A stretch of DNA of 64,000 nucleotides, from assembly GCA_024399965.1 (NCBI GenBank), contig JAKSNJ010000004.1, positions 26,436 through 90,435 of the forward strand, in the 5' to 3' direction. Of this stretch, positions 1 to 64,000 are shown piece after piece; positions within the stretch are counted from its first letter, which is position 1, and every line of letters starts with the position of its first letter. Origin of the DNA: Paludibacteraceae bacterium. GTDB lineage: Bacteria > Bacteroidota > Bacteroidia > Bacteroidales > Paludibacteraceae. A program made the position numbers and the translations under genes. Under the pieces are notes generated by a model, which did no database searches, was not told the origin of the DNA, and saw only the letters and a list, made by a program, of their open reading frames with translations.

Positions 1-2
1 TG

Positions 3-1070
3 TTCGCAGAATACGAGTTCTTAAACATCTATTCCACAAACGATGCATATCATAACAATTATCCTTTGGTATTTGAGCAAAACAATTGGAAACCCTATTC
101 CACAAATTCCACGTTAGCAGTAGGAGCATCGTCTGCACTTAACAATCTTTTGATTGGTGCTAAGTTCACCGTTCAATTTGAAGTGCCCGGCAAGACTCCG
201 CGTCAAGTTCCACCCCAACCGTCTTACTTAGATTTGAAGGTAGAGAACGAAGCCAACGGCGAAAAACTGCCGGCAACATTGGAGATTGTTAACACCAAGA
301 CCGGAAAGGTTGTCCTCAAGCCGATGCAGATGAAGAACGGTCAGAAAGCACAGAAATTGGCAAAAGGTAACTACGAGATTCGTCTCGCCATGCAAGATTT
401 CTACCCTGCCACAGCCACTTTCACTATTCCTTCCGATGGTTATCTCTTGGATACGACTCTGCAACTCCGTCACAGACCTATATTTAATGTGCGCGTGCGC
501 AATGCTGAAACAGGTATGCCTCTGCCGGCTAAAGTACAAGTTCTCCGTCAGGGAACTGCCAACGAACTCATGGCACTCAATACCGACACGGCCAACGGTG
601 CTGCCAGCACAATGTTGCAAGACACCATTCTCTATGCCCTGCATATTGATATGGTGGGATACGAGCCATACGATGGCGTTGTGACTAACATAGGCGATAA
701 CATGTTGGTTGATATGATTCCTATCAAGAAAGGTGAAGTCTTCATCCTCAAGAATATGTTCTTTGCTACCAACAAGACCAAGATTCTGCCTATGAGTGAA
801 CCTACTTTGGCTGAACTATTTGGCTTCTTGGATCGCAATCCTGAGGTTCGTATCAAGATTATGGGTCACACCGATAGCGTTGGTAAAGACCAAGCCAACC
901 AAATCCTGTCTGAGGGTCGTGCTAATGCCGTCCGCCAAGAGTTGATTGAGCGCGGTATCGCTGCCGACCGTATCGAGGCAGAAGGTTATGGTGAGACACG
1001 TCCTATTGATACCAACGACACCGACGAAGGTCGTCAGAACAACCGCCGTGTAGAAGTCGAAATATTATAA
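3..1070 (+). CDS. OmpA-family outer membrane protein, 5' end missing
   Basis: The frame is open to the window edge, so the real start lies upstream; a TTG at 66 is only an internal codon. The first ~60 codons look like the last strands of an outer-membrane beta barrel (LAVGASSALNNLLIGAKF). Two beta-sandwich modules of the carboxypeptidase-regulatory/PEGA kind follow (around nt 225-480 and 480-700), then a C-terminal OmpA peptidoglycan-binding domain from about nt 735 with the typical GHTDSVG and QNNRRVEVEIL ends. Family knowledge places the last domain in the periplasm bound to peptidoglycan. It is followed after 8 bp by two secreted proteins, so it is probably co-transcribed with them. Barrel-linker-OmpA proteins occur in Bacteroidetes envelope and type IX secretion settings, but a direct T9SS role is inference. 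Confidence 0.85.
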   Translation, partial: FAEYEFLNIYSTNDAYHNNYPLVFEQNNWKPYSTNSTLAVGASSALNNLLIGAKFTVQFEVPGKTPRQVPPQPSYLDLKVENEANGEKLPATLEIVNTKTGKVVLKPMQMKNGQKAQKLAKGNYEIRLAMQDFYPATATFTIPSDGYLLDTTLQLRHRPIFNVRVRNAETGMPLPAKVQVLRQGTANELMALNTDTANGAASTMLQDTILYALHIDMVGYEPYDGVVTNIGDNMLVDMIPIKKGEVFILKNMFFATNKTKILPMSEPTLAELFGFLDRNPEVRIKIMGHTDSVGKDQANQILSEGRANAVRQELIERGIAADRIEAEGYGETRPIDTNDTDEGRQNNRRVEVEIL

Positions 1071-1078
1071 TTCCTTAT

Positions 1079-3754
1079 ATGAAAAAACGTCTATTATTAG
1101 CACTCACGATACTTGCTACCATGGCTTGCCAACAAGCCATGGCGCAAGCATCTACCGAGGGGCGGGACTTTTGGGTAAGTTCCACCATTGTCTGCTCACC
1201 GGATAAAGCGACTGCCACTCCTTATATTGCCGTATCTGCGAAAACGGCTTGTACGGTCAAGATTACCAACCCGCGTGGTAGCGTCAATATCACACAAAAC
1301 GTGACTGCAGGTTCATGGACCACCTTCACTCCCACTCTTGCGGAGTGGTATCCTATCAACATTAGCAATGCCGATGATGTCTCTTCTCTTGCAGATACTA
1401 AGAAAGACTACGGTTTGCACATTACCGCTACAGAAGATATTTCGGTCTATGTCATACTGAGTTCGAAGCACTCTATGGACGCCAGTAACATCCTGCCTAC
1501 CACGGCCTTACAATCGGAATATTACATGCAGGATTTCTTGCCGGCTTGTAAAGATGGGTTTAGCAATACCGTTTCTATGGCTACCATTCTGGCTTTGGAA
1601 GATAATACACAAGTGGATATTACACCGCGTGGCAACACGTATGGTAAAAACAACAACGGAACAACCTTTACCATTACGTTGAAACAAGGTGAAATCTACT
1701 ACCTGATGTCTTCTGCACAGCAGCAACTCACCGGAACACATATCAAGGCCAAGAATGGCAAGAAAATTGCTGTCTTCAATGGCGTTCCTTTGACCAACCT
1801 CCCAACTGGTATTGCGGCTCGTGACTGCCTGTTTGAACAAGCTATGCCCGTCGATTATTGGGGAAATCAGTTCGTTGTAACTCGTTCTTTGGAAAAAGAC
1901 GGTAACTATATTGGCATTACGGCTATCGAAGATGGTACTATTGTCTATATCAATGGTTATCAACATACTATCTTGGACGCAGGACAAACGTACTACCTCC
2001 TGTTGCAAGGACCTAACGACCCACGTTCAAGCAAACCGGGTACCAATCCTATTGACTTGAATGATGTCTTCACCATGGACGCTATTTACATTGAGACATC
2101 TTGTCCTTGTGCCGTCTATAGTTATGATACCGGTAACTCGTTTGCTGGAAAGGCAGGTACTGAAATCCTGAACGGAGCAGGTGACCCTTCTTCGGTGTGG
2201 ATTTCACCGTTGCAGCAGCGTATTGGCGAAATCACCTTTGGCGCGTGCTACACAAATCAAACACGTAAACACTCGCTGAACGTAGTTACTGCCACAGCTA
2301 CTTGTCAGGATACCAAATTATATGGACATGTCGGTACAGTACGCAACGACCTTTCTCCACGGTTAGTGTGGACCCCCGTACCGGGTAAAACAGACTACTC
2401 CTATGCTCGTCTGGTCATTGGAGATAATCAGGAACAGATGTCCGTTTATACGCTGGAAAACCGTATGGGATTTATTGCCCACATTTATGGTAACGGTGAG
2501 GACGAATCGTATGCTTATTCGTGCGGTTCATCGGCTGTTAAACGTGGTATCAACATTGAGGGATTCACCTTTACCGACGGACTGCGTGGAGAGGACCATT
2601 TCTGCATCAATACCCCTCTTGAGTTCGATGCACAGGTTGGTACGGACATTATTGACAAGGTCGATTGGGACTTTGGTGACGGTATTACCGAGTACAATAG
2701 CACCCCGCAGGTTACTCACCAATACGAGACCAAGGGTTGGTACGATGTTTCCGCCAATGTCTATGCCCACAAGGATTGTCCCGAAACCGTCTATCCTGCC
2801 GAATTGGTACGTTTCTCTTTCTATGTGGACAAGGCCGAGGTTATCAAGCACGAGACATCAAAATGTATTCCTTGGGATGACCCGCTTGCCACAGACACCA
2901 TCACGGATACGTTGCGGTATGACTGTGACTCCATCGTCATCACCAGCACTTTTGTACGGCGTATGTCCAAGCCCACCGAGGTCAATGAGCAGGGCAAAGA
3001 TTCCTTCTTGCTACACGGCACATGGATTTATGAATCAGGCGATTACACCTATACGTTCTCCAATAGTCAGAACTGCGACAGTGTTGTCACTTACCACGTC
3101 AAAATCGTACATTGCTTGGAGATTCAGGTGCCCACCGACGTCAATCCTGAGTGCGACGGGCAAACATCTATCATGATTCCGTTCTCCTATACCAAGGGCG
3201 AGATTGACCACGCTTCCTTCATCACCGTTGTAGATGGACGCGAACGCGCCTTCGAACTCACCGTTAGTTCCGACAATACCTATTTCTTGCTCGATGTCAG
3301 CGAGTTCGTGCCGGGCACGGTCATCGGTCGTATCGAAGCGTACGATGCCATCTGTGAACAGACGCTCACCTTCCCCATCACCGTCTTTGTGCGCCTGCCC
3401 AATTCTATCTTGCACCAGAAATACGACAACGTCGTCGGTGTCACCTTGGAGGCCATTGAGAAATACGGCATACAGGGCTACCAATGGTACTTGGACGGAC
3501 AACTGCAAGACAGCCAAACCACGTCCATCTATTATCAGGATTTGGGCTTTGCGCAAGGTCAATCCATGGAGGTAATGGTACTCCTGCCTAACGGCAAATG
3601 GATTCAGTCCTGCAAACTCAATCTTGTGGCACAGAGCGAGCAAAGCAACCCCTTCCGTTCCGATGAACAGGCTCAAAAAGTGATTCAGCGCGGAAATATC
3701 TATATCCAATTGGACGGACATCTATACAATACTTTAGGTGAACAAGTGAAATAA
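1079..3754 (+). CDS. Secreted IgGFc-binding-like protein with PKD domain (copy 1)
   Basis: 891 residues. A signal peptide (MKKRLLLALTILATMACQQAMA) is followed by a long N-terminal region beginning STEGRDFWV, the hallmark of the IgGFc_binding N-terminal family in Bacteroidetes surface proteins. A PKD-type domain (VDWDFGDG, about residue 528) follows, then a ~260-residue C-terminal region. The very end (GNIYIQLDGHLYNTLGEQVK) resembles the short C-terminal tail found on many secreted Bacteroidales proteins, with a nucleotide-level twin in the next gene. The ligand is unknown; the family name does not prove binding to antibody. The gene follows the OmpA-like gene by 8 bp and precedes its paralog by 4 bp, so an operon is likely. 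Residues 631 onward are encoded by DNA essentially identical to the paralog, a sign of recent duplication or gene conversion. Confidence 0.8.
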   Translation: MKKRLLLALTILATMACQQAMAQASTEGRDFWVSSTIVCSPDKATATPYIAVSAKTACTVKITNPRGSVNITQNVTAGSWTTFTPTLAEWYPINISNADDVSSLADTKKDYGLHITATEDISVYVILSSKHSMDASNILPTTALQSEYYMQDFLPACKDGFSNTVSMATILALEDNTQVDITPRGNTYGKNNNGTTFTITLKQGEIYYLMSSAQQQLTGTHIKAKNGKKIAVFNGVPLTNLPTGIAARDCLFEQAMPVDYWGNQFVVTRSLEKDGNYIGITAIEDGTIVYINGYQHTILDAGQTYYLLLQGPNDPRSSKPGTNPIDLNDVFTMDAIYIETSCPCAVYSYDTGNSFAGKAGTEILNGAGDPSSVWISPLQQRIGEITFGACYTNQTRKHSLNVVTATATCQDTKLYGHVGTVRNDLSPRLVWTPVPGKTDYSYARLVIGDNQEQMSVYTLENRMGFIAHIYGNGEDESYAYSCGSSAVKRGINIEGFTFTDGLRGEDHFCINTPLEFDAQVGTDIIDKVDWDFGDGITEYNSTPQVTHQYETKGWYDVSANVYAHKDCPETVYPAELVRFSFYVDKAEVIKHETSKCIPWDDPLATDTITDTLRYDCDSIVITSTFVRRMSKPTEVNEQGKDSFLLHGTWIYESGDYTYTFSNSQNCDSVVTYHVKIVHCLEIQVPTDVNPECDGQTSIMIPFSYTKGEIDHASFITVVDGRERAFELTVSSDNTYFLLDVSEFVPGTVIGRIEAYDAICEQTLTFPITVFVRLPNSILHQKYDNVVGVTLEAIEKYGIQGYQWYLDGQLQDSQTTSIYYQDLGFAQGQSMEVMVLLPNGKWIQSCKLNLVAQSEQSNPFRSDEQAQKVIQRGNIYIQLDGHLYNTLGEQVK
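2971..3672 (+). repeat. ~700-bp direct repeat, copy 1
   Basis: This stretch encodes the C-terminal region of the first PKD protein and recurs at 5654-6355 (offset 2683 bp). Translations of both strands and several frames are the same in the two copies. The first difference seen is T at 3673 against A at 6356, after which silent changes accumulate to the stop codon. Upstream of 2971 the genes are clearly diverged. Confidence 0.9.
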
Positions 3755-3758
3755 ATAT

Positions 3759-6437
3759 ATGCGATTCAAAAAGCTTTGGTTAGTTGCACTATTGAGTGCG
3801 CAAATTGGATTAATCTTGGCCCAAACGCCTTCTACGCAAGGCAAAGATTTCTGGGTAACTTTCCTCCGAACGGCAGACGACACGCCCGAAGAGTTGCGCT
3901 TGACGTTCTCTGCAACGCAAGCTACGACAGTCACGGTAAGCAACCCTACGGCCAATTTTGTCATGCAAATTAACTTGGCAGCAGGGTCTGCACAGGAATT
4001 AAAGATACCCACTAACGTTTGGTCTGCCTGCTATAGTTCGTCAAATGAGACTCCCACCTACACGGCGCTGCATGTCACTTCTACGAACGATATATCTCTC
4101 TTTGCAGGTAACTACCGCGAAAAGTCTTTTGATGCCACCAACGTGCTGCCAACGGCGTCCCTCTTGGATGATTATCTCATTCAGGCGTACCATCCCTCTG
4201 ACCACGAGGGAAAGCCACAGGGCTCGCACTTTGCTATCGTGGCGGTAGAGGACAACACCGTTGTCGATTACTACCTCACAGCCACCACCTCTGGTGGCAA
4301 GACAGGGCACCAAACGGTCACCCTCAAAGAAGGACAGGTCTATTATGTGTGGACAGGTCTCAAAGACGGTGACAAGGCAGACCTGAGTGGTACGCGCGTA
4401 ACGGCACGTGACCACAAACCCATCGCCGTCTTCCAAGGTTGTCCGCATACCAACCTGCCCGACTCCGTCCGTGACCGTGACCACATCATTTCACAAGCTA
4501 TGCCTCTCGCTTATTGGGGCAACGAGTTCGCTATCACGGCTTCCAAGCACCACCGTCGTGACCGCGTAGCCGTCATGGCCATCAACGATGGCACGGAGGT
4601 TTATATCAATTCCAAGGACGGTGAACCCATGCTCGTACACACCTTTGATTTCTCCAAAGAGCCCAAGCAGTATTGGGAATTTGAGATAGGTGAGGCACTT
4701 GCTTATTGTGCCGATAAAGTGGGTGAGTCGCGTTATTCAGGCGAACTGCCTTTGCCGCTTGTCGTGGACTCATCGTGCTACCTCACCACTTCTTGTCCGG
4801 CCGGTGTCCATCTGTTTATGGTGTCCAACCGCTACGACAACGTCACCCCCAAGGTCAGTTCCGACACCTTGGTCAGCGACCCGGCCATGCTGTGGGTCAG
4901 TCCTATTGAGCAGGTCATCACGGACATCACTTTCTCCACCTACCACACCTCATTGGCTAAGTTGCACTATGTCAACATCATCACTTCGGCGGCCAACGTG
5001 CCCTCTATGCAACTGACTACCAACAACATGCCGGTCACCAACATTGCTTCTTATTTCCACCCTATCATGGGTAATCCGGATTATTGTTTCGCACGTATCC
5101 AACTCGAAGACCAAATCCTCACCACTGCTTGCAACTACCATCTGAGTGGCGATATGGGCTTCCTCGCACACGTGTACGGCTATGGTGAACGTGAGTCTTA
5201 TGCCTACTCCTGCGGTTCATCTACGGTCAGCCGCAGCATTATGCTCAACGGCACACCTATCAGCATTGACAGCGTGGCTGCCAACCATTTCTGCGCAGGG
5301 GACACCATTGAAATCAAACTCAATATCGGGCACAACACCTACCAAAAAGTGACCTACGACTACGGCGACGGTACTTCGGATATCCTTGCTTCCAATGTTG
5401 CCAAACACGTGTACGAGACACGCGGCTGGTACGATATGATGGTCACCGCCACCTATATTAACACGTGTACGCGCATGGAGAATAGTGAGCACTTGCGTGT
5501 TTCCTTCTATGTCGCCAAGCCCGACACTATCTTCCGTGACTCCTCTTATTGCGAACCGTACGATTATACGGGCGAACTCATTTCGTCGGATACCGTTACT
5601 TACGATTGCGACTCTGTTACCGTCTTTACCATTCACCATCGTTTGGCATCTGTGCCCACCGAGGTCAATGAGCAGGGCAAAGATTCCTTCTTGCTACACG
5701 GCACATGGATTTATGAATCAGGCGATTACACCTATACGTTCTCCAATAGTCAGAACTGCGACAGTGTTGTCACTTACCACGTCAAAATCGTACATTGCTT
5801 GGAGATTCAGGTGCCCACCGACGTCAATCCTGAGTGCGACGGGCAAACATCTATCATGATTCCGTTCTCCTATACCAAGGGCGAGATTGACCACGCTTCC
5901 TTCATCACCGTTGTAGATGGACGCGAACGCGCCTTCGAACTCACCGTTAGTTCCGACAATACCTATTTCTTGCTCGATGTCAGCGAGTTCGTGCCGGGCA
6001 CGGTCATCGGTCGTATCGAAGCGTACGATGCCATCTGTGAACAGACGCTCACCTTCCCCATCACCGTCTTTGTGCGCCTGCCCAATTCTATCTTGCACCA
6101 GAAATACGACAACGTCGTCGGTGTCACCTTGGAGGCCATTGAGAAATACGGCATACAGGGCTACCAATGGTACTTGGACGGACAACTGCAAGACAGCCAA
6201 ACCACGTCCATCTATTATCAGGATTTGGGCTTTGCGCAAGGTCAATCCATGGAGGTAATGGTACTCCTGCCTAACGGCAAATGGATTCAGTCCTGCAAAC
6301 TCAATCTTGTGGCACAGAGCGAGCAAAGCAACCCCTTCCGTTCCGATGAACAGGCACAAAAAGTGATTCAGCGCGGAAATATCTATATCCAGTTGGACGG
6401 ACATTTGTACAACACCTTAGGTGAGCAAGTGGATTAA
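3759..6437 (+). CDS. Secreted IgGFc-binding-like protein with PKD domain (copy 2)
   Basis: 892 residues, a paralog of the preceding gene with the same architecture: signal peptide (MRFKKLWLVALLSAQIGLILA), TPSTQGKDFWVTF start of the IgGFc_binding-like region, a PKD-type motif (YDYGDG, about residue 532), then the shared C-terminal region from residue 632 and the tail YNTLGEQVD. The N-terminal two-thirds are clearly diverged from copy 1, including an extra segment near VGESRYSGELPLPLVVD, while the C-terminal third is nearly identical at DNA level. This suggests paralogs with distinct binding regions and a homogenised C-terminal module. The next gene starts inside its last 17 bases. Exported surface location is inferred from the signal peptide and tail; no enzymatic motif was seen. 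Confidence 0.8.
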   Translation: MRFKKLWLVALLSAQIGLILAQTPSTQGKDFWVTFLRTADDTPEELRLTFSATQATTVTVSNPTANFVMQINLAAGSAQELKIPTNVWSACYSSSNETPTYTALHVTSTNDISLFAGNYREKSFDATNVLPTASLLDDYLIQAYHPSDHEGKPQGSHFAIVAVEDNTVVDYYLTATTSGGKTGHQTVTLKEGQVYYVWTGLKDGDKADLSGTRVTARDHKPIAVFQGCPHTNLPDSVRDRDHIISQAMPLAYWGNEFAITASKHHRRDRVAVMAINDGTEVYINSKDGEPMLVHTFDFSKEPKQYWEFEIGEALAYCADKVGESRYSGELPLPLVVDSSCYLTTSCPAGVHLFMVSNRYDNVTPKVSSDTLVSDPAMLWVSPIEQVITDITFSTYHTSLAKLHYVNIITSAANVPSMQLTTNNMPVTNIASYFHPIMGNPDYCFARIQLEDQILTTACNYHLSGDMGFLAHVYGYGERESYAYSCGSSTVSRSIMLNGTPISIDSVAANHFCAGDTIEIKLNIGHNTYQKVTYDYGDGTSDILASNVAKHVYETRGWYDMMVTATYINTCTRMENSEHLRVSFYVAKPDTIFRDSSYCEPYDYTGELISSDTVTYDCDSVTVFTIHHRLASVPTEVNEQGKDSFLLHGTWIYESGDYTYTFSNSQNCDSVVTYHVKIVHCLEIQVPTDVNPECDGQTSIMIPFSYTKGEIDHASFITVVDGRERAFELTVSSDNTYFLLDVSEFVPGTVIGRIEAYDAICEQTLTFPITVFVRLPNSILHQKYDNVVGVTLEAIEKYGIQGYQWYLDGQLQDSQTTSIYYQDLGFAQGQSMEVMVLLPNGKWIQSCKLNLVAQSEQSNPFRSDEQAQKVIQRGNIYIQLDGHLYNTLGEQVD
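5654..6355 (+). repeat. ~700-bp direct repeat, copy 2
   Basis: Second copy of the repeat at 2971-3672. It codes in frame for residues 632 onward of the second PKD protein. Identity begins abruptly at a GCCCACCGAG sequence and ends near a GGCACAAAAAG sequence (GGCTCAAAAAG in copy 1). Confidence 0.9.
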
Positions 6438-7245
6438 CCATAGTAAAACTTTTCTAATTCTGGGTCTGATGTTCTGCATCGGACTCGGAATTTGTATAGC
6501 CCTCTGCAACAAAATAGACATGCACCTGTGGCTCAACGGCACGCACACCGCTGCAGGCGATTTTTTCTTCCGTTATTACACCGTAGTCGGCGAATGGGTA
6601 CCATACGTCATTGTTGCCTTTTTGCTGTTCTACAAGGCCGGCTGGGCTTCGTTCTTGCTGGCAGATGTCGCCCTTAGCGGACTGATTGGGCAGGGATTGA
6701 AGCACCTCTTTGATACCGACCGCCCGCTTACCTACTTTGCCAACCATGCGCCGGACATTCAACTCCAACTCGTCGAGGGGGTGCGTATGAGTCGTTTTTA
6801 CTCCTTCCCCAGCGGTCACACCATCACCTTTTTTGCCCTCTTCCTGACCTTAACCGTTTTGCTCTGCGAGATTTTGCCATGCAACAAACTGCTCCGCAAA
6901 ATTAAGTCCCTTTCAAACACGGGTTTTTCCCGACGGCGAACCGACGGCGAACCGACGGCAAACCGACAGTCGACCGACAGTCGACCGACAGTCGACCGAC
7001 AGTCGAAGCATACGTTAAGCATCGGTTATATAATCCTTATTAACCTCTTTTGCTTCCTTTTGGCGGTCTTAGGTGCCTACTCGCGCATCTACCTCAATCA
7101 GCATTTTGCCGAAGACATATTCGGTGGAGCGATTATCGGCATACTTACCACCGTCGCCCTGTTATTGGCCGTGCCCAAGTTGGAGCACACTGCTTTCTGG
7201 AATTGGAACATTCACAAATGCCACAGGAATGACGCCAACCGTTGA
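6421..7245 (+). CDS. PAP2-family membrane phosphatase with repeat insertion
   Basis: 274 residues from a GTG start overlapping the previous gene by 17 bp. All three PAP2 signatures are present: KHLFDTDRP (94-102), PSGH (130-133) and SRIYLNQHFAED (221-232), giving the catalytic histidines, arginines and aspartate. Several hydrophobic segments indicate an integral membrane protein. PAP2 enzymes remove phosphate from lipid phosphates such as undecaprenyl pyrophosphate, phosphatidate or lipid A; the substrate here is not known. Residues about 167-195 (TGFSRRRTDGEP and following) are an arginine/threonine-rich insertion encoded by an 11-bp tandem repeat, in the loop between the PSGH helix and the last two membrane segments, so the catalytic core should survive. 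The 3' end overlaps the next gene. Confidence 0.85.
   Translation: MSKWINHSKTFLILGLMFCIGLGICIALCNKIDMHLWLNGTHTAAGDFFFRYYTVVGEWVPYVIVAFLLFYKAGWASFLLADVALSGLIGQGLKHLFDTDRPLTYFANHAPDIQLQLVEGVRMSRFYSFPSGHTITFFALFLTLTVLLCEILPCNKLLRKIKSLSNTGFSRRRTDGEPTANRQSTDSRPTVDRQSKHTLSIGYIILINLFCFLLAVLGAYSRIYLNQHFAEDIFGGAIIGILTTVALLLAVPKLEHTAFWNWNIHKCHRNDANR
6919..7015 (+). repeat. In-gene 11-bp tandem element, copy 1 (7 units)
   Basis: Left flank ACGGGTTTTT (6919-6928), then seven 11-bp units at 6930-7006: CCGACGGCGAA twice, CCGACGGCAAA once, CCGACAGTCGA four times; right flank AGCATACGT (7007-7015). The same flanks and unit order occur at 56504-56589 in an unrelated gene. The units contain no stop triplet in any frame on either strand. 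Confidence 0.92.
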
Positions 7246-7894
7246 ATATCTGGAGCAGAAGTTCGATTACTACAATCAACTATGTTTTGAGGGGCAGTTA
7301 ATCAGACCGCCCTTTCGTTTGACACGTAATGTCAAGACGCTCGGAGCAACGCGCTTTCACACGCGGTACCATTTGTTTAAGGGACGGCAGTATTACGACC
7401 TCAGCATCGAAATCACCACGCGCTACGATTTTCCCGAAGATAAATTGATTGAGATTTTGGTGCATGAGATGATTCATTACTACATCTTGTCCCATAATTG
7501 GACCGACAACACGGCACACGGCCAACTCTTCACGGCCAAGATGAAGGAACTCAATAGCCGCTTTGGACTGCACATTACCAAGCAATACCGGCCGGACGAC
7601 AACGAACTGATTCACCGGACAGGCAAATGGCGCACCATCTGTATTCTCGAGTTTACGGACGGCAAACGAGGGGTGATGATTCCTCCGCAGAAGTACCTGT
7701 CACGGGCTGGAAAGATGGTAGAGCAGATGGAGCAAGATGACCGACTGCACATTGCAGCAGTTCGGTGGTACACCACCAATCGGGAAATCTTCCGCAAGTT
7801 CACGCCTTGCCGTACGCGGCTGCATTGGGCACTGGTGGACCCTACCCGACTGAACGACTACCTCACCGACGCCAAACCAATACAAATACCATAA
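7229..7894 (+). CDS. SprT-like domain protein
   Basis: 221 residues from ATG 7229, which overlaps the PAP2 gene by 17 bp; a longer frame exists upstream but lies inside PAP2 and has no family similarity. The SprT-like zinc-binding motif HEMIHYY is present with a downstream HGQLF, matching the metalloprotease-like fold of SprT/Spartan proteins. The first ~90 residues (YLEQKFDYYNQLCFEGQL, then TLGATRF) match the usual N-terminus of Bacteroidetes SprT-domain proteins. The C-terminal half contains no zinc-ribbon cysteine set that I can see. Function in bacteria is poorly defined; a cytoplasmic metallopeptidase-like role is inference. The tight overlap suggests translational coupling. Confidence 0.8.
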   Translation: MTPTVEYLEQKFDYYNQLCFEGQLIRPPFRLTRNVKTLGATRFHTRYHLFKGRQYYDLSIEITTRYDFPEDKLIEILVHEMIHYYILSHNWTDNTAHGQLFTAKMKELNSRFGLHITKQYRPDDNELIHRTGKWRTICILEFTDGKRGVMIPPQKYLSRAGKMVEQMEQDDRLHIAAVRWYTTNREIFRKFTPCRTRLHWALVDPTRLNDYLTDAKPIQIP

Positions 7895-7939
7895 ACGAGC
7901 ATAACCATCAAAAAACTACTACCTTATATTGCCATTGTC

Positions 7940-8812
7940 TTGTCGATGATTATCTGGTCGGCATCGGGCATTGCCGTCAAGAGCGCGCTGTCTTCATTTA
8001 GTCCGCTAACGCTCATTGTCGTCCGTTTTGCCTTGTCCGTGCTGTTCATGTTCATCATCGGAATGGTAGCTCGGCGCAGCACCTTGTTCTGCTTGCAGAA
8101 GGCAGATAGACAAGACTTACCTCTTTTCTTCCTTGCAGGGCTGTTTCAGCCGTTCCTTTACTACTTGGCAGAGACTTACACCTATGATTTGATTTCCACG
8201 CCCACTATTGCAGAAACGCTGCTGTCTGTGGCACCTGTACTGGCACCATTGTTCGGGTGGTTGTTCCTTCGCGAACAGGTCACTCCGCGTATGCTCATAG
8301 GTATCTTGGTTTCCACTGTCGGCGTAGCTATTTTGGTGTTGGTCGGCACGGAGACGTTTGCCATCGGTAACCCGTGGGGAATATTGTTGGCGATTGTGGC
8401 AGTTATGTTTGCGCTGAGCGCCAATGTAATGTTGCGTCGCATTCCGGAGAAGTATAATCCACTGACCATTATTTTCTATACACAAATTGTCTCTTTTGTG
8501 CTTTTTTGCGGCCTGTGGACATTTACGGATATGCGGTCAGAAACAGTACATGCTATTGCGCAAGGAATTGTGACGGAGTGGCAGTCGCTGGCATATTTGG
8601 CGGTTATGTCCTCGGCGGTTGCCTTTATGTTGTATTGTTACGGAGTCCGTATTGTGGGAGTTGTGAAAGCCAACGTATTTAATAATATCCGTCCAGTTTT
8701 CACGGCATTGATTATGTTGTTGGGCTTTTCCGAGCAATTACCTTGGACCAAGTGGCTGGGCATCACCATCATCATTTCCGGCTTATTCCTCTGCCACAAA
8801 AACACCGACTGA
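7940..8812 (+). CDS. EamA/DMT-family transporter
   Basis: About 290 residues with roughly ten hydrophobic helices and the two-fold EamA repeat (FSPLTLIVVRFALSVLFMF in the first half, SALSANVMLRRI and SSAVAFMLYCYGVRIVG in the second). These drug/metabolite transporters move small solutes across the inner membrane; the substrate is not predictable. The start is uncertain. TTG 7940 or ATG 7946 would cut into the first helix, while the same frame is open back to 7907, where the codons read ATC AAA AAA CTA CTA CCT TAT, a typical N-terminus (KKLLPYIAIVLS) apart from the missing ATG. Either a rare ATC start is used or the ATG has mutated. The gene ends the left-hand gene run. Confidence 0.8.
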   Translation: MSMIIWSASGIAVKSALSSFSPLTLIVVRFALSVLFMFIIGMVARRSTLFCLQKADRQDLPLFFLAGLFQPFLYYLAETYTYDLISTPTIAETLLSVAPVLAPLFGWLFLREQVTPRMLIGILVSTVGVAILVLVGTETFAIGNPWGILLAIVAVMFALSANVMLRRIPEKYNPLTIIFYTQIVSFVLFCGLWTFTDMRSETVHAIAQGIVTEWQSLAYLAVMSSAVAFMLYCYGVRIVGVVKANVFNNIRPVFTALIMLLGFSEQLPWTKWLGITIIISGLFLCHKNTD

Positions 8813-8858
8813 AACACCACAAAAATTATCAACAAAACACCGCAAAAACTATCAATAA

Positions 8859-8890
8859 TTTGCATATATCATTTATTTTTAGTACCTTTG
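8859..8890 (+). promoter_or_regulatory. Bacteroidetes-type promoter for the fusion gene
   Basis: TTTG at 8859-8862, a 20-nt spacer, then TACCTTTG at 8883-8890. This matches the Bacteroidetes primary sigma consensus TTTG/TAnnTTTG. It drives transcription rightward into the 1953-residue fusion gene, with a leader of about 85 nt. Confidence 0.75.
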
Positions 8891-8896
8891 CAGCAG

Positions 8897-8983
8897 ATTC
8901 CAATAAGAAATCTAAATTAATGTTCCTTGGATGTCTATTTTAAGACATCGACGGAGCGAGGTTTAACTCCTTAATTATCATCT
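8897..8983 (+). other. 5' leader of the fusion gene with a hairpin
   Basis: The leader after the promoter contains a perfect 7-bp stem GATGTCT (8930-8936) / AGACATC (8943-8949) with a 6-nt loop, then GAGCGAGGTTTAACTCC and a weaker ATCATC/GATGAT pairing around the start codon. No Shine-Dalgarno sequence is present. A regulatory role is possible but not shown. Confidence 0.4.
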
Positions 8984-11900
8984 ATGGATGATAGTATAAA
9001 AATGAAAAAAATTTTAATTACCGGCTCTGCCGGCTTTATTGCTTCGCAACTTATTGCGACTTTATCCAAGAGGGATATTGAAATTGTTGGTGTGGACAAC
9101 ATCAACGAGTTTGGAAACAATGTACAACTGAAATACGATCGACTTCGGTCGCTTGGTTTCTCTGTGCCAGAATCCATATCATATGGAGAACGAGCACAGA
9201 ATAATCTGTTCCCGAATGTTTCATTTGTGCGGTTAGCAGTTGAGGATACTCAAGGTATTGACTATCTTTTTAAGACGGAGTCTTTTGATTCTGTTATTCA
9301 TTTGGCAGCCCAAGCAGGTGTTCGGCAAAATGATATTCCGCAAAATGTGTACTACCAATCCAATATTGTTGGATTTCGTACTATTATTGATGCTTGCCAA
9401 CGCTATTCTATTCAAAAATTTATTTTTGCCAGTAGTTCTTCGGTGTATGGAACAAATTGCACCTTCCCACAAAAAGAAACAGACACAAATGGTACTCTGT
9501 GTAGTTATTATGCAGAAACAAAAAAACAAAACGAGAGGATTGCTTTAGATTATGCTACTCAATATGGATTGCCATGCATTGGCTTACGTTTCTTTTCTGT
9601 GTATGGTCCTTGGGGACGCCCCGATATGTTACCTATGAAAGTGGCAGATAATATTTTTTATGGGGAACCTCTTTCTATTTATAATGAAGGACATTTCAAA
9701 CGTGATTTTACGTATGTTAGTGATGTGGTAGATGCTATTATTGGTGCTTTGAATCATCAAATGACGGCAGATGCTATTCCTTATAAAATATATAATGTTG
9801 GGAATGGGCAGCCAATTACCCTTCGGGAGTTTATACATGCAATAGAAAATGCTTTTGGAAAGAAAGCAATACCACAATATATTCAACACAGCCCCCAAGA
9901 AGATGTGAGTCAAACATGGGCAGATACAACTCTATTAAAAAAAGATTTAGGCGTATGTCCTAAATGGTCTTTAGAACGAGGATTGTCTCAGTTTGTTAAA
10001 TGGTACAAGGAATATCATCATAATTTATTTATTGTCAGTTTGCTGACTACAAAAAATAGGGATTCGTTTTATACTGCTTTACAAACTGTAACTGAACAAC
10101 ATCGTCAACCAGATTTAATAGTAGTTGTTAGTGATTCTACGGGAGAGAGAGTTGAAAAGGAAAGATTAGCGGTTGAGACTGCTCATGGTATTTACCTTAA
10201 AGCAGGCATCAATAATCATGAACATAATTATGCAGGATCTTTAAACATTGGCATTGATTATATTGTAAACGAGTGCCTTATACAGCGAAAGATGGATGCT
10301 TCCTCTATTTATATTGCGACTTTGGACGATGATGATATGTGGATGCCAATATATTTAGAAGAATGTAGTAAAGTAATACAACCATCTACTGATTTTGTTA
10401 TATCGGGTCTTATCTACCACACTGAGCAGGAGACAAAGGAATTGACTATCCCCAATCAATTGTCGATTCATTCTTTTTTGCAGGGTAATCCACATATTCA
10501 AGGTTCTAATACTTTTGTGAAATTATCCACTTTGATGAAAGCCGGTTGCTTTGATGAAGGTATGCCTTCTACAACAGATAGAGATATATTTGTACGCATC
10601 ATGCAGCAAACACCCCAATATAGTATTGTTTCTAAATCATTAGTTCACATTTATACAAATGGAGAAAGAATTACTACAAATAGGGAGAAAAAAATAGAAG
10701 GATTAAAACAATTTTATCGCAAATATCATACATTAATGTCATCTATTGATAAAAAGCAATTCAATCAAAGAAATAGTACATACTTTGGCATATCAATGGA
10801 AGACGTATGCGCTCCTTATTCTGAGATATACAATCCACCTATTTGTCACAAGAGTAATAGAAAACAATATGAAGGGCACATTATTGTTGGATGTATTGTA
10901 ACATATCAAGAAGGCGCCAAAAGACTATTACAAGAAATTCCTAGGCACATTGGAGGAGATTATCAAATTGTCTTATTAAATAACACGGGTGAGGAATTAA
11001 TATGGCTATCAACTTTACCTCAACCATTAAGAAAACGGATTGATGTAATATTACCTCAAACAAAACAAAGAAGTATTGCAGAAAACAGACAGCAACTACA
11101 AGAATATGTCTATAAAATTTGGAATCATCATAATACCGTTAGTTGGATATTAGATGATGATATGCAATTAAAACAGATATATGCAGATGGTCACGAAAAA
11201 TTTCTTGATATTAGAAAAGAAATTCTTGATTATATCGGAAAATATGATGCAGTAGTTGGTGGATATACGAATGATGCCCCCCTTCCATTATTATCCACAC
11301 TGCGGTTATCGCTCTTGGATTATAGTTATTCCCAATCACCCAAGACGACCTCTGATGGACTAAAACAAACTCCTGATTATTATTATGCTTTAACGGATAG
11401 TGGCTATACACATTTGGAAACTCCTTTATATGTGCAATCTTGTTCATTAGAAGATATTTTTAAAGGAAAGATGACTCGCCCTTTGATTAATCAATCTACG
11501 ACAATTCAAGAAGCAATGAATCGAGGGGGTAATACACTCATTCTAAATCGCAATTTATTGCTACTACCAACATGTTCATTACAAATTCGAGATATTACTG
11601 CGCGAAGAGGGGATTATCTATGGACTTTATGCGTTAAACAAGAAGGTTATAAAATTTGTCAAGGAACTTTCTGCACCTTCCATAATCGCGAGAAAAAAGC
11701 ATTCGATTATGATAATGAAATAAAAAAAATGCTTTGTGATTTGATTGGTTCCTCTATGACAAAAGCTATAGAAAAAGTAAATTTATCCTACCAAGAGATA
11801 CATAATGGAAGTCGAATTATTTGTGCATACAAGGATGAATTGCAGAAACGATTAGTCCACTTTATAGAAAATTATTATCGTATAATAGGATTGTTACATG

Positions 11901-14845
11901 TAATTGGGAACGAGGTAAATCAATATAAGGATATTTTTACAAAAGAACATTTATCATATTTTCTAAAAAAAATAGAAGAATATAGCCAACCCGAACTGAT
12001 ACAAACAGCATTTAGAGAGTTAGTCCGAAGTGTTGATTTGGCAAAAAAATGTAGTCACCAAGATGAATATAAAAGATTACTAAGCCAACATTTGCATGTC
12101 GCTCAGGATACATTGCATACATTAGGATATGGGAATGAAGGATGTGTCTATATGTGGAATAACCGCGTGTATAAAGTGTTATACGATTCCGACATAGACC
12201 TTAGTCAATTAATTCGTTTTTCACCTAATTTAGCCACATGTTCGCTATTTTATTCCTTATCTTTTGAACGAGAAGGCAAACATACAATTATATCTTATCC
12301 TTATGAATCATCTCAACCATTGCAGTCAGTTAAGGCAAGTGATTTAAGTCAATTAATATCGTTTGGCAAAGAAAATGGATTTGTATTAACTAATCTAAAA
12401 CCCGATAACTTTATCCAAACGGAGAATGGCCTCAAATACATTGATTATGGGAAAGATATTGTTCCTTTTTCCGAACAAATTTATCAAAGAAGCATTGAAC
12501 GCGCGTTTCAAACATTTAGATATTATTTTCTTAGCAATCTTGAATTTAAAGAGATTATATCCCATTCATACAATCACACGGCGGATGCCATCAATGCAGG
12601 GTTGGAAATATTTAGGAAAATGCTAATTCCAACCTACAAAGAGCAAATACACGACCCAAGTATAATTCAGGCGATTAAACAATTACAGCCAAAGCATATT
12701 TTGGATTATGGAGCAGGCAAATGCAAAATTGCTAATCAATTAGCAAGTACAACTTGCTCTGTAGATGTGTTTGACATCAATACATCTATTTTAAGAGAAC
12801 GTGCAAACCAATTCGTTCATATAATAGAAAAAGCAAGCGATATTCCACTCAATGCTTATGACCTCATAAATTGCAATCAAGTACTATGCTGGATTGATGA
12901 CAAACAGGTACAACAAGTCATGCATAATGTTTCACAAGCATTGAAAAAGGATGCTTATTTTGTTGTAAGTATATGCAATCCGTTCTTTAGCGACATTCAG
13001 CATACCATGCTTCGAGGGGGGGGGCGCAAAGAATCTTATTATAATGTACACACTTTTCAAGAATATACATCTGTGGGGAAAGCTATTGACGGATTGGAGC
13101 ATCATAGGCCAGTGGATTGGTACATCCACCAATTGCAACGATATGGCTTCCAAATTATTGACACATGGGAAACTACAGGTATTGACACAGACACAGCATT
13201 GCCTATTGGGGAACATTTGGTGTTTGTGTGTAAAAAGATTACTGATTATCAAGTTTTGGCAGATACTACCTTAATGATAAAGGCATGTGCGATGGACCAC
13301 GAATACATATATGGTAATATACAGCACATTGTGTCCCAGTTAGAAGACGGTTGCATATTTGCAGAAAGGGTAGTCTGCGTTGATGTATCACGTACAAATT
13401 GTAAATCTCCCATAGCAAGACAACGTGCTTACAATGATGACAATCAAGAACATCTATTATCAGAATTACAACGTGCTCGGCATAATGGTTGGATAGATAG
13501 AATCATTATTCCTGATATACAAGATTTATCTGCCATTTACACTCATTATTTTCAGCAACAAGCTGCTAACACACACGCTCAAAACGGACAGCCATTATTT
13601 GCTACACTTTATGGATTTCAGCATATCCATACTCCTTATGTTTACCAAACGGATTGTGATATATTATACAAAACGCAATCCGGGGCTCTAATGGAACTAT
13701 ATTACCAGTTTACAAGACGACCTATCATCACAGTGACTCCAAGTATCTTTCATTCAAACATTGTTCCTGATACAGAAGGTCAGCGTGTAGAAGTGAGAAC
13801 ATGCTTTCTTAATCTATCTTTATTAAAGACTCTTCTTCCCCTACCTAACTCAATAGATGGAGAATATTTTGTTTTACCTTGGCATCGGTGTATAGATGCC
13901 CAAATTAAAGATAAGCCATATTTATCTCTTCGTTCGGGTAATCCTACTTTAGTTTTTGTGCATCCAACGAATACGCATAAAAAAGATTGTAACCTCATTA
14001 CTGCTGTGAGATATGCTATGGAAAAACATTTCATTCCATCATGTCAAGAAGAACATGTTGATTTATGTGGCGAAAAGTATGATTGGATACCTAAGGCAAA
14101 TGCTCCAATAGTTATTATATCGCGTGGTAAGAACACACCCATTGAAAAGGTTAAACGCATGTTGGATAGTCTAATCGTCCAAGATAAAAAGTTTGACATA
14201 ATCTATACAGATGCACACTCAACTAATAGTAGTGAACAATATGCATCATTCTTATTCAATTATCATCCCCAACTAAATCGCACGATTTATATTTCCAATC
14301 AAACGGATATGAAGGAGATAGATTTATTGATGGGTGCTATGCGTAATATAATTAATCCTGATGCCTTGATTGTACTAGTTGATAATGATGACTTCTTATT
14401 GCGGAAGGATGCATTATCTATTCTTTGGAAGCAATATCAAAATGGACACGATTATATTTGTGGCAATTGCATTCGATATGATAAGCCCAACAAAAAATAT
14501 AGTGTATCAAGTTTTAATTATCTATGGAAGAGAAACGGGGATAATATATGGCTTCATCCCATTTGCTTTAGACGCAAGTTGTTTAATATGATTAATAGTA
14601 AAGATTTGCAAATTAATGGCGAATATATCAATGTTTGTACAGATTTTGCCTATGCCATACCCTTAATTCAGGTTGCACAAAATCCTTGTTATCAACCTAT
14701 GCCTATATATTATTTTGAGCCATCATTAGCCAATCAAAAAAAGGAAGGCAAATATAATCAACAAATAGTCAATGAAACACGAGATATAATATTACAAAAA
14801 GCAAAAGAAAGATATGAAACCAATTGTAGCCGTTATAGGAGATAG
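8984..14845 (+). CDS. Giant epimerase / glycosyltransferase / kinase-like / methyltransferase fusion protein
   Basis: 1953 residues, cytoplasmic by the lack of signal or membrane segments; start ATG 8984, with ATG 9002 (MKKILITGSAGF) an equally good alternative. Visible modules: extended SDR sugar-nucleotide epimerase (7-340; GSAGFIA 14-20, SSSVYG, YAETK 176-180); GT2-like domain (346-580; LDDDDMW 447-453); a second nucleotide-sugar transferase-like domain (632-900; WILDDDMQ 721-728); a helical stretch; a kinase-like domain (1045-1175; LGYGNEGCVY, VYKVL, NLKPDNF, YIDYG); a SAM methyltransferase (1230-1417; ILDYGAGKCKIA); a third transferase-like region (1420-1660; QTDCDILY); and a C-terminal GT2-like domain (1707-1940; LVDNDDF). 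Such a set suggests synthesis and decoration of a surface glycan, by inference. The DNA is distinctly AT-rich against its neighbours, suggesting transfer. A nine-G run lies in the methyltransferase part. Confidence 0.85.
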   Translation: MDDSIKMKKILITGSAGFIASQLIATLSKRDIEIVGVDNINEFGNNVQLKYDRLRSLGFSVPESISYGERAQNNLFPNVSFVRLAVEDTQGIDYLFKTESFDSVIHLAAQAGVRQNDIPQNVYYQSNIVGFRTIIDACQRYSIQKFIFASSSSVYGTNCTFPQKETDTNGTLCSYYAETKKQNERIALDYATQYGLPCIGLRFFSVYGPWGRPDMLPMKVADNIFYGEPLSIYNEGHFKRDFTYVSDVVDAIIGALNHQMTADAIPYKIYNVGNGQPITLREFIHAIENAFGKKAIPQYIQHSPQEDVSQTWADTTLLKKDLGVCPKWSLERGLSQFVKWYKEYHHNLFIVSLLTTKNRDSFYTALQTVTEQHRQPDLIVVVSDSTGERVEKERLAVETAHGIYLKAGINNHEHNYAGSLNIGIDYIVNECLIQRKMDASSIYIATLDDDDMWMPIYLEECSKVIQPSTDFVISGLIYHTEQETKELTIPNQLSIHSFLQGNPHIQGSNTFVKLSTLMKAGCFDEGMPSTTDRDIFVRIMQQTPQYSIVSKSLVHIYTNGERITTNREKKIEGLKQFYRKYHTLMSSIDKKQFNQRNSTYFGISMEDVCAPYSEIYNPPICHKSNRKQYEGHIIVGCIVTYQEGAKRLLQEIPRHIGGDYQIVLLNNTGEELIWLSTLPQPLRKRIDVILPQTKQRSIAENRQQLQEYVYKIWNHHNTVSWILDDDMQLKQIYADGHEKFLDIRKEILDYIGKYDAVVGGYTNDAPLPLLSTLRLSLLDYSYSQSPKTTSDGLKQTPDYYYALTDSGYTHLETPLYVQSCSLEDIFKGKMTRPLINQSTTIQEAMNRGGNTLILNRNLLLLPTCSLQIRDITARRGDYLWTLCVKQEGYKICQGTFCTFHNREKKAFDYDNEIKKMLCDLIGSSMTKAIEKVNLSYQEIHNGSRIICAYKDELQKRLVHFIENYYRIIGLLHVIGNEVNQYKDIFTKEHLSYFLKKIEEYSQPELIQTAFRELVRSVDLAKKCSHQDEYKRLLSQHLHVAQDTLHTLGYGNEGCVYMWNNRVYKVLYDSDIDLSQLIRFSPNLATCSLFYSLSFEREGKHTIISYPYESSQPLQSVKASDLSQLISFGKENGFVLTNLKPDNFIQTENGLKYIDYGKDIVPFSEQIYQRSIERAFQTFRYYFLSNLEFKEIISHSYNHTADAINAGLEIFRKMLIPTYKEQIHDPSIIQAIKQLQPKHILDYGAGKCKIANQLASTTCSVDVFDINTSILRERANQFVHIIEKASDIPLNAYDLINCNQVLCWIDDKQVQQVMHNVSQALKKDAYFVVSICNPFFSDIQHTMLRGGGRKESYYNVHTFQEYTSVGKAIDGLEHHRPVDWYIHQLQRYGFQIIDTWETTGIDTDTALPIGEHLVFVCKKITDYQVLADTTLMIKACAMDHEYIYGNIQHIVSQLEDGCIFAERVVCVDVSRTNCKSPIARQRAYNDDNQEHLLSELQRARHNGWIDRIIIPDIQDLSAIYTHYFQQQAANTHAQNGQPLFATLYGFQHIHTPYVYQTDCDILYKTQSGALMELYYQFTRRPIITVTPSIFHSNIVPDTEGQRVEVRTCFLNLSLLKTLLPLPNSIDGEYFVLPWHRCIDAQIKDKPYLSLRSGNPTLVFVHPTNTHKKDCNLITAVRYAMEKHFIPSCQEEHVDLCGEKYDWIPKANAPIVIISRGKNTPIEKVKRMLDSLIVQDKKFDIIYTDAHSTNSSEQYASFLFNYHPQLNRTIYISNQTDMKEIDLLMGAMRNIINPDALIVLVDNDDFLLRKDALSILWKQYQNGHDYICGNCIRYDKPNKKYSVSSFNYLWKRNGDNIWLHPICFRRKLFNMINSKDLQINGEYINVCTDFAYAIPLIQVAQNPCYQPMPIYYFEPSLANQKKEGKYNQQIVNETRDIILQKAKERYETNCSRYRR
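13016..13024 (+). repeat. Nine-G homopolymer tract inside the fusion gene
   Basis: GGGGGGGGG encodes Gly1345-1347 of the fusion protein in a gene that is otherwise AT-rich. Gain or loss of one G would shift the frame within the methyltransferase domain and remove the last ~600 residues. Tracts of this kind are common slipped-strand switches in surface-glycan genes of other bacteria. Confidence 0.85.
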
Positions 14846-15392
14846 ACATTGTGAACCTAATACGCCTAAAGCGATTCTTGCCTTTCAACTAGGAAAAGCA
14901 CTAGTTGATGCCGGTTATCGAGTAATAACAGGGGGCCTCGGTAGTTGTAACGAAAATGATGATGGAGTTATGGAATTTGCTATGAAAGGGGCAAAATCCT
15001 CTTCCAACTATCATGATGGAGATACCATTGGTATTATACCTGGGTTTTCATCAGCTAAAGTTAGTAGATATGTTGATATCGTTATTCCAACTGGATTGGA
15101 CATTTATCGAAATGGAATCACTGCTAATGCAGATGCAGTTATTGCCATTGGCGGCGGTGCTGGGACATTGGGTGAGATGGCATTAGCATGGTCATTATTT
15201 CGCTTAATTATTGCATTTGATAATGTAGATGGATGGAGTTCCAAACTTGCTGGAGAAAAGATTGATAATCGCACTCGTTATAATGATATACCTGATGATA
15301 AGGTTTATGGAGTCTCATCTATTAAAGAAGTAATTGACATTATTAATAATAATTTAGCCAGATATACCAAGAGGCATACAATGATAGTTTAA
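14814..15392 (+). CDS. LOG-like (SLOG superfamily) protein
   Basis: 192 residues starting at ATG 14814, 32 bp inside the end of the fusion gene, so translation is probably coupled. The sequence begins MKPIVAVIGDRHCEP, has GGLGSCNENDDGVMEFAMKG and the nucleotide-binding signature IGGGAGTLGEMALAW, which corresponds to the PGGxGTxxE motif of lysine-decarboxylase-like LOG proteins but with G for P. It resembles the TIGR00725-type branch rather than cytokinin-forming LOG. SLOG folds bind or hydrolyse nucleotides or nucleotide-sugar ligands; the activity here is unknown. It shares the AT-rich composition of the fusion gene and probably arrived with it. A role in making or removing a nucleotide substrate for the fusion protein is speculation. 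Confidence 0.75.
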   Translation: MKPIVAVIGDRHCEPNTPKAILAFQLGKALVDAGYRVITGGLGSCNENDDGVMEFAMKGAKSSSNYHDGDTIGIIPGFSSAKVSRYVDIVIPTGLDIYRNGITANADAVIAIGGGAGTLGEMALAWSLFRLIIAFDNVDGWSSKLAGEKIDNRTRYNDIPDDKVYGVSSIKEVIDIINNNLARYTKRHTMIV

Positions 15393-15650
15393 TTTCATAG
15401 CAGGAACTGTAAATCCGTGCGTTGACGGATTCGTACGTGTAGCGATCGACAGAGTGAGTTCCACTCACGGCGGAGAACCCGGTTCTAAAATCTGCTCAAC
15501 GACCAATTGTTCTTTGTATATGGGGATTGGTGTACTATCTTTAGATAGTAGGATGTGGGAGTTTAGCCGTTGGGAGTTTACTCATAAACAACTAAACAAC
15601 CACAGCCGTATTAACACGTCAGCATTAACACCAATCCCATACCCTATACA
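15393..15650. other. Structured intergenic region right of the AT-rich unit
   Basis: No convincing gene. It holds several hairpins: AATCCGT/ACGGATT (15412-15431), GTGAG/CTCAC (15454-15468), the palindrome AGAACCCGGTTCT (15474-15486), ACTATCT/AGATAGT near 15534-15549, and long inverted arms at 15513-15533 and 15628-15652. None is followed by a clear T-run on the + strand. Confidence 0.5.
15419..15433 (+). repeat. att-like 15-bp copy of the tRNA-Val 3' end
   Basis: GCGTTGACGGATTCG is identical, and in the same orientation, to 15689-15703, the T-arm/acceptor end of tRNA-Val. Direct repeats of a tRNA 3' end usually mark site-specific integration. No integrase is seen nearby, so this would be a relic; the overlap with a small hairpin leaves a chance explanation open. 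Confidence 0.5.
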
Positions 15651-15652
15651 AA
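15513..15652. repeat. ~140-bp element with terminal inverted repeats
   Basis: The left arm (15513-15533, TTTGTATA then GGGATTGGTGT) is matched in reverse complement by 15628-15652, which carries about 4 extra bases. Between the arms are a perfect ACTATCTTTAGATAGT hairpin and a GTTTAG/CTAAAC stem. The form suits a MITE or a long RNA hairpin. No clear target-site duplication was seen. Confidence 0.45.
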
Positions 15653-15683
15653 AACAAAAAAAGAGACTCAACATTGAGTCTCT
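15651..15683 (-). terminator. Terminator of tRNA-Val
   Basis: Near-perfect palindrome AGAGACTCAA/TTGAGTCTCT (15662-15683) with the A-run 15655-15662 on the + strand, which is a T-run for minus-strand transcripts leaving tRNA-Val. Confidence 0.85.
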
Positions 15684-15685
15684 TG

Positions 15686-15760
15686 TGGGCGTTGACGGAT
15701 TCGAACCGCCGACCCTCTGCTTGTAGGGCAGATGCTCTAAACCAGCTGAGCTAAACGCCC
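15686..15760 (-). tRNA. tRNA-Val(TAC)
   Basis: 75 nt on the minus strand. Acceptor GGGCGTT pairs with AACGCCC, the T-loop reads TTCGAAT, and the anticodon loop CCTACAA gives anticodon TAC (valine). Discriminator A; CCA is not encoded. Its 3' end is partly duplicated at 15419-15433. Confidence 0.96.
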
Positions 15761-15788
15761 TTTCGTACTTGATTTCCGAAAGCGAGTG

Positions 15789-15820
15789 CAAAGGTACAAT
15801 TTTTTTTTGACCTGACCAAA
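15789..15820 (-). promoter_or_regulatory. Promoter of tRNA-Val
   Basis: On the minus strand TTTG (15820-15817), 20-nt spacer, TACCTTTG (15796-15789), about 30 bp before the tRNA. Matches the Bacteroidetes consensus. Confidence 0.8.
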
Positions 15821-15830
15821 TTTTTCAGTA

Positions 15831-15857
15831 AAAAAATGCAAAAAAGATGCATTTTTT
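15831..15857 (-). terminator. Terminator of the M23 peptidase operon
   Basis: Inverted repeat AAAAAATGCA (15831-15840) / TGCATTTTTT (15848-15857) just after the stop of the M23 gene; read on the minus strand it ends in a T-run. Confidence 0.7.
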
Positions 15858-15867
15858 TGTTTTTGAG

Positions 15868-17046
15868 CTATAATTTGGCACGGTAGACATTCACTATACT
15901 ATCAAATTCGGCCTTCATACTGCTGGGAACGGGCTCCACCGGAGGACTAACCATCTTCAGCGGATCAATAGGCGAACCACCTTTCCAGACACGGAAATCG
16001 AGGTGCGGACCGGTACTATTTCCGGTCGAACCGACATAACCGATTACTTGTCCTTGACTGACATGTTGTCCGACAGCAACCCCTTGCCCATATTTGCTCA
16101 AATGCAAATAAGCCGTCGTATAGGTCGAGTTATGACGAATCTTCACGGTGTTACCGCCACCGCCTTTGTAACCTTTCTCTATCACTACCCCATCGCCAAT
16201 CGACACCACCGGCGTACCCATAGGCGCTGCATAATCCACCCCCGTATGCGGACGTACAGTTTTGAAAATAGGGTGTTTGCGTGCGTATGTAAAGCGCGAA
16301 GAGATGCGTTTGTAGTTGAGCGGCGCTTTCAGGAACGCTTTTTTCAGCGATTTACCCTCACCGTCATAATAACTCTTGTTGAAATAAAAGGCCTCTTGCC
16401 ACTTGCCGGCGTGATAGAAATTCGCTGCATAGATACGACCTATGCCAACGCTTTCCTTCTCCACAAACTGCTCATCATAGTACACACGTATGCTGTCACC
16501 CTTCTGCAGACCGAAAAAGTCAATGGTCCACGCGTAAATCTCACTTAACTCAAGTGCCAACTCAATCGGCAGGTCATTACCGACCATCGCGTTCCATAAA
16601 CTGGTTTCGATAACAGCTTCTGCCGAACGAGCCAGTGTATCTACGGGCTTGACAATACGCTCCACATGCAGCGAATCCTGCAAATGCAGCACAACCGCCT
16701 CGCGTATATCTTTGATATAAATCCAATAGCATAATTGCTCCATGCCGCACGTATCTGTTCGGAAGAACGAATAATAGGTCTTCCCCGGACGAAGTTGACG
16801 GTAGTCAAATTCATTACGTGGCAGCTGGCAAATCTGTGCCACCTGCCATTGCGTAGCACCTAACTGATTGAAGATGCCACCAAGCGTTTCACCTTGTTTA
16901 ACACAACCCGTATCGACACGGAACGAATCTACCGGCAAACCGAACTCCAAGCGAGGTGCTGTTTCTTCCTCACATTGACCATTGGTATGCTTACCACATG
17001 CCGCCAAAGCAACGACGGCAATCAATAACAATAAACTTTTGCGCAT
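15868..17046 (-). CDS. M23-family peptidoglycan metallopeptidase, lipoprotein
   Basis: 392 residues. The N-terminus MRKSLLLLIAVVALAAC is a lipoprotein signal with lipidated Cys17, so the protein should be anchored in an envelope membrane facing the periplasm. An N-terminal half with a LysM-like/OapA-like segment (VKQGETLGGIFNQLG) precedes the C-terminal M23 LytM domain: zinc ligands H267 and D271 in PHTGVDYAAP, H315 in AYLHLS, and GPHLDFRVW at 347-355. The last motif is HxD instead of the usual HxH; activity is likely but unproven. M23 enzymes cut peptide crosslinks of peptidoglycan. The start codon overlaps by 1 bp the stop of the upstream GT2 gene, forming a three-gene operon with the MBL hydrolase. 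Confidence 0.88.
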   Translation of the reverse strand: MRKSLLLLIAVVALAACGKHTNGQCEEETAPRLEFGLPVDSFRVDTGCVKQGETLGGIFNQLGATQWQVAQICQLPRNEFDYRQLRPGKTYYSFFRTDTCGMEQLCYWIYIKDIREAVVLHLQDSLHVERIVKPVDTLARSAEAVIETSLWNAMVGNDLPIELALELSEIYAWTIDFFGLQKGDSIRVYYDEQFVEKESVGIGRIYAANFYHAGKWQEAFYFNKSYYDGEGKSLKKAFLKAPLNYKRISSRFTYARKHPIFKTVRPHTGVDYAAPMGTPVVSIGDGVVIEKGYKGGGGNTVKIRHNSTYTTAYLHLSKYGQGVAVGQHVSQGQVIGYVGSTGNSTGPHLDFRVWKGGSPIDPLKMVSPPVEPVPSSMKAEFDSIVNVYRAKL

Positions 17047-17783
17047 TATTTAGTTGGATAGTGACGGAACCATGAGCTGATTTTCAGTTTAATCACGCCC
17101 AACAATGCCTCCGAGAATATACCTCCGGACATCTTGCTGGTCCCTTGCTGACGGTTTACAAAGATGATAGGTACTTCTTTGATATTGAATCCTATCTTTG
17201 CTGCCGTAAACTTCATTTCTATTTGGAACGCATAACCCTTGAAACGAATTTTGTCCAGTTCGATGGTTTCCAGTACATGCCGTCTGTACCCTACAAATCC
17301 GGCAGTAGTGTCATACACCTTGAAGCCCAGTACAAAACGCACATATTTGCTGGCAAAGTAGGACATCAACACGCGTCCCATCGGCCAATTCACCACATTG
17401 ACACCCGTCAAATAGCGACTGCCTATTGCCACATCAGCGTCCGTATTGGCGATGGCGTCATATAGTTTGAGCAGGTCTTTGGGATTATGGCTAAAGTCTG
17501 CGTCCATCTCAAAGATATAGTCATATTCATGCTCGATTGCCCATTTGAAGCCGGCAATATAGGCAGTGCCTAAACCCTGTTTACCCTGACGTTCCACGAT
17601 AAAAAGACGCTCCTTACCGGTGCCTTCCATCACACGTTTTACAATGGCAGCCGTGCCATCAGGCGAACCGTCATCGATGACCAATACATGAAACTCAATC
17701 GGCAGATTTAGCACGGCATTGATAATGGCTTCGATGTTTTCCTTCTCGTTATAAGTCGGAATTATGACCAGTTTCTTATCCAT
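17046..17783 (-). CDS. Polyprenol monophosphomannose synthase-like GT2
   Basis: 245 residues from ATG at 17783 (MDKKLVIIPTYNEKENIE); an in-frame start at 17807 would overlap the upstream gene and adds no family sequence. Classic DPM1/GT2 motifs are present: IPTYNEKENI, VIDDGSPDGT, the DxD-like MDADFSHNP, and GSRY, then TAGFVGYRR. The family transfers mannose from GDP-mannose to a polyprenyl phosphate carrier at the inner membrane, feeding glycan or lipid glycosylation. There is no C-terminal membrane domain, so this is the soluble type. Gap of 10 bp to the MBL gene and 1-bp overlap with the M23 gene support an operon. Confidence 0.88.
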   Translation of the reverse strand: MDKKLVIIPTYNEKENIEAIINAVLNLPIEFHVLVIDDGSPDGTAAIVKRVMEGTGKERLFIVERQGKQGLGTAYIAGFKWAIEHEYDYIFEMDADFSHNPKDLLKLYDAIANTDADVAIGSRYLTGVNVVNWPMGRVLMSYFASKYVRFVLGFKVYDTTAGFVGYRRHVLETIELDKIRFKGYAFQIEMKFTAAKIGFNIKEVPIIFVNRQQGTSKMSGGIFSEALLGVIKLKISSWFRHYPTK

Positions 17784-17793
17784 AGTGGTAAAA

Positions 17794-18627
17794 TTAGTTT
17801 TCTGCAATTAGGTTGTCGTCCAGCACATATACCGGACTGGGGGTGAGGCGGTCAAGCGTACGAATAAACACATCTTCACCCTGCATAATGCCTGCATTTT
17901 CCAAATACTCCGAAACAACTTGCAATGCTACATCAGGGTCGTTGTTTTCCTTGCTCAAGTGGCATAGGAAGATGTTTCGCATTCCCTCGTGGTAGTTGCG
18001 CACCAATAATTGTCCGCAGGTATCATTGCTTTGGTGCCCGCGAGGCGACAAAATACGTTCCTTCAAATAGGTCGGATAAGGGCCATTGAGTAGCATCTGC
18101 TCATCATGATTGGCCTCTATCACAATATGGTTGGCTGTCTGCAGGAAGGCCTCCAAATTATGGTTGGGCTCGCCACAGTCGGTAGCAATCATAAACCGTT
18201 GGTCCTGACAATCAATCACATAACCCAAGCAATCGGTTGAGTCGTGGCTAATACCAAAGGTCGTTATTTGCATATCAAACAACTCAAACGGCACACCTTT
18301 TTCGAAATACCGCCGCGAACCGCCTAATTTCTCCCGAACACCGTAGTTACGGTCGATACCCTCATGAATCTGGCGCGTACTATAAATAGGTATATGCACG
18401 CGCTCGCCCAATGTACCGACGGCACGAATATGGTCAGCGTGGTCATGCGTCACCAGCACACCCATGATGTTTTGGTAATCCAGTCCCATCTCGCGCAGGT
18501 ATTTCTGAATGGTACGGGCACTTATGCCGGCATCTATGAGAATACCGCGACTACGCGTGCCCAAATAGTAGCAGTTGCCACTGCTGCCACTTGCCAAACA
18601 TCTAAATATGACCTGCTCGTTTGCCAC
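17794..18627 (-). CDS. MBL-fold metallo-hydrolase (YycJ/WalJ-like)
   Basis: 277 residues with the beta-lactamase-fold metal motif THDHADH and a later ATDCGEPNHN, and further histidines in EANHDEQML and SPRGHQSND. The N-terminus (FRCLASGSSGNCYYLGT, ILIDAGIS) is characteristic of the YycJ/WalJ subgroup, phosphodiesterase-like enzymes implicated in cell-wall or DNA-repair coordination in Firmicutes; the Bacteroidetes substrate is unknown. It is the first gene of the operon MBL - GT2 - M23, with a good promoter 30 bp upstream. Cytoplasmic. Confidence 0.88.
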   Translation of the reverse strand: MANEQVIFRCLASGSSGNCYYLGTRSRGILIDAGISARTIQKYLREMGLDYQNIMGVLVTHDHADHIRAVGTLGERVHIPIYSTRQIHEGIDRNYGVREKLGGSRRYFEKGVPFELFDMQITTFGISHDSTDCLGYVIDCQDQRFMIATDCGEPNHNLEAFLQTANHIVIEANHDEQMLLNGPYPTYLKERILSPRGHQSNDTCGQLLVRNYHEGMRNIFLCHLSKENNDPDVALQVVSEYLENAGIMQGEDVFIRTLDRLTPSPVYVLDDNLIAEN

Positions 18628-18655
18628 TTATTAACCTATTTTACATATTCGACTG

Positions 18656-18687
18656 CAAAGATACAAAAAAAAAATGACTTAAGCAAA
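18656..18687 (-). promoter_or_regulatory. Promoter of the MBL-GT2-M23 operon
   Basis: Minus strand TTTG (18687-18684), 20-nt spacer, TATCTTTG (18663-18656). Confidence 0.8.
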
Positions 18688-18706
18688 TTTAACGGGCATT
18701 TTATCG

Positions 18707-18742
18707 ACAAAAAAGACGACTTCCCAAATTAGGAAGTCGTCT
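18707..18742 (-). terminator. Terminator of rpsA
   Basis: Eleven-bp stem AGACGACTTCC/GGAAGTCGTCT (18714-18742) with an A-run on the + strand side at 18709-18714, giving a T-run after the hairpin for minus-strand transcription. Confidence 0.85.
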
Positions 18743-18763
18743 CATTGCTATATGGCAGAACGA

Positions 18764-20587
18764 TTATTCTGCTTTTTCTTCTGCTTTAGCTGCCTTTTTG
18801 GTTGTTTTCTTGGCAGGTTTTTCAGCAGGAGCTTCTTCGGTCATGGCTGCTTTGAGGTTAGCCAATACGTCGAGGTCGCCCAGAGTGGTTTTTTCCATCT
18901 TAGGCATCTCGGGAGCGGCTTCTTTCTTAGCTGCGGGTTTGCCTTCTTTGGCAGGGGTCTCAGGACGTGCCTCCCATGTGCGCAAGTGGCTCAGCAAGAT
19001 ACGTTTAGCGTCTTTATTGAACTCGATTACGCGGAAGTCCATCGTGTCACCCATCTTAGCAGGAGCGGCCTCTTTGTCCTCTTTCTGCAGGTGACGTGTT
19101 GTGCAGAAGCCCTCTACGCCATCTTCCAGAGTGATAACGGCACCCTTGTCGCTCAATTCAACGATTTTACCGCTTATGATGGTATCAACGCCGTACTTAA
19201 CTGCCAACTCTTCCCAAGGATTGTCTTCGAGTTGCTTGTGACCCAAGCTCAAACGACGATTTTCCTTGTCGATTTCCAACACAACAACCTCGATTTCGGC
19301 TCCGATGGAAGTGAACTCGTTGGGGTGTTTGATTTTCTTGGTCCAGCTCAGGTCGCTGATGTGAATCAAGCCATCTACGCCCTCTTCGATTTCAACAAAC
19401 ACACCGAAGTTGGTGAAGTTGCGAATCTTGGCGAAGTGACGAGTACCAACGGCATATTTGTCCATCACGTTCTCCCAAGGATCGGCTTTGAGCTGCTTGA
19501 TACCCAAACTCATCTTGCGCTCTTCGCGGTCCAGAGTCAGGATAACGGCCTCTACTTCATCGCCCACTTTGAGGAAGTCGTTGGCGCTGCGCAGGTGCTG
19601 GCTCCAACTCATCTCGCTCACGTGAATCAGACCTTCTACGCCGGGAGCTACTTCTACGAATGCTCCGTAGTCAGCCATCACAACGACTTTACCGGTAACT
19701 TTGTCGCCCACTTTGAGGTTAGCGTCCAAAGCGTCCCATGGATGAGGAGTAAGTTGTTTCAAGCCGAGAGCGATACGTTTCTTATCGTCGTCGAAGTCCA
19801 AAATAACGACATTGATTTTTTGGTCAAGTTCAACGATTTCTTTCGGATCGTTCACGCGACCCCAACTCAAGTCAGTGATATGAATCAGACCATCTACGCC
19901 GCCCAAGTCGATGAATACGCCGTAGTTAGTGATGTTCTTAACGACACCTTCCAGAACCTGACCCTTCTCAAGACGGCTGACAATTTCAGCCTTTTGAGCT
20001 TCCAACTCGGCCTCAATGAGGGCTTTGTGAGAAACGACAACATTACGGAACTCGTCATTAACCTTGACGATTTTGAATTCCATTGTTTTGCCGACGAATT
20101 GGTCATAGTCGCGAATGGGCTTAACGTCGATTTGGCTACCGGGCAGGAAGGCTTCCATACCGAGTACATCCACAATCATACCGCCTTTCGTACGGCATTT
20201 GATAAAGCCGTTAACGATTTCGCCGCTGTTGCAAGCCTCGTTAACGCGGTCCCAACTGCGGGAAGCGCGAGCCTCCTTGTGAGAGAGAACGAGTTGACCT
20301 TTTTTGTCCTCTTGGCTTTGGATATAAACCTCAACCTTGTCACCTACTTTGAGATCCGGATTGTAACGGAACTCGGTAGCAGGAACGATACCATCGGATT
20401 TGTAGCCGACATTAACCACTACCTCGCGTTTGTTAATCGAGATAACGGTACCTTCAACCACTTCGTTGTCCTTGATGGCATTCAGGGTTTGTTCATACTT
20501 GTTAAGTGTTTCTTCGTTTAATGTGCCTTTTTTCTCGTTTTCATAGGCATCCCAGTCGAAGTTCTGGAGAGAAAGATTTTCTGCCAT
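18764..20587 (-). CDS. rpsA: 30S ribosomal protein S1
   Basis: 607 residues from ATG 20587 (MAENLSLQNFDWDAYENEK); the frame is open a further 14 codons upstream but homologs start here. Six S1 RNA-binding repeats are visible, each with the GLIHISDLSW / VEGLIHVSEMSW type motif and a following LGxKQL linker. The C-terminus is a low-complexity Ala/Lys/Glu tail (KKTTKKAAKAEEKAE), common in Bacteroidetes S1. S1 unfolds and recruits mRNA on the 30S subunit, which matters more in this phylum because most mRNAs lack a Shine-Dalgarno sequence. Own promoter at 20717-20748, ~130-nt leader and own terminator make it monocistronic. Confidence 0.96.
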   Translation of the reverse strand: MAENLSLQNFDWDAYENEKKGTLNEETLNKYEQTLNAIKDNEVVEGTVISINKREVVVNVGYKSDGIVPATEFRYNPDLKVGDKVEVYIQSQEDKKGQLVLSHKEARASRSWDRVNEACNSGEIVNGFIKCRTKGGMIVDVLGMEAFLPGSQIDVKPIRDYDQFVGKTMEFKIVKVNDEFRNVVVSHKALIEAELEAQKAEIVSRLEKGQVLEGVVKNITNYGVFIDLGGVDGLIHITDLSWGRVNDPKEIVELDQKINVVILDFDDDKKRIALGLKQLTPHPWDALDANLKVGDKVTGKVVVMADYGAFVEVAPGVEGLIHVSEMSWSQHLRSANDFLKVGDEVEAVILTLDREERKMSLGIKQLKADPWENVMDKYAVGTRHFAKIRNFTNFGVFVEIEEGVDGLIHISDLSWTKKIKHPNEFTSIGAEIEVVVLEIDKENRRLSLGHKQLEDNPWEELAVKYGVDTIISGKIVELSDKGAVITLEDGVEGFCTTRHLQKEDKEAAPAKMGDTMDFRVIEFNKDAKRILLSHLRTWEARPETPAKEGKPAAKKEAAPEMPKMEKTTLGDLDVLANLKAAMTEEAPAEKPAKKTTKKAAKAEEKAE

Positions 20588-20716
20588 AACAGATTTGTGT
20601 TTGGTCCATGTTGTTGCTTTATTTAGCATCTACACTACCCAAACGTTAAAGGGTTAAACAATATATTTTTTCACACAAACACACGAGCGCTATGCCCGTG
20701 TGCTTGTAAAAGCGTG

Positions 20717-20748
20717 CAAAGGTACACAAATTATTTGAATTATGCAAA
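20717..20748 (-). promoter_or_regulatory. Promoter of rpsA
   Basis: Minus strand TTTG (20748-20745), 20-nt spacer, TACCTTTG (20724-20717). The leader to the rpsA start contains a stem pairing CACACGGG with CTCGTGTG around 20680-20703, a possible site for S1 feedback control. Confidence 0.78.
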
Positions 20749-20776
20749 TAAATTTGTATTTTTTTGCTTTATTGGT

Positions 20777-22699
20777 TTATTTTACCAACATACCGTGCAG
20801 GTTGAACATCTTGTCACCCTTCAAAATCATGATGTGACCGTTGTGCATTGCCTTGCGGATATTGCCGTTCATCATCACTTGTTGCAAAGCAGTGGGATCA
20901 GACGGTTTGGTGTAGGTAAAGGCATCCCAGCCACCTTCCCATTTTTGCAATTCAGGAGTTCCTTTATAGAGGAGCCACTCTGCTTTAATGGTACCGGAAA
21001 CCTTGCCACCTGCTTCCCATGTAGCAGGAACGTCATTGGTATAGAGTTCAATAGCTGTGTTCTTAACAGTAATAAAAACACCATTGGTGTAACCCTTAGA
21101 AGATACATAGAACGAGTCAATCTCGGCATTCGTGATAGTAACTTGTACATACGCAACATCGTCTTTAGCCGGTTGTTTCTCAACCAATTCCTCTAAGGAA
21201 GCAAAGACAGTTCCAAAGGTAAAGGTCTTGCTAACCACCTCGCTATTATCCAAACCTTGTTTCATAGCAATTGCCTTCACGGTTGTGGTAGCAGAAACAG
21301 AGAAAGGAGCGTCATACTTCGTAGCAGAAGCGGTCGGTTCAGAACCATCGATGGTATAATAAATATCAGCACCTTCGGTTGCACAAGCCAATGTCACTGT
21401 GATGGGTTCCCAGTAAACATTAGCCATTGTAGAGGGCGTGGCTGTCGGATTAGCAACAGCAGGAGCAGCGGCTATATAAGTAACCTTGATGCTATTAATT
21501 TTCGTGGTAGCAGTAGCTTTAAATGTAATCGATTTAGCTGCATCACCTTCCCAAACTTTTTCAGAAACAGTCACATTATTACCTGTCAAGGCAACATCAG
21601 TACCGGTAAATTCAACTTTGATAATCTTATAATCACCAGCAATAGAGAGAACAAATGTCGCACCGTTATACATACGCAATTCATGTTTTTTGCTTGCATC
21701 CCAGAAACGGGTTTGAGTGCCACCATTTACCGTAAATTCTATTTGGGTAGGATTCTCATTGAATTTTTCGCCGACAGCAATGTCACCATCACTAATATAA
21801 CTCTCTCCAGAACCGGAACTTACACCTTTATGACCATACAAATTCGTAGTAAAATCAAAAGCCACATCCATTTTTACAACAGCTGCCTTTACATTGATAC
21901 CTGTGATGGTAGTATCGGCAGTGGTCAACTCTTTATAAGAAGCAACTAGGGTAACAGATTCGTTATCAGAAGCTTCTTCAAAAGTTTCGGGATCCAGCGT
22001 CCAAGTAATACCACTCTTGATTTGAGAGGTAGAGTCGTGTTTCATAACCTTGGTGTAGTAACCCCAAACTTCCAAACCGGCAGGGTCAAATGCTTCACCT
22101 ACTTCATACTCCATCTTCTCTGCCTTACCTTTGATATACAAACTATCCAAGGTAACGGTAGATTGGCTTGTCTCGTATGTCACTACTATTTTGAAGAAAT
22201 AATTGGCTTTCGTGTCATTCTTAATGGTAAATATTGCAGCTTCACTTTCGGGCTCAAAAGTATAAATATTCGCAGTAGCAGAACCTTCTTTACTATCAGC
22301 CGTAGTATATTTAACACTCTCCGTTTTGGGAGTCAATGTAGAACTTGCCACACTATCTGCATCATCGAATGCCAAGGAAAAAACATTTGTACCTTGCACA
22401 TAAACTGCCACAGAAGCGATATTATACCCATCAACTGCTGAACTTGTAATCGTACCTGCACCACTGCCGGATTTGCGAAGTTGCATCACCTGCTTAGCAG
22501 CATAACCTGATGGAGTACCCTTGGCATTATACATCACACCGGAAGAGGCAAATTCCACTTCGTCCACAGTAAATGTTTTGTCTTCATACTTAGAAGAAAA
22601 TCCACTTTCAGCAGTAAGAGTAACGACTTTGTTCGCTGCCATCACATTTCCGATGCCGCACATCAGCAGCGCAGTAAGAAAAAGAAAAGTTTTTTTCAT
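20777..22699 (-). CDS. Secreted Ig-like / chitobiase-C-domain protein
   Basis: 640 residues with a signal peptide (MKKTFLFLTALLMCGIGNVMA). After an N-terminal region of beta-rich repeats come a Big_3-like Ig domain (LDSLYIKGKAEKMEYEVGEAF ends the linker; DPAGLEVWGYY), a second beta-sandwich region, then a chitobiase/hexosaminidase C-terminal-like domain (GADIYYTIDGSEPTASATKY, VKAIAMKQG). An OB-fold-like segment follows (VAYVQVTITNAEIDSFYV), and the protein ends IMILKGDKMFNLHGMLVK, the short Bacteroidales C-terminal tail type seen on other secreted proteins here. No catalytic domain was found, so it is probably a surface or secreted adhesive/structural protein. It lies between rpsU and rpsA with no clear promoter of its own. 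Confidence 0.75.
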   Translation of the reverse strand: MKKTFLFLTALLMCGIGNVMAANKVVTLTAESGFSSKYEDKTFTVDEVEFASSGVMYNAKGTPSGYAAKQVMQLRKSGSGAGTITSSAVDGYNIASVAVYVQGTNVFSLAFDDADSVASSTLTPKTESVKYTTADSKEGSATANIYTFEPESEAAIFTIKNDTKANYFFKIVVTYETSQSTVTLDSLYIKGKAEKMEYEVGEAFDPAGLEVWGYYTKVMKHDSTSQIKSGITWTLDPETFEEASDNESVTLVASYKELTTADTTITGINVKAAVVKMDVAFDFTTNLYGHKGVSSGSGESYISDGDIAVGEKFNENPTQIEFTVNGGTQTRFWDASKKHELRMYNGATFVLSIAGDYKIIKVEFTGTDVALTGNNVTVSEKVWEGDAAKSITFKATATTKINSIKVTYIAAAPAVANPTATPSTMANVYWEPITVTLACATEGADIYYTIDGSEPTASATKYDAPFSVSATTTVKAIAMKQGLDNSEVVSKTFTFGTVFASLEELVEKQPAKDDVAYVQVTITNAEIDSFYVSSKGYTNGVFITVKNTAIELYTNDVPATWEAGGKVSGTIKAEWLLYKGTPELQKWEGGWDAFTYTKPSDPTALQQVMMNGNIRKAMHNGHIMILKGDKMFNLHGMLVK

Positions 22700-22771
22700 T
22701 TGTTAGTAAATTTAATTAGTTAATAAATATCTTACCCGAAGGTAATTGAAGTCAATATTTGTTTCTAAACA

Positions 22772-22803
22772 ATAAGTGACAGTCCACGTGGGCTGTCACT
22801 TAT
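22772..22803 (-). terminator. Terminator of rpsU
   Basis: Eleven-bp perfect stem ATAAGTGACAG/CTGTCACTTAT extended by a CCACGTGG core, 8 bp after the rpsU stop codon on the minus strand; only a short T-rich tail follows. Confidence 0.75.
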
Positions 22804-22811
22804 AAGCACGA

Positions 22812-23006
22812 TTACATATCGTCGTGAGCATGCATTTGTTGAACGTAAATGGCATGTTGCATCTTAATTCGCTTCAACTCACTCGGCTTATCGAATTGTT
22901 GACGACGGCGTAACTCTTTGATGACACCTGTCTTGTCGAATTTGCGTTTGAACTTCTTAATCGCACGCTCGATGTTCTCACCTTCCTTTACCGGTACTAC
23001 GATCAT
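22812..23006 (-). CDS. rpsU: 30S ribosomal protein bS21
   Basis: 64 residues from ATG 23006 (MIVVPVKEGENIERAIKKF), a basic helical protein with the RAIKKFKRKFDKTGVIKELRRR core of bS21. In Bacteroidetes ribosomes bS21, together with bS6 and bS18, sequesters the 3' end of 16S rRNA, which explains why Shine-Dalgarno sequences are little used in the phylum. Its own mRNA carries a very strong Shine-Dalgarno (23013-23023), which fits the published Flavobacterium model in which ribosomes lacking bS21 translate rpsU preferentially. It lies 171 nt downstream of tRNA-Leu with no separate promoter seen, so both probably share one transcript. Confidence 0.95.
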   Translation of the reverse strand: MIVVPVKEGENIERAIKKFKRKFDKTGVIKELRRRQQFDKPSELKRIKMQHAIYVQQMHAHDDM

Positions 23007-23177
23007 AATATGCACCTCCTTTCGTCGTCGCAAACAAAGCTAAAAGAACTTCCCTTGGAAGTTGGAGCGCATTGTTGCTCCTCCTCTCCCCATCACAGCA
23101 AAGCTGCGTCGGGGGCCCCATTTGAAACAGATAGCGGATGTTTAAGTCTTCCGCTTGACCTTTTAAGTTAATACTGT
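23007..23177 (-). other. Structured leader between tRNA-Leu and rpsU
   Basis: On the minus strand this spacer contains at least four hairpins: AGCGGA/TCCGCT, CAGC/GCTG inside CCCC/GGGG, GGAGC/GCTCC and AACTTCC/GGGAAGTT, before the Shine-Dalgarno. It may allow tRNA processing and control of rpsU translation. Confidence 0.5.
23013..23023 (-). promoter_or_regulatory. Extended Shine-Dalgarno of rpsU
   Basis: Reads GAAAGGAGGTG on the minus strand, complementary over 11 nt to the CACCTCCTTTC anti-Shine-Dalgarno end of 16S rRNA, followed by CATATT and ATG. No other gene in the window has a comparable site. Confidence 0.88.
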
Positions 23178-23258
23178 ACCCAGGGCCGGGGTCGAACCGG
23201 CACGGATTGCTCCACTGGTGTTTGAGACCAGCGCGTCTACCGATTCCGCCACCTGGGC
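23178..23258 (-). tRNA. tRNA-Leu(CAA)
   Basis: 81 nt on the minus strand with GCCCAGG/CCTGGGT acceptor, an anticodon stem CTGGT/ACCAG with loop CTCAAAC giving anticodon CAA, a long variable arm and a TTCGACC T-loop, all typical of tRNA-Leu. CCA not encoded. Confidence 0.95.
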
Positions 23259-23294
23259 GCGGCGCACCGCGACGCTCTTCTTTCAAAAAGCATG

Positions 23295-23326
23295 CAAAGG
23301 TACAACTTTTTTTTGACCTGAGCAAA
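23295..23326 (-). promoter_or_regulatory. Promoter of tRNA-Leu / rpsU
   Basis: Minus strand TTTG (23326-23323), 20-nt spacer, TACCTTTG (23302-23295), about 37 bp before the tRNA. Nearly the same promoter sequence precedes tRNA-Val. Confidence 0.8.
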
Positions 23327-23344
23327 TATTTTTGCAAAAAAAAG

Positions 23345-23545
23345 TTATTTTTCGCTCTTTTCCTCTAAATTTTGGTCCTGACGTTCACGCGCACGCACGC
23401 TCCCACGTAGTATAATAAGGAGTGCCCCAGCAACCAACACATAGTCGGCCAATGGTTCGACTTTCAAATACGCCATTACGCACCCTGCCAAGAGGACAAC
23501 CAAACCACAAATAAGTAAAATCTGAGAAGTTGCAACTTTTTTCAT
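23345..23545 (-). CDS. Small membrane protein of unknown function
   Basis: 66 residues with two hydrophobic segments (ILLICGLVVLLAGCVMAYL and YVLVAGALLIILRG) and a charged C-terminal tail (RARERQDQNLEEKSEK). I do not recognise a named family; short two-helix proteins of this kind are common near tRNA or ribosomal genes in Bacteroidetes. It lies 73 bp after nifJ on the same strand, with the nifJ terminator-like hairpin between them, and its stop is just upstream of the tRNA-Leu promoter. The start ATG 23545 is the first available. Confidence 0.6.
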   Translation of the reverse strand: MKKVATSQILLICGLVVLLAGCVMAYLKVEPLADYVLVAGALLIILRGSVRARERQDQNLEEKSEK

Positions 23546-23570
23546 TAATGTAAGGGATTTATATATACCA

Positions 23571-23601
23571 AAAACGCGATTCCCGAAGGAACCGCATTTT
23601 T
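23571..23601 (-). terminator. Terminator of nifJ
   Basis: Stem GCGATTCC/GGAACCGC (one G-U pair in RNA) with a CGAA loop at 23576-23595 and T-rich flanks, between the nifJ stop and the small membrane protein gene. Confidence 0.6.
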
Positions 23602-23618
23602 GGAATATAAACTAACGT

Positions 23619-27155
<3,537 letters not shown>

Positions 27156-27190
27156 CTTGTTTTGTACTTAAAATGAGTGAATATAATCGG

Positions 27191-28375
27191 TTAATATAAG
27201 AATCCAAATAGCCACAACGGGATTTGTTTGCCACGTCCAATTTCCAAGTCCCCAATTGCAGAATAACGGAAACCGGGTATCTTGGGCTGATGTGCCAACA
27301 CATCAAAGCGTGTCTTCTTGTCCACGAGGAACGATGCCGTCTCACAGGCATTCAGTTTATGCACGCCATGCAGAGCGCTGTAGAAGAATGTCTCTGCCAC
27401 GGCCTGCTCGTCTGGCTGGCGCGTTGGTAACATATAACACAGGTTCGGGTTCTGCATATAAATGCGCGAGGGCTTCATCGGGAATTGCTTGCTCTCCACA
27501 TACAGCAGGTTCAGCAAACGGGCATCTTTGAGGTACTTGATGTAGTTGATAATCGTAGAACGGGACGTATCTGTAGCTTCTGCCAATTTACTGATGTTCA
27601 GTCCGCAAGGCACGTCCAACATCAGGCGATATAGCAAGTTCTTGATGCGATTGAGATACGCCACCTCTATCTTGTTCACCAGTAGCACATCAACCTCAAT
27701 CATCATATTCATCAACTTGAGTACCTTATCCGAGTAGTTCCACTCGGCAGGGTCGTGCGGATAGTAGCCCTGCTCCAAATACTCCTTGAAATACCACAAG
27801 GGTTTTACCTTCGCACATATCTGAGCGGCGATAGCTTCGTGGTCACGCAAAATCTCGTCCAAGGTATAAGAGCGCAGATGGCTGCCTGTCTTCAAATTCA
27901 GGTATTCACGGAAGCTGTAGCCACGCAGGTTGTACATCTTCACAATGTGTCCAATATCCGAATTACCCTCAATCAGACGCATTACCGGCGAAGCCGAGAA
28001 GATAATGCGCAGACCTGTATAGTGGAAGAAGCAATCACGCAACTCTTTCGACCAATTCGGGTACTTAAACACTTGGTCAATCAGCAAGGTCTTGCCACCT
28101 TCCTTGACAAACTCACCTGCAAATTCATAGAGCGAGTGCTCCGTAAAATAGAAATTGTTGAAATTAACATACAGCGTTTCACGCTTTTTTTCGGGTGCTA
28201 ATACCAACAGTTCTTTGGCGTATCCTAACAGAAAATCTGTTTTTCCTACGCCACGTCCACCTTTAATAGCGATTAGGCGATCTTTCCAATTAATCTCATC
28301 CATCAGCTGGCGACGAATAGGCACATTTACGTGCTCCACCAGATAATCATGGGTTTTGTAAAAACTGTCTAACAT
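27191..28375 (-). CDS. AAA-family ATPase with DUF4143-like C-terminus
   Basis: 394 residues. An N-terminal P-loop GGRGVGKTDF (Walker A) is followed by TLLIDQVFKYP (Walker B position) and a SASPV sensor segment, the AAA_14 arrangement. A helix-turn-helix-like stretch (ISKLAEATDTSRSTIINYIKYL) and a C-terminal nuclease-like region (AVAETFFYSAL, KTRFDV) match the AAA_14/DUF4143 family that is abundant in Bacteroidetes. Biological role unknown; cytoplasmic. In this branch the nuclease-like residues look incomplete (GDLEIGRGK), so no nuclease activity is claimed. Own promoter upstream; possibly co-transcribed with nifJ by position only. Confidence 0.8.
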   Translation of the reverse strand: MLDSFYKTHDYLVEHVNVPIRRQLMDEINWKDRLIAIKGGRGVGKTDFLLGYAKELLVLAPEKKRETLYVNFNNFYFTEHSLYEFAGEFVKEGGKTLLIDQVFKYPNWSKELRDCFFHYTGLRIIFSASPVMRLIEGNSDIGHIVKMYNLRGYSFREYLNLKTGSHLRSYTLDEILRDHEAIAAQICAKVKPLWYFKEYLEQGYYPHDPAEWNYSDKVLKLMNMMIEVDVLLVNKIEVAYLNRIKNLLYRLMLDVPCGLNISKLAEATDTSRSTIINYIKYLKDARLLNLLYVESKQFPMKPSRIYMQNPNLCYMLPTRQPDEQAVAETFFYSALHGVHKLNACETASFLVDKKTRFDVLAHQPKIPGFRYSAIGDLEIGRGKQIPLWLFGFLY

Positions 28376-28408
28376 ACCTCTCTTAACCGTTGTTCTTCAA
28401 TTTGAGTG

Positions 28409-28440
28409 CAAAGATACAAAAAAAAAATGGAAATTGCAAA
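28409..28440 (-). promoter_or_regulatory. Promoter of the ATPase gene (and perhaps nifJ)
   Basis: Minus strand TTTG (28440-28437), 20-nt spacer, TATCTTTG (28416-28409). Confidence 0.78.
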
Positions 28441-28492
28441 CTCGACTTGACATTTTTTTCAAAAAAATGACATTGGGGTACTTAAACATATC

Positions 28493-28522
28493 AAAAAGCC
28501 GGCTCAGATGAGTCGGCTTTTA
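28493..28522 (-). terminator. Terminator of the ferredoxin gene
   Basis: Hairpin AAAAGCCGGCTCA/TGAGTCGGCTTTT with one mismatch, located after the ferredoxin stop on the minus strand and ending in T residues. Confidence 0.82.
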
Positions 28523-28539
28523 CATACATTGAGCAATTT

Positions 28540-28704
28540 TTATTTAGAAATTGCGCCGCTTGGGCAGACGTCCGCGCATGTGCCACATTCAACACAAATG
28601 TCCGGATCAATGCTGTAATGTTCGCCTTCGGAAATAGCTCCCATCGGGCACTCATCTTTACAGGTGCCACAGGCGATACAATCTTCAGAAATTTTATAAG
28701 CCAT
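28540..28704 (-). CDS. 2[4Fe-4S] ferredoxin
   Basis: 54 residues from ATG 28704 (MAYKISEDCIACGTCKDECP); longer in-frame starts overlap the promoter. Two CxxCxxCxxxCP clusters (CIACGTCKDECP and CVECGTCADVCP) are the clostridial-type bacterial ferredoxin signature. It carries low-potential electrons in the cytoplasm, probably from the pyruvate:ferredoxin oxidoreductase encoded nearby, to hydrogenase, Rnf or biosynthetic enzymes. Monocistronic, with promoter at 28731-28762 and terminator at 28493-28522. Confidence 0.95.
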   Translation of the reverse strand: MAYKISEDCIACGTCKDECPMGAISEGEHYSIDPDICVECGTCADVCPSGAISK

Positions 28705-28730
28705 ACAAAGTAAAATTTTGTTTACGAGTG

Positions 28731-28762
28731 CAAAGATACTGCTTTTTTTTGATATATGCAAA
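28731..28762 (-). promoter_or_regulatory. Promoter of the ferredoxin gene
   Basis: Minus strand TTTG (28762-28759), 20-nt spacer, TATCTTTG (28738-28731), 27 bp before the start codon. It abuts the end of ruvC. Confidence 0.82.
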
Positions 28763-28769
28763 TATTTTG

Positions 28770-29390
28770 CTATTTTTTACCATGCAAAGCAGCCAAAAGT
28801 TTTTGATTGGGACCTGTCAGGGCACTGTCAGTCAGCCCTTTCTGCTTGGCAAAGGTCGTCCAGTTCTTGGCACCTTTTTCTTTCATAGGCAGTCCCAATT
28901 GGAGGTAATGACAGTAGGCAATACCCAATGCGTCGGTGGCATCTAATTTCTTCGGCATCTGCTCATCAGGTATTTTGAGAAAGTGCTGCAACATACCTGC
29001 CACCTGCTCTTTGGTCGAGTGTCCGTTGCCCGTAATCGCCATTTTAATTTTCATTGGGCTGTACTCATTGATGGGAATATCTCGGCTGAGTGCGGCAGCA
29101 ATCGCCACTCCCTGTGCATGAACAATCTTAATCATGGTCTGCGGGTTTTTGTCCACAAACTGCGTTTCGATAGCTAATTCAGTCGGGTGATATTGGTCAA
29201 TCAGTTCCTGTAGAAAAAAGAATTCTTGTTGTAAACGGGCATATTGGTCCTCTAATTTATGTACATCCTTCACGCCAAAAGTCACAATTTCGGTACGCTG
29301 CCCTACGGTGTGTAACAAGGCATATCCCATAAACAAAGTACCCGGGTCTATACCTAAAATCAGATGTTCGTTGACCAATTTATCAATCAT
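28770..29390 (-). CDS. ruvC: Crossover junction endodeoxyribonuclease RuvC
   Basis: 206 residues. The acidic active site is visible: D in LILGIDPGT near the N-terminus, E in LAIETQFVDKNPQT, and the C-terminal pair in KKLDATDALGIAYCH. RuvC resolves Holliday junctions as a dimer with RuvAB during recombination repair. The C-terminal extension after the catalytic Asp (about 45 residues ending LLAALHGKK) is a little longer than in Escherichia coli. It is the last gene of a tight minus-strand group galK - galM - divIC-like - ruvC. Confidence 0.95.
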   Translation of the reverse strand: MIDKLVNEHLILGIDPGTLFMGYALLHTVGQRTEIVTFGVKDVHKLEDQYARLQQEFFFLQELIDQYHPTELAIETQFVDKNPQTMIKIVHAQGVAIAAALSRDIPINEYSPMKIKMAITGNGHSTKEQVAGMLQHFLKIPDEQMPKKLDATDALGIAYCHYLQLGLPMKEKGAKNWTTFAKQKGLTDSALTGPNQKLLAALHGKK

Positions 29391-29393
29391 GGT

Positions 29394-29702
29394 TCACTCT
29401 TCTACTAAATAGACATCTTCGTTGCTCTTGTGCATCAGGTATTGTTCGCGAGCATATTGCTCCAAACTATCCATCTGTTGCAACGCAATTTTTTTGTGAT
29501 TGGCTTCCTGAATGGCACGCTCCGACTTCTGAATAGCACGCTCCGTCTGCCTAATTTGACGACTACGTTGCATATCCTTAATCAAACTCTGGTCCCCTAC
29601 AAAAAGGAAGATTAGCACAAAAACTATTACCGTGATGACATACTTATTCAACAAATAAGTACGAGTGAACTGCCATACATTTTTCCAATCTATCGGGGCC
29701 AT
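29394..29702 (-). CDS. FtsB/DivIC-like septum formation initiator
   Basis: 102 residues with one membrane segment (YVITVIVFVLIFLFVG) followed by a coiled coil (RQIRQTERAIQKSERAIQEA) and the short conserved tail segment EQYAREQYLMH, the pattern of FtsB/DivIC proteins. These small bitopic proteins act with FtsL and FtsQ in the cell-division complex, with the coiled coil in the periplasm. It starts 2 bp after galM and ends 3 bp before ruvC, so it belongs to that operon. The family is short and variable, so the exact FtsB versus DivIC assignment is open. Confidence 0.85.
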   Translation of the reverse strand: MAPIDWKNVWQFTRTYLLNKYVITVIVFVLIFLFVGDQSLIKDMQRSRQIRQTERAIQKSERAIQEANHKKIALQQMDSLEQYAREQYLMHKSNEDVYLVEE

Positions 29703-29704
29703 AC

Positions 29705-30709
29705 TTATTTTGTTACAAACCGATATAACGTCTTTTCATAATACACCTCTCCGGGACGCAGAACGGTGTTGGGAAAATTAGGGTGATTGGGACTATCGGG
29801 GAAAGATTGTGCCTCCAAACAGATGGCATGTTGTACGTTGTACATCGCTCCACTCTTGCCCTCGTTCTGCTCTACCCAGTTGCCGGTATAGACCTGCAAG
29901 CCGGGCATTGTGGTCCACACTTCCATCTTTCTGCCATCTGCCTCTACCACGGCTGCCAATTGCGCTTCTTTTTTGTCATTCATTGTTTTCCGCAGGACCC
30001 AGTTGTTGTCAATACCACGTCCGGGAGCGAAGAAGGGGTCATCGACACGGTCTCCCACTCGCGTAGGTTGACGGAAGTCCATCGGAGTACCCTCTACCGG
30101 CAAGATTTCGCCTGTGGGACAGGCGGTGTCGTCAAATGGGGTGTAGTTGTCCGCAAAGATTTGTAAGATATGATTGTGGACGGTGCCACTACCCTCCCCT
30201 GCCAAGTTGAAATAAGCATGATTGGTAAAACCAAGAATAGTCGGCTGGTCGGTCTTTGCCTCGTATTGGATGGAGAGAGCATTGTCTTTGGTTAGGGTAT
30301 AGGTGACATAGACATCTAAATTACCCGGGTAACCTTCCTCACCATCTGCCGCGCGGTAATGTAGGGAAACGCTGTAACGCGTTTGCCCCACTATATTCCA
30401 CACTTTTTCGTTAAAGCCATGCACTCCGCCATGCAATGAGTTAGTGCCGTTATTGATGGGCAATTGGTAGGTCTTGCCGTCCAACGTAAAGCGTCCGTCC
30501 TTGATACGGTTGGCATAACGCCCTATGATGGCATTGAAATACGTTTCTTTCTGCTGCCACTCTTCCATCGTCTTGAAGCCAAGAACCACATCTTTTGCCA
30601 CACCCTGATTATCAGGTACAACCAAACTGAGCACTTTGGCACCGTAGTTGCTGATTTGTGCAGTCAGTCCTTGTCCACCGTGGAGGGTAATAATTCTAAT
30701 TGCTTTCAT
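29705..30709 (-). CDS. galM: Aldose 1-epimerase (mutarotase)
   Basis: 334 residues with the galactose mutarotase signatures NRIKDGRF, NSLHGGVHGFNEKVW, the catalytic histidine in NHAYFNLAGEGSG, PVEGTPMDFR and the C-terminal ICLEAQSFPDSPNHPNFP with the catalytic glutamate. It interconverts alpha and beta anomers of galactose or glucose. No signal peptide was seen, so it should act in the cytoplasm. It follows galK by 23 bp and is co-transcribed with it, feeding the Leloir pathway. Confidence 0.95.
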   Translation of the reverse strand: MKAIRIITLHGGQGLTAQISNYGAKVLSLVVPDNQGVAKDVVLGFKTMEEWQQKETYFNAIIGRYANRIKDGRFTLDGKTYQLPINNGTNSLHGGVHGFNEKVWNIVGQTRYSVSLHYRAADGEEGYPGNLDVYVTYTLTKDNALSIQYEAKTDQPTILGFTNHAYFNLAGEGSGTVHNHILQIFADNYTPFDDTACPTGEILPVEGTPMDFRQPTRVGDRVDDPFFAPGRGIDNNWVLRKTMNDKKEAQLAAVVEADGRKMEVWTTMPGLQVYTGNWVEQNEGKSGAMYNVQHAICLEAQSFPDSPNHPNFPNTVLRPGEVYYEKTLYRFVTK

Positions 30710-30732
30710 AGTGCAGAGTGCAATGGTATTCG

Positions 30733-31905
30733 TTAATCGTTCACTTGACGTACTCCGTCACCGATTTCAGCCACATAGAACTCGGCTTGGAGCCCTGTCT
30801 TGGCGGTGTATTCCTTACCCACTTGCTCAATGAACGTAGGAATAGCTTCGTCCTTAACCAGCGAAACGGTACAACCACCAAAACCACCGCCTGTCATACG
30901 GCTACCAATAACGCCGTCAATTTTCCAAGCGGCCTCTGCCATTGCATCGAGTTCGGGACCCGTTACTTCATAATCGTCACGCAGCGAGACGTGGCTTTGA
31001 TTCATAAGTTGTCCAAAGGTGGTCAAATCCCCTTTCTTGAGTGCTTCTACAGCATCGGTAGTACGTTGTACCTCTCCCACGACGTGGCGAGCACGACGAT
31101 GAGCCGTTTCATCGGTGATAGCGCTCTCTACCTGTTTGAACTCTGCCTCGGTCAGTTGTGCCAAGTTCTTGAGTTCAGGACGCACCGTTTGTAACTGTTT
31201 AACGGCTAATTGGCATTGTGCCACACGTGCGTTGTAGGCACCCGAATCCAGTTTGTGAGGCGAGTGCGTATTGGAAATAACCACCTTCACGCCGTTCAAC
31301 TTAACGGGAACAAGTTGGAAATCAAGGGTATCGCAGTTCAAGAATATAGCATGGTCTTTCTTGCCTTGAGCCGAAGCGAATTGGTCCATAATGCCACAGT
31401 TCACACCGGCAAATTCATGCTCACTGAGTTGGCCAATCTTGGCGAGTTCGGTTTTGTCATAACCGGCTTTGCAGATGTCGTTGAAGACGGCTGCGGTCAC
31501 TACCTCAATGGCTGCCGAGCTGCTCAAACCGGCACCGGCAGGTACATTACCCCAGAAGAGCATATCGTAGCCCTTGCTGATATTCATGCCACGTTTGATA
31601 TATTGTGCAATGCAGCCAAGGGGATAATTTACCCAGCAATTGTTGGGCAACGGATTCATGAGAGCGTCCAAACCCACTGTTACCATATCACCGTCAATGT
31701 TCAAACTTTGGAAACGCATAGTAGCCGTATTGTTTTCCGCAACGAGCAAATACGTACCAAAACTGAGGGCACAAGGGAAGACGAAGCCACCATTGTAGTC
31801 AGTGTGCTCACCGATTAAGTTTACACGACCCGGGGCAAAATAAACAGCTGTTGCCTGTTGACCAAAGACCTTCGCAAAGGCCCGCTTTAATTCTTGTAGT
31901 TCCAT
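30733..31905 (-). CDS. galK: Galactokinase
   Basis: 390 residues from ATG 31905 (MELQELKRAFAKVFG); an upstream in-frame extension overlaps the leader. GHMP-kinase motifs are present: the galactose-binding signature GRVNLIGEHTDYNGG, the ATP-binding PAGAGLSSSAAIEV and the C-terminal MTGGGFGGCTVSLV. It phosphorylates galactose to galactose-1-phosphate in the cytoplasm. Promoter 31960-31991 drives galK-galM and probably divIC-like and ruvC. The adjacent SusC/SusD and sugar-transporter genes suggest galactose or a galactose-containing glycan as the imported substrate. Confidence 0.96.
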   Translation of the reverse strand: MELQELKRAFAKVFGQQATAVYFAPGRVNLIGEHTDYNGGFVFPCALSFGTYLLVAENNTATMRFQSLNIDGDMVTVGLDALMNPLPNNCWVNYPLGCIAQYIKRGMNISKGYDMLFWGNVPAGAGLSSSAAIEVVTAAVFNDICKAGYDKTELAKIGQLSEHEFAGVNCGIMDQFASAQGKKDHAIFLNCDTLDFQLVPVKLNGVKVVISNTHSPHKLDSGAYNARVAQCQLAVKQLQTVRPELKNLAQLTEAEFKQVESAITDETAHRRARHVVGEVQRTTDAVEALKKGDLTTFGQLMNQSHVSLRDDYEVTGPELDAMAEAAWKIDGVIGSRMTGGGFGGCTVSLVKDEAIPTFIEQVGKEYTAKTGLQAEFYVAEIGDGVRQVND

Positions 31906-31959
31906 AATTGTTAATTTATTAAGGTTATTGCCATTTTTGTCACAAACCAAATCTGACTG

Positions 31960-31991
31960 CAAAGGTATAATTTTTTTTGCACATTTGCAAA
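31960..31991 (-). promoter_or_regulatory. Promoter of galK-galM
   Basis: Minus strand TTTG (31991-31988), 20-nt spacer, TACCTTTG (31967-31960). It lies between the terminator of the Sus operon and galK, so galK is separately transcribed. Confidence 0.82.
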
Positions 31992-32031
31992 TTTTTTAAA
32001 TGGAAAATGGGGAAGTTGAGAGTTGAAATAC

Positions 32032-32059
32032 AAAAAAAGACCGCCGAAGCGGTCCTTTT
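32032..32059 (-). terminator. Terminator of the SusC/SusD operon
   Basis: Stem GACCGC/GCGGTC with a tetraloop CGAA (32039-32054), flanked by the A-run 32032-32038 on the + strand, giving a T-run for the minus-strand transcript. Confidence 0.85.
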
Positions 32060-32084
32060 GTGATATCAATTTAACTGTTGATGA

Positions 32085-33272
32085 TTAAATTGTGAAGCTA
32101 ACCGTAGCGTTGCTGAGGTCCTTCAATAATTTAACGTCGTCACCAGATGCCCAAGAACCATTATAAACGGCTTTGAATTTGAAATCAGCAGGAACCATAC
32201 CCGTCCAAGTCCAAACACCATTTTGAGCATCATAAGTCATTGGATATGCGTCTGTACTCCAAGCATTTTCTTCAAAGTTACCGGCAAGAACGCAAACATC
32301 ACCATCTTGATATTCACGATTGGTAACAGTAACCGTGATAGTTACTTCACCTGCCTCGTTGTACTCAACTTTCTCACCGTTGCACTCGGGCCAACGATAT
32401 TTTTCAGGATCCGAGAAGTCAAAAGTAACTGCTGTTTCGTCAGTCAAAACGATATTAGCGAAGTCTTTCCACTCATACTCACCTGTTTCATCATTGAGCA
32501 CAGATTCTTGAGGTTGGCCATCCCAAGAACCGGCATGAGCTTGGAACTTGAACTCATTGTTGGCTTGACCTTCGATTTCAACCGTCCAGCAAGCACCTGC
32601 TTCGTTCCAAGTCATATCAAAGGCAGTACCCCAGCCAGAGCCCTTGAAGTTACCAATGACAGCAGGCAAGATGTTGGATTCCTCACAAATTTCAGGGAAC
32701 TTAGCGTTGATAGTGTATGTGATGTAAGCAGCGCAGGGGTTAGCCTTAAATTTACCTATGCGGACATATAAAATCTTTTGGTTAAGATCGGCGCCTTCTA
32801 CCAATTGGATGCAGTTTGCAGTACCATAGTCATCACCCAATTTCAGATAAGCGTCAGTACCCTCCATAAGAGCATATTCACCGCCTGTACCTTCGTAGTC
32901 ATAAGCAGTGGAACCATCCTCTGCAACAACTGTGAGTTTAGAATTACCAAAAGTAGTAGCATCGGTTACATCCATTGTGTATGAATACCAGTTTTCCGTT
33001 TCAGCCACTTTCTCAAAAACAGCTGCACTAGCAGCTTCATAACTACAGAAACCGCCAATCATTCCAATTGTGTTGCAAATTTGCTCGTTGTAGGTTTTAT
33101 CAACACATACAACAAAGGTCATTTTGCCAGCATCAGGGGTTGAAATGTTCGTAGGAATTTCATCCACAGGTGTTGGAGGAGGTGTAGGAGGATTGTTGTT
33201 AGCATCTTCTTTTTTGCAGCTTACCATACCGATAGTTGCAAGAGCCATAAAGGCCACAAAAAGTTTCTTCAT
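32085..33272 (-). CDS. Surface lipoprotein of the Sus-like operon (SusE/SusF-like position)
   Basis: 395 residues from ATG 33272 (MKKLFVAFMALATIGMVSC), a lipoprotein signal with lipidated Cys19 followed by KKED, then a Pro/Asn linker. Three or so beta-sandwich segments follow, rich in Trp and Tyr (GNFKGSGWGTAFDMTWN, GNFEENAWSTDAYPMTYD), which look like carbohydrate-binding modules. The order after SusC and SusD is that of SusE/SusF-type glycan-binding outer-surface lipoproteins; I cannot assign a defined family from sequence alone. It probably captures glycan at the cell surface for the SusCD transporter. Last gene before the operon terminator. Confidence 0.72.
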   Translation of the reverse strand: MKKLFVAFMALATIGMVSCKKEDANNNPPTPPPTPVDEIPTNISTPDAGKMTFVVCVDKTYNEQICNTIGMIGGFCSYEAASAAVFEKVAETENWYSYTMDVTDATTFGNSKLTVVAEDGSTAYDYEGTGGEYALMEGTDAYLKLGDDYGTANCIQLVEGADLNQKILYVRIGKFKANPCAAYITYTINAKFPEICEESNILPAVIGNFKGSGWGTAFDMTWNEAGACWTVEIEGQANNEFKFQAHAGSWDGQPQESVLNDETGEYEWKDFANIVLTDETAVTFDFSDPEKYRWPECNGEKVEYNEAGEVTITVTVTNREYQDGDVCVLAGNFEENAWSTDAYPMTYDAQNGVWTWTGMVPADFKFKAVYNGSWASGDDVKLLKDLSNATVSFTI

Positions 33273-33334
33273 AATAAAAATGTTTTTAATTAATAATTTA
33301 TTTATGCACAATGCATAGTCGCATTATGTTTGTT

Positions 33335-34996
33335 TTAATAACCGGTGTTTTGTTTCCAACGTGGTTCAGCCCCTAATATATCCTCGTTGATTGGGAACCA
33401 TTTACGATAGGATTCGGTGGGTTGTGCGAAGCCATAGCCCCCCTTGTCATACTTTCCGAAACGAATCATATCACGACGACGTGTCATCTCCCAAGCGAAC
33501 TCACGGCCACGCTCATCGTATATTTCCTCTAAGGTGAGATCACCCTCGGTGTAAGCGGGAACACCGACACGAGTACGCAGAAGTTGGAACTCGGCATTAT
33601 TAACCATCTCCGCGATGGACTGACCGGCACGCAACAGGGCTTCCGTCTTCATCCACAACACATCAGCATAACGTAGGAATACAAAGTCGTTTTCACAATA
33701 GGTGTATGTACCCGTTTTGTCCACCTCATATTTCCAGCAGCGGGCACCACAGTTCCAGCCACAATCTTCCACCTTACCCGCTTTTGTATGATCGTTTCCA
33801 CCATAATATGCGTTTTCGATAATGACCTGTTCGTTGTTATCGTCCCAAGCAATGGAATCTCCGGAAGGAGCATACACAGGACCTACGAACCATCCATAAC
33901 GCTCATTGTCAGGTGTCTTTGTACCGAGTGTCACATCACACAAGCCACGTTTATCACCGGTTTGATATTTGGAGATAAACTCAGTCGTTGCCGAGAAACC
34001 GTTCCAAGGTTTAATCTTCATCTTCCAAATCTGCTCGTGGTTGTAGTGCATAGTAAGCAACGTGATACGCAATTTATTCATAGGGTTGGACTCAAGACCT
34101 GATTTGGGGCTGTTGTTGGTACCATCCTCCTGAATAACAAATATGTTCTCCTTGCTACCGCCATTGTTGATAGCGAAGTTGGCAAAGAAGTCGTCTTCAA
34201 TTTGATAAACACCACTATTGATGACTTTGTCGCATGCCTCTATACACTTGTTATACACATCGTATTTTGTCAACATCTCGGCAGGAACATCATAGGACTC
34301 AGCATTCAAGTACAAACGAGCCAAGAGGGTGTATGCCATACCTTGCGTAGCACGTGCATAGTTGTAATCACGCGAAGGAACATTAGCCAGAGCCATATCC
34401 GGGGCGCATGCCTCCAAATTGGTAACCAATTTTTCCCAAACCTGTGCCGGCTCCATCAAATCTACAAATTTATCAGAGAAATCCTCCGTGTAAGGAATAC
34501 GTCCAAAGCAGTCAAACAAGGTATAGTAATAGAAGCAACGCACGGTAACCAATTCGCCCTTGAAACGAGCATAGGTTTCATCGTCGAACATATCCTTGTT
34601 TTGTTCCAATTGTGCCAAGATTTTGTTGCACAAAACGGCACCACCATTGCAGTATGTCCATACATACTTGAAGGCCTTACCAGTTTTGTCCCATTGGTGG
34701 GTGTTAAGTTCACGCCAAAAGCCACCATCGCCCCAGTGTCCTTGCGGTTGACGGATAGGGCATACTGCTTCATCGGAAGTCAAGGTACACAAGCCCCAAT
34801 AGGTCCAGTGGTCGTGTAGCCATTTAATATCGGCATAAATTTGTCCCACAATCAAGTCAAAGTTTTGTGGGTCTTTGAGGAACTCTTCGGTAGTTGATTT
34901 ACCGTATGCTTTTTCTTCCAACTGGTCGTTGCAAGAAGTCATCGTTGTGCCCATTAAGAGCACCAACACGAGAACTGAAAATATTGTCTTCTTCAT
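33335..34996 (-). CDS. SusD/RagB-family outer membrane lipoprotein
   Basis: 553 residues with a lipoprotein signal ending in SC (MKKTIFSVLVLVLLMGTTMTSC). Helical TPR-like regions (ATQGMAYTLLARLYLNAESY, CIEACDKVINSG) and the C-terminal conserved segment ITLEEIYDERGREFAWEMTRR-like (here LTLEEIYDERGREF, RRRDMIRFGK) and YRKWFPINEDIL identify the family. SusD-type lipoproteins form the lid of the SusC channel at the cell surface and bind the glycan or peptide substrate. It is encoded 20 bp after susC and 62 bp before the accessory lipoprotein. Confidence 0.95.
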   Translation of the reverse strand: MKKTIFSVLVLVLLMGTTMTSCNDQLEEKAYGKSTTEEFLKDPQNFDLIVGQIYADIKWLHDHWTYWGLCTLTSDEAVCPIRQPQGHWGDGGFWRELNTHQWDKTGKAFKYVWTYCNGGAVLCNKILAQLEQNKDMFDDETYARFKGELVTVRCFYYYTLFDCFGRIPYTEDFSDKFVDLMEPAQVWEKLVTNLEACAPDMALANVPSRDYNYARATQGMAYTLLARLYLNAESYDVPAEMLTKYDVYNKCIEACDKVINSGVYQIEDDFFANFAINNGGSKENIFVIQEDGTNNSPKSGLESNPMNKLRITLLTMHYNHEQIWKMKIKPWNGFSATTEFISKYQTGDKRGLCDVTLGTKTPDNERYGWFVGPVYAPSGDSIAWDDNNEQVIIENAYYGGNDHTKAGKVEDCGWNCGARCWKYEVDKTGTYTYCENDFVFLRYADVLWMKTEALLRAGQSIAEMVNNAEFQLLRTRVGVPAYTEGDLTLEEIYDERGREFAWEMTRRRDMIRFGKYDKGGYGFAQPTESYRKWFPINEDILGAEPRWKQNTGY

Positions 34997-35015
34997 AATT
35001 ATACCAATTTATTGA

Positions 35016-37964
35016 TTAGAAAGTAGCATTTACACCAATTTGGAATTGGCGGGTAGAAGGATAGAAATCCACATAGTTGATACCCGTATTCTCAATAGCC
35101 GTTGTGTTCACACGGTCCGGATCCATACCCGAGTATTTCGAAATGGTAAATACATTTTGTACGGTAAAGTTGACGTGCAAACGTTGGCAATACTTGTTTT
35201 CAGGCAGTGGGATATTGTACCCAACGGTGATATTATCCAACTTCAAGAAACTTGCATCCTCCAAATAGTAATCCGAGAAATCAGCTTGGAAGAAAGTTCC
35301 ATTTCCCGATGCAAAGTCATTTACATCTTTCATAAAGACGTTCAAACCGTTGCTACCTCTATTGGGAGCATATACCCAACGGGCTACGTTCAGCGCTTTG
35401 TTGCCAACCATACCGCGGAAGAACAAGCTAATGTCAAGGTCTTTCCAACGAATGGTATTGTTCCAACCGTAAGACATCTTCGGCTGTGCAGAGCCAAGGT
35501 ATTGTTTGTCGTTGTCGTCCAATTTGCCATTATTGTCATAGTCCTCATATATGCAGTTGTGATTTGCATCAAATTCACCCGTCCACTTATATCCATAGAA
35601 GCAGCCAACAGGTTGACCCTCCATCATCTTCTGGGTATTAGTACCATTTACTTTGTTACCCGACACGTTTCCGCACCATTTTACGTCATAGTTGAAGCCC
35701 TTAGACGGGTCGGATAGTTTGTCGATACGGTTCTTGTTGAACGCCATCGTCCAAGTGGTAGTCCATTCCCAGTTCTTGGTCTTAACAGGCACACCCGAAA
35801 TGGTGTATTCCATACCCATAGCGGTCATCTCGCCAGCATTGGCTAACAAGGTAGAGTATTGATACGGAGGTGTGGGCACGTTGTAGTACCACAGCAAATC
35901 TTTCGTGTTACGCAGATAGAAGTCGAATGTACCATACAAGCGATTCTGCAAGAAGGAGAAATCAAGACCTAAGTTGTACTCGTATTTCTTTTCCCAACGC
36001 AAATCGGGGTTGGCATTTTGCGAAACGGTGTACGATTTGGCTACGATGCCGTGGTTGTTGAAATCATCACCTACCGACAACATCTCTACAGACATCAGGT
36101 CGCTACCAACGTTGTTACCCGTAATACCGAAACCGAAACGGAGTTTGAGGTCATTACACCACTTTTGGTCACGCATGAAGTCCTCACCTGCGATGCGCCA
36201 ACCTACACTGGCAGCAGGGAAATAACCCCAACGGTTGTTCTTACCAAAACGAGAAGATGCCTCAGCACGCAAGCTGACAGATGCCAGATATTTCTCATTG
36301 TAGTTATAGTTAGCACGGCCAAAGAAGGAAATCAGCGTATTCTCCGAGCGATAGGAAGACATACCCGAATAGTCCTTGTCAATAATACCGTCACCCATGC
36401 TGTAATAACCCGAAGCATCCGTAGCATAATTACCATTCCAAATATCAGAGCCATCGTACCAGAAGTTTTGGTACGAACCACCCAACACAGCAGTCAGGGT
36501 GTGACCATTCCACTGTCCGGCATAGTCAATCGTTCCTTCATATAATTGTGACAAGGTGCGCGAAGTGGTACGAGACGATTTATTCGCATCGTTTGCTTTG
36601 TAGTAATCTTTGTATGTTCTCCAGTATTTATAGCCATCACTCTCGTCCAAAGCAGCAAAGCCACTCACTTTCAAGCCGGGAACGGCCTTGATGTCCACCG
36701 TTGCTTTGACACTACCATGGAAGACATTACCATCGTTGTATTCCTCTCTTTGCTCATTATCAGCGATGGGGTTTGCCGTAACGGTACCAACGGGCTCGTA
36801 GTATGTGCCATCTGCATTGTAAATAGGCATTGTAGGATTAAGAATAGCACCAGAGGTCAGGTCACCCATGAACTTATTGTTCTTATAGTGCATATACGAG
36901 AAGTCGTATTGCAGTTTGAGCCAGCCCTCAAAAGCGGTTTGGTCAGCAGCAAACTTGGCTTGAATCTCATTACGGTCGTTCTTCTTAGCCATACCTTCGG
37001 CATATTTATAACCGATAGCGCCACGATACGAGAAATTCTTGGTGGCACCGGCGATAGCCACATCGTGGTGATGTGTCAAACCGAAGTCACGCAACTGCTC
37101 TCCATACCAGTCGGTGGAAGCACCTTTGTCGGTACCCTTAATCCACGTACCGGTCGTTTCGTTTAATTTGCGATATTGGTCAGCAGTAGCCATACCCGTC
37201 TTGGTAGCCACCGTCGAGAAGCTGACATAACCGGCATATTCCAAGTTGAATTTACCCTTTTCCAAATTCGGGTCCGAAACTCCACGTTTGGTGGTAATAA
37301 TAATCACACCGTTGGTACCACGTGTACCATAAATAGCGGCAGCCGAACCATCTTTTAACACGTCCATCGAAAGGATTTCCTCCGGCGAGATATTGTCAAT
37401 CACCGATACAGGCACACCATCTACGATGTACAAAGGTGTACTACCGGTACCTTGCCCCAAGGTAGATGTTCCACGAATCTGCACCGAGAAGCCCGTATTG
37501 GTAGGGTCATCACCACCGGCACGAATAACGGTCAAACCGGCAACACGACCTTGCAGCAAGCCCATTGGGTCACTCTTAACACCCGGGTTGAAGTCTTCGG
37601 CTTTCATACTCGTTACCGAACCAGTAACCTCTTTTTTGCGTTGCGAGCCATAACCGATGGCAACAACTTCGTTGAGTTGGACGGTTTCTTCCTTCAAACG
37701 AATAATCATGCCTTTTTTGGCAGCCACCGTCTGCGTGGCAAAACCGATGTAACTAACTTGTACCTGCGTACCTTCAGCCACATTTAACTCAAAGACACCG
37801 TCAAAGTCAGTAACCGTACCATTGGTAGTACCTACGGCTACCACGCTGGCACCGATGGCAGGTTCGCCACTGGCATCCTCCAAAACGGTACCTTTGATTT
37901 GCGCCTGCAACGCTACACACGATGCCAACGCAAACAACATAAGTAAAACGTGTTTTTGTTTCAT
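35016..37964 (-). CDS. SusC/RagA-family TonB-dependent outer membrane transporter
   Basis: 982 residues. Signal peptide, then a carboxypeptidase-regulatory-like domain (IKGTVLEDASGEPAIGASV, GTTNGTVTDFDGVFEL), a TonB plug with the typical VAIGYGSQRKKEVTGSV and TPLYIVDGVPV, GSAAAIYGTRGTNGVIIITTK, and a 22-strand barrel to the C-terminal phenylalanine (GVNATF). SusC proteins import oligosaccharides across the outer membrane in a TonB-dependent manner with SusD. No minus-strand promoter was found in the 151-bp gap to the upstream transporter gene, so co-transcription with it is likely. The same gap holds five 11-bp tandem repeats. Confidence 0.96.
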   Translation of the reverse strand: MKQKHVLLMLFALASCVALQAQIKGTVLEDASGEPAIGASVVAVGTTNGTVTDFDGVFELNVAEGTQVQVSYIGFATQTVAAKKGMIIRLKEETVQLNEVVAIGYGSQRKKEVTGSVTSMKAEDFNPGVKSDPMGLLQGRVAGLTVIRAGGDDPTNTGFSVQIRGTSTLGQGTGSTPLYIVDGVPVSVIDNISPEEILSMDVLKDGSAAAIYGTRGTNGVIIITTKRGVSDPNLEKGKFNLEYAGYVSFSTVATKTGMATADQYRKLNETTGTWIKGTDKGASTDWYGEQLRDFGLTHHHDVAIAGATKNFSYRGAIGYKYAEGMAKKNDRNEIQAKFAADQTAFEGWLKLQYDFSYMHYKNNKFMGDLTSGAILNPTMPIYNADGTYYEPVGTVTANPIADNEQREEYNDGNVFHGSVKATVDIKAVPGLKVSGFAALDESDGYKYWRTYKDYYKANDANKSSRTTSRTLSQLYEGTIDYAGQWNGHTLTAVLGGSYQNFWYDGSDIWNGNYATDASGYYSMGDGIIDKDYSGMSSYRSENTLISFFGRANYNYNEKYLASVSLRAEASSRFGKNNRWGYFPAASVGWRIAGEDFMRDQKWCNDLKLRFGFGITGNNVGSDLMSVEMLSVGDDFNNHGIVAKSYTVSQNANPDLRWEKKYEYNLGLDFSFLQNRLYGTFDFYLRNTKDLLWYYNVPTPPYQYSTLLANAGEMTAMGMEYTISGVPVKTKNWEWTTTWTMAFNKNRIDKLSDPSKGFNYDVKWCGNVSGNKVNGTNTQKMMEGQPVGCFYGYKWTGEFDANHNCIYEDYDNNGKLDDNDKQYLGSAQPKMSYGWNNTIRWKDLDISLFFRGMVGNKALNVARWVYAPNRGSNGLNVFMKDVNDFASGNGTFFQADFSDYYLEDASFLKLDNITVGYNIPLPENKYCQRLHVNFTVQNVFTISKYSGMDPDRVNTTAIENTGINYVDFYPSTRQFQIGVNATF

Positions 37965-38019
37965 AATGATAGTAAAATAGTTAATTTTGTGTTATTTTGA
38001 TAGTTTGCATTTCATTTTT

Positions 38020-38074
38020 ATCGTTCGTCCATCGTTCGCTCACCGTTCGTATATCGTTCGTATATCGTACATAG
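38020..38074. repeat. 11-bp tandem repeat (5 units) upstream of susC
   Basis: Units ATCGTTCGTCC, ATCGTTCGCTC, ACCGTTCGTAT, ATCGTTCGTAT, ATCGTACATAG run end to end. They lie in the untranslated leader of the susC-like gene, between two TTTGATAGT-like flanks. Period matches the 11-bp units found inside two genes elsewhere in the window, but the unit sequence differs. Confidence 0.85.
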
Positions 38075-38115
38075 TTTCATTTTGATAGTAAAACGGCGAG
38101 AATGATAGCAACTTG

Positions 38116-39468
38116 CTATTTCTCCTTCACCAGCACCACACTCACGGCACCCAAGACCAATAAGACACCGGCGACAACCAGCATACCTACCTGCGCGCCT
38201 GCGCATATATATTTAAGGAGAACACCGCCCAAAAGTGCTGCCACAATCTGAGGCAGGCAAATCGTGCAGTTGAAGAGCCCTAAATAATAGCCCATGTTCT
38301 CACCCTTGAGCGAGTTGGTCAGAATAGTAAACGGCAACGCCAACATAGCAGCCCAAGCAGCACCGATGAGCAAGTAACTAATCCACAAGACATACGGATT
38401 GGTGACCCACATAGTCGAAATAAATCCGGCAGCACCTACCAAGAGCGAAATGGCATACGCACCTCTGTTGGTAAAATACTTCTCCAAAACGGGCAAGACC
38501 ATCGCCCACAAGAGCGAGCCGACTGCCTGAACACAGAAGACAACGCCCACCCAGTTGCCGGCAGTTTGGAAGGCATCAGCAGCCGTGCTGACACCGTCCC
38601 ACGCATAGCATTGAGTAGCAATAGCACCATTGCTGTACGTCCACATATACATAAAGGCAGCCCAGCAGAAGAACTGCACCAAACCAACCGTCCAGAAGGT
38701 AGAAGGTGCGTCAATCAGCAGTTTGACAAAACCCGGCTCTTCCTTCTCACCGGATTCTCCTGATTGACCGGCATTACCGGATAAACCATGAAAAGCGGCA
38801 TATTCCTCAGGGTTCATTTCCTTAACAGTGAAGAAGGTATAAAGTACACACAAAATCAAGATGGCTGCACCCACATAGAAACTCCACTTAACACTATCAG
38901 GCACAACGCCTTCCGCAGCCGTATTGGCAATACCAATCCACGTAAAAAATATAGGAAAAATATAGCCACAAATAGAGCCGGCATTGCACAAAGCCGACTG
39001 AATGGCATAGGCCGTACCCTTCTGCTTTTCGTTGACCATATCACCCACCATCATCTTGAACGGCTGCATGGCGATATTAATAGAAGTGTCCAAGAACATC
39101 AACGAGAACAGGCCAAACCACATGGCAGCATTCAACCCCAAGAAAGCACTTTGGGCGAAGGTAAAGTTACCGGCATTGGGCAGCAGAACCATCACGGCAA
39201 TCGCGATGAGCGCGCCCACGATAAGATAAGGCATACGACGGCCCAAGCGGCACCATGTCTTGTCACTATACTTACCGATAAGCGGCTGCACAATCATACC
39301 CATCAACGGGGGCAAAATCCAAAAGAAACTGAGCTGGTGCGGGTCAGCACCCAACGTAGCAAAGATACGGGAGATATTGGCACTTTGGAGAGCATACGCA
39401 ATCTGCACACCGAAGAAACCAAAACTTAAATTGAATAATTGTCCAAAAGACAAATCGCGTTTTTCCAT
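38116..39468 (-). CDS. MFS sugar transporter (SLC45-like)
   Basis: 450 residues, about twelve hydrophobic helices. The N-terminus (LSFGQLFNLSFGFFGVQIAYAL) and the helix 2-3 loop IGKYSDKTWCRLGRRMPYLIVG match the MFS branch containing plant/animal sucrose-proton symporters and bacterial maltose/oligosaccharide permeases. It would import a sugar across the inner membrane by cation symport. It is the first gene of the minus-strand group transporter - SusC - SusD - lipoprotein, downstream of which lies galK. Substrate is inferred only from this context (possibly a galactoside). Confidence 0.88.
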   Translation of the reverse strand: MEKRDLSFGQLFNLSFGFFGVQIAYALQSANISRIFATLGADPHQLSFFWILPPLMGMIVQPLIGKYSDKTWCRLGRRMPYLIVGALIAIAVMVLLPNAGNFTFAQSAFLGLNAAMWFGLFSLMFLDTSINIAMQPFKMMVGDMVNEKQKGTAYAIQSALCNAGSICGYIFPIFFTWIGIANTAAEGVVPDSVKWSFYVGAAILILCVLYTFFTVKEMNPEEYAAFHGLSGNAGQSGESGEKEEPGFVKLLIDAPSTFWTVGLVQFFCWAAFMYMWTYSNGAIATQCYAWDGVSTAADAFQTAGNWVGVVFCVQAVGSLLWAMVLPVLEKYFTNRGAYAISLLVGAAGFISTMWVTNPYVLWISYLLIGAAWAAMLALPFTILTNSLKGENMGYYLGLFNCTICLPQIVAALLGGVLLKYICAGAQVGMLVVAGVLLVLGAVSVVLVKEK

Positions 39469-39492
39469 GTATATTGGTTTAAAAATCGGCTA

Positions 39493-39524
39493 CAAAATTA
39501 CACTTTTTTTAGAACATATGCAAC
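39493..39524 (-). promoter_or_regulatory. Promoter of the transporter-SusC-SusD operon
   Basis: Minus strand GTTG (39524-39521), 20-nt spacer, TAATTTTG (39500-39493), 25 bp before the transporter start. The -33 box deviates by one base from TTTG. Confidence 0.65.
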
Positions 39525-39550
39525 TTTTTTACTTTTTTTTTGAAAAAAAA

Positions 39551-39582
39551 TTTGGTTATCTCAATATTTTTCCTTAATTTTG
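39551..39582 (+). promoter_or_regulatory. Promoter of recQ and the long downstream gene run
   Basis: TTTG (39551-39554), 20-nt spacer, TAATTTTG (39575-39582), 41 bp before recQ ATG. It is back to back with the divergent transporter promoter. Confidence 0.8.
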
Positions 39583-39623
39583 CACTAAAATTGAATGTAA
39601 AATCGTTTATCGAACCTTTTACG

Positions 39624-41807
39624 ATGATAACACACGAAGAACTGATTGCTGCGCTACAGTATCATTTTGGTTTTGACAATTTCAAAGGTAATCAAGAGGA
39701 TATCATAATGAATATCCTCAATGGCAACGACACCTTTGTTTTAATGCCAACGGGAGGAGGCAAAAGTTTGTGCTACCAGTTGCCATCGCTATTGATGGAC
39801 GGTGTGGCTGTGGTGGTAAGTCCACTTATTGCCCTGATGAAGAACCAAGTCGATGCGATGCGCAATTACTCCGAAGAAGACGGAGTGGCCCACTTCATTA
39901 ACTCCTCGTTGTCCCGGCCGGAGATCACAGCCGTAAAGGAAGATATTTTAGCCGGCAAGACCAAATTACTATATCTGGCCCCCGAATCGCTCAATAAGTC
40001 CGAAAACATCGACTTTTTACGCGGTATCAAGGTAAGTTTTTATGCGGTAGATGAGGCCCACTGTATTTCCGAATGGGGGCACGATTTCCGTCCTGAATAT
40101 CGGAACATCCAAGACATGACTGAGCGCATCGGCCGTGCGCCAATCGTAGCCCTGACAGCCACTGCTACGCCCAAGGTACAGCACGACATACAGAAGAACT
40201 TAGGTATGCTAGACGCCAAGGTGTTTAAGTCGAGTTTTAATAGACCTAATCTATATTACGAGGTACGCCAAAAAACAGACGACGTCAACAAGGATTTGAT
40301 TCGCTATATCCGTTCTATGAACGGCAAGTCGGGTATTATCTACTGCTTGGCACGCAAGGAAGTGGAAGATTTGGCAGAGACCCTGCGCGTGAATAACATA
40401 TCCGCCCTGCCCTACCACGCCGGCATGGAAGCTACGGAACGGTCTGCCAATCAAGATGCATTCCTAATGGAAAAATGCCAAGTAATTGTGGCAACCATCG
40501 CTTTCGGTATGGGTATCGACAAGCCAGATGTACGTTTTGTGGTGCATTACGACATTCCTAAATCCTTGGAAGGATATTATCAGGAAACAGGTCGCGCCGG
40601 CCGAGATGGTGGCGAAGGACAATGTATTTGCTTCTACTCCCCAAAGGACATTGAGCGACTGCGCAAGTTCCAACAAGGCAAACCAGTGGCAGAGCAAGAC
40701 ATTGGTAATCAACTGCTTTACGAAACACAAAGTTATGCCGAATCGTCTATTTGCCGTCGTAAGTTGTTGCTACACTACTTCGGTGAGGATTACAACGAGG
40801 AGAAATGTGGCAATTGCGATAACTGCCGCAAGCAGTATCGCATGGTAGATGAAAACGAGTTGCTGACCATCACACTGGAAACCATTCACCAACTCAACGA
40901 GAAATTCCACGCTGAGCATATCGTCGATATTTTGCACGGTAATGCCACGTCGGCTGTTCGCTCCTATAAACACGACGACTTAGAGAACTTCGGTTGCGCC
41001 GAAGACGAGGACGAGAATACGTTGCATGCAATTATCCGTCAAGCCATGTTGGCCGGATACCTCAAGAAAGATATTGAGTCATACGGTGACCTGAAGATAA
41101 CGCCTGAAGGACATAAATGGATGCGCCGTCCCGGACACTTTGAAGTGCCATTGGAAGTGCATGACGAAGACGATGAGGAAGAAATGGAAGCCGCCATGAT
41201 TGGCTCGGCAGCCGCAGACGAAGTGCTATTCTCCATTTTGAAGGATATGCGCAAAAAGCTGAGCAAAAAACTCGATGTGCCCCCGTTTGTTATCTTCCAA
41301 GACCCCTCGTTGGAAGCGATGGCCACCAGTTATCCCATCACCTTTGAGGAACTGCAAAACATCCCCGGAGTGGGTGCAGGAAAAGCCAAACGATACGGAG
41401 AAGAATTTTTGAAAGTCATCAAGGAATATGTCGATGAAAACGAGATAATTCGCCCCGAAGACCTACGTTTCCGCACCAAAGCCAAAGACTCGACCCGCAA
41501 GATAAGCATCATTCAGGCAATCGACCGCCGAGTAGCATTGGACGACCTTGCCGAATCGAAAGGTATGTCAATGGACGAGATGTTGGAAGAGATTGAGGCC
41601 ATCGTGTATAGTGGCACCAAACTCAACATCAACTACTTCATTGACGAGGTGGTAGATCCCGATGAAAAGGAAGAAATCATCGACTATTTCAAGAATGCCG
41701 AAAACGACAATATCAAACTCGCCATGCAAGAATTAGGAGAGGATTATTACGACGAGTTACATGTACGACTGGTGCGCATCAAATTCCACAGCGACCTTGG
41801 CAACTAA
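39624..41807 (+). CDS. recQ: ATP-dependent DNA helicase RecQ
   Basis: 727 residues from ATG 39624 (MITHEELIAALQYHFGFD); a 28-codon in-frame extension overlaps the promoter and is rejected. Helicase motifs: MPTGGGKSLCYQLP (Walker A), VDEAHCISEWGHDFRPEY (DEAH), ALTATATPKV, GRAGRDG. The zinc-binding RQC region has CRRKLLLHYFGED and CGNCDNC, and an HRDC domain follows (LQNIPGVGAGKAKRYG), then a ~90-residue acidic C-terminal extension typical of Bacteroidetes RecQ. It unwinds DNA 3'-5' in recombination and replication repair. First gene of a 13-gene collinear run; rimO begins inside its end. Confidence 0.96.
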   Translation: MITHEELIAALQYHFGFDNFKGNQEDIIMNILNGNDTFVLMPTGGGKSLCYQLPSLLMDGVAVVVSPLIALMKNQVDAMRNYSEEDGVAHFINSSLSRPEITAVKEDILAGKTKLLYLAPESLNKSENIDFLRGIKVSFYAVDEAHCISEWGHDFRPEYRNIQDMTERIGRAPIVALTATATPKVQHDIQKNLGMLDAKVFKSSFNRPNLYYEVRQKTDDVNKDLIRYIRSMNGKSGIIYCLARKEVEDLAETLRVNNISALPYHAGMEATERSANQDAFLMEKCQVIVATIAFGMGIDKPDVRFVVHYDIPKSLEGYYQETGRAGRDGGEGQCICFYSPKDIERLRKFQQGKPVAEQDIGNQLLYETQSYAESSICRRKLLLHYFGEDYNEEKCGNCDNCRKQYRMVDENELLTITLETIHQLNEKFHAEHIVDILHGNATSAVRSYKHDDLENFGCAEDEDENTLHAIIRQAMLAGYLKKDIESYGDLKITPEGHKWMRRPGHFEVPLEVHDEDDEEEMEAAMIGSAAADEVLFSILKDMRKKLSKKLDVPPFVIFQDPSLEAMATSYPITFEELQNIPGVGAGKAKRYGEEFLKVIKEYVDENEIIRPEDLRFRTKAKDSTRKISIIQAIDRRVALDDLAESKGMSMDEMLEEIEAIVYSGTKLNINYFIDEVVDPDEKEEIIDYFKNAENDNIKLAMQELGEDYYDELHVRLVRIKFHSDLGN

Positions 41808-43128
41808 ACGGATTGACATACTCACGTTAGGTTGCTCCAAGAACTTGGTGGATTCGGAACGTCTGATGGCCAAATTGGAAGCAGTCGGGTATCGTTGTTA
41901 TCACGATGCCGACAAACCCACCGGACGCATAGTGGTCATCAATACCTGCGGTTTCATCGGCGATGCCAAGGAAGAAAGTATCAACACTATTCTTCATTTT
42001 GCAGCACGCAAAACGGCAAGGATGGTAGATGCGTTGTACGTGATGGGGTGCCTCAGCCAGCGATATCTGCACGATTTGGAACAAGAGATACCGGAGGTCG
42101 ATAAATGGTTTGGCAAGTTTGATTACCTGAACTTGGTACAAGAACTGACTAAAAACTCCGATGAAATCAAGGAAAATACAGTTGTGGACGTGCCACGCCA
42201 TCTGACAACGCCATCGCATACGGCATACCTCAAGATTAGCGAAGGATGCAACCGGTTTTGTTCCTATTGTGCCATTCCGTTGATTACCGGTCGGCACACG
42301 TCACGCACCAAAGAAGATATATTGGACGAAGTGCGATGGTTACAGAGTCAAGGGGTCAAAGAGGTGAATGTCATCGCCCAAGATCTGTCAAGCTATGGAT
42401 TAGACCTCTACGGGCGACATGCTTTGCCGGAATTAGTCGATGAAATGGCGCAAATTGACGGTATCAAGTGGATTCGCCTACACTATGCCTACCCCACCGA
42501 TTTTCCGGAGGAGTTGTTAGAAGTGATGGCCAAGCACGACAATGTATGCAACTACTTGGACCTTGCACTACAACATTGTACCACGCACATGCTGTCTATG
42601 ATGCGACGACACATTACGCAACCGGAGCAAGATGCCCTCATCGCACGGATACGCACCCGCATACCGTCTATTCATATTCGCACCACCCTAATGGTAGGAC
42701 ACCCCGGGGAGACGGAGGAAGATTTTGAGCAGTTATGTCAATGGACTCAAAAAATGCGATTTGAACGAATGGGGGCTTTTGCCTATAGCGAAGAAGATGG
42801 CACGTATGCAGCGCAAAACTACAAAGACGACATACCTGAGCAGGTCAAGCAAGAGCGTTTATCGCGCTTGATGGCTATTCAGCAACAAATCTCCGCTGAG
42901 ATGCAAAATGCCAAGGTAGGACAAACCCTCCGAGTGCTGATTGACCGAGAAGAAGAGGATTATTGGATTGGTCGTACCGAGTATGATTCACCGGAAGTAG
43001 ATTGTGAAGTTTTAATTCGTAAAGAAGATACTAATCAACTAAAAATTGGCGATTTCATCGATGTTTTGATTGAAAGAGCCGAAGATTTTGACTTATATGG
43101 AAAACAAGTTAACTTGGGTGGAATTTAA
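41797..43128 (+). CDS. rimO: Ribosomal protein S12 methylthiotransferase RimO
   Basis: Start is TTG 41797 (MATKRIDILTLGCSKN), overlapping recQ by 11 bp; an ATG at 41761 in the same frame would add 12 unrelated residues. N-terminal MTTase domain with three cluster cysteines (LGCSKNLVDSE, NTCGFIGDAKEES, VMGCLSQRY), a radical-SAM site CNRFCSYCAIPLITG, and a C-terminal TRAM domain (GQTLRVLIDREEEDYWIGRTEYDSP region). This is the RimO architecture, with the LGCSKN start distinguishing it from MiaB. It methylthiolates an aspartate of ribosomal protein S12. The next gene overlaps its 3' end by 32 bp. Confidence 0.94.
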   Translation: MATKRIDILTLGCSKNLVDSERLMAKLEAVGYRCYHDADKPTGRIVVINTCGFIGDAKEESINTILHFAARKTARMVDALYVMGCLSQRYLHDLEQEIPEVDKWFGKFDYLNLVQELTKNSDEIKENTVVDVPRHLTTPSHTAYLKISEGCNRFCSYCAIPLITGRHTSRTKEDILDEVRWLQSQGVKEVNVIAQDLSSYGLDLYGRHALPELVDEMAQIDGIKWIRLHYAYPTDFPEELLEVMAKHDNVCNYLDLALQHCTTHMLSMMRRHITQPEQDALIARIRTRIPSIHIRTTLMVGHPGETEEDFEQLCQWTQKMRFERMGAFAYSEEDGTYAAQNYKDDIPEQVKQERLSRLMAIQQQISAEMQNAKVGQTLRVLIDREEEDYWIGRTEYDSPEVDCEVLIRKEDTNQLKIGDFIDVLIERAEDFDLYGKQVNLGGI

Positions 43129-44140
43129 GAAAATTGTCGCCCGCCAAACCAACTTGACAGAAAAAGAGACCAATCTGATTCTCAACACTTGGCTCGACGA
43201 GATGACCGCTGCTCTGCAACGCGGAGAGGACTTGCATATCAACGGACTGGGTACGTTCCGCCTTAAGACGATGAAAGCACGCAAAAGTGTGAATGTGACC
43301 ACCGGCGAACCTATTATCTTGCCTGAAACCAAACGATTGACCTACACGATGGCTTCCGGCATGGACGAAGAACTCAACAGCAATGCGCCCCGTTTGGAAG
43401 TCGGCATCGACCCTATCAAGAAACTGAGCGACCAAGCCGATGAAATCATGGATATTTTGGGTGAATTAGGACAAGGAGAGAAGGCCACCCAACCGACAGA
43501 GACAATACCTATTCCCGTACCTGTAACTCCCCAACCTGCTCCTACACCCTCGCCACAAGCGCCCAAACAAGAGGAACAAAAACAAGAGCCCCAACAAGGG
43601 TCTAACCCAAAGCCCAATGACCATTTGTGGTTAACCGCCCTTATTACGATAGTTGTCTTCCTCTTAGTATTAGTTGGCCTATTTCTCTTCTTCCAACACC
43701 ACATAGAAAAGTGGCTGATTGACTTGCGCGAGAAGGCAGAAATGGTCAACGAAGTGCCTGATGACTTATCAGATGCAGGTACAACTATCGCATTTCCGCC
43801 GGCCAACGACACGCTCGCTGTTGATAGTGTAATGACTGACTCATTGATTGAAGAAAGCGAACCAATAGCACCTCAACCACGTGAATATACCGAATTCATC
43901 GGCACAGAAGAGATGCATCAAGACAGTCGCTTGGCGTGGATGGCATATCGGTATTATGGCAATAAAGCATTGTGGGTATTTATTTACGATGCCAATCGCG
44001 ACCATTTATCCAACCCCGAACGTATCCCTGTCGGAACACCTATCAAAATTCCTAAATTAGACGAAACAACCATTCAATTGGCCACTCCCGAACTACAAAC
44101 ATTAGTACAGGATATGGCCGATGAATTCTTGAAAAAATAA
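43097..44140 (+). CDS. HU-like DNA-binding protein with membrane segment and LysM-like tail
   Basis: 347 residues from ATG 43097. Residues ~1-95 form an HU/IHF fold (LTWVEFKKIVARQTN, GEDLHINGLGTFRLKTMKARKS, GEPIILPETKRLTY). A Pro/Gln-rich linker (about 125-175) leads to a single membrane helix (WLTALITIVVFLLVLVGLFLFF), then a periplasmic part ending in a LysM-like segment (DSRLAWMAYRYYGNKALWVF, IPVGTPIKIPKL). The layout suggests a membrane-anchored DNA-binding protein with a possible peptidoglycan contact outside. Related HU-LysM proteins exist in Bacteroidetes but their role is unclear; chromosome-envelope tethering is inference. It overlaps rimO by 32 bp and precedes uvrA by 3 bp. Confidence 0.82.
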   Translation: MENKLTWVEFKKIVARQTNLTEKETNLILNTWLDEMTAALQRGEDLHINGLGTFRLKTMKARKSVNVTTGEPIILPETKRLTYTMASGMDEELNSNAPRLEVGIDPIKKLSDQADEIMDILGELGQGEKATQPTETIPIPVPVTPQPAPTPSPQAPKQEEQKQEPQQGSNPKPNDHLWLTALITIVVFLLVLVGLFLFFQHHIEKWLIDLREKAEMVNEVPDDLSDAGTTIAFPPANDTLAVDSVMTDSLIEESEPIAPQPREYTEFIGTEEMHQDSRLAWMAYRYYGNKALWVFIYDANRDHLSNPERIPVGTPIKIPKLDETTIQLATPELQTLVQDMADEFLKK

Positions 44141-44143
44141 ACA

Positions 44144-46915
44144 TTGGAAGACCATTTCATACATATTCACGGAGCACGGACACACAACTTAAAAAACGTG
44201 TCGGTGGACATACCCCGAAACAAACTGACTGTCATCACCGGCGTCAGCGGCTCGGGTAAATCATCTTTGGCATTCGACACTTTATATGCCGAAGGACAGC
44301 GACGATATGTGGAAAGTTTATCTTCCTATGCACGCCAATTCTTAGGGCGACTGCAAAAGCCCGATGTAGATAAGATAGAGGGTATTCCCCCTGCTATCGC
44401 CATTCAGCAAAAGACCATCACACGGAACCCTCGGTCCACCGTCGGCACTGTAACGGAGATATATGACTACCTCAAACTTTTTTTCGCGCGCGTGGGGCAC
44501 ACGTACTCGCCCGCGAGCGGAGAAGGTGCAAATAAACATGGCGGAGAGGAGGTAAAGAAACACAGTGTATCGGACGTGGTACGCGCAATGGAGCAATTGC
44601 CCGTACAGACGCGGCTATGGCTACTATCCCCCATTGTATTGAGCGACGAACGTACGTTTGCCGAGCAACTGCGTATTTGGCAGGAACAAGGTTTTTCGCG
44701 GCTCTTTGATTCAACAAATCAACAAAGCATTTATTTGACAGAAATAGACAGCAAAACCATCGATTTGCAAAACCTCTTTTTACTGGTAGATCGCATCGTT
44801 GTCGATCACGAGCAAGCCACTTCCAACCGCTTTGCCGATTCGGTACAGACGGCTTTCTTTGAGGGACATGGCGAGTGTATGCTATGGTGGACAGATACCC
44901 AAATGCAACCCCAGCAGCAAACATTCTCAACGCGTTTTGAAATCGACGGCATACGATTTATTGAACCCTGCGAGCACCTGTTTGACTTCAATAATCCTCT
45001 TGGTGCTTGCCCTCGCTGCAATGGGTTTGGCAATACAACCGGCATTGACCCTGACTTGGTTATTCCCGATAAAAGTAAGTCTATCTACGAAGGCGCTATT
45101 GCATGTTGGCACGGCGAGACGATGCATGTTTGGAACGACGCCTTGATTTATTCGGCCGACCAATTTGACTTCCCTATCCACAAACCCTACTATGCCCTGA
45201 CTCACGCACAAAAAGAGTTGCTTTGGACAGGTAATGAGCACTTTAGAGGATTAAATGCTTTCTTCCTCGAATTGGAGTCAAAGCAATACAGCAAAATGCA
45301 ATACCGCATCTTGCTCAATCGTTATAAAGGCAAATCCTCTTGCCCCGAATGTGCCGGTTTGCGTTTACGGAAAGAAGCATCGTATGTACGGGTAAATGGC
45401 AAATCCATTCAGGACCTCATTCAATGGCCGATTTCCGAACTCAAACCGTGGTTTGACAACTTGCAACTACCTCCTACCGATGCCCTTACGGCGGCTCCGC
45501 TTATCAAAGAAATTCGCGCCCGTTTACGTTTTCTGTGTGATGTAGGTTTGGACTATCTCACTCTCAATCGTAGTGCCAACACGCTATCCGGAGGCGAGAG
45601 CCAACGTATCAATCTCAGCAAATCACTCGGCAGCAGTTTGGTAGGGTCGCTTTACGTACTGGACGAACCATCTATCGGCTTGCATCCACGCGATACGGAA
45701 CGGCTCATTCATGCTTTATACGAACTACGCGACCTCAAGAATACGATTGTGGTTGTGGAGCACGACTTGGATATACAGCACGCGGCCGACTACCTCGTTG
45801 AAGTAGGTCCTAAAGCCGGACAATGGGGAGGACAAATCACCTATTCCGGTATTCCCAAACCGCATACGATTGCATACGATATTCCTTCTTCACGCCGTCC
45901 GTGGAACAACTATATTGAGGTACACGGGGCTTCTGAGAACAACCTCAAGAACCTAACCGTCCGTTTTCCGCTTAACGTCATGACCGTTATCACGGGAGTT
46001 AGCGGTTCGGGCAAATCGTCACTGGTCAGTCGGGTGCTTTATCCCGCCCTCAAGAAATACTACGGTGGCGTGGCAGACCATACCGGTGACTTCGGTTCAT
46101 TGGGCGGCTCGCTGCAACTGCTGAAAAATGTGGAGTTTGTGGACCAAAACCCACTCAGTCGTTCCACACGTTCCAATCCTGTGACCTACCTCAAAGCATA
46201 CGATGAAATAAGGCAGATATTTGCAGAACAGCAGTTAGCCAAGCAGTTGCATTTTACTCCTGCCCACTTCTCATTTAACACCCCCGGAGGACGTTGCGAG
46301 ATGTGCAAGGGCGAGGGGACGGTAACCATCGAAATGCAGTTTATGGCGGACCTTGTTCTGCCATGTGAGCAATGCCACGGAAAGCGTTTTCAGCGCGATG
46401 TATTAGATGTGCTCTATCGTGATAAATCCATTTATGATATTCTCAATATGACGGTGGACGAGGCCATTGACTTCTTTGTTACGGACAAGCGGGCAGCCAA
46501 GGTCGTACGGCGGTTGCAGCACTTGCAAGATGTTGGAATGGGTTATATCAAATTGGGACAATCTTCCTCCACGCTGTCCGGCGGCGAGAGCCAACGCGTC
46601 AAATTGGCATCTTTCCTTAGCGAAGACAATGGGCAGCCCACTCTCTTCATCTTTGATGAACCCACCACAGGACTCAGTTTGAGCGATGTCAAGATTCTCT
46701 TAACTGCCATGGACCGCCTAATCAGCCGTGCTCACAGTATTCTCATCATCGAACATAACCCTGCTGTTATTCTCGCAGCCGACCATGTCATTGATTTGGG
46801 CCCCGAGGGAGGTGAGCAGGGGGGATATATCGTGGCAGAAGGGACACCCGAACAAATTATGCAATGCCCCCAATCTTACACAGGACAATATCTAAAGCAC
46901 TATGATAAGCGTTGA
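44144..46915 (+). CDS. uvrA: Excinuclease ABC subunit A (UvrA family)
   Basis: 923 residues from a TTG start (EDHFIHIHGARTHNLKNV). Two ABC ATPase halves are present: GVSGSGKSSLAFDTLY and SGGESQRINLSKSLGS in the first, GVSGSGKSSLVSRVLY and SGGESQRVKLASF with FIFDEPTTGLS in the second. Zinc-finger cysteines include CPRCNGFG, CPECAGLRL and CEMCKGEG with CEQCHGKRF. UvrA recognises bulky DNA lesions for nucleotide excision repair. The segment SYARQFLGRLQKPDVDKIEG, TVGTVTEIYDYLKLFFARVG and the ATPase context resemble the second UvrA found in many Bacteroidetes, so this may not be the only copy in the genome. Confidence 0.93.
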   Translation: MEDHFIHIHGARTHNLKNVSVDIPRNKLTVITGVSGSGKSSLAFDTLYAEGQRRYVESLSSYARQFLGRLQKPDVDKIEGIPPAIAIQQKTITRNPRSTVGTVTEIYDYLKLFFARVGHTYSPASGEGANKHGGEEVKKHSVSDVVRAMEQLPVQTRLWLLSPIVLSDERTFAEQLRIWQEQGFSRLFDSTNQQSIYLTEIDSKTIDLQNLFLLVDRIVVDHEQATSNRFADSVQTAFFEGHGECMLWWTDTQMQPQQQTFSTRFEIDGIRFIEPCEHLFDFNNPLGACPRCNGFGNTTGIDPDLVIPDKSKSIYEGAIACWHGETMHVWNDALIYSADQFDFPIHKPYYALTHAQKELLWTGNEHFRGLNAFFLELESKQYSKMQYRILLNRYKGKSSCPECAGLRLRKEASYVRVNGKSIQDLIQWPISELKPWFDNLQLPPTDALTAAPLIKEIRARLRFLCDVGLDYLTLNRSANTLSGGESQRINLSKSLGSSLVGSLYVLDEPSIGLHPRDTERLIHALYELRDLKNTIVVVEHDLDIQHAADYLVEVGPKAGQWGGQITYSGIPKPHTIAYDIPSSRRPWNNYIEVHGASENNLKNLTVRFPLNVMTVITGVSGSGKSSLVSRVLYPALKKYYGGVADHTGDFGSLGGSLQLLKNVEFVDQNPLSRSTRSNPVTYLKAYDEIRQIFAEQQLAKQLHFTPAHFSFNTPGGRCEMCKGEGTVTIEMQFMADLVLPCEQCHGKRFQRDVLDVLYRDKSIYDILNMTVDEAIDFFVTDKRAAKVVRRLQHLQDVGMGYIKLGQSSSTLSGGESQRVKLASFLSEDNGQPTLFIFDEPTTGLSLSDVKILLTAMDRLISRAHSILIIEHNPAVILAADHVIDLGPEGGEQGGYIVAEGTPEQIMQCPQSYTGQYLKHYDKR

Positions 46916-48695
46916 CCATATCAGCATCGAATTTGCATCTAAGCCCATTTTAGATGATATCTCCTTCCTCATTAACAAGAAGGACCGCATCGCCTTGGTG
47001 GGCAAGAATGGTGCAGGAAAGACGACGCTCTTGCGTTTATTGGCAGGGGAGTATGAACCGACTGCCGGTCATATCGCGATGGATAATGACATCACCATCG
47101 GCTATTTACCGCAGGTAATGCTCTTTCATGATAACCGCACACTCCGCGAGGAAGTGATGACCATCTTTACGGGGGAAGACGAAGCCCGTTTTATTGCCGA
47201 AATGGACAAGACCGTTATCGGTTTGGGCTTTGAGCGCAAGGACTTTGAGCGGCCGTGCAATGAGTTCTCCGGTGGTTGGCGTATGCGTATTGAGTTGGCA
47301 AAGATTCTGCTCCGTCACCCTGATTTACTATTATTGGACGAGCCGACCAACCACCTTGACATTGAGTCTATTCAGTGGCTTGAGAATTTTCTCGCTCAGT
47401 CGCCAAGTGCCGTTTTATTGGTCAGCCACGACCGTGCTTTCCTCAACAACGCCACCAACCGGACCATTGAAATCACATTGGGACGCATCTACGACTACAA
47501 CGTACCTTACGACCAATTCGTCACCTTGCGTCAGGAGCGCCACGAACAGCAAGTGCGTGCCTACCTCAACCAACAAAAGATGATAGAGGAGACGGAGGCC
47601 TTCATCGAGCGTTTTCGGTATAAAGCCACCAAAGCGGTACAAGTGCAATCACGCATCAAGCAACTCGATAAGTTGGAGCGGTTGGAAGTCGATTTAGAAG
47701 ACACCTCACGGCTAAATCTACGTTTTCCGCCGGCCCCCCGTAGTGGCGATTTCCCAGTTATCATCGAGGAGTTGGAGAAGACCTACCCGGAAGCCACCCA
47801 CCCTGTTATCAGCCAAGTCAATCTCACCATTCGTCGGGGCGAAAAAGTGGCTTTTGTGGGACGAAACGGCGAAGGCAAGACCACTCTTGTGCGTTGTATC
47901 ATGGGGCAATTAGACTCCCTTGGGACCCTCAAAATCGGGCATAATGTCAAGATTGGCTACTTTGCCCAAAACGAAGCGTCGCTCTTAGATGGCGACCGTA
48001 CGGTCTTTGAAACAATTGACTATGTGGCTGTAGGAGATATTCGTACCAAGATACGTGACATCTTGGGTGCGTTTATGTTTGGTGGAGAAGCATCGGACAA
48101 GAAAGTCAAAGTGTTGTCCGGTGGCGAACGTAGTCGTTTGGCTATGATTCGTCTGCTACTCTCCCCCTGCAACCTGCTCATCTTGGACGAACCGACCAAC
48201 CACCTCGATATGCCGTCAAAAGATGTACTCAAGCAGGCGCTCAAAGACTTTGACGGCACCGTCATCTGCGTCAGTCATGACCGCGATTTCCTCGATGGGT
48301 TAGTTGATAAGGTTTATGAATTTGGCGGTGGCAAGGTACGCGAACACATTGGTGGTATCTATGATTTCCTACGCAAGAAGAAAATGGGTTCGTTGCAGGA
48401 ACTGGAAAAAAGAAACAGCAATGTTACAACGGCTTTTACAAAGAGCGAGGAAGTCAAATCTTCTAAAGCATCTTACGAGGAACAAAAAGCACAAGCCGCA
48501 GCCAAACGTAAATTGGAAAAACAAATAGCCGACACCGAAGCCGAGATTGCCAACTTGGAAAACCAACAAAAAGAATTGGAGGTTCGATTGGCAAATCCCG
48601 AAAACCAAACCCAAGACAACTTCCAACAGTACGAACACATCAAGCATCTCATTGAGCAAAAAATGTACGAGTGGGAGATATTGGCAGATAATTAA
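46902..48695 (+). CDS. ABC-F family ATP-binding protein
   Basis: 597 residues with two ATP-binding cassettes and no membrane domain: GKNGAGKTTLLRLL, FSGGWRMRIELAKILL, LLLDEPTNHLD in the first; GRNGEGKTTLVRCI, LSGGERSRLAMIRLLL, LILDEPTNHLD in the second. The arm/P-site-tRNA interaction linker between them (QKMIEETEAFIERFRYKATKAVQVQSR) is the ABC-F signature. A C-terminal coiled coil (KRKLEKQIADTEAEIANLENQ) resembles the Uup-type DNA-binding tail. ABC-F proteins act on stalled or early-elongating ribosomes; some give antibiotic resistance, but nothing here points to that. Starts 14 bp inside uvrA. Confidence 0.93.
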   Translation: MISVDHISIEFASKPILDDISFLINKKDRIALVGKNGAGKTTLLRLLAGEYEPTAGHIAMDNDITIGYLPQVMLFHDNRTLREEVMTIFTGEDEARFIAEMDKTVIGLGFERKDFERPCNEFSGGWRMRIELAKILLRHPDLLLLDEPTNHLDIESIQWLENFLAQSPSAVLLVSHDRAFLNNATNRTIEITLGRIYDYNVPYDQFVTLRQERHEQQVRAYLNQQKMIEETEAFIERFRYKATKAVQVQSRIKQLDKLERLEVDLEDTSRLNLRFPPAPRSGDFPVIIEELEKTYPEATHPVISQVNLTIRRGEKVAFVGRNGEGKTTLVRCIMGQLDSLGTLKIGHNVKIGYFAQNEASLLDGDRTVFETIDYVAVGDIRTKIRDILGAFMFGGEASDKKVKVLSGGERSRLAMIRLLLSPCNLLILDEPTNHLDMPSKDVLKQALKDFDGTVICVSHDRDFLDGLVDKVYEFGGGKVREHIGGIYDFLRKKKMGSLQELEKRNSNVTTAFTKSEEVKSSKASYEEQKAQAAAKRKLEKQIADTEAEIANLENQQKELEVRLANPENQTQDNFQQYEHIKHLIEQKMYEWEILADN

Positions 48696-48703
48696 TACAC
48701 ATT

Positions 48704-49846
48704 ATGAATATACTGATTTTATCCAACGCCTACAAGGCACCTAACTACAACGCACGGTTACGATATTGGTGCGATTATTGGGTTCAACAGGGACATCAAA
48801 TTGAGGTTTTTACCGAACCTTGGAGTACAATTCCCTTTGACAATACATATCCCATTCATGAATTTGGGGCAAAGCACACCAATTTCCTGCAATGGTTGCT
48901 CAATTCTCTGTATTCGTTTATCACGAACCGCAAGGAGCGCAAGTTTGCCTACAGCATTTTGTGGGCGGTACGCAAGAGCCGTTTTGACCTTGTCTTTTGC
49001 AGTACCAATTCTTGTTTTCCGCTCAATGCCGCCGCCAAGGTGGCCAAATTGCTGCATTTGCCCTTGCATGTTGACATTACCGAACTGCGCGAATTAGTGC
49101 CCGACGATTTGGTGTACGACAAATCCTATCGCTGGCTGACCAAACTGAACAACCTCATCTACACCCGTCGTCGCAATCAGACACTGGCTTGCGCCAATTC
49201 GATTACCACCGTCTCTCCGGCACACGTCAAAGCCATCGAACCCATCAATCCGCATGTTACCTTGCTCTACAATGGCTTCAATCCGGACCTGTATTTCCGC
49301 AAAGACACGCCGTCTAAGTCGTTCCGTATCAGTTATATAGGTACCTTGACGGAGGCACAACCCATTGACCTTCTGCTCAAAGCGATGCAGCCCCTCCACA
49401 CCGAGATACCGGAACTGCAATGGTGCTGTTATTGTAACAAAGTGCGGTATGAGCAACTCTCCTATCGCTTTGGTCCCACTGCTTATGGTACCTTGCCTAA
49501 GGAATTGATTCCGGACACTATTCGTCAGTCGTCTATTATTTTCTTCGTGAAGAGCGTAGATGCCAACAATCTGCAGGACGAGACTTTCTACCAAACCATT
49601 GGTTGTGAGAAACCGATGCTCCTCATCTCGTCCGAGCATGGACCGTTAGCCAACATCATCACGCTGGCTGAATCCGGTGTCAGTACCAAGTCCACCGACC
49701 AAGTGCAGGCATTCATTCGCGAGAAGTACCAAGAGTGGAAGCAAAACGGCTATACCCACCAACCTATCGCCAATAAGGACCTATTCAATGCCCGTTTGCA
49801 GGTAGAGCAACTCACACAAATGTTGCAAGACCTTATTCAAAAATAG
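48704..49846 (+). CDS. GT4-like glycosyltransferase (1)
   Basis: 380 residues. N-terminal NILILSNAYKAPNYNARLRYW is an acceptor-domain start, followed by a Rossmann-like C-domain (FRISYIGTLTEAQPIDLLLKAM, then GCEKPMLLISSEHGPLANII), the two-domain GT-B plan of family GT4-like proteins, although the EX7E motif is only partly visible. It shares clear similarity with the glycosyltransferase at 52057-53214, especially the C-terminal EKYQEWKQNGYTHQPIANKD. It probably adds a sugar to a surface polysaccharide at the inner face of the membrane. Sits 8 bp after the ABC-F gene. Confidence 0.82.
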   Translation: MNILILSNAYKAPNYNARLRYWCDYWVQQGHQIEVFTEPWSTIPFDNTYPIHEFGAKHTNFLQWLLNSLYSFITNRKERKFAYSILWAVRKSRFDLVFCSTNSCFPLNAAAKVAKLLHLPLHVDITELRELVPDDLVYDKSYRWLTKLNNLIYTRRRNQTLACANSITTVSPAHVKAIEPINPHVTLLYNGFNPDLYFRKDTPSKSFRISYIGTLTEAQPIDLLLKAMQPLHTEIPELQWCCYCNKVRYEQLSYRFGPTAYGTLPKELIPDTIRQSSIIFFVKSVDANNLQDETFYQTIGCEKPMLLISSEHGPLANIITLAESGVSTKSTDQVQAFIREKYQEWKQNGYTHQPIANKDLFNARLQVEQLTQMLQDLIQK

Positions 49847-49847
49847 G

Positions 49848-51014
49848 ATGAACGATACCGTTCGTTACATATTGTCTTTCTTGCTGTACGGCGATACGGC
49901 CGCTACCACGCAGATTGCCTATTGTAGCCCGAATGAGACCTATCCCGACTGCCCTGTTGTCATTTTGGGAGAGGGGCTGAATCAACCCTTGCACTATCCC
50001 GATTGTACCACTCCTCAGGTTGAGTCACTTCCCAACGGGCACTACCTCATTCGTACCGACCTCATTTACAACACGTTCTTCTTCATCTCCCGTGCAGAAG
50101 AAGTGATTAACAAGCAGCGCGACCGGCACGGGCGGTTTTTGGCGCGCTACTCACGACTGAGTTCCAACGATTGGCAAATACCGTTGATAGACGAATACAG
50201 CCGTTTGTTGCTCAAATTACTCAATTTGCCCTTACCCGTACCTGAGTTCTCGGGCATCTGGCTCACGCACGACATTGACACCATCGCCTATTATCGCCAC
50301 TTACGGGGGGCGTTGGGAGGAATCAGACGCGGACAGAGAAAAGAGGTCCTTGCCTCGTGGAAAAACATACACAACGACCCGGCTTTTACCTTCCCTTGGA
50401 TGATGGAGCAGGACCAACAAGTCGCCCAAGCAGATGTCATCTTCTTTGTGAAAGACACACCCGGTCGCGGATTGGATTATCCCCAGTACTCATTGGCTCA
50501 TAATTCGGCCTTGCAATCAGTATACGATGAGTATAGGATGAGTATAGGATCACGCCTTCATTTTGGACTGCATTCCGGTGCGTACGAAAACGCCCCGTTG
50601 GCATATCGGCATAACTGCCCACTCATCAACTATCAACTGCATCGCAGTCATTACCTCTCCTGCTCTATCGAACGTATGCAACAATTGGTGGACTTTGGAG
50701 TAACGGACGATTACACGATGGGATTTGCCGACCAAGCCGGATTTCGTTTGCAGACCACACGCCCTGTGCGTTGGATTAATCCGCTAACCAAGCAACTTAC
50801 CTCTCTCACCCTTCATCCTCTCACTATTATGGACTGCACGCTCAGCAATACGGACTATATGCACCTGAACGAAGACGAGGCATATTTCTACGCTTCTGAA
50901 CTGATTGACAAAGTCCGCCAGCACCACGGCGAACTCAATCTGCTGTGGCACAATAGTATTTTCGTAGAAGGATATCACTCTTCTCTATATCCCAAGATTC
51001 TATCTCTGCTATGA
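49848..51014 (+). CDS. Polysaccharide deacetylase-like protein
   Basis: 388 residues, no signal peptide. LTHDIDT (the T-H-D metal motif) and LHFGLHSGAYEN, with later FADQAGFR and LLWHNSIF, match the polysaccharide-deacetylase-like proteins of the DUF7033 type found in Bacteroidales surface-glycan clusters. Family members act on N-acetyl sugars, but this subgroup's substrate is unknown. It starts 1 bp after the preceding glycosyltransferase gene and overlaps wecB by 4 bp. A perfect two-unit 11-bp tandem duplication at 50526-50547 lies in the coding region and leaves the frame open, so the residues around YDEYRMSIGS may be an altered loop. Confidence 0.8.
   Translation: MNDTVRYILSFLLYGDTAATTQIAYCSPNETYPDCPVVILGEGLNQPLHYPDCTTPQVESLPNGHYLIRTDLIYNTFFFISRAEEVINKQRDRHGRFLARYSRLSSNDWQIPLIDEYSRLLLKLLNLPLPVPEFSGIWLTHDIDTIAYYRHLRGALGGIRRGQRKEVLASWKNIHNDPAFTFPWMMEQDQQVAQADVIFFVKDTPGRGLDYPQYSLAHNSALQSVYDEYRMSIGSRLHFGLHSGAYENAPLAYRHNCPLINYQLHRSHYLSCSIERMQQLVDFGVTDDYTMGFADQAGFRLQTTRPVRWINPLTKQLTSLTLHPLTIMDCTLSNTDYMHLNEDEAYFYASELIDKVRQHHGELNLLWHNSIFVEGYHSSLYPKILSLL
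50526..50547 (+). repeat. 11-bp tandem duplication inside the deacetylase-like gene
   Basis: GATGAGTATAG occurs twice without interruption (50526-50536, 50537-50547), followed by GAT. A net 11-bp gain would shift the frame, so either the ancestral sequence had both copies or a compensating change exists. Confidence 0.85.
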
Positions 51015-52069
51015 ATATCATCACCATCATAGGAGCTCGCCCACAATTTATCAAAGCGGCTATGTTTAGTCAAACGATTAAGCAACGGCAGGCGGAGGGT
51101 TACCCCATTCATGAAAAAATTCTGCATACAGGGCAGCACTATGATTATGAAATGAGTGATATATTCTTCACCGAATTAGAATTACCAGCCCCTACTTGGC
51201 ATTTGGGTTGTGGCGCTTCCACTGACGAGATGACCCAACAAATTGCACCTATTCTCCGGCAGGAGCAACCCGATATGGTGGTAGTTTATGGGGATACAAA
51301 CTCAACCTTAGCCGGTGCACGTGCCGCACACCAATGCGGCATACCTATCGCCCACGTAGAAGCCGGTTTGAGAAGTTTTACGAACATGACAGAAGAGCAT
51401 AACCGCATAGAAACAGACCATTTGGCACATTGGCTATTCTGTCCAACGAGCACAGCCATTAGTAATCTCAAGGCAGAAGGAATAACGGAACGTGTGTATA
51501 AGGTGGGAGATATTATGTATGACGCGGCCCTACAGATTGGTTCAATTGCGACCGATACGTTAGATAAATTGGCCATTTCCTCCCCCTATCTGCTTGCCAC
51601 TATTCACCGAGCTGAGAATACGGATCAAATTGATTGTTTAGAGCGTATCCTCTTAGCATTTGCTCAATTAAGTTGGCCCATCATTTGGCCTATGCACCCT
51701 CGTACAAAAAAAGTCATATCGGAACACCCCACCTTGCAGCAAATACTCAGCCAAGCACCACATATTCGGGTAATGGACAGTGTAGGATATGCAGATATAG
51801 CCACCTTGGAGAAAAATGCGTACTGCATTCTGACCGATAGTGGTGGTATGCAAAAAGAGGCCTATTTCCATCGTACGCCTTGTATCACCTTACGAGAAGA
51901 AACAGAGTGGGTAGAAACGGTCCAAATAGGTTGGAATACCTTAGTCGGAACAGATATAAATCGTATCATAACTGCTGTTAAGAATGTCCAACGTCCTCAG
52001 CAAGATATTGCTGAATACGGCAATGGTCATACTGCCCAACAAATTGTAGATATATTATGCGCATTCTAA
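51011..52069 (+). CDS. wecB: UDP-N-acetylglucosamine 2-epimerase (non-hydrolysing)
   Basis: 352 residues starting MNIITIIGARPQFIKAAMF, with HTGQHYDYEMSDIFF, VYGDTNSTLAGA, HVEAGLRSF and, near the C-terminus, LTDSGGMQKEA and LREETEWVE. These are WecB/MnaA signatures. The enzyme interconverts UDP-GlcNAc and UDP-ManNAc in the cytoplasm, providing ManNAc or derivatives for surface polysaccharide. It overlaps the genes on both sides by 4 and 13 bp and probably supplies the neighbouring glycosyltransferases. Confidence 0.94.
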   Translation: MNIITIIGARPQFIKAAMFSQTIKQRQAEGYPIHEKILHTGQHYDYEMSDIFFTELELPAPTWHLGCGASTDEMTQQIAPILRQEQPDMVVVYGDTNSTLAGARAAHQCGIPIAHVEAGLRSFTNMTEEHNRIETDHLAHWLFCPTSTAISNLKAEGITERVYKVGDIMYDAALQIGSIATDTLDKLAISSPYLLATIHRAENTDQIDCLERILLAFAQLSWPIIWPMHPRTKKVISEHPTLQQILSQAPHIRVMDSVGYADIATLEKNAYCILTDSGGMQKEAYFHRTPCITLREETEWVETVQIGWNTLVGTDINRIITAVKNVQRPQQDIAEYGNGHTAQQIVDILCAF

Positions 52070-53214
52070 TCATTTGTGATCCTATTGCCCCACCCAGTTA
52101 CGCCCCGCGCGTGACAGCCACATACCGCTACTTGGTAGAAGCAGGGCACGATTGTGTATTAGAGGCAGGTACGCTACCCACTTATTCCTCTAAATGGCAA
52201 CATATCTGCCATTTCATCGCGGATAAACTGTTTCGCCGGTCCGATAGACAGTTCGGCAAAAAACTCTATCATACCTATTCGCAAGCGCAATTTGATACCA
52301 TTCTTTGCTCATCGTATTACTACTTCCCCTTATGGACTGCGCAATATCTCAGCCGCAAATGGAACATTCCGTATGTCATCGATTTGCGAGATATAGTAGA
52401 GCAATGGGGAGCAACCTCCTATTTTACTACCCCCCTACCTCACATTTTAGGTTTAGAAACCGTCTTTGCCAAATGGTATGAAAAACGCAATATCCGTTTT
52501 CGCAATCATATACTCCAACATGCAAAAGCCGTTGTGAGCGTTTCTCCTTGGCATTGCGAGTGGCTTCAAACACAAACCACTACACCCGTCCACCTGATTT
52601 ACAACGGATTTGATGAAGCAGAAATGCACTTTGAAGCGCAACCGTCATCTGTCTTTTCCATTGCATATATCGGTCGTATCATCGATTTACAACTGCGTCA
52701 GCCACAACTGCTGTTGCAAGCCATTGGCGATTTGCACAAAGCAGGTACTATCTCGCCCCAACAGGTACAGGTTAATTTCTATGCCGAGCCGCACATGGCA
52801 GATGCCGTTTTGCAGATGGCGACACGCTACGGTGCACAAGATTATCTGCACTGGCATACTTATGTGGACCGTTCCCAACTGAATGACATCATGGCACAAA
52901 GTTCCATTTTGGTCGCTTTGGCGTGCCCTCCACAAAACAAGCAACACGGCATATTGGGCACCAAAGTTTTTGAGGCCATAGGTGTCGAGAAGCCCCTTCT
53001 ACTCGTTCCGAGTGATGAAGATAGTTTAGCACAACTAATTACCGAAACAGGCATTGGCATCGCTGCACAAAATGTAGAACAAATCAAGCAATTTATCTTA
53101 GATAAATACCACGAATGGCAACAAAACGGCTATACCCACCAAGGCATACAAAATAAAGATTTATTCAACCGGCAATACCAAACGCAACAATTTATCGACC
53201 TACTGCAACAATGA
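52057..53214 (+). CDS. GT4-like glycosyltransferase (2)
   Basis: 385 residues. N-terminal ILIICDPIAPPSYAPRVTATYRYL, IPYVIDLRDIVEQWG, then a C-terminal nucleotide-sugar domain (FSIAYIGRIIDLQLRQPQLLL, KVFEAIGVEKPLLLVPSDEDSL). Overall GT-B fold, GT4-like. The C-terminal end (DKYHEWQQNGYTHQGIQNKDLF) repeats that of the first glycosyltransferase in this cluster, so they are paralogs probably acting at different steps of one glycan. Overlaps wecB by 13 bp and the next glycosyltransferase by 4 bp. Confidence 0.85.
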   Translation: MRILIICDPIAPPSYAPRVTATYRYLVEAGHDCVLEAGTLPTYSSKWQHICHFIADKLFRRSDRQFGKKLYHTYSQAQFDTILCSSYYYFPLWTAQYLSRKWNIPYVIDLRDIVEQWGATSYFTTPLPHILGLETVFAKWYEKRNIRFRNHILQHAKAVVSVSPWHCEWLQTQTTTPVHLIYNGFDEAEMHFEAQPSSVFSIAYIGRIIDLQLRQPQLLLQAIGDLHKAGTISPQQVQVNFYAEPHMADAVLQMATRYGAQDYLHWHTYVDRSQLNDIMAQSSILVALACPPQNKQHGILGTKVFEAIGVEKPLLLVPSDEDSLAQLITETGIGIAAQNVEQIKQFILDKYHEWQQNGYTHQGIQNKDLFNRQYQTQQFIDLLQQ

Positions 53215-54344
53215 CCCCACAACGCCTGCATATTGTTTGTTTTGATATACCTTTCCCCCCTACTTACGGTGGTGCCATAGATGTGTACTACCGCATTAAG
53301 GCGCTGGCACAGGCAGGGGCAAGCATCATTCTTCATTGTACCTACAAAGGCACGTTAACGCACTATGCCGAACTTGAAAATCTATGTGAGAAAGTATATT
53401 ATTACCCCCGCCAAATATCGCTACGCCACCTACTGGGTCGCCTTCCTTTGGCTGTTGCAGGACGCCCTAATTACGATATTTTGCAGAACTTATTGCTCGA
53501 TGATGCACCCATTTTGTACGAGGGACTGGTAAGTTGCGGTACCTTGGCTGCCCCTGAACTTAGCAATCGGGAAAAGTATTTTCGGGAGTGTAATGTAGAG
53601 CATGATTATTATCGCGCTCTCGCCAAAGCCGGTCATTCGTGGCGTGACAAATGTTATTATCTGTTGGAAGCGCGACGACTCAAACGTTTTGAGCACATGC
53701 TCGTTTATGCAACACGCATCTTCGCACTTGCGCACCAAGATGAAGCCCATTTTGTGGCTACCTATCCCTCTGTTCCCACCACTTACTTGCCTTGTTTTCA
53801 TAGCCACACACAGATTAGTTGCCCCACCGGCATCGGGTCCGGCATACTCTATCACGGCAATTTTCGGGTAGAAGAGAATCAAAAGGCAGCGGCGTATATT
53901 TTGAATAAAATTGCGCCCCAGCTTCCCGATATTCCGTTTATCATAGCAGGGGCTGAGGCCAATACATTAAAGCCACAAAGCAAGAACGTGACTATCGTTT
54001 CCAACCCCGACCAATCCACTATGCAACGCTTGGTAGCAGAAGCACAGTTGCATCTGTTGGTGACATTTCAGGCCACAGGACTGAAACTAAAACTGCTGAA
54101 TGTACTCTACGAAGGACGGCATGTCATTTGCAACTCGCAGATGGTATATGGCACCGAATTGGCAGATCTATGCCTTATCGCCGATGACCCGCAGCAACAG
54201 ATAAATCTGTGCCGGCAACTCTATCACACGCCATTTACACAAGATGAGATAATACGACGGACGGAAAAATTAAAACCGTTTGACAATACAACGCTCACGC
54301 AGCAATTACTGACCAACCTCTGCCACAAGCATGAAAATCAATAA
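53211..54344 (+). CDS. GT4-like glycosyltransferase (3)
   Basis: 377 residues. Begins LHIVCFDIPFPPTYGGAIDVYYRI, a typical acceptor-domain start with the GG loop, and has a C-terminal domain with GSGILYHGNFRVEENQKAA, FIIAGAEA and LKLLNVLYEGRHVICNS. GT-B fold, GT4-like. It is less similar to the two previous glycosyltransferases than they are to each other. Likely cytoplasmic or membrane-associated, adding a sugar to a lipid-linked glycan. Overlaps the phosphoethanolamine transferase gene by 14 bp. Confidence 0.84.
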   Translation: MTPQRLHIVCFDIPFPPTYGGAIDVYYRIKALAQAGASIILHCTYKGTLTHYAELENLCEKVYYYPRQISLRHLLGRLPLAVAGRPNYDILQNLLLDDAPILYEGLVSCGTLAAPELSNREKYFRECNVEHDYYRALAKAGHSWRDKCYYLLEARRLKRFEHMLVYATRIFALAHQDEAHFVATYPSVPTTYLPCFHSHTQISCPTGIGSGILYHGNFRVEENQKAAAYILNKIAPQLPDIPFIIAGAEANTLKPQSKNVTIVSNPDQSTMQRLVAEAQLHLLVTFQATGLKLKLLNVLYEGRHVICNSQMVYGTELADLCLIADDPQQQINLCRQLYHTPFTQDEIIRRTEKLKPFDNTTLTQQLLTNLCHKHENQ

Positions 54345-56022
54345 ACAACATCTCTTATTCCTACTCTGTTGGGTCATTCTGCTTTTGCCCAACATTGCCA
54401 CGATGATTTTGAGCACGGACCTCACCTATTCGCTCGCGAAAGAAGTGGTCTATCTCGTTGTGGTGTTGGTGTGTCTTTTCCTGCCGGCGACTTTCCTGCG
54501 CGCACGCACGTATTTTATTATAGAAGGTGTCTTGGCACTCTTTTGGGCACCGATTGAGATGGCTTCTCTCTCCCTCAACCACATGACCGTCGCCCCTCAT
54601 TTTATGGCGATTATCTTTGAAACAAATCGCGTTGAGGCATTTGAATTATTGGGGTCTGTTTGGCCGCTGCTGATACTGATTGCCGGTATTTGGGTCATCT
54701 ATTGGTGGGCAGTCGTTAAGATCGACAATCAGTTCCTCTTTTCGTCTGTTATTCGCAAACTCACGTGGATTATGCTCCCCATTTTAGCCGTTGGAGGAGT
54801 GGTTGCTTCGCTGTGTATTCTCCCTGATAAAGGAAACGGCTATTCCACCAAGGAGCAACTATCTTTGGCAGTGGATAATGTGGCAATGAAGTTTCACAAG
54901 ATATACCCGTTTGACATATATATCGCCACCGCACAATATCGCCAAGAACAGGCGTATATACAGGAGTTAAATAAGCAATTAGAGACCTTTGATTTTGGCA
55001 TAACGCCTCAAAATGACACCATTGAGGAGCATTACATCGTAATCATCGGGGAGGCAGCACGTTACGACCATTTTCATTTCAACGGCTATGCACGTGCCAC
55101 ATCGCCCTACTTGGACACCATCCCAAATGTCTTTAGCATGAGTCACTGGTACAGTCAGGCCAACCTCACGCGCAATGCCGTCAGTTTGATGGTGACGCGC
55201 GCCGATTTAGACAATCGCGAACGGGCTTTCCAAGAGAAATCCATCGTCGAGGCATTTGCCGAAGCCGGCTATCAAACGGCGTGGCTGAGTTGCCAAACGC
55301 TGATGGACTTTGAGAAACGTATTGCGCAAACAACTGATTTTCAGTACGAACAAGTGGCAGGACTGTCTGCTGAAGTTGCCTTGGACAGCATACTGCCGTA
55401 TCAGGCAGGACTGTTATTCGCCAATCACCCTGCCCGCAAAACGTTCTTCCTCCTGCACCCGATGGGTAGCCACCTCAAGTACGACCAACGCTATTCGGCA
55501 GAGTATGAACGCTTTACGCCTGCTGTCACAAGCAGCGACGGCTATGCGGTACTTTCCGTTGAGAATAAATCGCGTATCATCAACGCCTACGACAACACCA
55601 TTTTATACACCGACTACGTCATCGGTCGCAGTATCAATTTGCTGCGTCAGCAGTCTGGTTGTTGTGCCCTGATTTATGTTTCCGACCATGGCGAGAATCT
55701 CTTTGACGACGGGCGTAACCTCTCTGTTCACGGCTCATACGAGGGCACTATTTACGAGGCGCACGTACCCTGTTTTGTGTGGGTCAACGATGCCTATCGT
55801 GCCACCTATCCGGACAAAGTAGCTGCCTTGCAGGCCAATCTGCACACACCCGTATCGCATGACGTTCTTTTCTATTCGTTGGCGGACATGGCAGATATAG
55901 CGGCCATCGTTGACAGCACAAAAAGTATATATTCACCCTATCTCGTGCCGCAAGATACCGTGCGTATGCTCACCGGCAACAATGTGATAACCTCATTTAT
56001 TCCTGACCATGAACAATACTGA
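54331..56022 (+). CDS. Phosphoethanolamine transferase (EptA-like)
   Basis: 563 residues. Four to five N-terminal membrane helices (to about residue 165) carry a periplasmic alkaline-phosphatase-fold domain. Catalytic features: E241 in IIGEAARYDHFHFNGY, nucleophile T280 in SQANLTRNAVS, H376/H381 in HPMGSH, and D452-H453 in SDHGENLFDD. This is the EptA/EptB/LTA-synthase-like group that moves phosphoethanolamine from phosphatidylethanolamine onto lipid A or other glycans. Its place at the end of the glycosyltransferase block suggests it decorates the lipopolysaccharide or glycan made there. Such modification can affect cationic-peptide sensitivity in other species; that is family knowledge only. 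Confidence 0.9.
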   Translation: MKINKQHLLFLLCWVILLLPNIATMILSTDLTYSLAKEVVYLVVVLVCLFLPATFLRARTYFIIEGVLALFWAPIEMASLSLNHMTVAPHFMAIIFETNRVEAFELLGSVWPLLILIAGIWVIYWWAVVKIDNQFLFSSVIRKLTWIMLPILAVGGVVASLCILPDKGNGYSTKEQLSLAVDNVAMKFHKIYPFDIYIATAQYRQEQAYIQELNKQLETFDFGITPQNDTIEEHYIVIIGEAARYDHFHFNGYARATSPYLDTIPNVFSMSHWYSQANLTRNAVSLMVTRADLDNRERAFQEKSIVEAFAEAGYQTAWLSCQTLMDFEKRIAQTTDFQYEQVAGLSAEVALDSILPYQAGLLFANHPARKTFFLLHPMGSHLKYDQRYSAEYERFTPAVTSSDGYAVLSVENKSRIINAYDNTILYTDYVIGRSINLLRQQSGCCALIYVSDHGENLFDDGRNLSVHGSYEGTIYEAHVPCFVWVNDAYRATYPDKVAALQANLHTPVSHDVLFYSLADMADIAAIVDSTKSIYSPYLVPQDTVRMLTGNNVITSFIPDHEQY

Positions 56023-57376
56023 CTTACTTTCTCTCCTTCACCGCGAAGTGGTGCCTGCAATCGGTTGCACGGAGCCCATTTGCGTCGCCTTGTGCGTGGC
56101 ACGTGCCAAGGAGCGTTTAGGTGCAGAACCTGACGCCATCACGGTGCGCCTGAGCAAGAATATCTACAAGAACGCCATGTCAGTCGGCATACCCAATACG
56201 GGCATGACGGGACTGCCTATCGCCATCGCTTTGGGGGCTACTGTCGGGCAGAGTGAATGGGGGCTGGAGGTCTTGCGCAATACCACACCCGAAGCCGTCG
56301 CCTATGCCAAGTCCTATATCGGGCGCGTGCCTATACAGATTGAGATAGAAAACAATGCCCCTGATATACTCTACGTACACGCCATTGTAGAAAAACAAGC
56401 AGAAACCACGATTCCAACGCACTCGCCGGCATCCAACCATCCCCTAACTGCCACCGCCACCATTCAGGGCGAGCATACGCACTTTGTAGAGCAAGGGTCT
56501 GATACGGGTTTTTGCCGACGGCGAACCGACGGCGAACCGACAGCGAACCGACAGTCGACCGACGGTCGACCGACGGTCGAAGCATACGTGACCGACACGT
56601 CGTGCCACCAACAGGACACCGCCGAACTGACCTTGCGGCAGGTTTATGATTTCGCCATGACGGTTGCCACGGAGGACGTTCACTTCCTGCTCGAAGGGGC
56701 TGAGATAAATCTTCAAGCCGCCGAATATGCCTTTGAGCACAAGTGCGGACATTGCTTAGGGCAGATATTACGCAAGCAGGACAACAGTATCTTTGAGCAG
56801 ATTTTGGCCTATACCTCGGGTGCCTGTGATGCACGTATGTCCGGTGCTATGGTGCCCGTTATGTCCAATTCGGGCAGTGGCAATCAGGGAATCAGTTGTT
56901 CCGTACCCGTGCTGCTCTACGCCCATCATATAGGGGCTACCGACGAGCAGACCCTGCGTGCGTTGGCACTAAGTAATCTCACCGTTATTTATATCAAGCA
57001 GTCCTTGGGACGCCTGTCTGCGCTCTGTGGCTGTGTAGTGGCTGCCACCGGTTCGGCGTGCGGTATTACCTACCTCAAGGGCGGTCAATACATGGAAATC
57101 ACCTATGCCGTCAAGAATATGATTGCCAATATATCGGGTATGATATGTGACGGCGCCAAACCCGGTTGCGCCCTCAAAGTGACCAGCGGTGTTGCTACGG
57201 CAGTCATTGCTGCATCGTTGGCGATGGAACACAGTTATCCCGACGCCACAGAAGGCATCATAGACGAGGACATCGACCAGACCATTCACAACCTGACGCA
57301 TATCGGGCACGATGGAATGATACAAACAGACGATTTGATACTCAATATAATGACGCATAAATGTTCCAAGAAATGA
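56009..57376 (+). CDS. UPF0597 (YhaM/CyuA-like) serine/cysteine dehydratase-like protein, with repeat insertion
   Basis: 455 residues. Starts LLHREVVPAIGCTEPICVALCV, the conserved start of the L-serine dehydratase alpha-like UPF0597 family, with SGSGNQGI, GCVVAATGSACGITYLKGG and ICDGAKPGCALKV carrying conserved cysteines for an iron-sulfur centre. E. coli CyuA (YhaM) degrades L-cysteine; that activity here is likely but unproven. Residues about 165-193 (DTGFCRRRTDGEPTA and on) are an insertion encoded by the same 11-bp element as in the PAP2 gene and lie in a linker between the two halves. No other part of the protein is unusual. Overlaps the previous gene by 14 bp. Confidence 0.88.
   Translation: MNNTDLLSLLHREVVPAIGCTEPICVALCVARAKERLGAEPDAITVRLSKNIYKNAMSVGIPNTGMTGLPIAIALGATVGQSEWGLEVLRNTTPEAVAYAKSYIGRVPIQIEIENNAPDILYVHAIVEKQAETTIPTHSPASNHPLTATATIQGEHTHFVEQGSDTGFCRRRTDGEPTANRQSTDGRPTVEAYVTDTSCHQQDTAELTLRQVYDFAMTVATEDVHFLLEGAEINLQAAEYAFEHKCGHCLGQILRKQDNSIFEQILAYTSGACDARMSGAMVPVMSNSGSGNQGISCSVPVLLYAHHIGATDEQTLRALALSNLTVIYIKQSLGRLSALCGCVVAATGSACGITYLKGGQYMEITYAVKNMIANISGMICDGAKPGCALKVTSGVATAVIAASLAMEHSYPDATEGIIDEDIDQTIHNLTHIGHDGMIQTDDLILNIMTHKCSKK
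56504..56589 (+). repeat. In-gene 11-bp tandem element, copy 2 (6 units)
   Basis: ACGGGTTTTT (56504-56513), six units at 56515-56580 (CCGACGGCGAA twice, CCGACAGCGAA, CCGACAGTCGA, CCGACGGTCGA twice), then AGCATACGT (56581-56589). Same flanks and unit order as 6919-7015. The upstream part is read in the same frame in both genes; because the unit count differs by one, the right flank is read in a different frame. Confidence 0.92.
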
Positions 57377-59433
57377 AACGGTTTTATGTTTTATTGCTCA
57401 GTTGGTTTGGTGCAATCGGACTTGCGCACGCCACCACGTATTATTGTTCGCCTACCGGCACAGGCGATGGCAATTCGTATGCCACCCCCTGCTCTTTCAG
57501 CAAGGGGCTGAACCGTATCTCTCAGCCCGGCGACACCTTATATTTATTAGGTGGGCAGTATGATTTACAGAAGACAACACTCAACTACAATGGTACCAAA
57601 TCCAAGATGCTTGTTATTAGCGGTTACCCGGGTGAACAAGCTATTTTGGACTTTAGAAAGGTCACTTATGGTACACGTGGTTTGCAGATTTCCAAGACAT
57701 CAACCTACGTCCACATTAAGAACCTCACCCTCCGTTATTCGGGCAAGAACAACCTTTATAATGAGGGCTCCTATTGTCGCTTTGAGAACTTGGACATTTA
57801 CGGTTCGGCTGATTCGGGCTGCCAGATGAAGGGAGGCGGTAATAACCTGATTATCAACTGCGATAGTCATGATAATTTCGACTACGAATTAGGCGGTTTG
57901 ACAGCGTGTGACTTTGGTGGCAATGCCGATGGCTTTGCCGATAAACAGCATACAGGAGCCCCCAATCATTATATCGGTTGCCGTTCGTGGAATAACTCAG
58001 ACGACGGGTGGGACTTCTTCGACCGCACCTGTACCGGCACAATCATCGAGAACTGTATCTGCTATCAGAACGGACCGCAATACTACGACATGCGCAATCA
58101 CGCACGGTACCAAACGGACAAAGCATGGTTTGACCAATTCCAAACGCCTATTACCGTTACCACCAAGACGGGCGAAAAGAAGACCTGCTCGTTGGAGAAA
58201 TACTACAACAATGGAAACGGGAACGGCTTCAAAGTGGGCGGTAACTACAGCCGGCACGATGTTACCGTACACCACTGTTTGGCTATTGCCAATCGTGTCA
58301 AGGGCTTTGACCAGAACAACGATGATGGCACAATGGAGTTCTATAACTGCACCGGCTACGACAATGGGGCAAACTTCGGTTTTACCACTAAATATGGACA
58401 GAATATATTGGTCAATAACCTGTCGTATAATAGCCGTGGTTCGGAGAGTTATCGGGCACAGACGGTCTTGCGTAATGAATACAACTCGTGGAACGATGCC
58501 ATACACCCTGCTGCCAATACATTTGCATCTATGGACACCACCGTTCTGTTGGGTCAACGGCAGGCAGATGGTGCTTTGCCTGAGTGGGATTTACTGCATC
58601 CGTTGGCTAACTCGCCACTCATTGATGCCGGCACACCGCTGACCTATACCTATTACGGACAAGCACCCGAATTGGGCTGCTATGAATATGTGGTAGGTGA
58701 ACCCGTTATACCTGACCCGGGACCACAACCAAAACCGGAAGACACAACGGGTATTAAGATTGCCTATGTTACCGTTCCCAATGCTGCTGCCGACCAACGC
58801 TTATTGCAGGCGCTCAAGGCAGATGCCACGTTTTATATCAAGGTGATAGATGCCGGCGATGAGTTGCATTTGGACGGTTGCCAAGCCGTTATTCTCAGTC
58901 CGGTGCCCAAGAGTACGGCGTATGGCGCACAGTCGCTCAAGGACACGTCTCTACCCTTCTTATGTCTCAAACCCTTTATGGGCAAGAATACCGTCTGGAA
59001 CTGGTGTACGCCTGCCAATACAGCAGAGTCAACGATTACCGTTACTGCCCCCAATCACCCACTCTTTGCCAATCTGCCCGGCACCTTTGCGCTCTATTCG
59101 AAAGTGTCCACCAACGGCGTAGCTACTATGTCTAACTGGCTATTGGACAACATCACCACCCTTGCCACATGCAAGCAAGCCGATGCTATCGTGGAGCACA
59201 ACAAGATGCTGATGTTGGGGCTGTCCGAATACTCCCTGTCGGACATTACGGACGAGGGTATTCGACTCATTCGCAATGCCCTGTACTATATTACCGACAC
59301 GCCCTATACCCCACTGGTTAGCCCTCGGTGGGAGGACAGACCCACCAAGTACCTGCGTAACGGCGTACTCTATATCCGCCACCACAACCGGCAGATAAAT
59401 ATATTAGGCGAGGTGGTAGGTAGTAGGTTGTAG
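57373..59433 (+). CDS. Secreted right-handed beta-helix protein (PL9-like)
   Basis: 686 residues from ATG 57373, which overlaps the previous stop; ATG 57361 in the same frame is possible but spoils the signal peptide (MKRFYVLLLSWFGAIGLAHA). The first ~440 residues form a parallel beta-helix with repeated turns and the segment GGNADGFADKQHTGAPNHYIGCRSWNNSDDGWDFF, split here as NADGFADK, CRSWNNSDDGWDFF, which resembles the catalytic region of PL9-type pectate lyases. A Pro-rich linker leads to a ~200-residue domain of unknown type. The end LRNGVLYIRHHNRQINILGE is the short C-terminal tail of secreted Bacteroidales proteins. Lyase activity is probable but not shown. The coding end runs into a heptamer repeat. 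Confidence 0.78.
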   Translation: MKRFYVLLLSWFGAIGLAHATTYYCSPTGTGDGNSYATPCSFSKGLNRISQPGDTLYLLGGQYDLQKTTLNYNGTKSKMLVISGYPGEQAILDFRKVTYGTRGLQISKTSTYVHIKNLTLRYSGKNNLYNEGSYCRFENLDIYGSADSGCQMKGGGNNLIINCDSHDNFDYELGGLTACDFGGNADGFADKQHTGAPNHYIGCRSWNNSDDGWDFFDRTCTGTIIENCICYQNGPQYYDMRNHARYQTDKAWFDQFQTPITVTTKTGEKKTCSLEKYYNNGNGNGFKVGGNYSRHDVTVHHCLAIANRVKGFDQNNDDGTMEFYNCTGYDNGANFGFTTKYGQNILVNNLSYNSRGSESYRAQTVLRNEYNSWNDAIHPAANTFASMDTTVLLGQRQADGALPEWDLLHPLANSPLIDAGTPLTYTYYGQAPELGCYEYVVGEPVIPDPGPQPKPEDTTGIKIAYVTVPNAAADQRLLQALKADATFYIKVIDAGDELHLDGCQAVILSPVPKSTAYGAQSLKDTSLPFLCLKPFMGKNTVWNWCTPANTAESTITVTAPNHPLFANLPGTFALYSKVSTNGVATMSNWLLDNITTLATCKQADAIVEHNKMLMLGLSEYSLSDITDEGIRLIRNALYYITDTPYTPLVSPRWEDRPTKYLRNGVLYIRHHNRQINILGEVVGSRL

Positions 59434-59450
59434 GTAGTAGGTCGTAGGTG
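59416..59450 (+). repeat. Heptamer tandem repeat at the end of the beta-helix gene
   Basis: Five 7-bp units GTAGGTA, GTAGGTT, GTAGGTA, GTAGGTC, GTAGGTG spanning the stop codon (59431-59433), so the last residues (VVGSRL) come from the repeat. Confidence 0.85.
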
Positions 59451-59461
59451 CGGTGCGAGAA

Positions 59462-59495
59462 GAGCAAAAAAGAGAGACCTTTGTGGGTCTCTCTT
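59462..59495 (-). terminator. Terminator of the rpsF-rpsR-rplI-rpmE2 operon
   Basis: Ten-bp stem AAGAGAGACC/GGTCTCTCTT (59470-59495) with T-run for the minus strand; it may also stop the + strand beta-helix transcript since the two genes converge. Confidence 0.85.
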
Positions 59496-59515
59496 CGTAT
59501 CTGTCAGTCCAATGA

Positions 59516-59770
59516 TTATTTGCGTTTACGGTCACCGTAACGGCTCATGAACTTATCCACACGACCGGCGGTATCCACCAGTTTGGACTTACCCGTATAG
59601 AAGGGGTGAGACGTGTTGGAGATTTCGAGTTTGATCAAGGGATAAGTAGTGCCCTCTATTTCGATGGTGTCCTTCGTAGCAGCGGTAGAACGGCTGAAGA
59701 ATTGCGTGCCATCAGACATATCTTTGAAAACTACAACGCGGTAGTTATCGGGATGAATTCCTTGTTTCAT
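59516..59770 (-). CDS. rpmE2: 50S ribosomal protein bL31, type B
   Basis: 84 residues, [18 protein letters not shown] to [13 protein letters not shown]. It lacks the CxxC zinc pair of the A-type, so it is the zinc-independent B form. It sits at the subunit interface of the 50S. It starts 14 bp after rplI and is the last gene of the ribosomal operon before the terminator. Confidence 0.95.
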
Positions 59771-59784
59771 AATACTTTCCTTTC

Positions 59785-60225
59785 TTATTCTGCTACAATG
59801 TTTAACTTAATTTCTGCTTTTACCTCACGATGCAGTTTAGCGTAAGCCACTGCCTCGCCCAGTTCTTTAACGGGCTCGATGGTGATGATACGTTTGTCCA
59901 CCTCCATACCGGCAGCAGCGAGTGCTTCGCTAACTTGAGCGGTAGTGATAGTACCAAAGATTTTGCCGTCTTCGTTAGCTTTCGCTGCGAGTTGGATGGT
60001 CATGCCGGCCAGTTTCTCAGCCAATGCCTGAGCGTCTGCCAACTGCTGAGCCATTTTCTTGGCTTGTTGTTTCAGGTTCTCAGCCAATTGCTTGCGATTG
60101 CTTTCGTTGGCGATGATAGCCATTTTGTTAGGGATGAGGTAGTTACGGCCATAACCGTCTTTAACCTTAACGATATCGTTTTTGTAACCCAGATTGTTTA
60201 CGTCTTGAATCAATATAATTTCCAT
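59785..60225 (-). CDS. rplI: 50S ribosomal protein bL9
   Basis: 146 residues, starting [21 protein letters not shown] with the [15 protein letters not shown] signature of the N-terminal domain, a connecting helix ([20 protein letters not shown]) and the C-terminal domain ([14 protein letters not shown]). It binds near the L1 arm of 23S rRNA. Gene order rpsF-rpsR-rplI is conserved in bacteria; here rpmE2 is added. Confidence 0.96.
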
Positions 60226-60257
60226 AATACTTTAAACTTTAGAATTAAACTTTAAAC

Positions 60258-60521
60258 TTACTTCATCATATCGGTTACGTAAGGCAGCAAAGCCAAGTGA
60301 CGAGCTTTTTTAACGGCTTGAGCCACTTTGCGTTGATACTTCAAACTGGTACCGGTGATACGACGGGGCAGGATTTTGCCTTGTTCGTTCAGGAATTTCT
60401 TAAGGAACTCGGGGTCCTTGTAGTCAATGTACTTGATACCGCTTTTGAGGAAACGGCAGTACTTTTTCTTCTTCTCAACGTTTTGTTGCGGAGTGAGATA
60501 GCGAACTTCTTCTTGTGCCAT
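60258..60521 (-). CDS. rpsR: 30S ribosomal protein bS18
   Basis: 87 residues with the core [20 protein letters not shown] and [22 protein letters not shown] of bS18. Together with bS6 and bS21 it forms the platform near the 16S rRNA 3' end that hides the anti-Shine-Dalgarno in Bacteroidetes. It begins 2 bp after rpsF, so they are translated together. Confidence 0.96.
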
Positions 60522-60523
60522 AA

Positions 60524-60886
60524 TTATGCCTCCTCTACGTTAGCTGGTTCAACATTCTTTTTAGCGTGGCGGCGCTTTTCAGCGTACTCATAAGCGTACT
60601 TGTCCAGACGGGTGGTCAAGAAGCGAATGATTTTTTCGTCACGGCGGAACTCGGTTTCGAGCGTCGCAATAACAGCCGGCTCGGCATCGAATTGCATGAT
60701 GCAGTAGAATCCGGTAGTTTTACCTTGGATGGGGTAAGCTAATTTCTTCAAACCCCACTCCTCACGGTTCAGGATAGCAGATCCGTTGTCCTTGAGAAGT
60801 TTCTCGAATTTGTCAACTGCTTCCTTCATCTGCTGCTCAGACAAAACGGGAGTCAAAACGAAAGCAGTTTCATAATGATTTAACAT
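60524..60886 (-). CDS. rpsF: 30S ribosomal protein bS6
   Basis: 120 residues starting [24 protein letters not shown], with [20 protein letters not shown] and [19 protein letters not shown] of the bS6 fold. It dimerises with bS18. The ~100-nt leader contains a CCGATTTATCGG hairpin and neighbouring AACCGA sequences, which could be a regulatory element for the S6-S18 complex seen in other bacteria; that is only a candidate. First gene of the operon, promoter at 60988-61019. Confidence 0.96.
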
Positions 60887-60987
60887 ACTGTTTTTTTGTT
60901 TAGTCGGTTAGCCGATAAATCGGTTAATCGGGGTTAATAATAAATGTTTTCCGCCTGCGTTATACCTGTAACGTGCGAAAAAGCGTG

Positions 60988-61019
60988 CAAAGATACAAAG
61001 AATTTTTGGAATATGCAAA
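60988..61019 (-). promoter_or_regulatory. Promoter of the rpsF operon
   Basis: Minus strand TTTG (61019-61016), 20-nt spacer, TATCTTTG (60995-60988). Confidence 0.82.
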
Positions 61020-61067
61020 TAAAAAGTTAAAAAAAAGTGTTTAGAACACACCAAAAAAGCATTTTTA

Positions 61068-61099
61068 CTTGTGTATATGAAAAAATAATTGTAATTTTG
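61068..61099 (+). promoter_or_regulatory. Promoter of the structured RNA
   Basis: CTTG (61068-61071), 20-nt spacer, TAATTTTG (61092-61099). The -33 box has one mismatch. Diverges from the rpsF promoter, ~50 bp away. Confidence 0.68.
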
Positions 61100-61105
61100 C
61101 GACTG

Positions 61106-61340
61106 CAATGTAATCGTACACTGCATTTAGCAAGACATATATCTAAGGAACGAACGGCAAACTATAGATGACTAGAGATATGTGTCCCGTGCTATCTGTG
61201 CTTTGGGCATAGGTATTCGGGGTATTGTCATCTGAGTTTGCCGACTTCGTTCCTTACTCTGTTACCTGTGTCCTTTTGCAAAAAAGGGACTGGTAATATA
61301 AAATGCGCTACTAGTCCGAAAGATTGGTAGCGTATTTTAT
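61106..61340 (+). ncRNA. Structured non-coding RNA, possibly 6S-like
   Basis: About 235 nt between a promoter and a terminator with no plausible reading frame. A long-range stem is made of three collinear helices: AAGGAACGA (61145-61153) with TCGTTCCTT (61247-61255), CGGCAAACT (61155-61163) with AGTTTGCCG (61235-61243), and AGATGAC (61166-61172) with GTCATCT (61227-61233), with an irregular inner arm. A 5' hairpin (TGCAATGTA/TACACTGCA, 61104-61125) and a 3' hairpin (GTTACC/GGTAAT arms, 61261-61297) flank it. A long rod with bulges fits 6S RNA, and a Bacteroidales RNA family with a phylum-type promoter has been described; I cannot confirm the family without a covariance search. Confidence 0.65.
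61300..61340 (+). terminator. Terminator of the structured RNA
   Basis: AAAATGCGCTAC (61300-61311) pairs with GTAGCGTATTTT (61327-61338), followed by a short A/T tail. It lies 23 bp before the restriction endonuclease start. Confidence 0.75.
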
Positions 61341-61362
61341 TGCGCCAATATTATATACTAAT

Positions 61363-62112
61363 ATGGAAAGCAATAAAGAAAAAATGATTGCCCGTTTTCG
61401 GGCAGTAAAAGCGATGGGGTATATTCCTTCTCACCGTACAAATGACACTGGCATCGGAAAAACCTTTGAAGATTGTGTCGGAGTAATAGAAAATAATATT
61501 GATGCCCCTGACTTATTTGGATTTGAGATAAAAGCACATCGAGAGAATTCAAGTTCGTATGTTACTCTTTTTACAAAATCCCCTTCTTTTCCAAAAGATG
61601 CTAATGCTACCTTAAAGATAAAGTTTGGAACGCCATACGAAAATAATTCCTCGTTGAATAGATTGCACACATCTATGTTTGCCGATAAGGGAAATACGTA
61701 TAAAAACAAGTATTCTTTTCAATTATTTGTAGATACTGACCAAGAGCAAATCCTTATACAAGTAAGCGATTTGCATACAGGAAAATTGTTAGACAACTCT
61801 ACTGGCTATACTTTTGCAGATATCAAAGATGTATTAACAAAAAAACTTGAAAATTTATTCTACGTATCAGCAAGAAGTGATAAAAAAGGTCGTAAAGAGA
61901 AATTCCTATTTCATAAAGCCGAAATCTATCTACATCCATCTATTGAGCGCTTTATCCAATTGCTGCAAGAAGGAAAAATTATGTATGATATACGTATCGG
62001 CAGTTACCAATCTGGAGCAAGTTACGGGAAACCACACGACCACGGGAGTGGTTTTCGGATTATGCCACAATCACTCAAGGAATTATTTTCAAGTTATGAA
62101 GAGGTAGAATAA
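61363..62112 (+). CDS. MvaI/BcnI-family type II restriction endonuclease
   Basis: 249 residues from ATG 61363 (MESNKEKMIARFRAVKAMGYIPSHR); an upstream in-frame GTG lies in the terminator hairpin. The core NDTGIGKTFEDCVGVIENN, then DLFGFEIKAHRENSSSYVTLFTK, carries the E-x-K type catalytic pattern of MvaI/BcnI nucleases, which cut CCWGG or CCSGG as monomers; the exact site here is unknown. Companion methyltransferase converges on it, stop codons 1 bp apart. No promoter of its own was seen, so expression may depend on read-through from the RNA upstream. Confidence 0.87.
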   Translation: MESNKEKMIARFRAVKAMGYIPSHRTNDTGIGKTFEDCVGVIENNIDAPDLFGFEIKAHRENSSSYVTLFTKSPSFPKDANATLKIKFGTPYENNSSLNRLHTSMFADKGNTYKNKYSFQLFVDTDQEQILIQVSDLHTGKLLDNSTGYTFADIKDVLTKKLENLFYVSARSDKKGRKEKFLFHKAEIYLHPSIERFIQLLQEGKIMYDIRIGSYQSGASYGKPHDHGSGFRIMPQSLKELFSSYEEVE

Positions 62113-62113
62113 G

Positions 62114-63853
62114 TTAAACTTGTTTATCAAGAATAACTAAAAACTCGTGGCTCATTGTTGCCACTTTTTGCCCTGCAATATTTGTGGGGCTTGTTTTTGA
62201 TGGCATTCGCTTATTTGGGATTTCTCTCACTAATGTTATACGGTGTTTAAAGCCGAGATGTGTAAAAGTTTCTGCGGTAAATAAATCTAAGGGGATTTGA
62301 ATACCTTTTACACGTCTGTCTCCAACCACATAACACACCACACCACCCTTGCGGACGACAGTGGCTACATTTTGAATGCTTAATGTATAATCATTTAAGA
62401 AACTTGCGACCTCCCAGTATCGTTTTTCGTCTAAGGACTTAATCTCATCCAATTCCTTACGGATAGTAGTGGTCGTAAATAACTCCTTTCGAGTTTTCTT
62501 TCCTCCCATTAATAAAGAATCAAGATTGGCTGCCTCTTTGTAGCAAAACCATTCATTTGCCCAACGAGAGAACTGCCCGTAAGCAACGGTGGTGTGGCTA
62601 TCTCCGTAGGGAGGCGATGTTACCACCATATCCACACTTTCTTTGGGAAGTATTTGTTCGGGAATACCAATAGTTGAGTTAAAATCAAATACTTGGCTTT
62701 GGACTTGTTTCGGTGCTTCTGCATTGAATTGACGTAATCCTGTGAGGTTTCTTTGTACCTTGTATTCAAACAAGTCAAAGACATTTGGATTAAATTTTTG
62801 TAAACTTTTTTCAGACATTCTAAATCGTTTGAACTCACCATTACGAGTAAACGACACATCTCGCACAGTCTCTGCTAAGCACAACAAAAAAAACTCACAA
62901 TTATCGGTATAATCTTCTATCAATTGTTGTAGATAAGATAGTCTAAACAAGGCATCTTCTGTATACCAAAAGGAATAATTGGAAATATTACTAAAATCTT
63001 TCTTGCGAACTTTGTCGGGGTGATAGCACAAAATCTGGTCACGTAGATTTTCGTACCATATTACGATTTGAGTCTCATCATAATGGGTCGTTTTCACTCG
63101 ACTCATCAATCTCGCCAATGGGTTGAGGTCTGTACCAATAGCATTGATACCCTTTAAGTTGGCTTCTACCAATGTGGTGCCGCTTCCTACATACGGGTCA
63201 AAAATACATTCAAACCTACCATTTGGTTTGTATTCGTTAATTAATGTCCGTGCTACTTGAGGAATCATCATAGCAGGGTAAGCATGATAACAATGTGTAT
63301 ATTCCTTGGTGTTAGCAGTGCGGAAACTCCAACGATCATCCGCTAAACGAAGATATGTGGAATTTGTTGGTGACAGAAGCAATTCTTCTATAGTTGCATC
63401 CGTAAAGCAATGCCATATTTTTAAATCATGGGAGTGATACTCCTCAAAAAGTTGTTTTTCAAACTTAACCTCAAACACCAAACGCATACGGTCATCTTCA
63501 CATGTTGGGTCTAAATCTTGTTTTGTGCCAGCGTGTATTTTGGTAACTTTATAGAGGTCTCTAATACCTTTTCCACTAATATATGGTACAAGATATTCTA
63601 CTTGTTTTAGGTCAATCGTATTGGGAAATTTTGGACGAGTCCAATATGCTTTTGCTGATTGGGTAAGCACATTGGCTGCATTTTTTAATGGAACGACAGC
63701 AACTAATACACGAGCTTGGGGATTCATTTTATTAAAAGATAAATCCTCTGCTGCCTCATCAATACGCTTTGTCTGAGGAATCAAGCCGTCTTGGTAAGTA
63801 TTTCTAAATTCCGCAAAATCAATACTGAGTATTTTGGGATTTTGTTTAGCCAT
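62114..63853 (-). CDS. Type II DNA methyltransferase, SPPY type (probable m4C)
   Basis: 579 residues from ATG 63853 (MAKQNPKILSIDFAEFRN); ATG 63865 and an earlier TTG overlap the promoter region. AdoMet motif DPYVGSGTTLVEANLKGINAIGTD, seen as DPYVGSGTT and GTDLNPLARL, precedes the catalytic TSPPYGDS, the serine version of (D/N/S)PPY found in N4-cytosine methyltransferases. A ~190-residue N-terminal region (KAYWTRPKFP, YISGKGIRDLYKV) may contain target-recognition or accessory functions. It protects host DNA from the convergent MvaI/BcnI-like nuclease; m4C is the modification made by the MvaI and BcnI methylases. A palindrome lies upstream of its promoter. Confidence 0.87.
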   Translation of the reverse strand: MAKQNPKILSIDFAEFRNTYQDGLIPQTKRIDEAAEDLSFNKMNPQARVLVAVVPLKNAANVLTQSAKAYWTRPKFPNTIDLKQVEYLVPYISGKGIRDLYKVTKIHAGTKQDLDPTCEDDRMRLVFEVKFEKQLFEEYHSHDLKIWHCFTDATIEELLLSPTNSTYLRLADDRWSFRTANTKEYTHCYHAYPAMMIPQVARTLINEYKPNGRFECIFDPYVGSGTTLVEANLKGINAIGTDLNPLARLMSRVKTTHYDETQIVIWYENLRDQILCYHPDKVRKKDFSNISNYSFWYTEDALFRLSYLQQLIEDYTDNCEFFLLCLAETVRDVSFTRNGEFKRFRMSEKSLQKFNPNVFDLFEYKVQRNLTGLRQFNAEAPKQVQSQVFDFNSTIGIPEQILPKESVDMVVTSPPYGDSHTTVAYGQFSRWANEWFCYKEAANLDSLLMGGKKTRKELFTTTTIRKELDEIKSLDEKRYWEVASFLNDYTLSIQNVATVVRKGGVVCYVVGDRRVKGIQIPLDLFTAETFTHLGFKHRITLVREIPNKRMPSKTSPTNIAGQKVATMSHEFLVILDKQV

Positions 63854-63877
63854 TTGCTGCTGCATATTTTCCGACTG

Positions 63878-63909
63878 CAAAGATACAAAGAAAAAATGAG
63901 ATACACAAA
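63878..63909 (-). promoter_or_regulatory. Promoter of the methyltransferase gene
   Basis: Minus strand TTTG (63909-63906), 20-nt spacer, TATCTTTG (63885-63878), leaving a short leader to ATG 63853. Confidence 0.8.
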
Positions 63910-63929
63910 TAAAAGTAAAAAATTAGCAA

Positions 63930-63946
63930 ATTTAGTGCCACTAAAT
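63930..63946. promoter_or_regulatory. 17-bp palindrome upstream of the methyltransferase promoter
   Basis: ATTTAGTG-C-CACTAAAT is a perfect inverted repeat centred 29 bp upstream of the -33 box. It is a possible operator. The remaining 54 bp to the window end hold nothing recognisable. Confidence 0.4.
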
Positions 63947-64000
63947 AGATTGTCTTATCCTGTTTGCAACATAACATCAACATAACATGGTCGATGGGCG

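What the first reader, a model, noticed from the sequence alone, without database searches (positions are those of the whole stretch)
6919..7015. Same 11-bp-unit element inserted in frame into two unrelated genes (PAP2 copy)
An element with fixed 10-bp and 9-bp flanks and seven 11-bp units interrupts a loop of a PAP2 phosphatase. An 86-bp sister copy with the same flanks and unit order lies in a UPF0597 gene 49 kb away. Independent expansion cannot explain shared flanks, so the element has been copied or transposed. It has no stop triplet in any of six frames, so it can enter coding DNA harmlessly. It resembles the idea of Rickettsia palindromic elements but is not palindromic. I know of no named element like it.
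Basis: seen in the sequence. Interest (0 to 1): 0.88.

Follow-up and report, generated by a model that had tools for sequence, protein, structure and literature searches.

The report
Eleven-base repeats dispersed inside core genes
Uncultured rumen and gut bacteria of one genus carry dispersed copies of a short DNA element built from 11-base repeats, many of them inside the reading frames of everyday enzymes, where they should add a short tolerated peptide; it matches no named element family that we compared it with.

Summary
Two copies (6919-7015 in a PAP2 gene, 56504-56589 in an SDH_alpha/UPF0597 gene) share head, unit order and tail. The genome has 27 such places. The array pattern is in 20 of 37 genomes of the genus and 0 of 24 of other families. 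In 22 places the copies share 11 bp before and 22 bp after the units, then little or nothing: a bounded, copied element. Hosts include IleS, FolC, DapA, PrmC, IspG, NadD and TsaB; the aligned orthologs of both window genes lack it. Between close species coding copies kept exact length (15 of 15 comparisons), whereas noncoding ones changed in 7 of 9, four times by whole units. A second 11-bp family sits in the same IleS loop in other species, and unrelated period-11 arrays are about 30 times denser here than in other families. It works like Rickettsia palindromic elements but is built of direct repeats without terminal inverted repeats. No mobilising enzyme or target duplication was found; how it spreads is unproven. 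Six-frame stop-freeness fails for the genus's commonest unit.

The parts
6421..7245 (+). PAP2 phosphatase gene (host of copy 1), GTG start
   Evidence: ORF, translation, Pfam PF01569 8.4e-22 over residues 79-253, across the insert
6919..6929 (+). head of copy 1 (ACGGGTTTTT + C)
   Evidence: the 11 bp before the units are 69.7% identical pairwise in 22 places vs 32.1% shuffled
6930..6962 (+). three A-type 11-bp units (CCGACGGCGAA x2, CCGACGGCAAA)
6963..7006 (+). four B-type 11-bp units (CCGACAGTCGA)
7007..7028 (+). tail of copy 1; first 9 bp AGCATACGT as reported, conservation among copies of the genome reaches about 22 bp
56009..57376 (+).
   Evidence: Pfam PF03313 3.3e-63
56504..56514 (+). 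head of copy 2 (ACGGGTTTTT + G)
56515..56547 (+). three A-type units (CCGACGGCGAA x2, CCGACAGCGAA)
56548..56580 (+). three B-type units (CCGACAGTCGA, CCGACGGTCGA x2)
56581..56602 (+). tail of copy 2 (AGCATACGTGACCGACAC...); its first 18 bp are identical to the tail of the FolC copy (L006)

Best explanation
It is a genus-specific, non-autonomous dispersed repeat of roughly 55-120 bp. Shown: it is made of 11-bp direct units (a near-perfect core of 2-8 units with degenerate 11-bp-periodic flanks), sits at 16-27 places in each of the four genomes that I counted, is bounded, and lies in frame inside many conserved enzymes as well as between genes. Because 11 is not a multiple of 3, every forward frame reads the same 11-residue peptide (PTANRRRTDGE, PTVNRRSTDGQ) and three units are exactly 11 codons, so a copy landing in a tolerant loop, linker, terminus or signal-peptide leader can be kept. 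Inferred: new copies are made from existing arrays by a copying process such as template switching or ectopic conversion seeded by 11-bp-register matches; arrays gain or lose whole units by slippage or unequal exchange; selection removes frame-breaking, stop-introducing or fold-breaking products. Sites are mostly old: close species share them.
For: 27 places in G000; by my grouping, 17 in G115, 18 in G129, 16 in G022. Three-unit pattern in 20 of 61 genomes, all in the genus (20 of 37, G000 included), 0 of 24 other families. Shared head and tail with limits, in 22 of the 27 places: -11..0 69.7%, 0..11 49.4%, 11..22 40.8% pairwise against 25-32% shuffled; -22..-11 34.3% vs 25.8%; near background beyond. 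Aligned orthologs of PAP2 and SDH_alpha lack the array: spacing 84 aa vs 33-71 aa in 29 PAP2 orthologs, 54 vs 14-41 aa in the 14 of 19 SDH_alpha rows that parsed. Hosts named by Pfam/NCBIfam. 87 of 152 arrays (>=3 units, >=400 bp flanks, orthologs not removed) lie in a stop-free frame of >=200 aa, 76 sense and 11 antisense; 44 host clusters: 37 sense, 6 antisense, 1 both. Orthologous arrays: 15 comparisons in 9 coding groups (frame >=300 aa) all differ by 0 bp; 9 comparisons in 7 noncoding groups differ by 11, 11, 11, 0, -22, 0, 67, 34, 59. 14 of the 16 G115 array loci fetched match an array locus of G129 or G022, a 15th matches one in G022. Flank autocorrelation at lag 11 is 0.352 and 0.346 vs 0.25-0.30 at other lags except 22.
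Against: No fresh insertion with a clean empty site was found; site A shows block presence or absence of about 100 bp, but with about 9 bp of other sequence in the empty alleles, and gain cannot be told from loss. No mobilising enzyme is known: the only class searched, Y1_Tnp (RAYT/IS200 type), is absent from three multi-array genomes (G000, G115, G004) but present in three others (G129, G022, G035) and in one (G008) where one search found no array. All data are draft metagenome-type genomes; no expression or protein data. The loops of PAP2 and SDH_alpha are hypervariable, so insertion points cannot be given to the base. Periodic flanks could partly reflect convergence under a DNA-binding constraint. 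Copy 1 folds somewhat better than shuffles as RNA (z -2.16, 6 of 200 shuffles as good).
Confidence: 0.66

Rival explanations
1. The arrays are binding-site clusters for a genus-specific DNA-binding protein that contacts one site per helical turn, as OmpR/PhoB-family regulators do; copies are kept wherever they lie, for regulation or chromosome organisation, and units change along with the protein.
For: Period 11 is close to one helical turn. Degenerate flanking units keep GTNA 11 bp apart (offsets 7 and 18 downstream: 35 and 24 of 90 arrays, mean 1.6 per offset). E. coli ArcA sites hold 2-5 direct repeats spaced 11 bp (passages of PMC3798270). Sites are shared between close species while units differ.
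Against: 87 of 152 arrays lie in frames of >=200 aa, many of metabolic enzymes. Little promoter enrichment: TAnnTTTG within 55 bp upstream in 6 of 90, within 60 bp on the other side in 3 of 90. A and B units and the second family CGAAAACGAGA lack GTCAA. Many unrelated period-11 arrays exist. No cognate protein was looked for.
Confidence: 0.2
2. Local minisatellites: a replication or repair habit of this genus makes 7- and 11-bp tandem arrays everywhere, tolerant loops fill with them, and similarity among CCGAC arrays is convergence or homogenisation rather than copying.
For: Period-11 arrays with other units: 18 in 399,620 bp vs 1 in 672,622 bp (p=1.9e-7); period 7: 33 vs 10. The IleS loop holds CCGAC arrays in 23, other period-11 arrays in 19 and period-7 arrays in 12 of 129 parsed species.
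Against: Shared non-unit head and tail at unrelated loci, recurrent order of unit variants (by eye) and an 18-bp identical tail in the FolC and SDH_alpha copies need copying.
Confidence: 0.1
3. A classical MITE-like element moved in trans by a transposase or RAYT.
For: Dispersed, bounded, intergenic and intragenic, both orientations. Y1_Tnp is present in 3 of the 6 multi-array genomes searched (G129, G022, G035).
Against: No terminal inverted repeats; inverted pairs come from the B units; no target duplication at the one informative site; Y1_Tnp absent from G000, G115 and G004. Other transposase classes were not searched.
Confidence: 0.04

Closest known systems
Rickettsia palindromic elements (RPE)
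   Same: Small dispersed repeats, intergenic and in frame inside conserved protein genes, read as a peptide (passages of PMC10969869; section 9 of PMC2229807).
   Different: RPEs are 105-146 bp stem-loops with terminal inverted repeats in Rickettsia; this is an 11-bp direct-repeat array in Bacteroidales with a frame-independent peptide and changeable unit number.
Enterobacterial RU-1/RU-2/RU-3
   Same: Small mobile repeats also found fused in frame to genes (abstract of PMC2759123).
   Different: 103-168 bp MITE-like units of enterobacteria; the abstract mentions no 11-bp units.
PARCEL (palindromic amphipathic repeat coding elements)
   Same: Tandem repeats that code and appear to have spread in and between genomes (abstract of PMC2996958).
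   Different: 25-residue amphipathic domains with dyad symmetry, in ORFs lacking assigned functions, across distant clades.
ArcA/PhoB-type direct-repeat operators
   Same: Several direct repeats 11 bp apart (passages of PMC3798270).
   Different: Regulatory sites bound by a known regulator; here over half of the counted copies lie in long coding frames and no binder is known.
Bacterial VNTR / minisatellites
   Same: Unit number varies by whole units between species in some noncoding copies.
   Different: VNTR loci do not normally share head and tail flanks at unrelated loci (recalled).

Membership tests
Rickettsia palindromic element | long stem-loop with terminal inverted repeats | tested here: not met
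   RNA folding z -2.16, -1.64, -0.52 (6, 12 and 55 of 200 shuffles as good); inverted pairs come from the quasi-palindromic B units, none joins head and tail
Rickettsia palindromic element | in-frame insertion into conserved protein genes | tested here: met
Rickettsia palindromic element | found in Rickettsia | tested here: not met
   Bacteroidales titles; RPE sequences themselves were not compared
MITE | terminal inverted repeats and target-site duplication | tested here: inconclusive
   No TIR; one gained-or-lost site without duplication, polarity unknown
REP / RAYT | a RAYT (Y1 HUH) gene in the genome that carries the repeat | tested here: not met
   Y1_Tnp in 4 of 14 genomes (G129, G022, G035, G008); absent from G000, G115, G004, which carry many arrays; genomes are incomplete
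Minisatellite / VNTR | tandem units whose number varies by whole units | tested here: met
   Noncoding orthologs differ by 11 or -22 in 4 of 9 comparisons, by 34, 59, 67 in three and by 0 in two
Minisatellite / VNTR | locus-specific flanks | tested here: not met
   Shared head of about 11 bp and tail of about 22 bp
OmpR/PhoB-type operator array | direct repeats about 11 bp centre to centre | tested here: met
OmpR/PhoB-type operator array | located at promoters | tested here: not met
   87 of 152 in frames >=200 aa; TAnnTTTG 6 of 90 vs 3 of 90
OmpR/PhoB-type operator array | bound by a cognate regulator | not testable with these tools
   needs binding experiments
PARCEL | 25-residue amphipathic unit | tested here: not met
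   unit peptide is 11 residues
CRISPR array | repeats separated by unique spacers | tested here: not met
   units are contiguous
Rfam structured RNA | match to a curated family at gathering score | tested here: not met
   the window gives only two tRNAs

The most novel reading that the evidence does not exclude
This genus has an active process that copies and extends DNA in steps of one helical turn (11 bp, with a 7-bp class beside it) whatever the sequence. It has produced at least two dispersed array families (CCGACGGYNRA and CGANAACGANN) that stand in for one another at the same protein loops, so that peptides in core enzymes are being written by a DNA-level, frame-independent process rather than by selection for protein sequence.
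Probability: 0.25. Interest if true: 0.87.

Novelty: new variant of a known kind. Interest (0 to 1): 0.74.

Why it matters
Frequent in-frame residence of dispersed elements has been described as an unusual feature of Rickettsia (PMC10969869 passages). Here a gut/rumen genus with more than 150 held species has such elements at shared sites in an aminoacyl-tRNA synthetase and in NAD, folate, lysine and isoprenoid enzymes, with a second unit family at some of the same sites. That gives many natural replicates to test how DNA repeats become protein sequence, why the step is 11 bp, and how such arrays spread without a known transposase.

Tried and rejected
Promoter hypothesis: in several loci the arrays looked about 25 bp downstream of Bacteroidetes -7 boxes (consensus recalled), but the count (6 of 90 vs 3 of 90) does not support a rule. 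Genome-wide exclusive switch of unit type: suggested by the IleS loops, then weakened because G142, G151, G170, G106 and G012 carry both types. Uptake-sequence idea: 61 one-mismatch unit hits vs 36 expected in the window, but 16 of the 61 lie in the two arrays, leaving 45. RAYT as the mover: mixed result, absent in half of the multi-array genomes searched. Rfam: negative. Structure prediction of the PAP2 insert: tool switched off.

Searches for print: (open-licence PubMed Central only). None listed an 11-bp in-frame dispersed element; searches returned no paper. Ogata 2000 and 2002 were seen only as references in PMC10969869; a try for the 2002 paper found it not held.

PAP2: 29 of the 54 other genomes with a homolog were aligned (the best-scoring loci). 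SDH_alpha: 17 of 19 matching genomes were aligned (the others are G000 and G074, which matches the repeat only); 5 of 19 rows did not parse, and two genomes contribute two rows each. IleS: 135 of 151 genomes matched; I had loops from 131, 129 parsed, G157 and G019 failed, and G133, G146, G120, G122 were not fetched. In 'none' means no tandem repeat over my score limit; some such loops (G070, G098) look periodic by eye. One search used 22 of 27 places, without the paralogous L027 and four two-unit B-only places. Period-11 samples: 20 genus stretches, on contigs named by earlier hits but at positions chosen blind; 40 stretches of other families, the second batch from 9 genomes; 5 of the 18 genus arrays lie in one stretch (L269). 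In one search, three comparisons (L356, L351, L352) could not be anchored, and frames of 209-232 aa at L338-L340 were counted as noncoding there although L338-L340 are among the 44 host clusters. Site A: G159 could not be read.

Full report
OBSERVATION. The element at 6919-7015 and its sister at 56504-56589 are real. Both have head ACGGGTTTTT plus one base, three A-type units (CCGACGGCGAA and near variants), then four or three B-type units (CCGACAGTCGA/CCGACGGTCGA), then AGCATACGT. Both lie inside open frames: a PAP2 protein (PF01569) and an SDH_alpha protein (PF03313).

GENOME. The window lies in an unnamed 1.66 Mb, 83% complete genome (G000). A blastn search with copy 1 gives 24 matches, itself included. 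A two-unit pattern gives 99 hits, which I group into 27 places; the reversed pattern gives 1. In six of these places A and B units form separate modules, A upstream, 38-107 bp apart. In 22 of the 27 places the 11 bp before the units are 69.7% identical pairwise (32.1% after shuffling), the 11 bp before those 34.3% (25.8%), the first 11 bp after the units 49.4% (25.1%) and the next 11 bp 40.8% (25.3%); beyond 22 bp on either side identity is near background. So the element is bounded, and its copies at unrelated genes are related by copying.

DISTRIBUTION. The three-unit pattern is in 20 of 61 genomes tested, all in the same genus (20 of 37), and in 0 of 24 genomes from other families of the order, one per family. 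The common unit in most other species is CCGACGGTCAA, often with CCGACAGTCAA last, with a different head (about CAATC) and tail (about GCYAANGTCA).

ANATOMY. The flanks are themselves degenerate 11-bp units: over 90 arrays, autocorrelation at lag 11 is 0.352 upstream and 0.346 downstream, against 0.25-0.30 at other lags except 22 (0.319, 0.305). GTNA recurs 7 and 18 bp after the core (35 and 24 of 90). In G173 the segment around one core reads by eye as nine 11-mers with one 2-bp interruption (alignment). RNA folding is weakly better than shuffles for the two window copies and not for a third (z -2.16, -1.64, -0.52), and inverted pairs come from the quasi-palindromic B units.

CODING. An 11-bp unit gives the same 11-residue peptide in all three frames of a strand: PTANRRRTDGE for A, PTVDRRSTDGR for B, PTVNRRSTDGQ for the common unit of other species. 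A and B are stop-free in six frames, but so are 100% and 68% of their letter shuffles, and CCGACGGTCAA has an antisense stop. Of 166 distinct arrays of three or more units, 152 have 400 bp on each side; 87 of these lie in a stop-free frame of at least 200 aa, 76 sense and 11 antisense (orthologs not removed). The 44 host clusters are 37 sense, 6 antisense, 1 mixed; some of these frames (for example L040, L154, L338-L340) are probably leaders or not genes. Hosts supported by Pfam or NCBIfam include FolC, DapA, PrmC, IspG/GcpE, NadD, a GlgB-like protein, radical SAM, M16 peptidase, an FAD oxidase, YfhO, IleS, TsaB (antisense), a GH149 phosphorylase, a GltA-type fusion, an ABC-F ATPase, and GldE-like and AroA-like proteins below their cut-offs. 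Another recurrent place, by eye, is the leader between start codon and hydrophobic signal stretch of surface-type proteins.

ORTHOLOGS. PAP2: 55 of 61 genus genomes, G000 included, have a match; 29 others were aligned and none shows the array; the FPSGH-to-YSRIYL spacing is 84 aa in G000 and 33-71 aa in the 29. SDH_alpha: 19 of 61 match, of which G000 is one and G074 matches only the repeat; the other 17 genomes (19 rows) were aligned and none shows the array; spacing 54 aa vs 14-41 aa in 14 rows parsed. Both loops are hypervariable, so the insertion point cannot be fixed to the base.

CLOSE SPECIES. Seven close genomes have 19-46 two-unit hits each. Of 16 G115 array loci fetched, 14 match an array locus of G129 or G022 over at least part of their length and a 15th one in G022. 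In 9 coding groups (frame of at least 300 aa) all 15 measured length differences are 0; in 7 noncoding groups the 9 differences are 11, 11, 11, 0, -22, 0, 67, 34 and 59; three comparisons could not be anchored. Site A, after the end of a gene, is occupied in G129, G173 and G148 and empty in G115, G022 and G165 (G159 not readable): about 100 bp are present or absent as a block, with about 9 bp of other sequence in the empty alleles and no duplication; gain and loss cannot be told apart.

ONE LOOP, MANY ARRAYS. In IleS (135 of 151 genomes match) the loop between ALYANVD and EIDRWI was parsed in 129 species: 23 hold a CCGAC array, all in sense; 19 another period-11 array; 12 a period-7 array; 14 other periods; in 61 none was detected. 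Fifteen of the 23 CCGAC loops and all six loops with CGAAAACGAG-type units are 27 aa long, and several of both share flanking residues (WQPA, GYA/GRT; by eye). The second unit is itself dispersed: of seven genomes, chosen mostly because their IleS loop has such a unit, six match, five of them at 3-7 places. Its hosts, by eye, include IleS, a gene like the AroA-like host at the position where CCGAC arrays sit in other species, a ValS-like gene (name recalled) and a surface-protein leader (17 loci read). Both types coexist in G142, G151, G170, G106 and G012, while G064 has only the second; no second-type array was seen in 1.29 Mb of redundant loci, mostly from CCGAC carriers.

BACKGROUND. Period-11 arrays of at least 2.7 copies, the CCGAC family excluded, number 18 in 399,620 bp of the genus (11 of 20 stretches) and 1 in 672,622 bp of other families (1 of 40 stretches): 45 vs 1.5 per Mb, p=1.9e-7. 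Period 7: 33 vs 10 (p=1.2e-7); period 14: 6 vs 1 (p=0.012); period 8: 6 vs 2 (p=0.058); periods 9, 10, 12, 15 do not differ. The window shows this too at 38020-38068 and 50519-50550.

MECHANISM. Shown: bounded copied element; in-frame residence; shared sites between close species; whole-unit change in some noncoding copies; unchanged length in coding copies. Inferred: spread by copying from existing arrays through short in-register matches, growth by slippage or unequal exchange, and purifying selection on frame and fold. Not shown: the copying machinery. Y1_Tnp, the only enzyme class searched, is missing from G000, G115 and G004 but present in G129, G022 and G035. A DNA-binding function is the main rival: ArcA sites have 2-5 direct repeats 11 bp apart (passages of PMC3798270).

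KNOWN KINDS. Nearest in behaviour are Rickettsia palindromic elements (passages of PMC10969869; section 9 of PMC2229807), then RU elements (abstract) and PARCELs (abstract). It is not an RPE: no stem-loop with terminal inverted repeats, and another phylum. Ten literature searches listed nothing like it in an open-licence library; most subscription papers are not covered.

VERDICT. Observation confirmed, interpretation partly supported; a new variant of the in-frame dispersed-repeat kind, with an unexplained 11-bp step.

Noticed in passing
window 38020-38068: Another period-11 array, units ATCGTTCGTNN, in the intergenic stretch upstream of the minus-strand ORF 35016-37964; unrelated to the CCGAC units.
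   Followed up: partly
window 50519-50550: Period-11 array AGTATAGGATG (2.9 copies) inside the 388-aa ORF 49848-51014.
   Followed up: no
window 59411-59449: Period-7 array AGGTAGT (5.6 copies) over the 3' end of ORF 57361-59433; period-7 arrays are also in excess in the genus.
   Followed up: partly
L031, L043, L046, L057, L131, L133, L137, L159, L166: Surface-type protein genes carry arrays, in either orientation, between an apparent start codon and the signal-peptide hydrophobic stretch, giving long leaders (read by eye).
   Followed up: partly
L170 and L022: NadD carries a B-type array in G000 (L022) and a similar gene an A-type array at about the same loop in another species (L170, named by eye).
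   Followed up: no
L059, L122: Two Pedobacter contigs have three-unit CCGACGGNAGA-like arrays; probably unrelated.
   Followed up: no
L025 and L027: Two surface-type leaders on different contigs of G000 share a long A-spacer-B segment, as if leaders were exchanged between paralogs.
   Followed up: no
L205, L209 (SDH_alpha orthologs); IleS loops of G065 and G034: Other peptides that look derived from repeats (SPKSSPKGKDFNSEEKHPS, SSLSLGEGRGEV) sit in the same variable loops, so the loops accept other sequence too.
   Followed up: no
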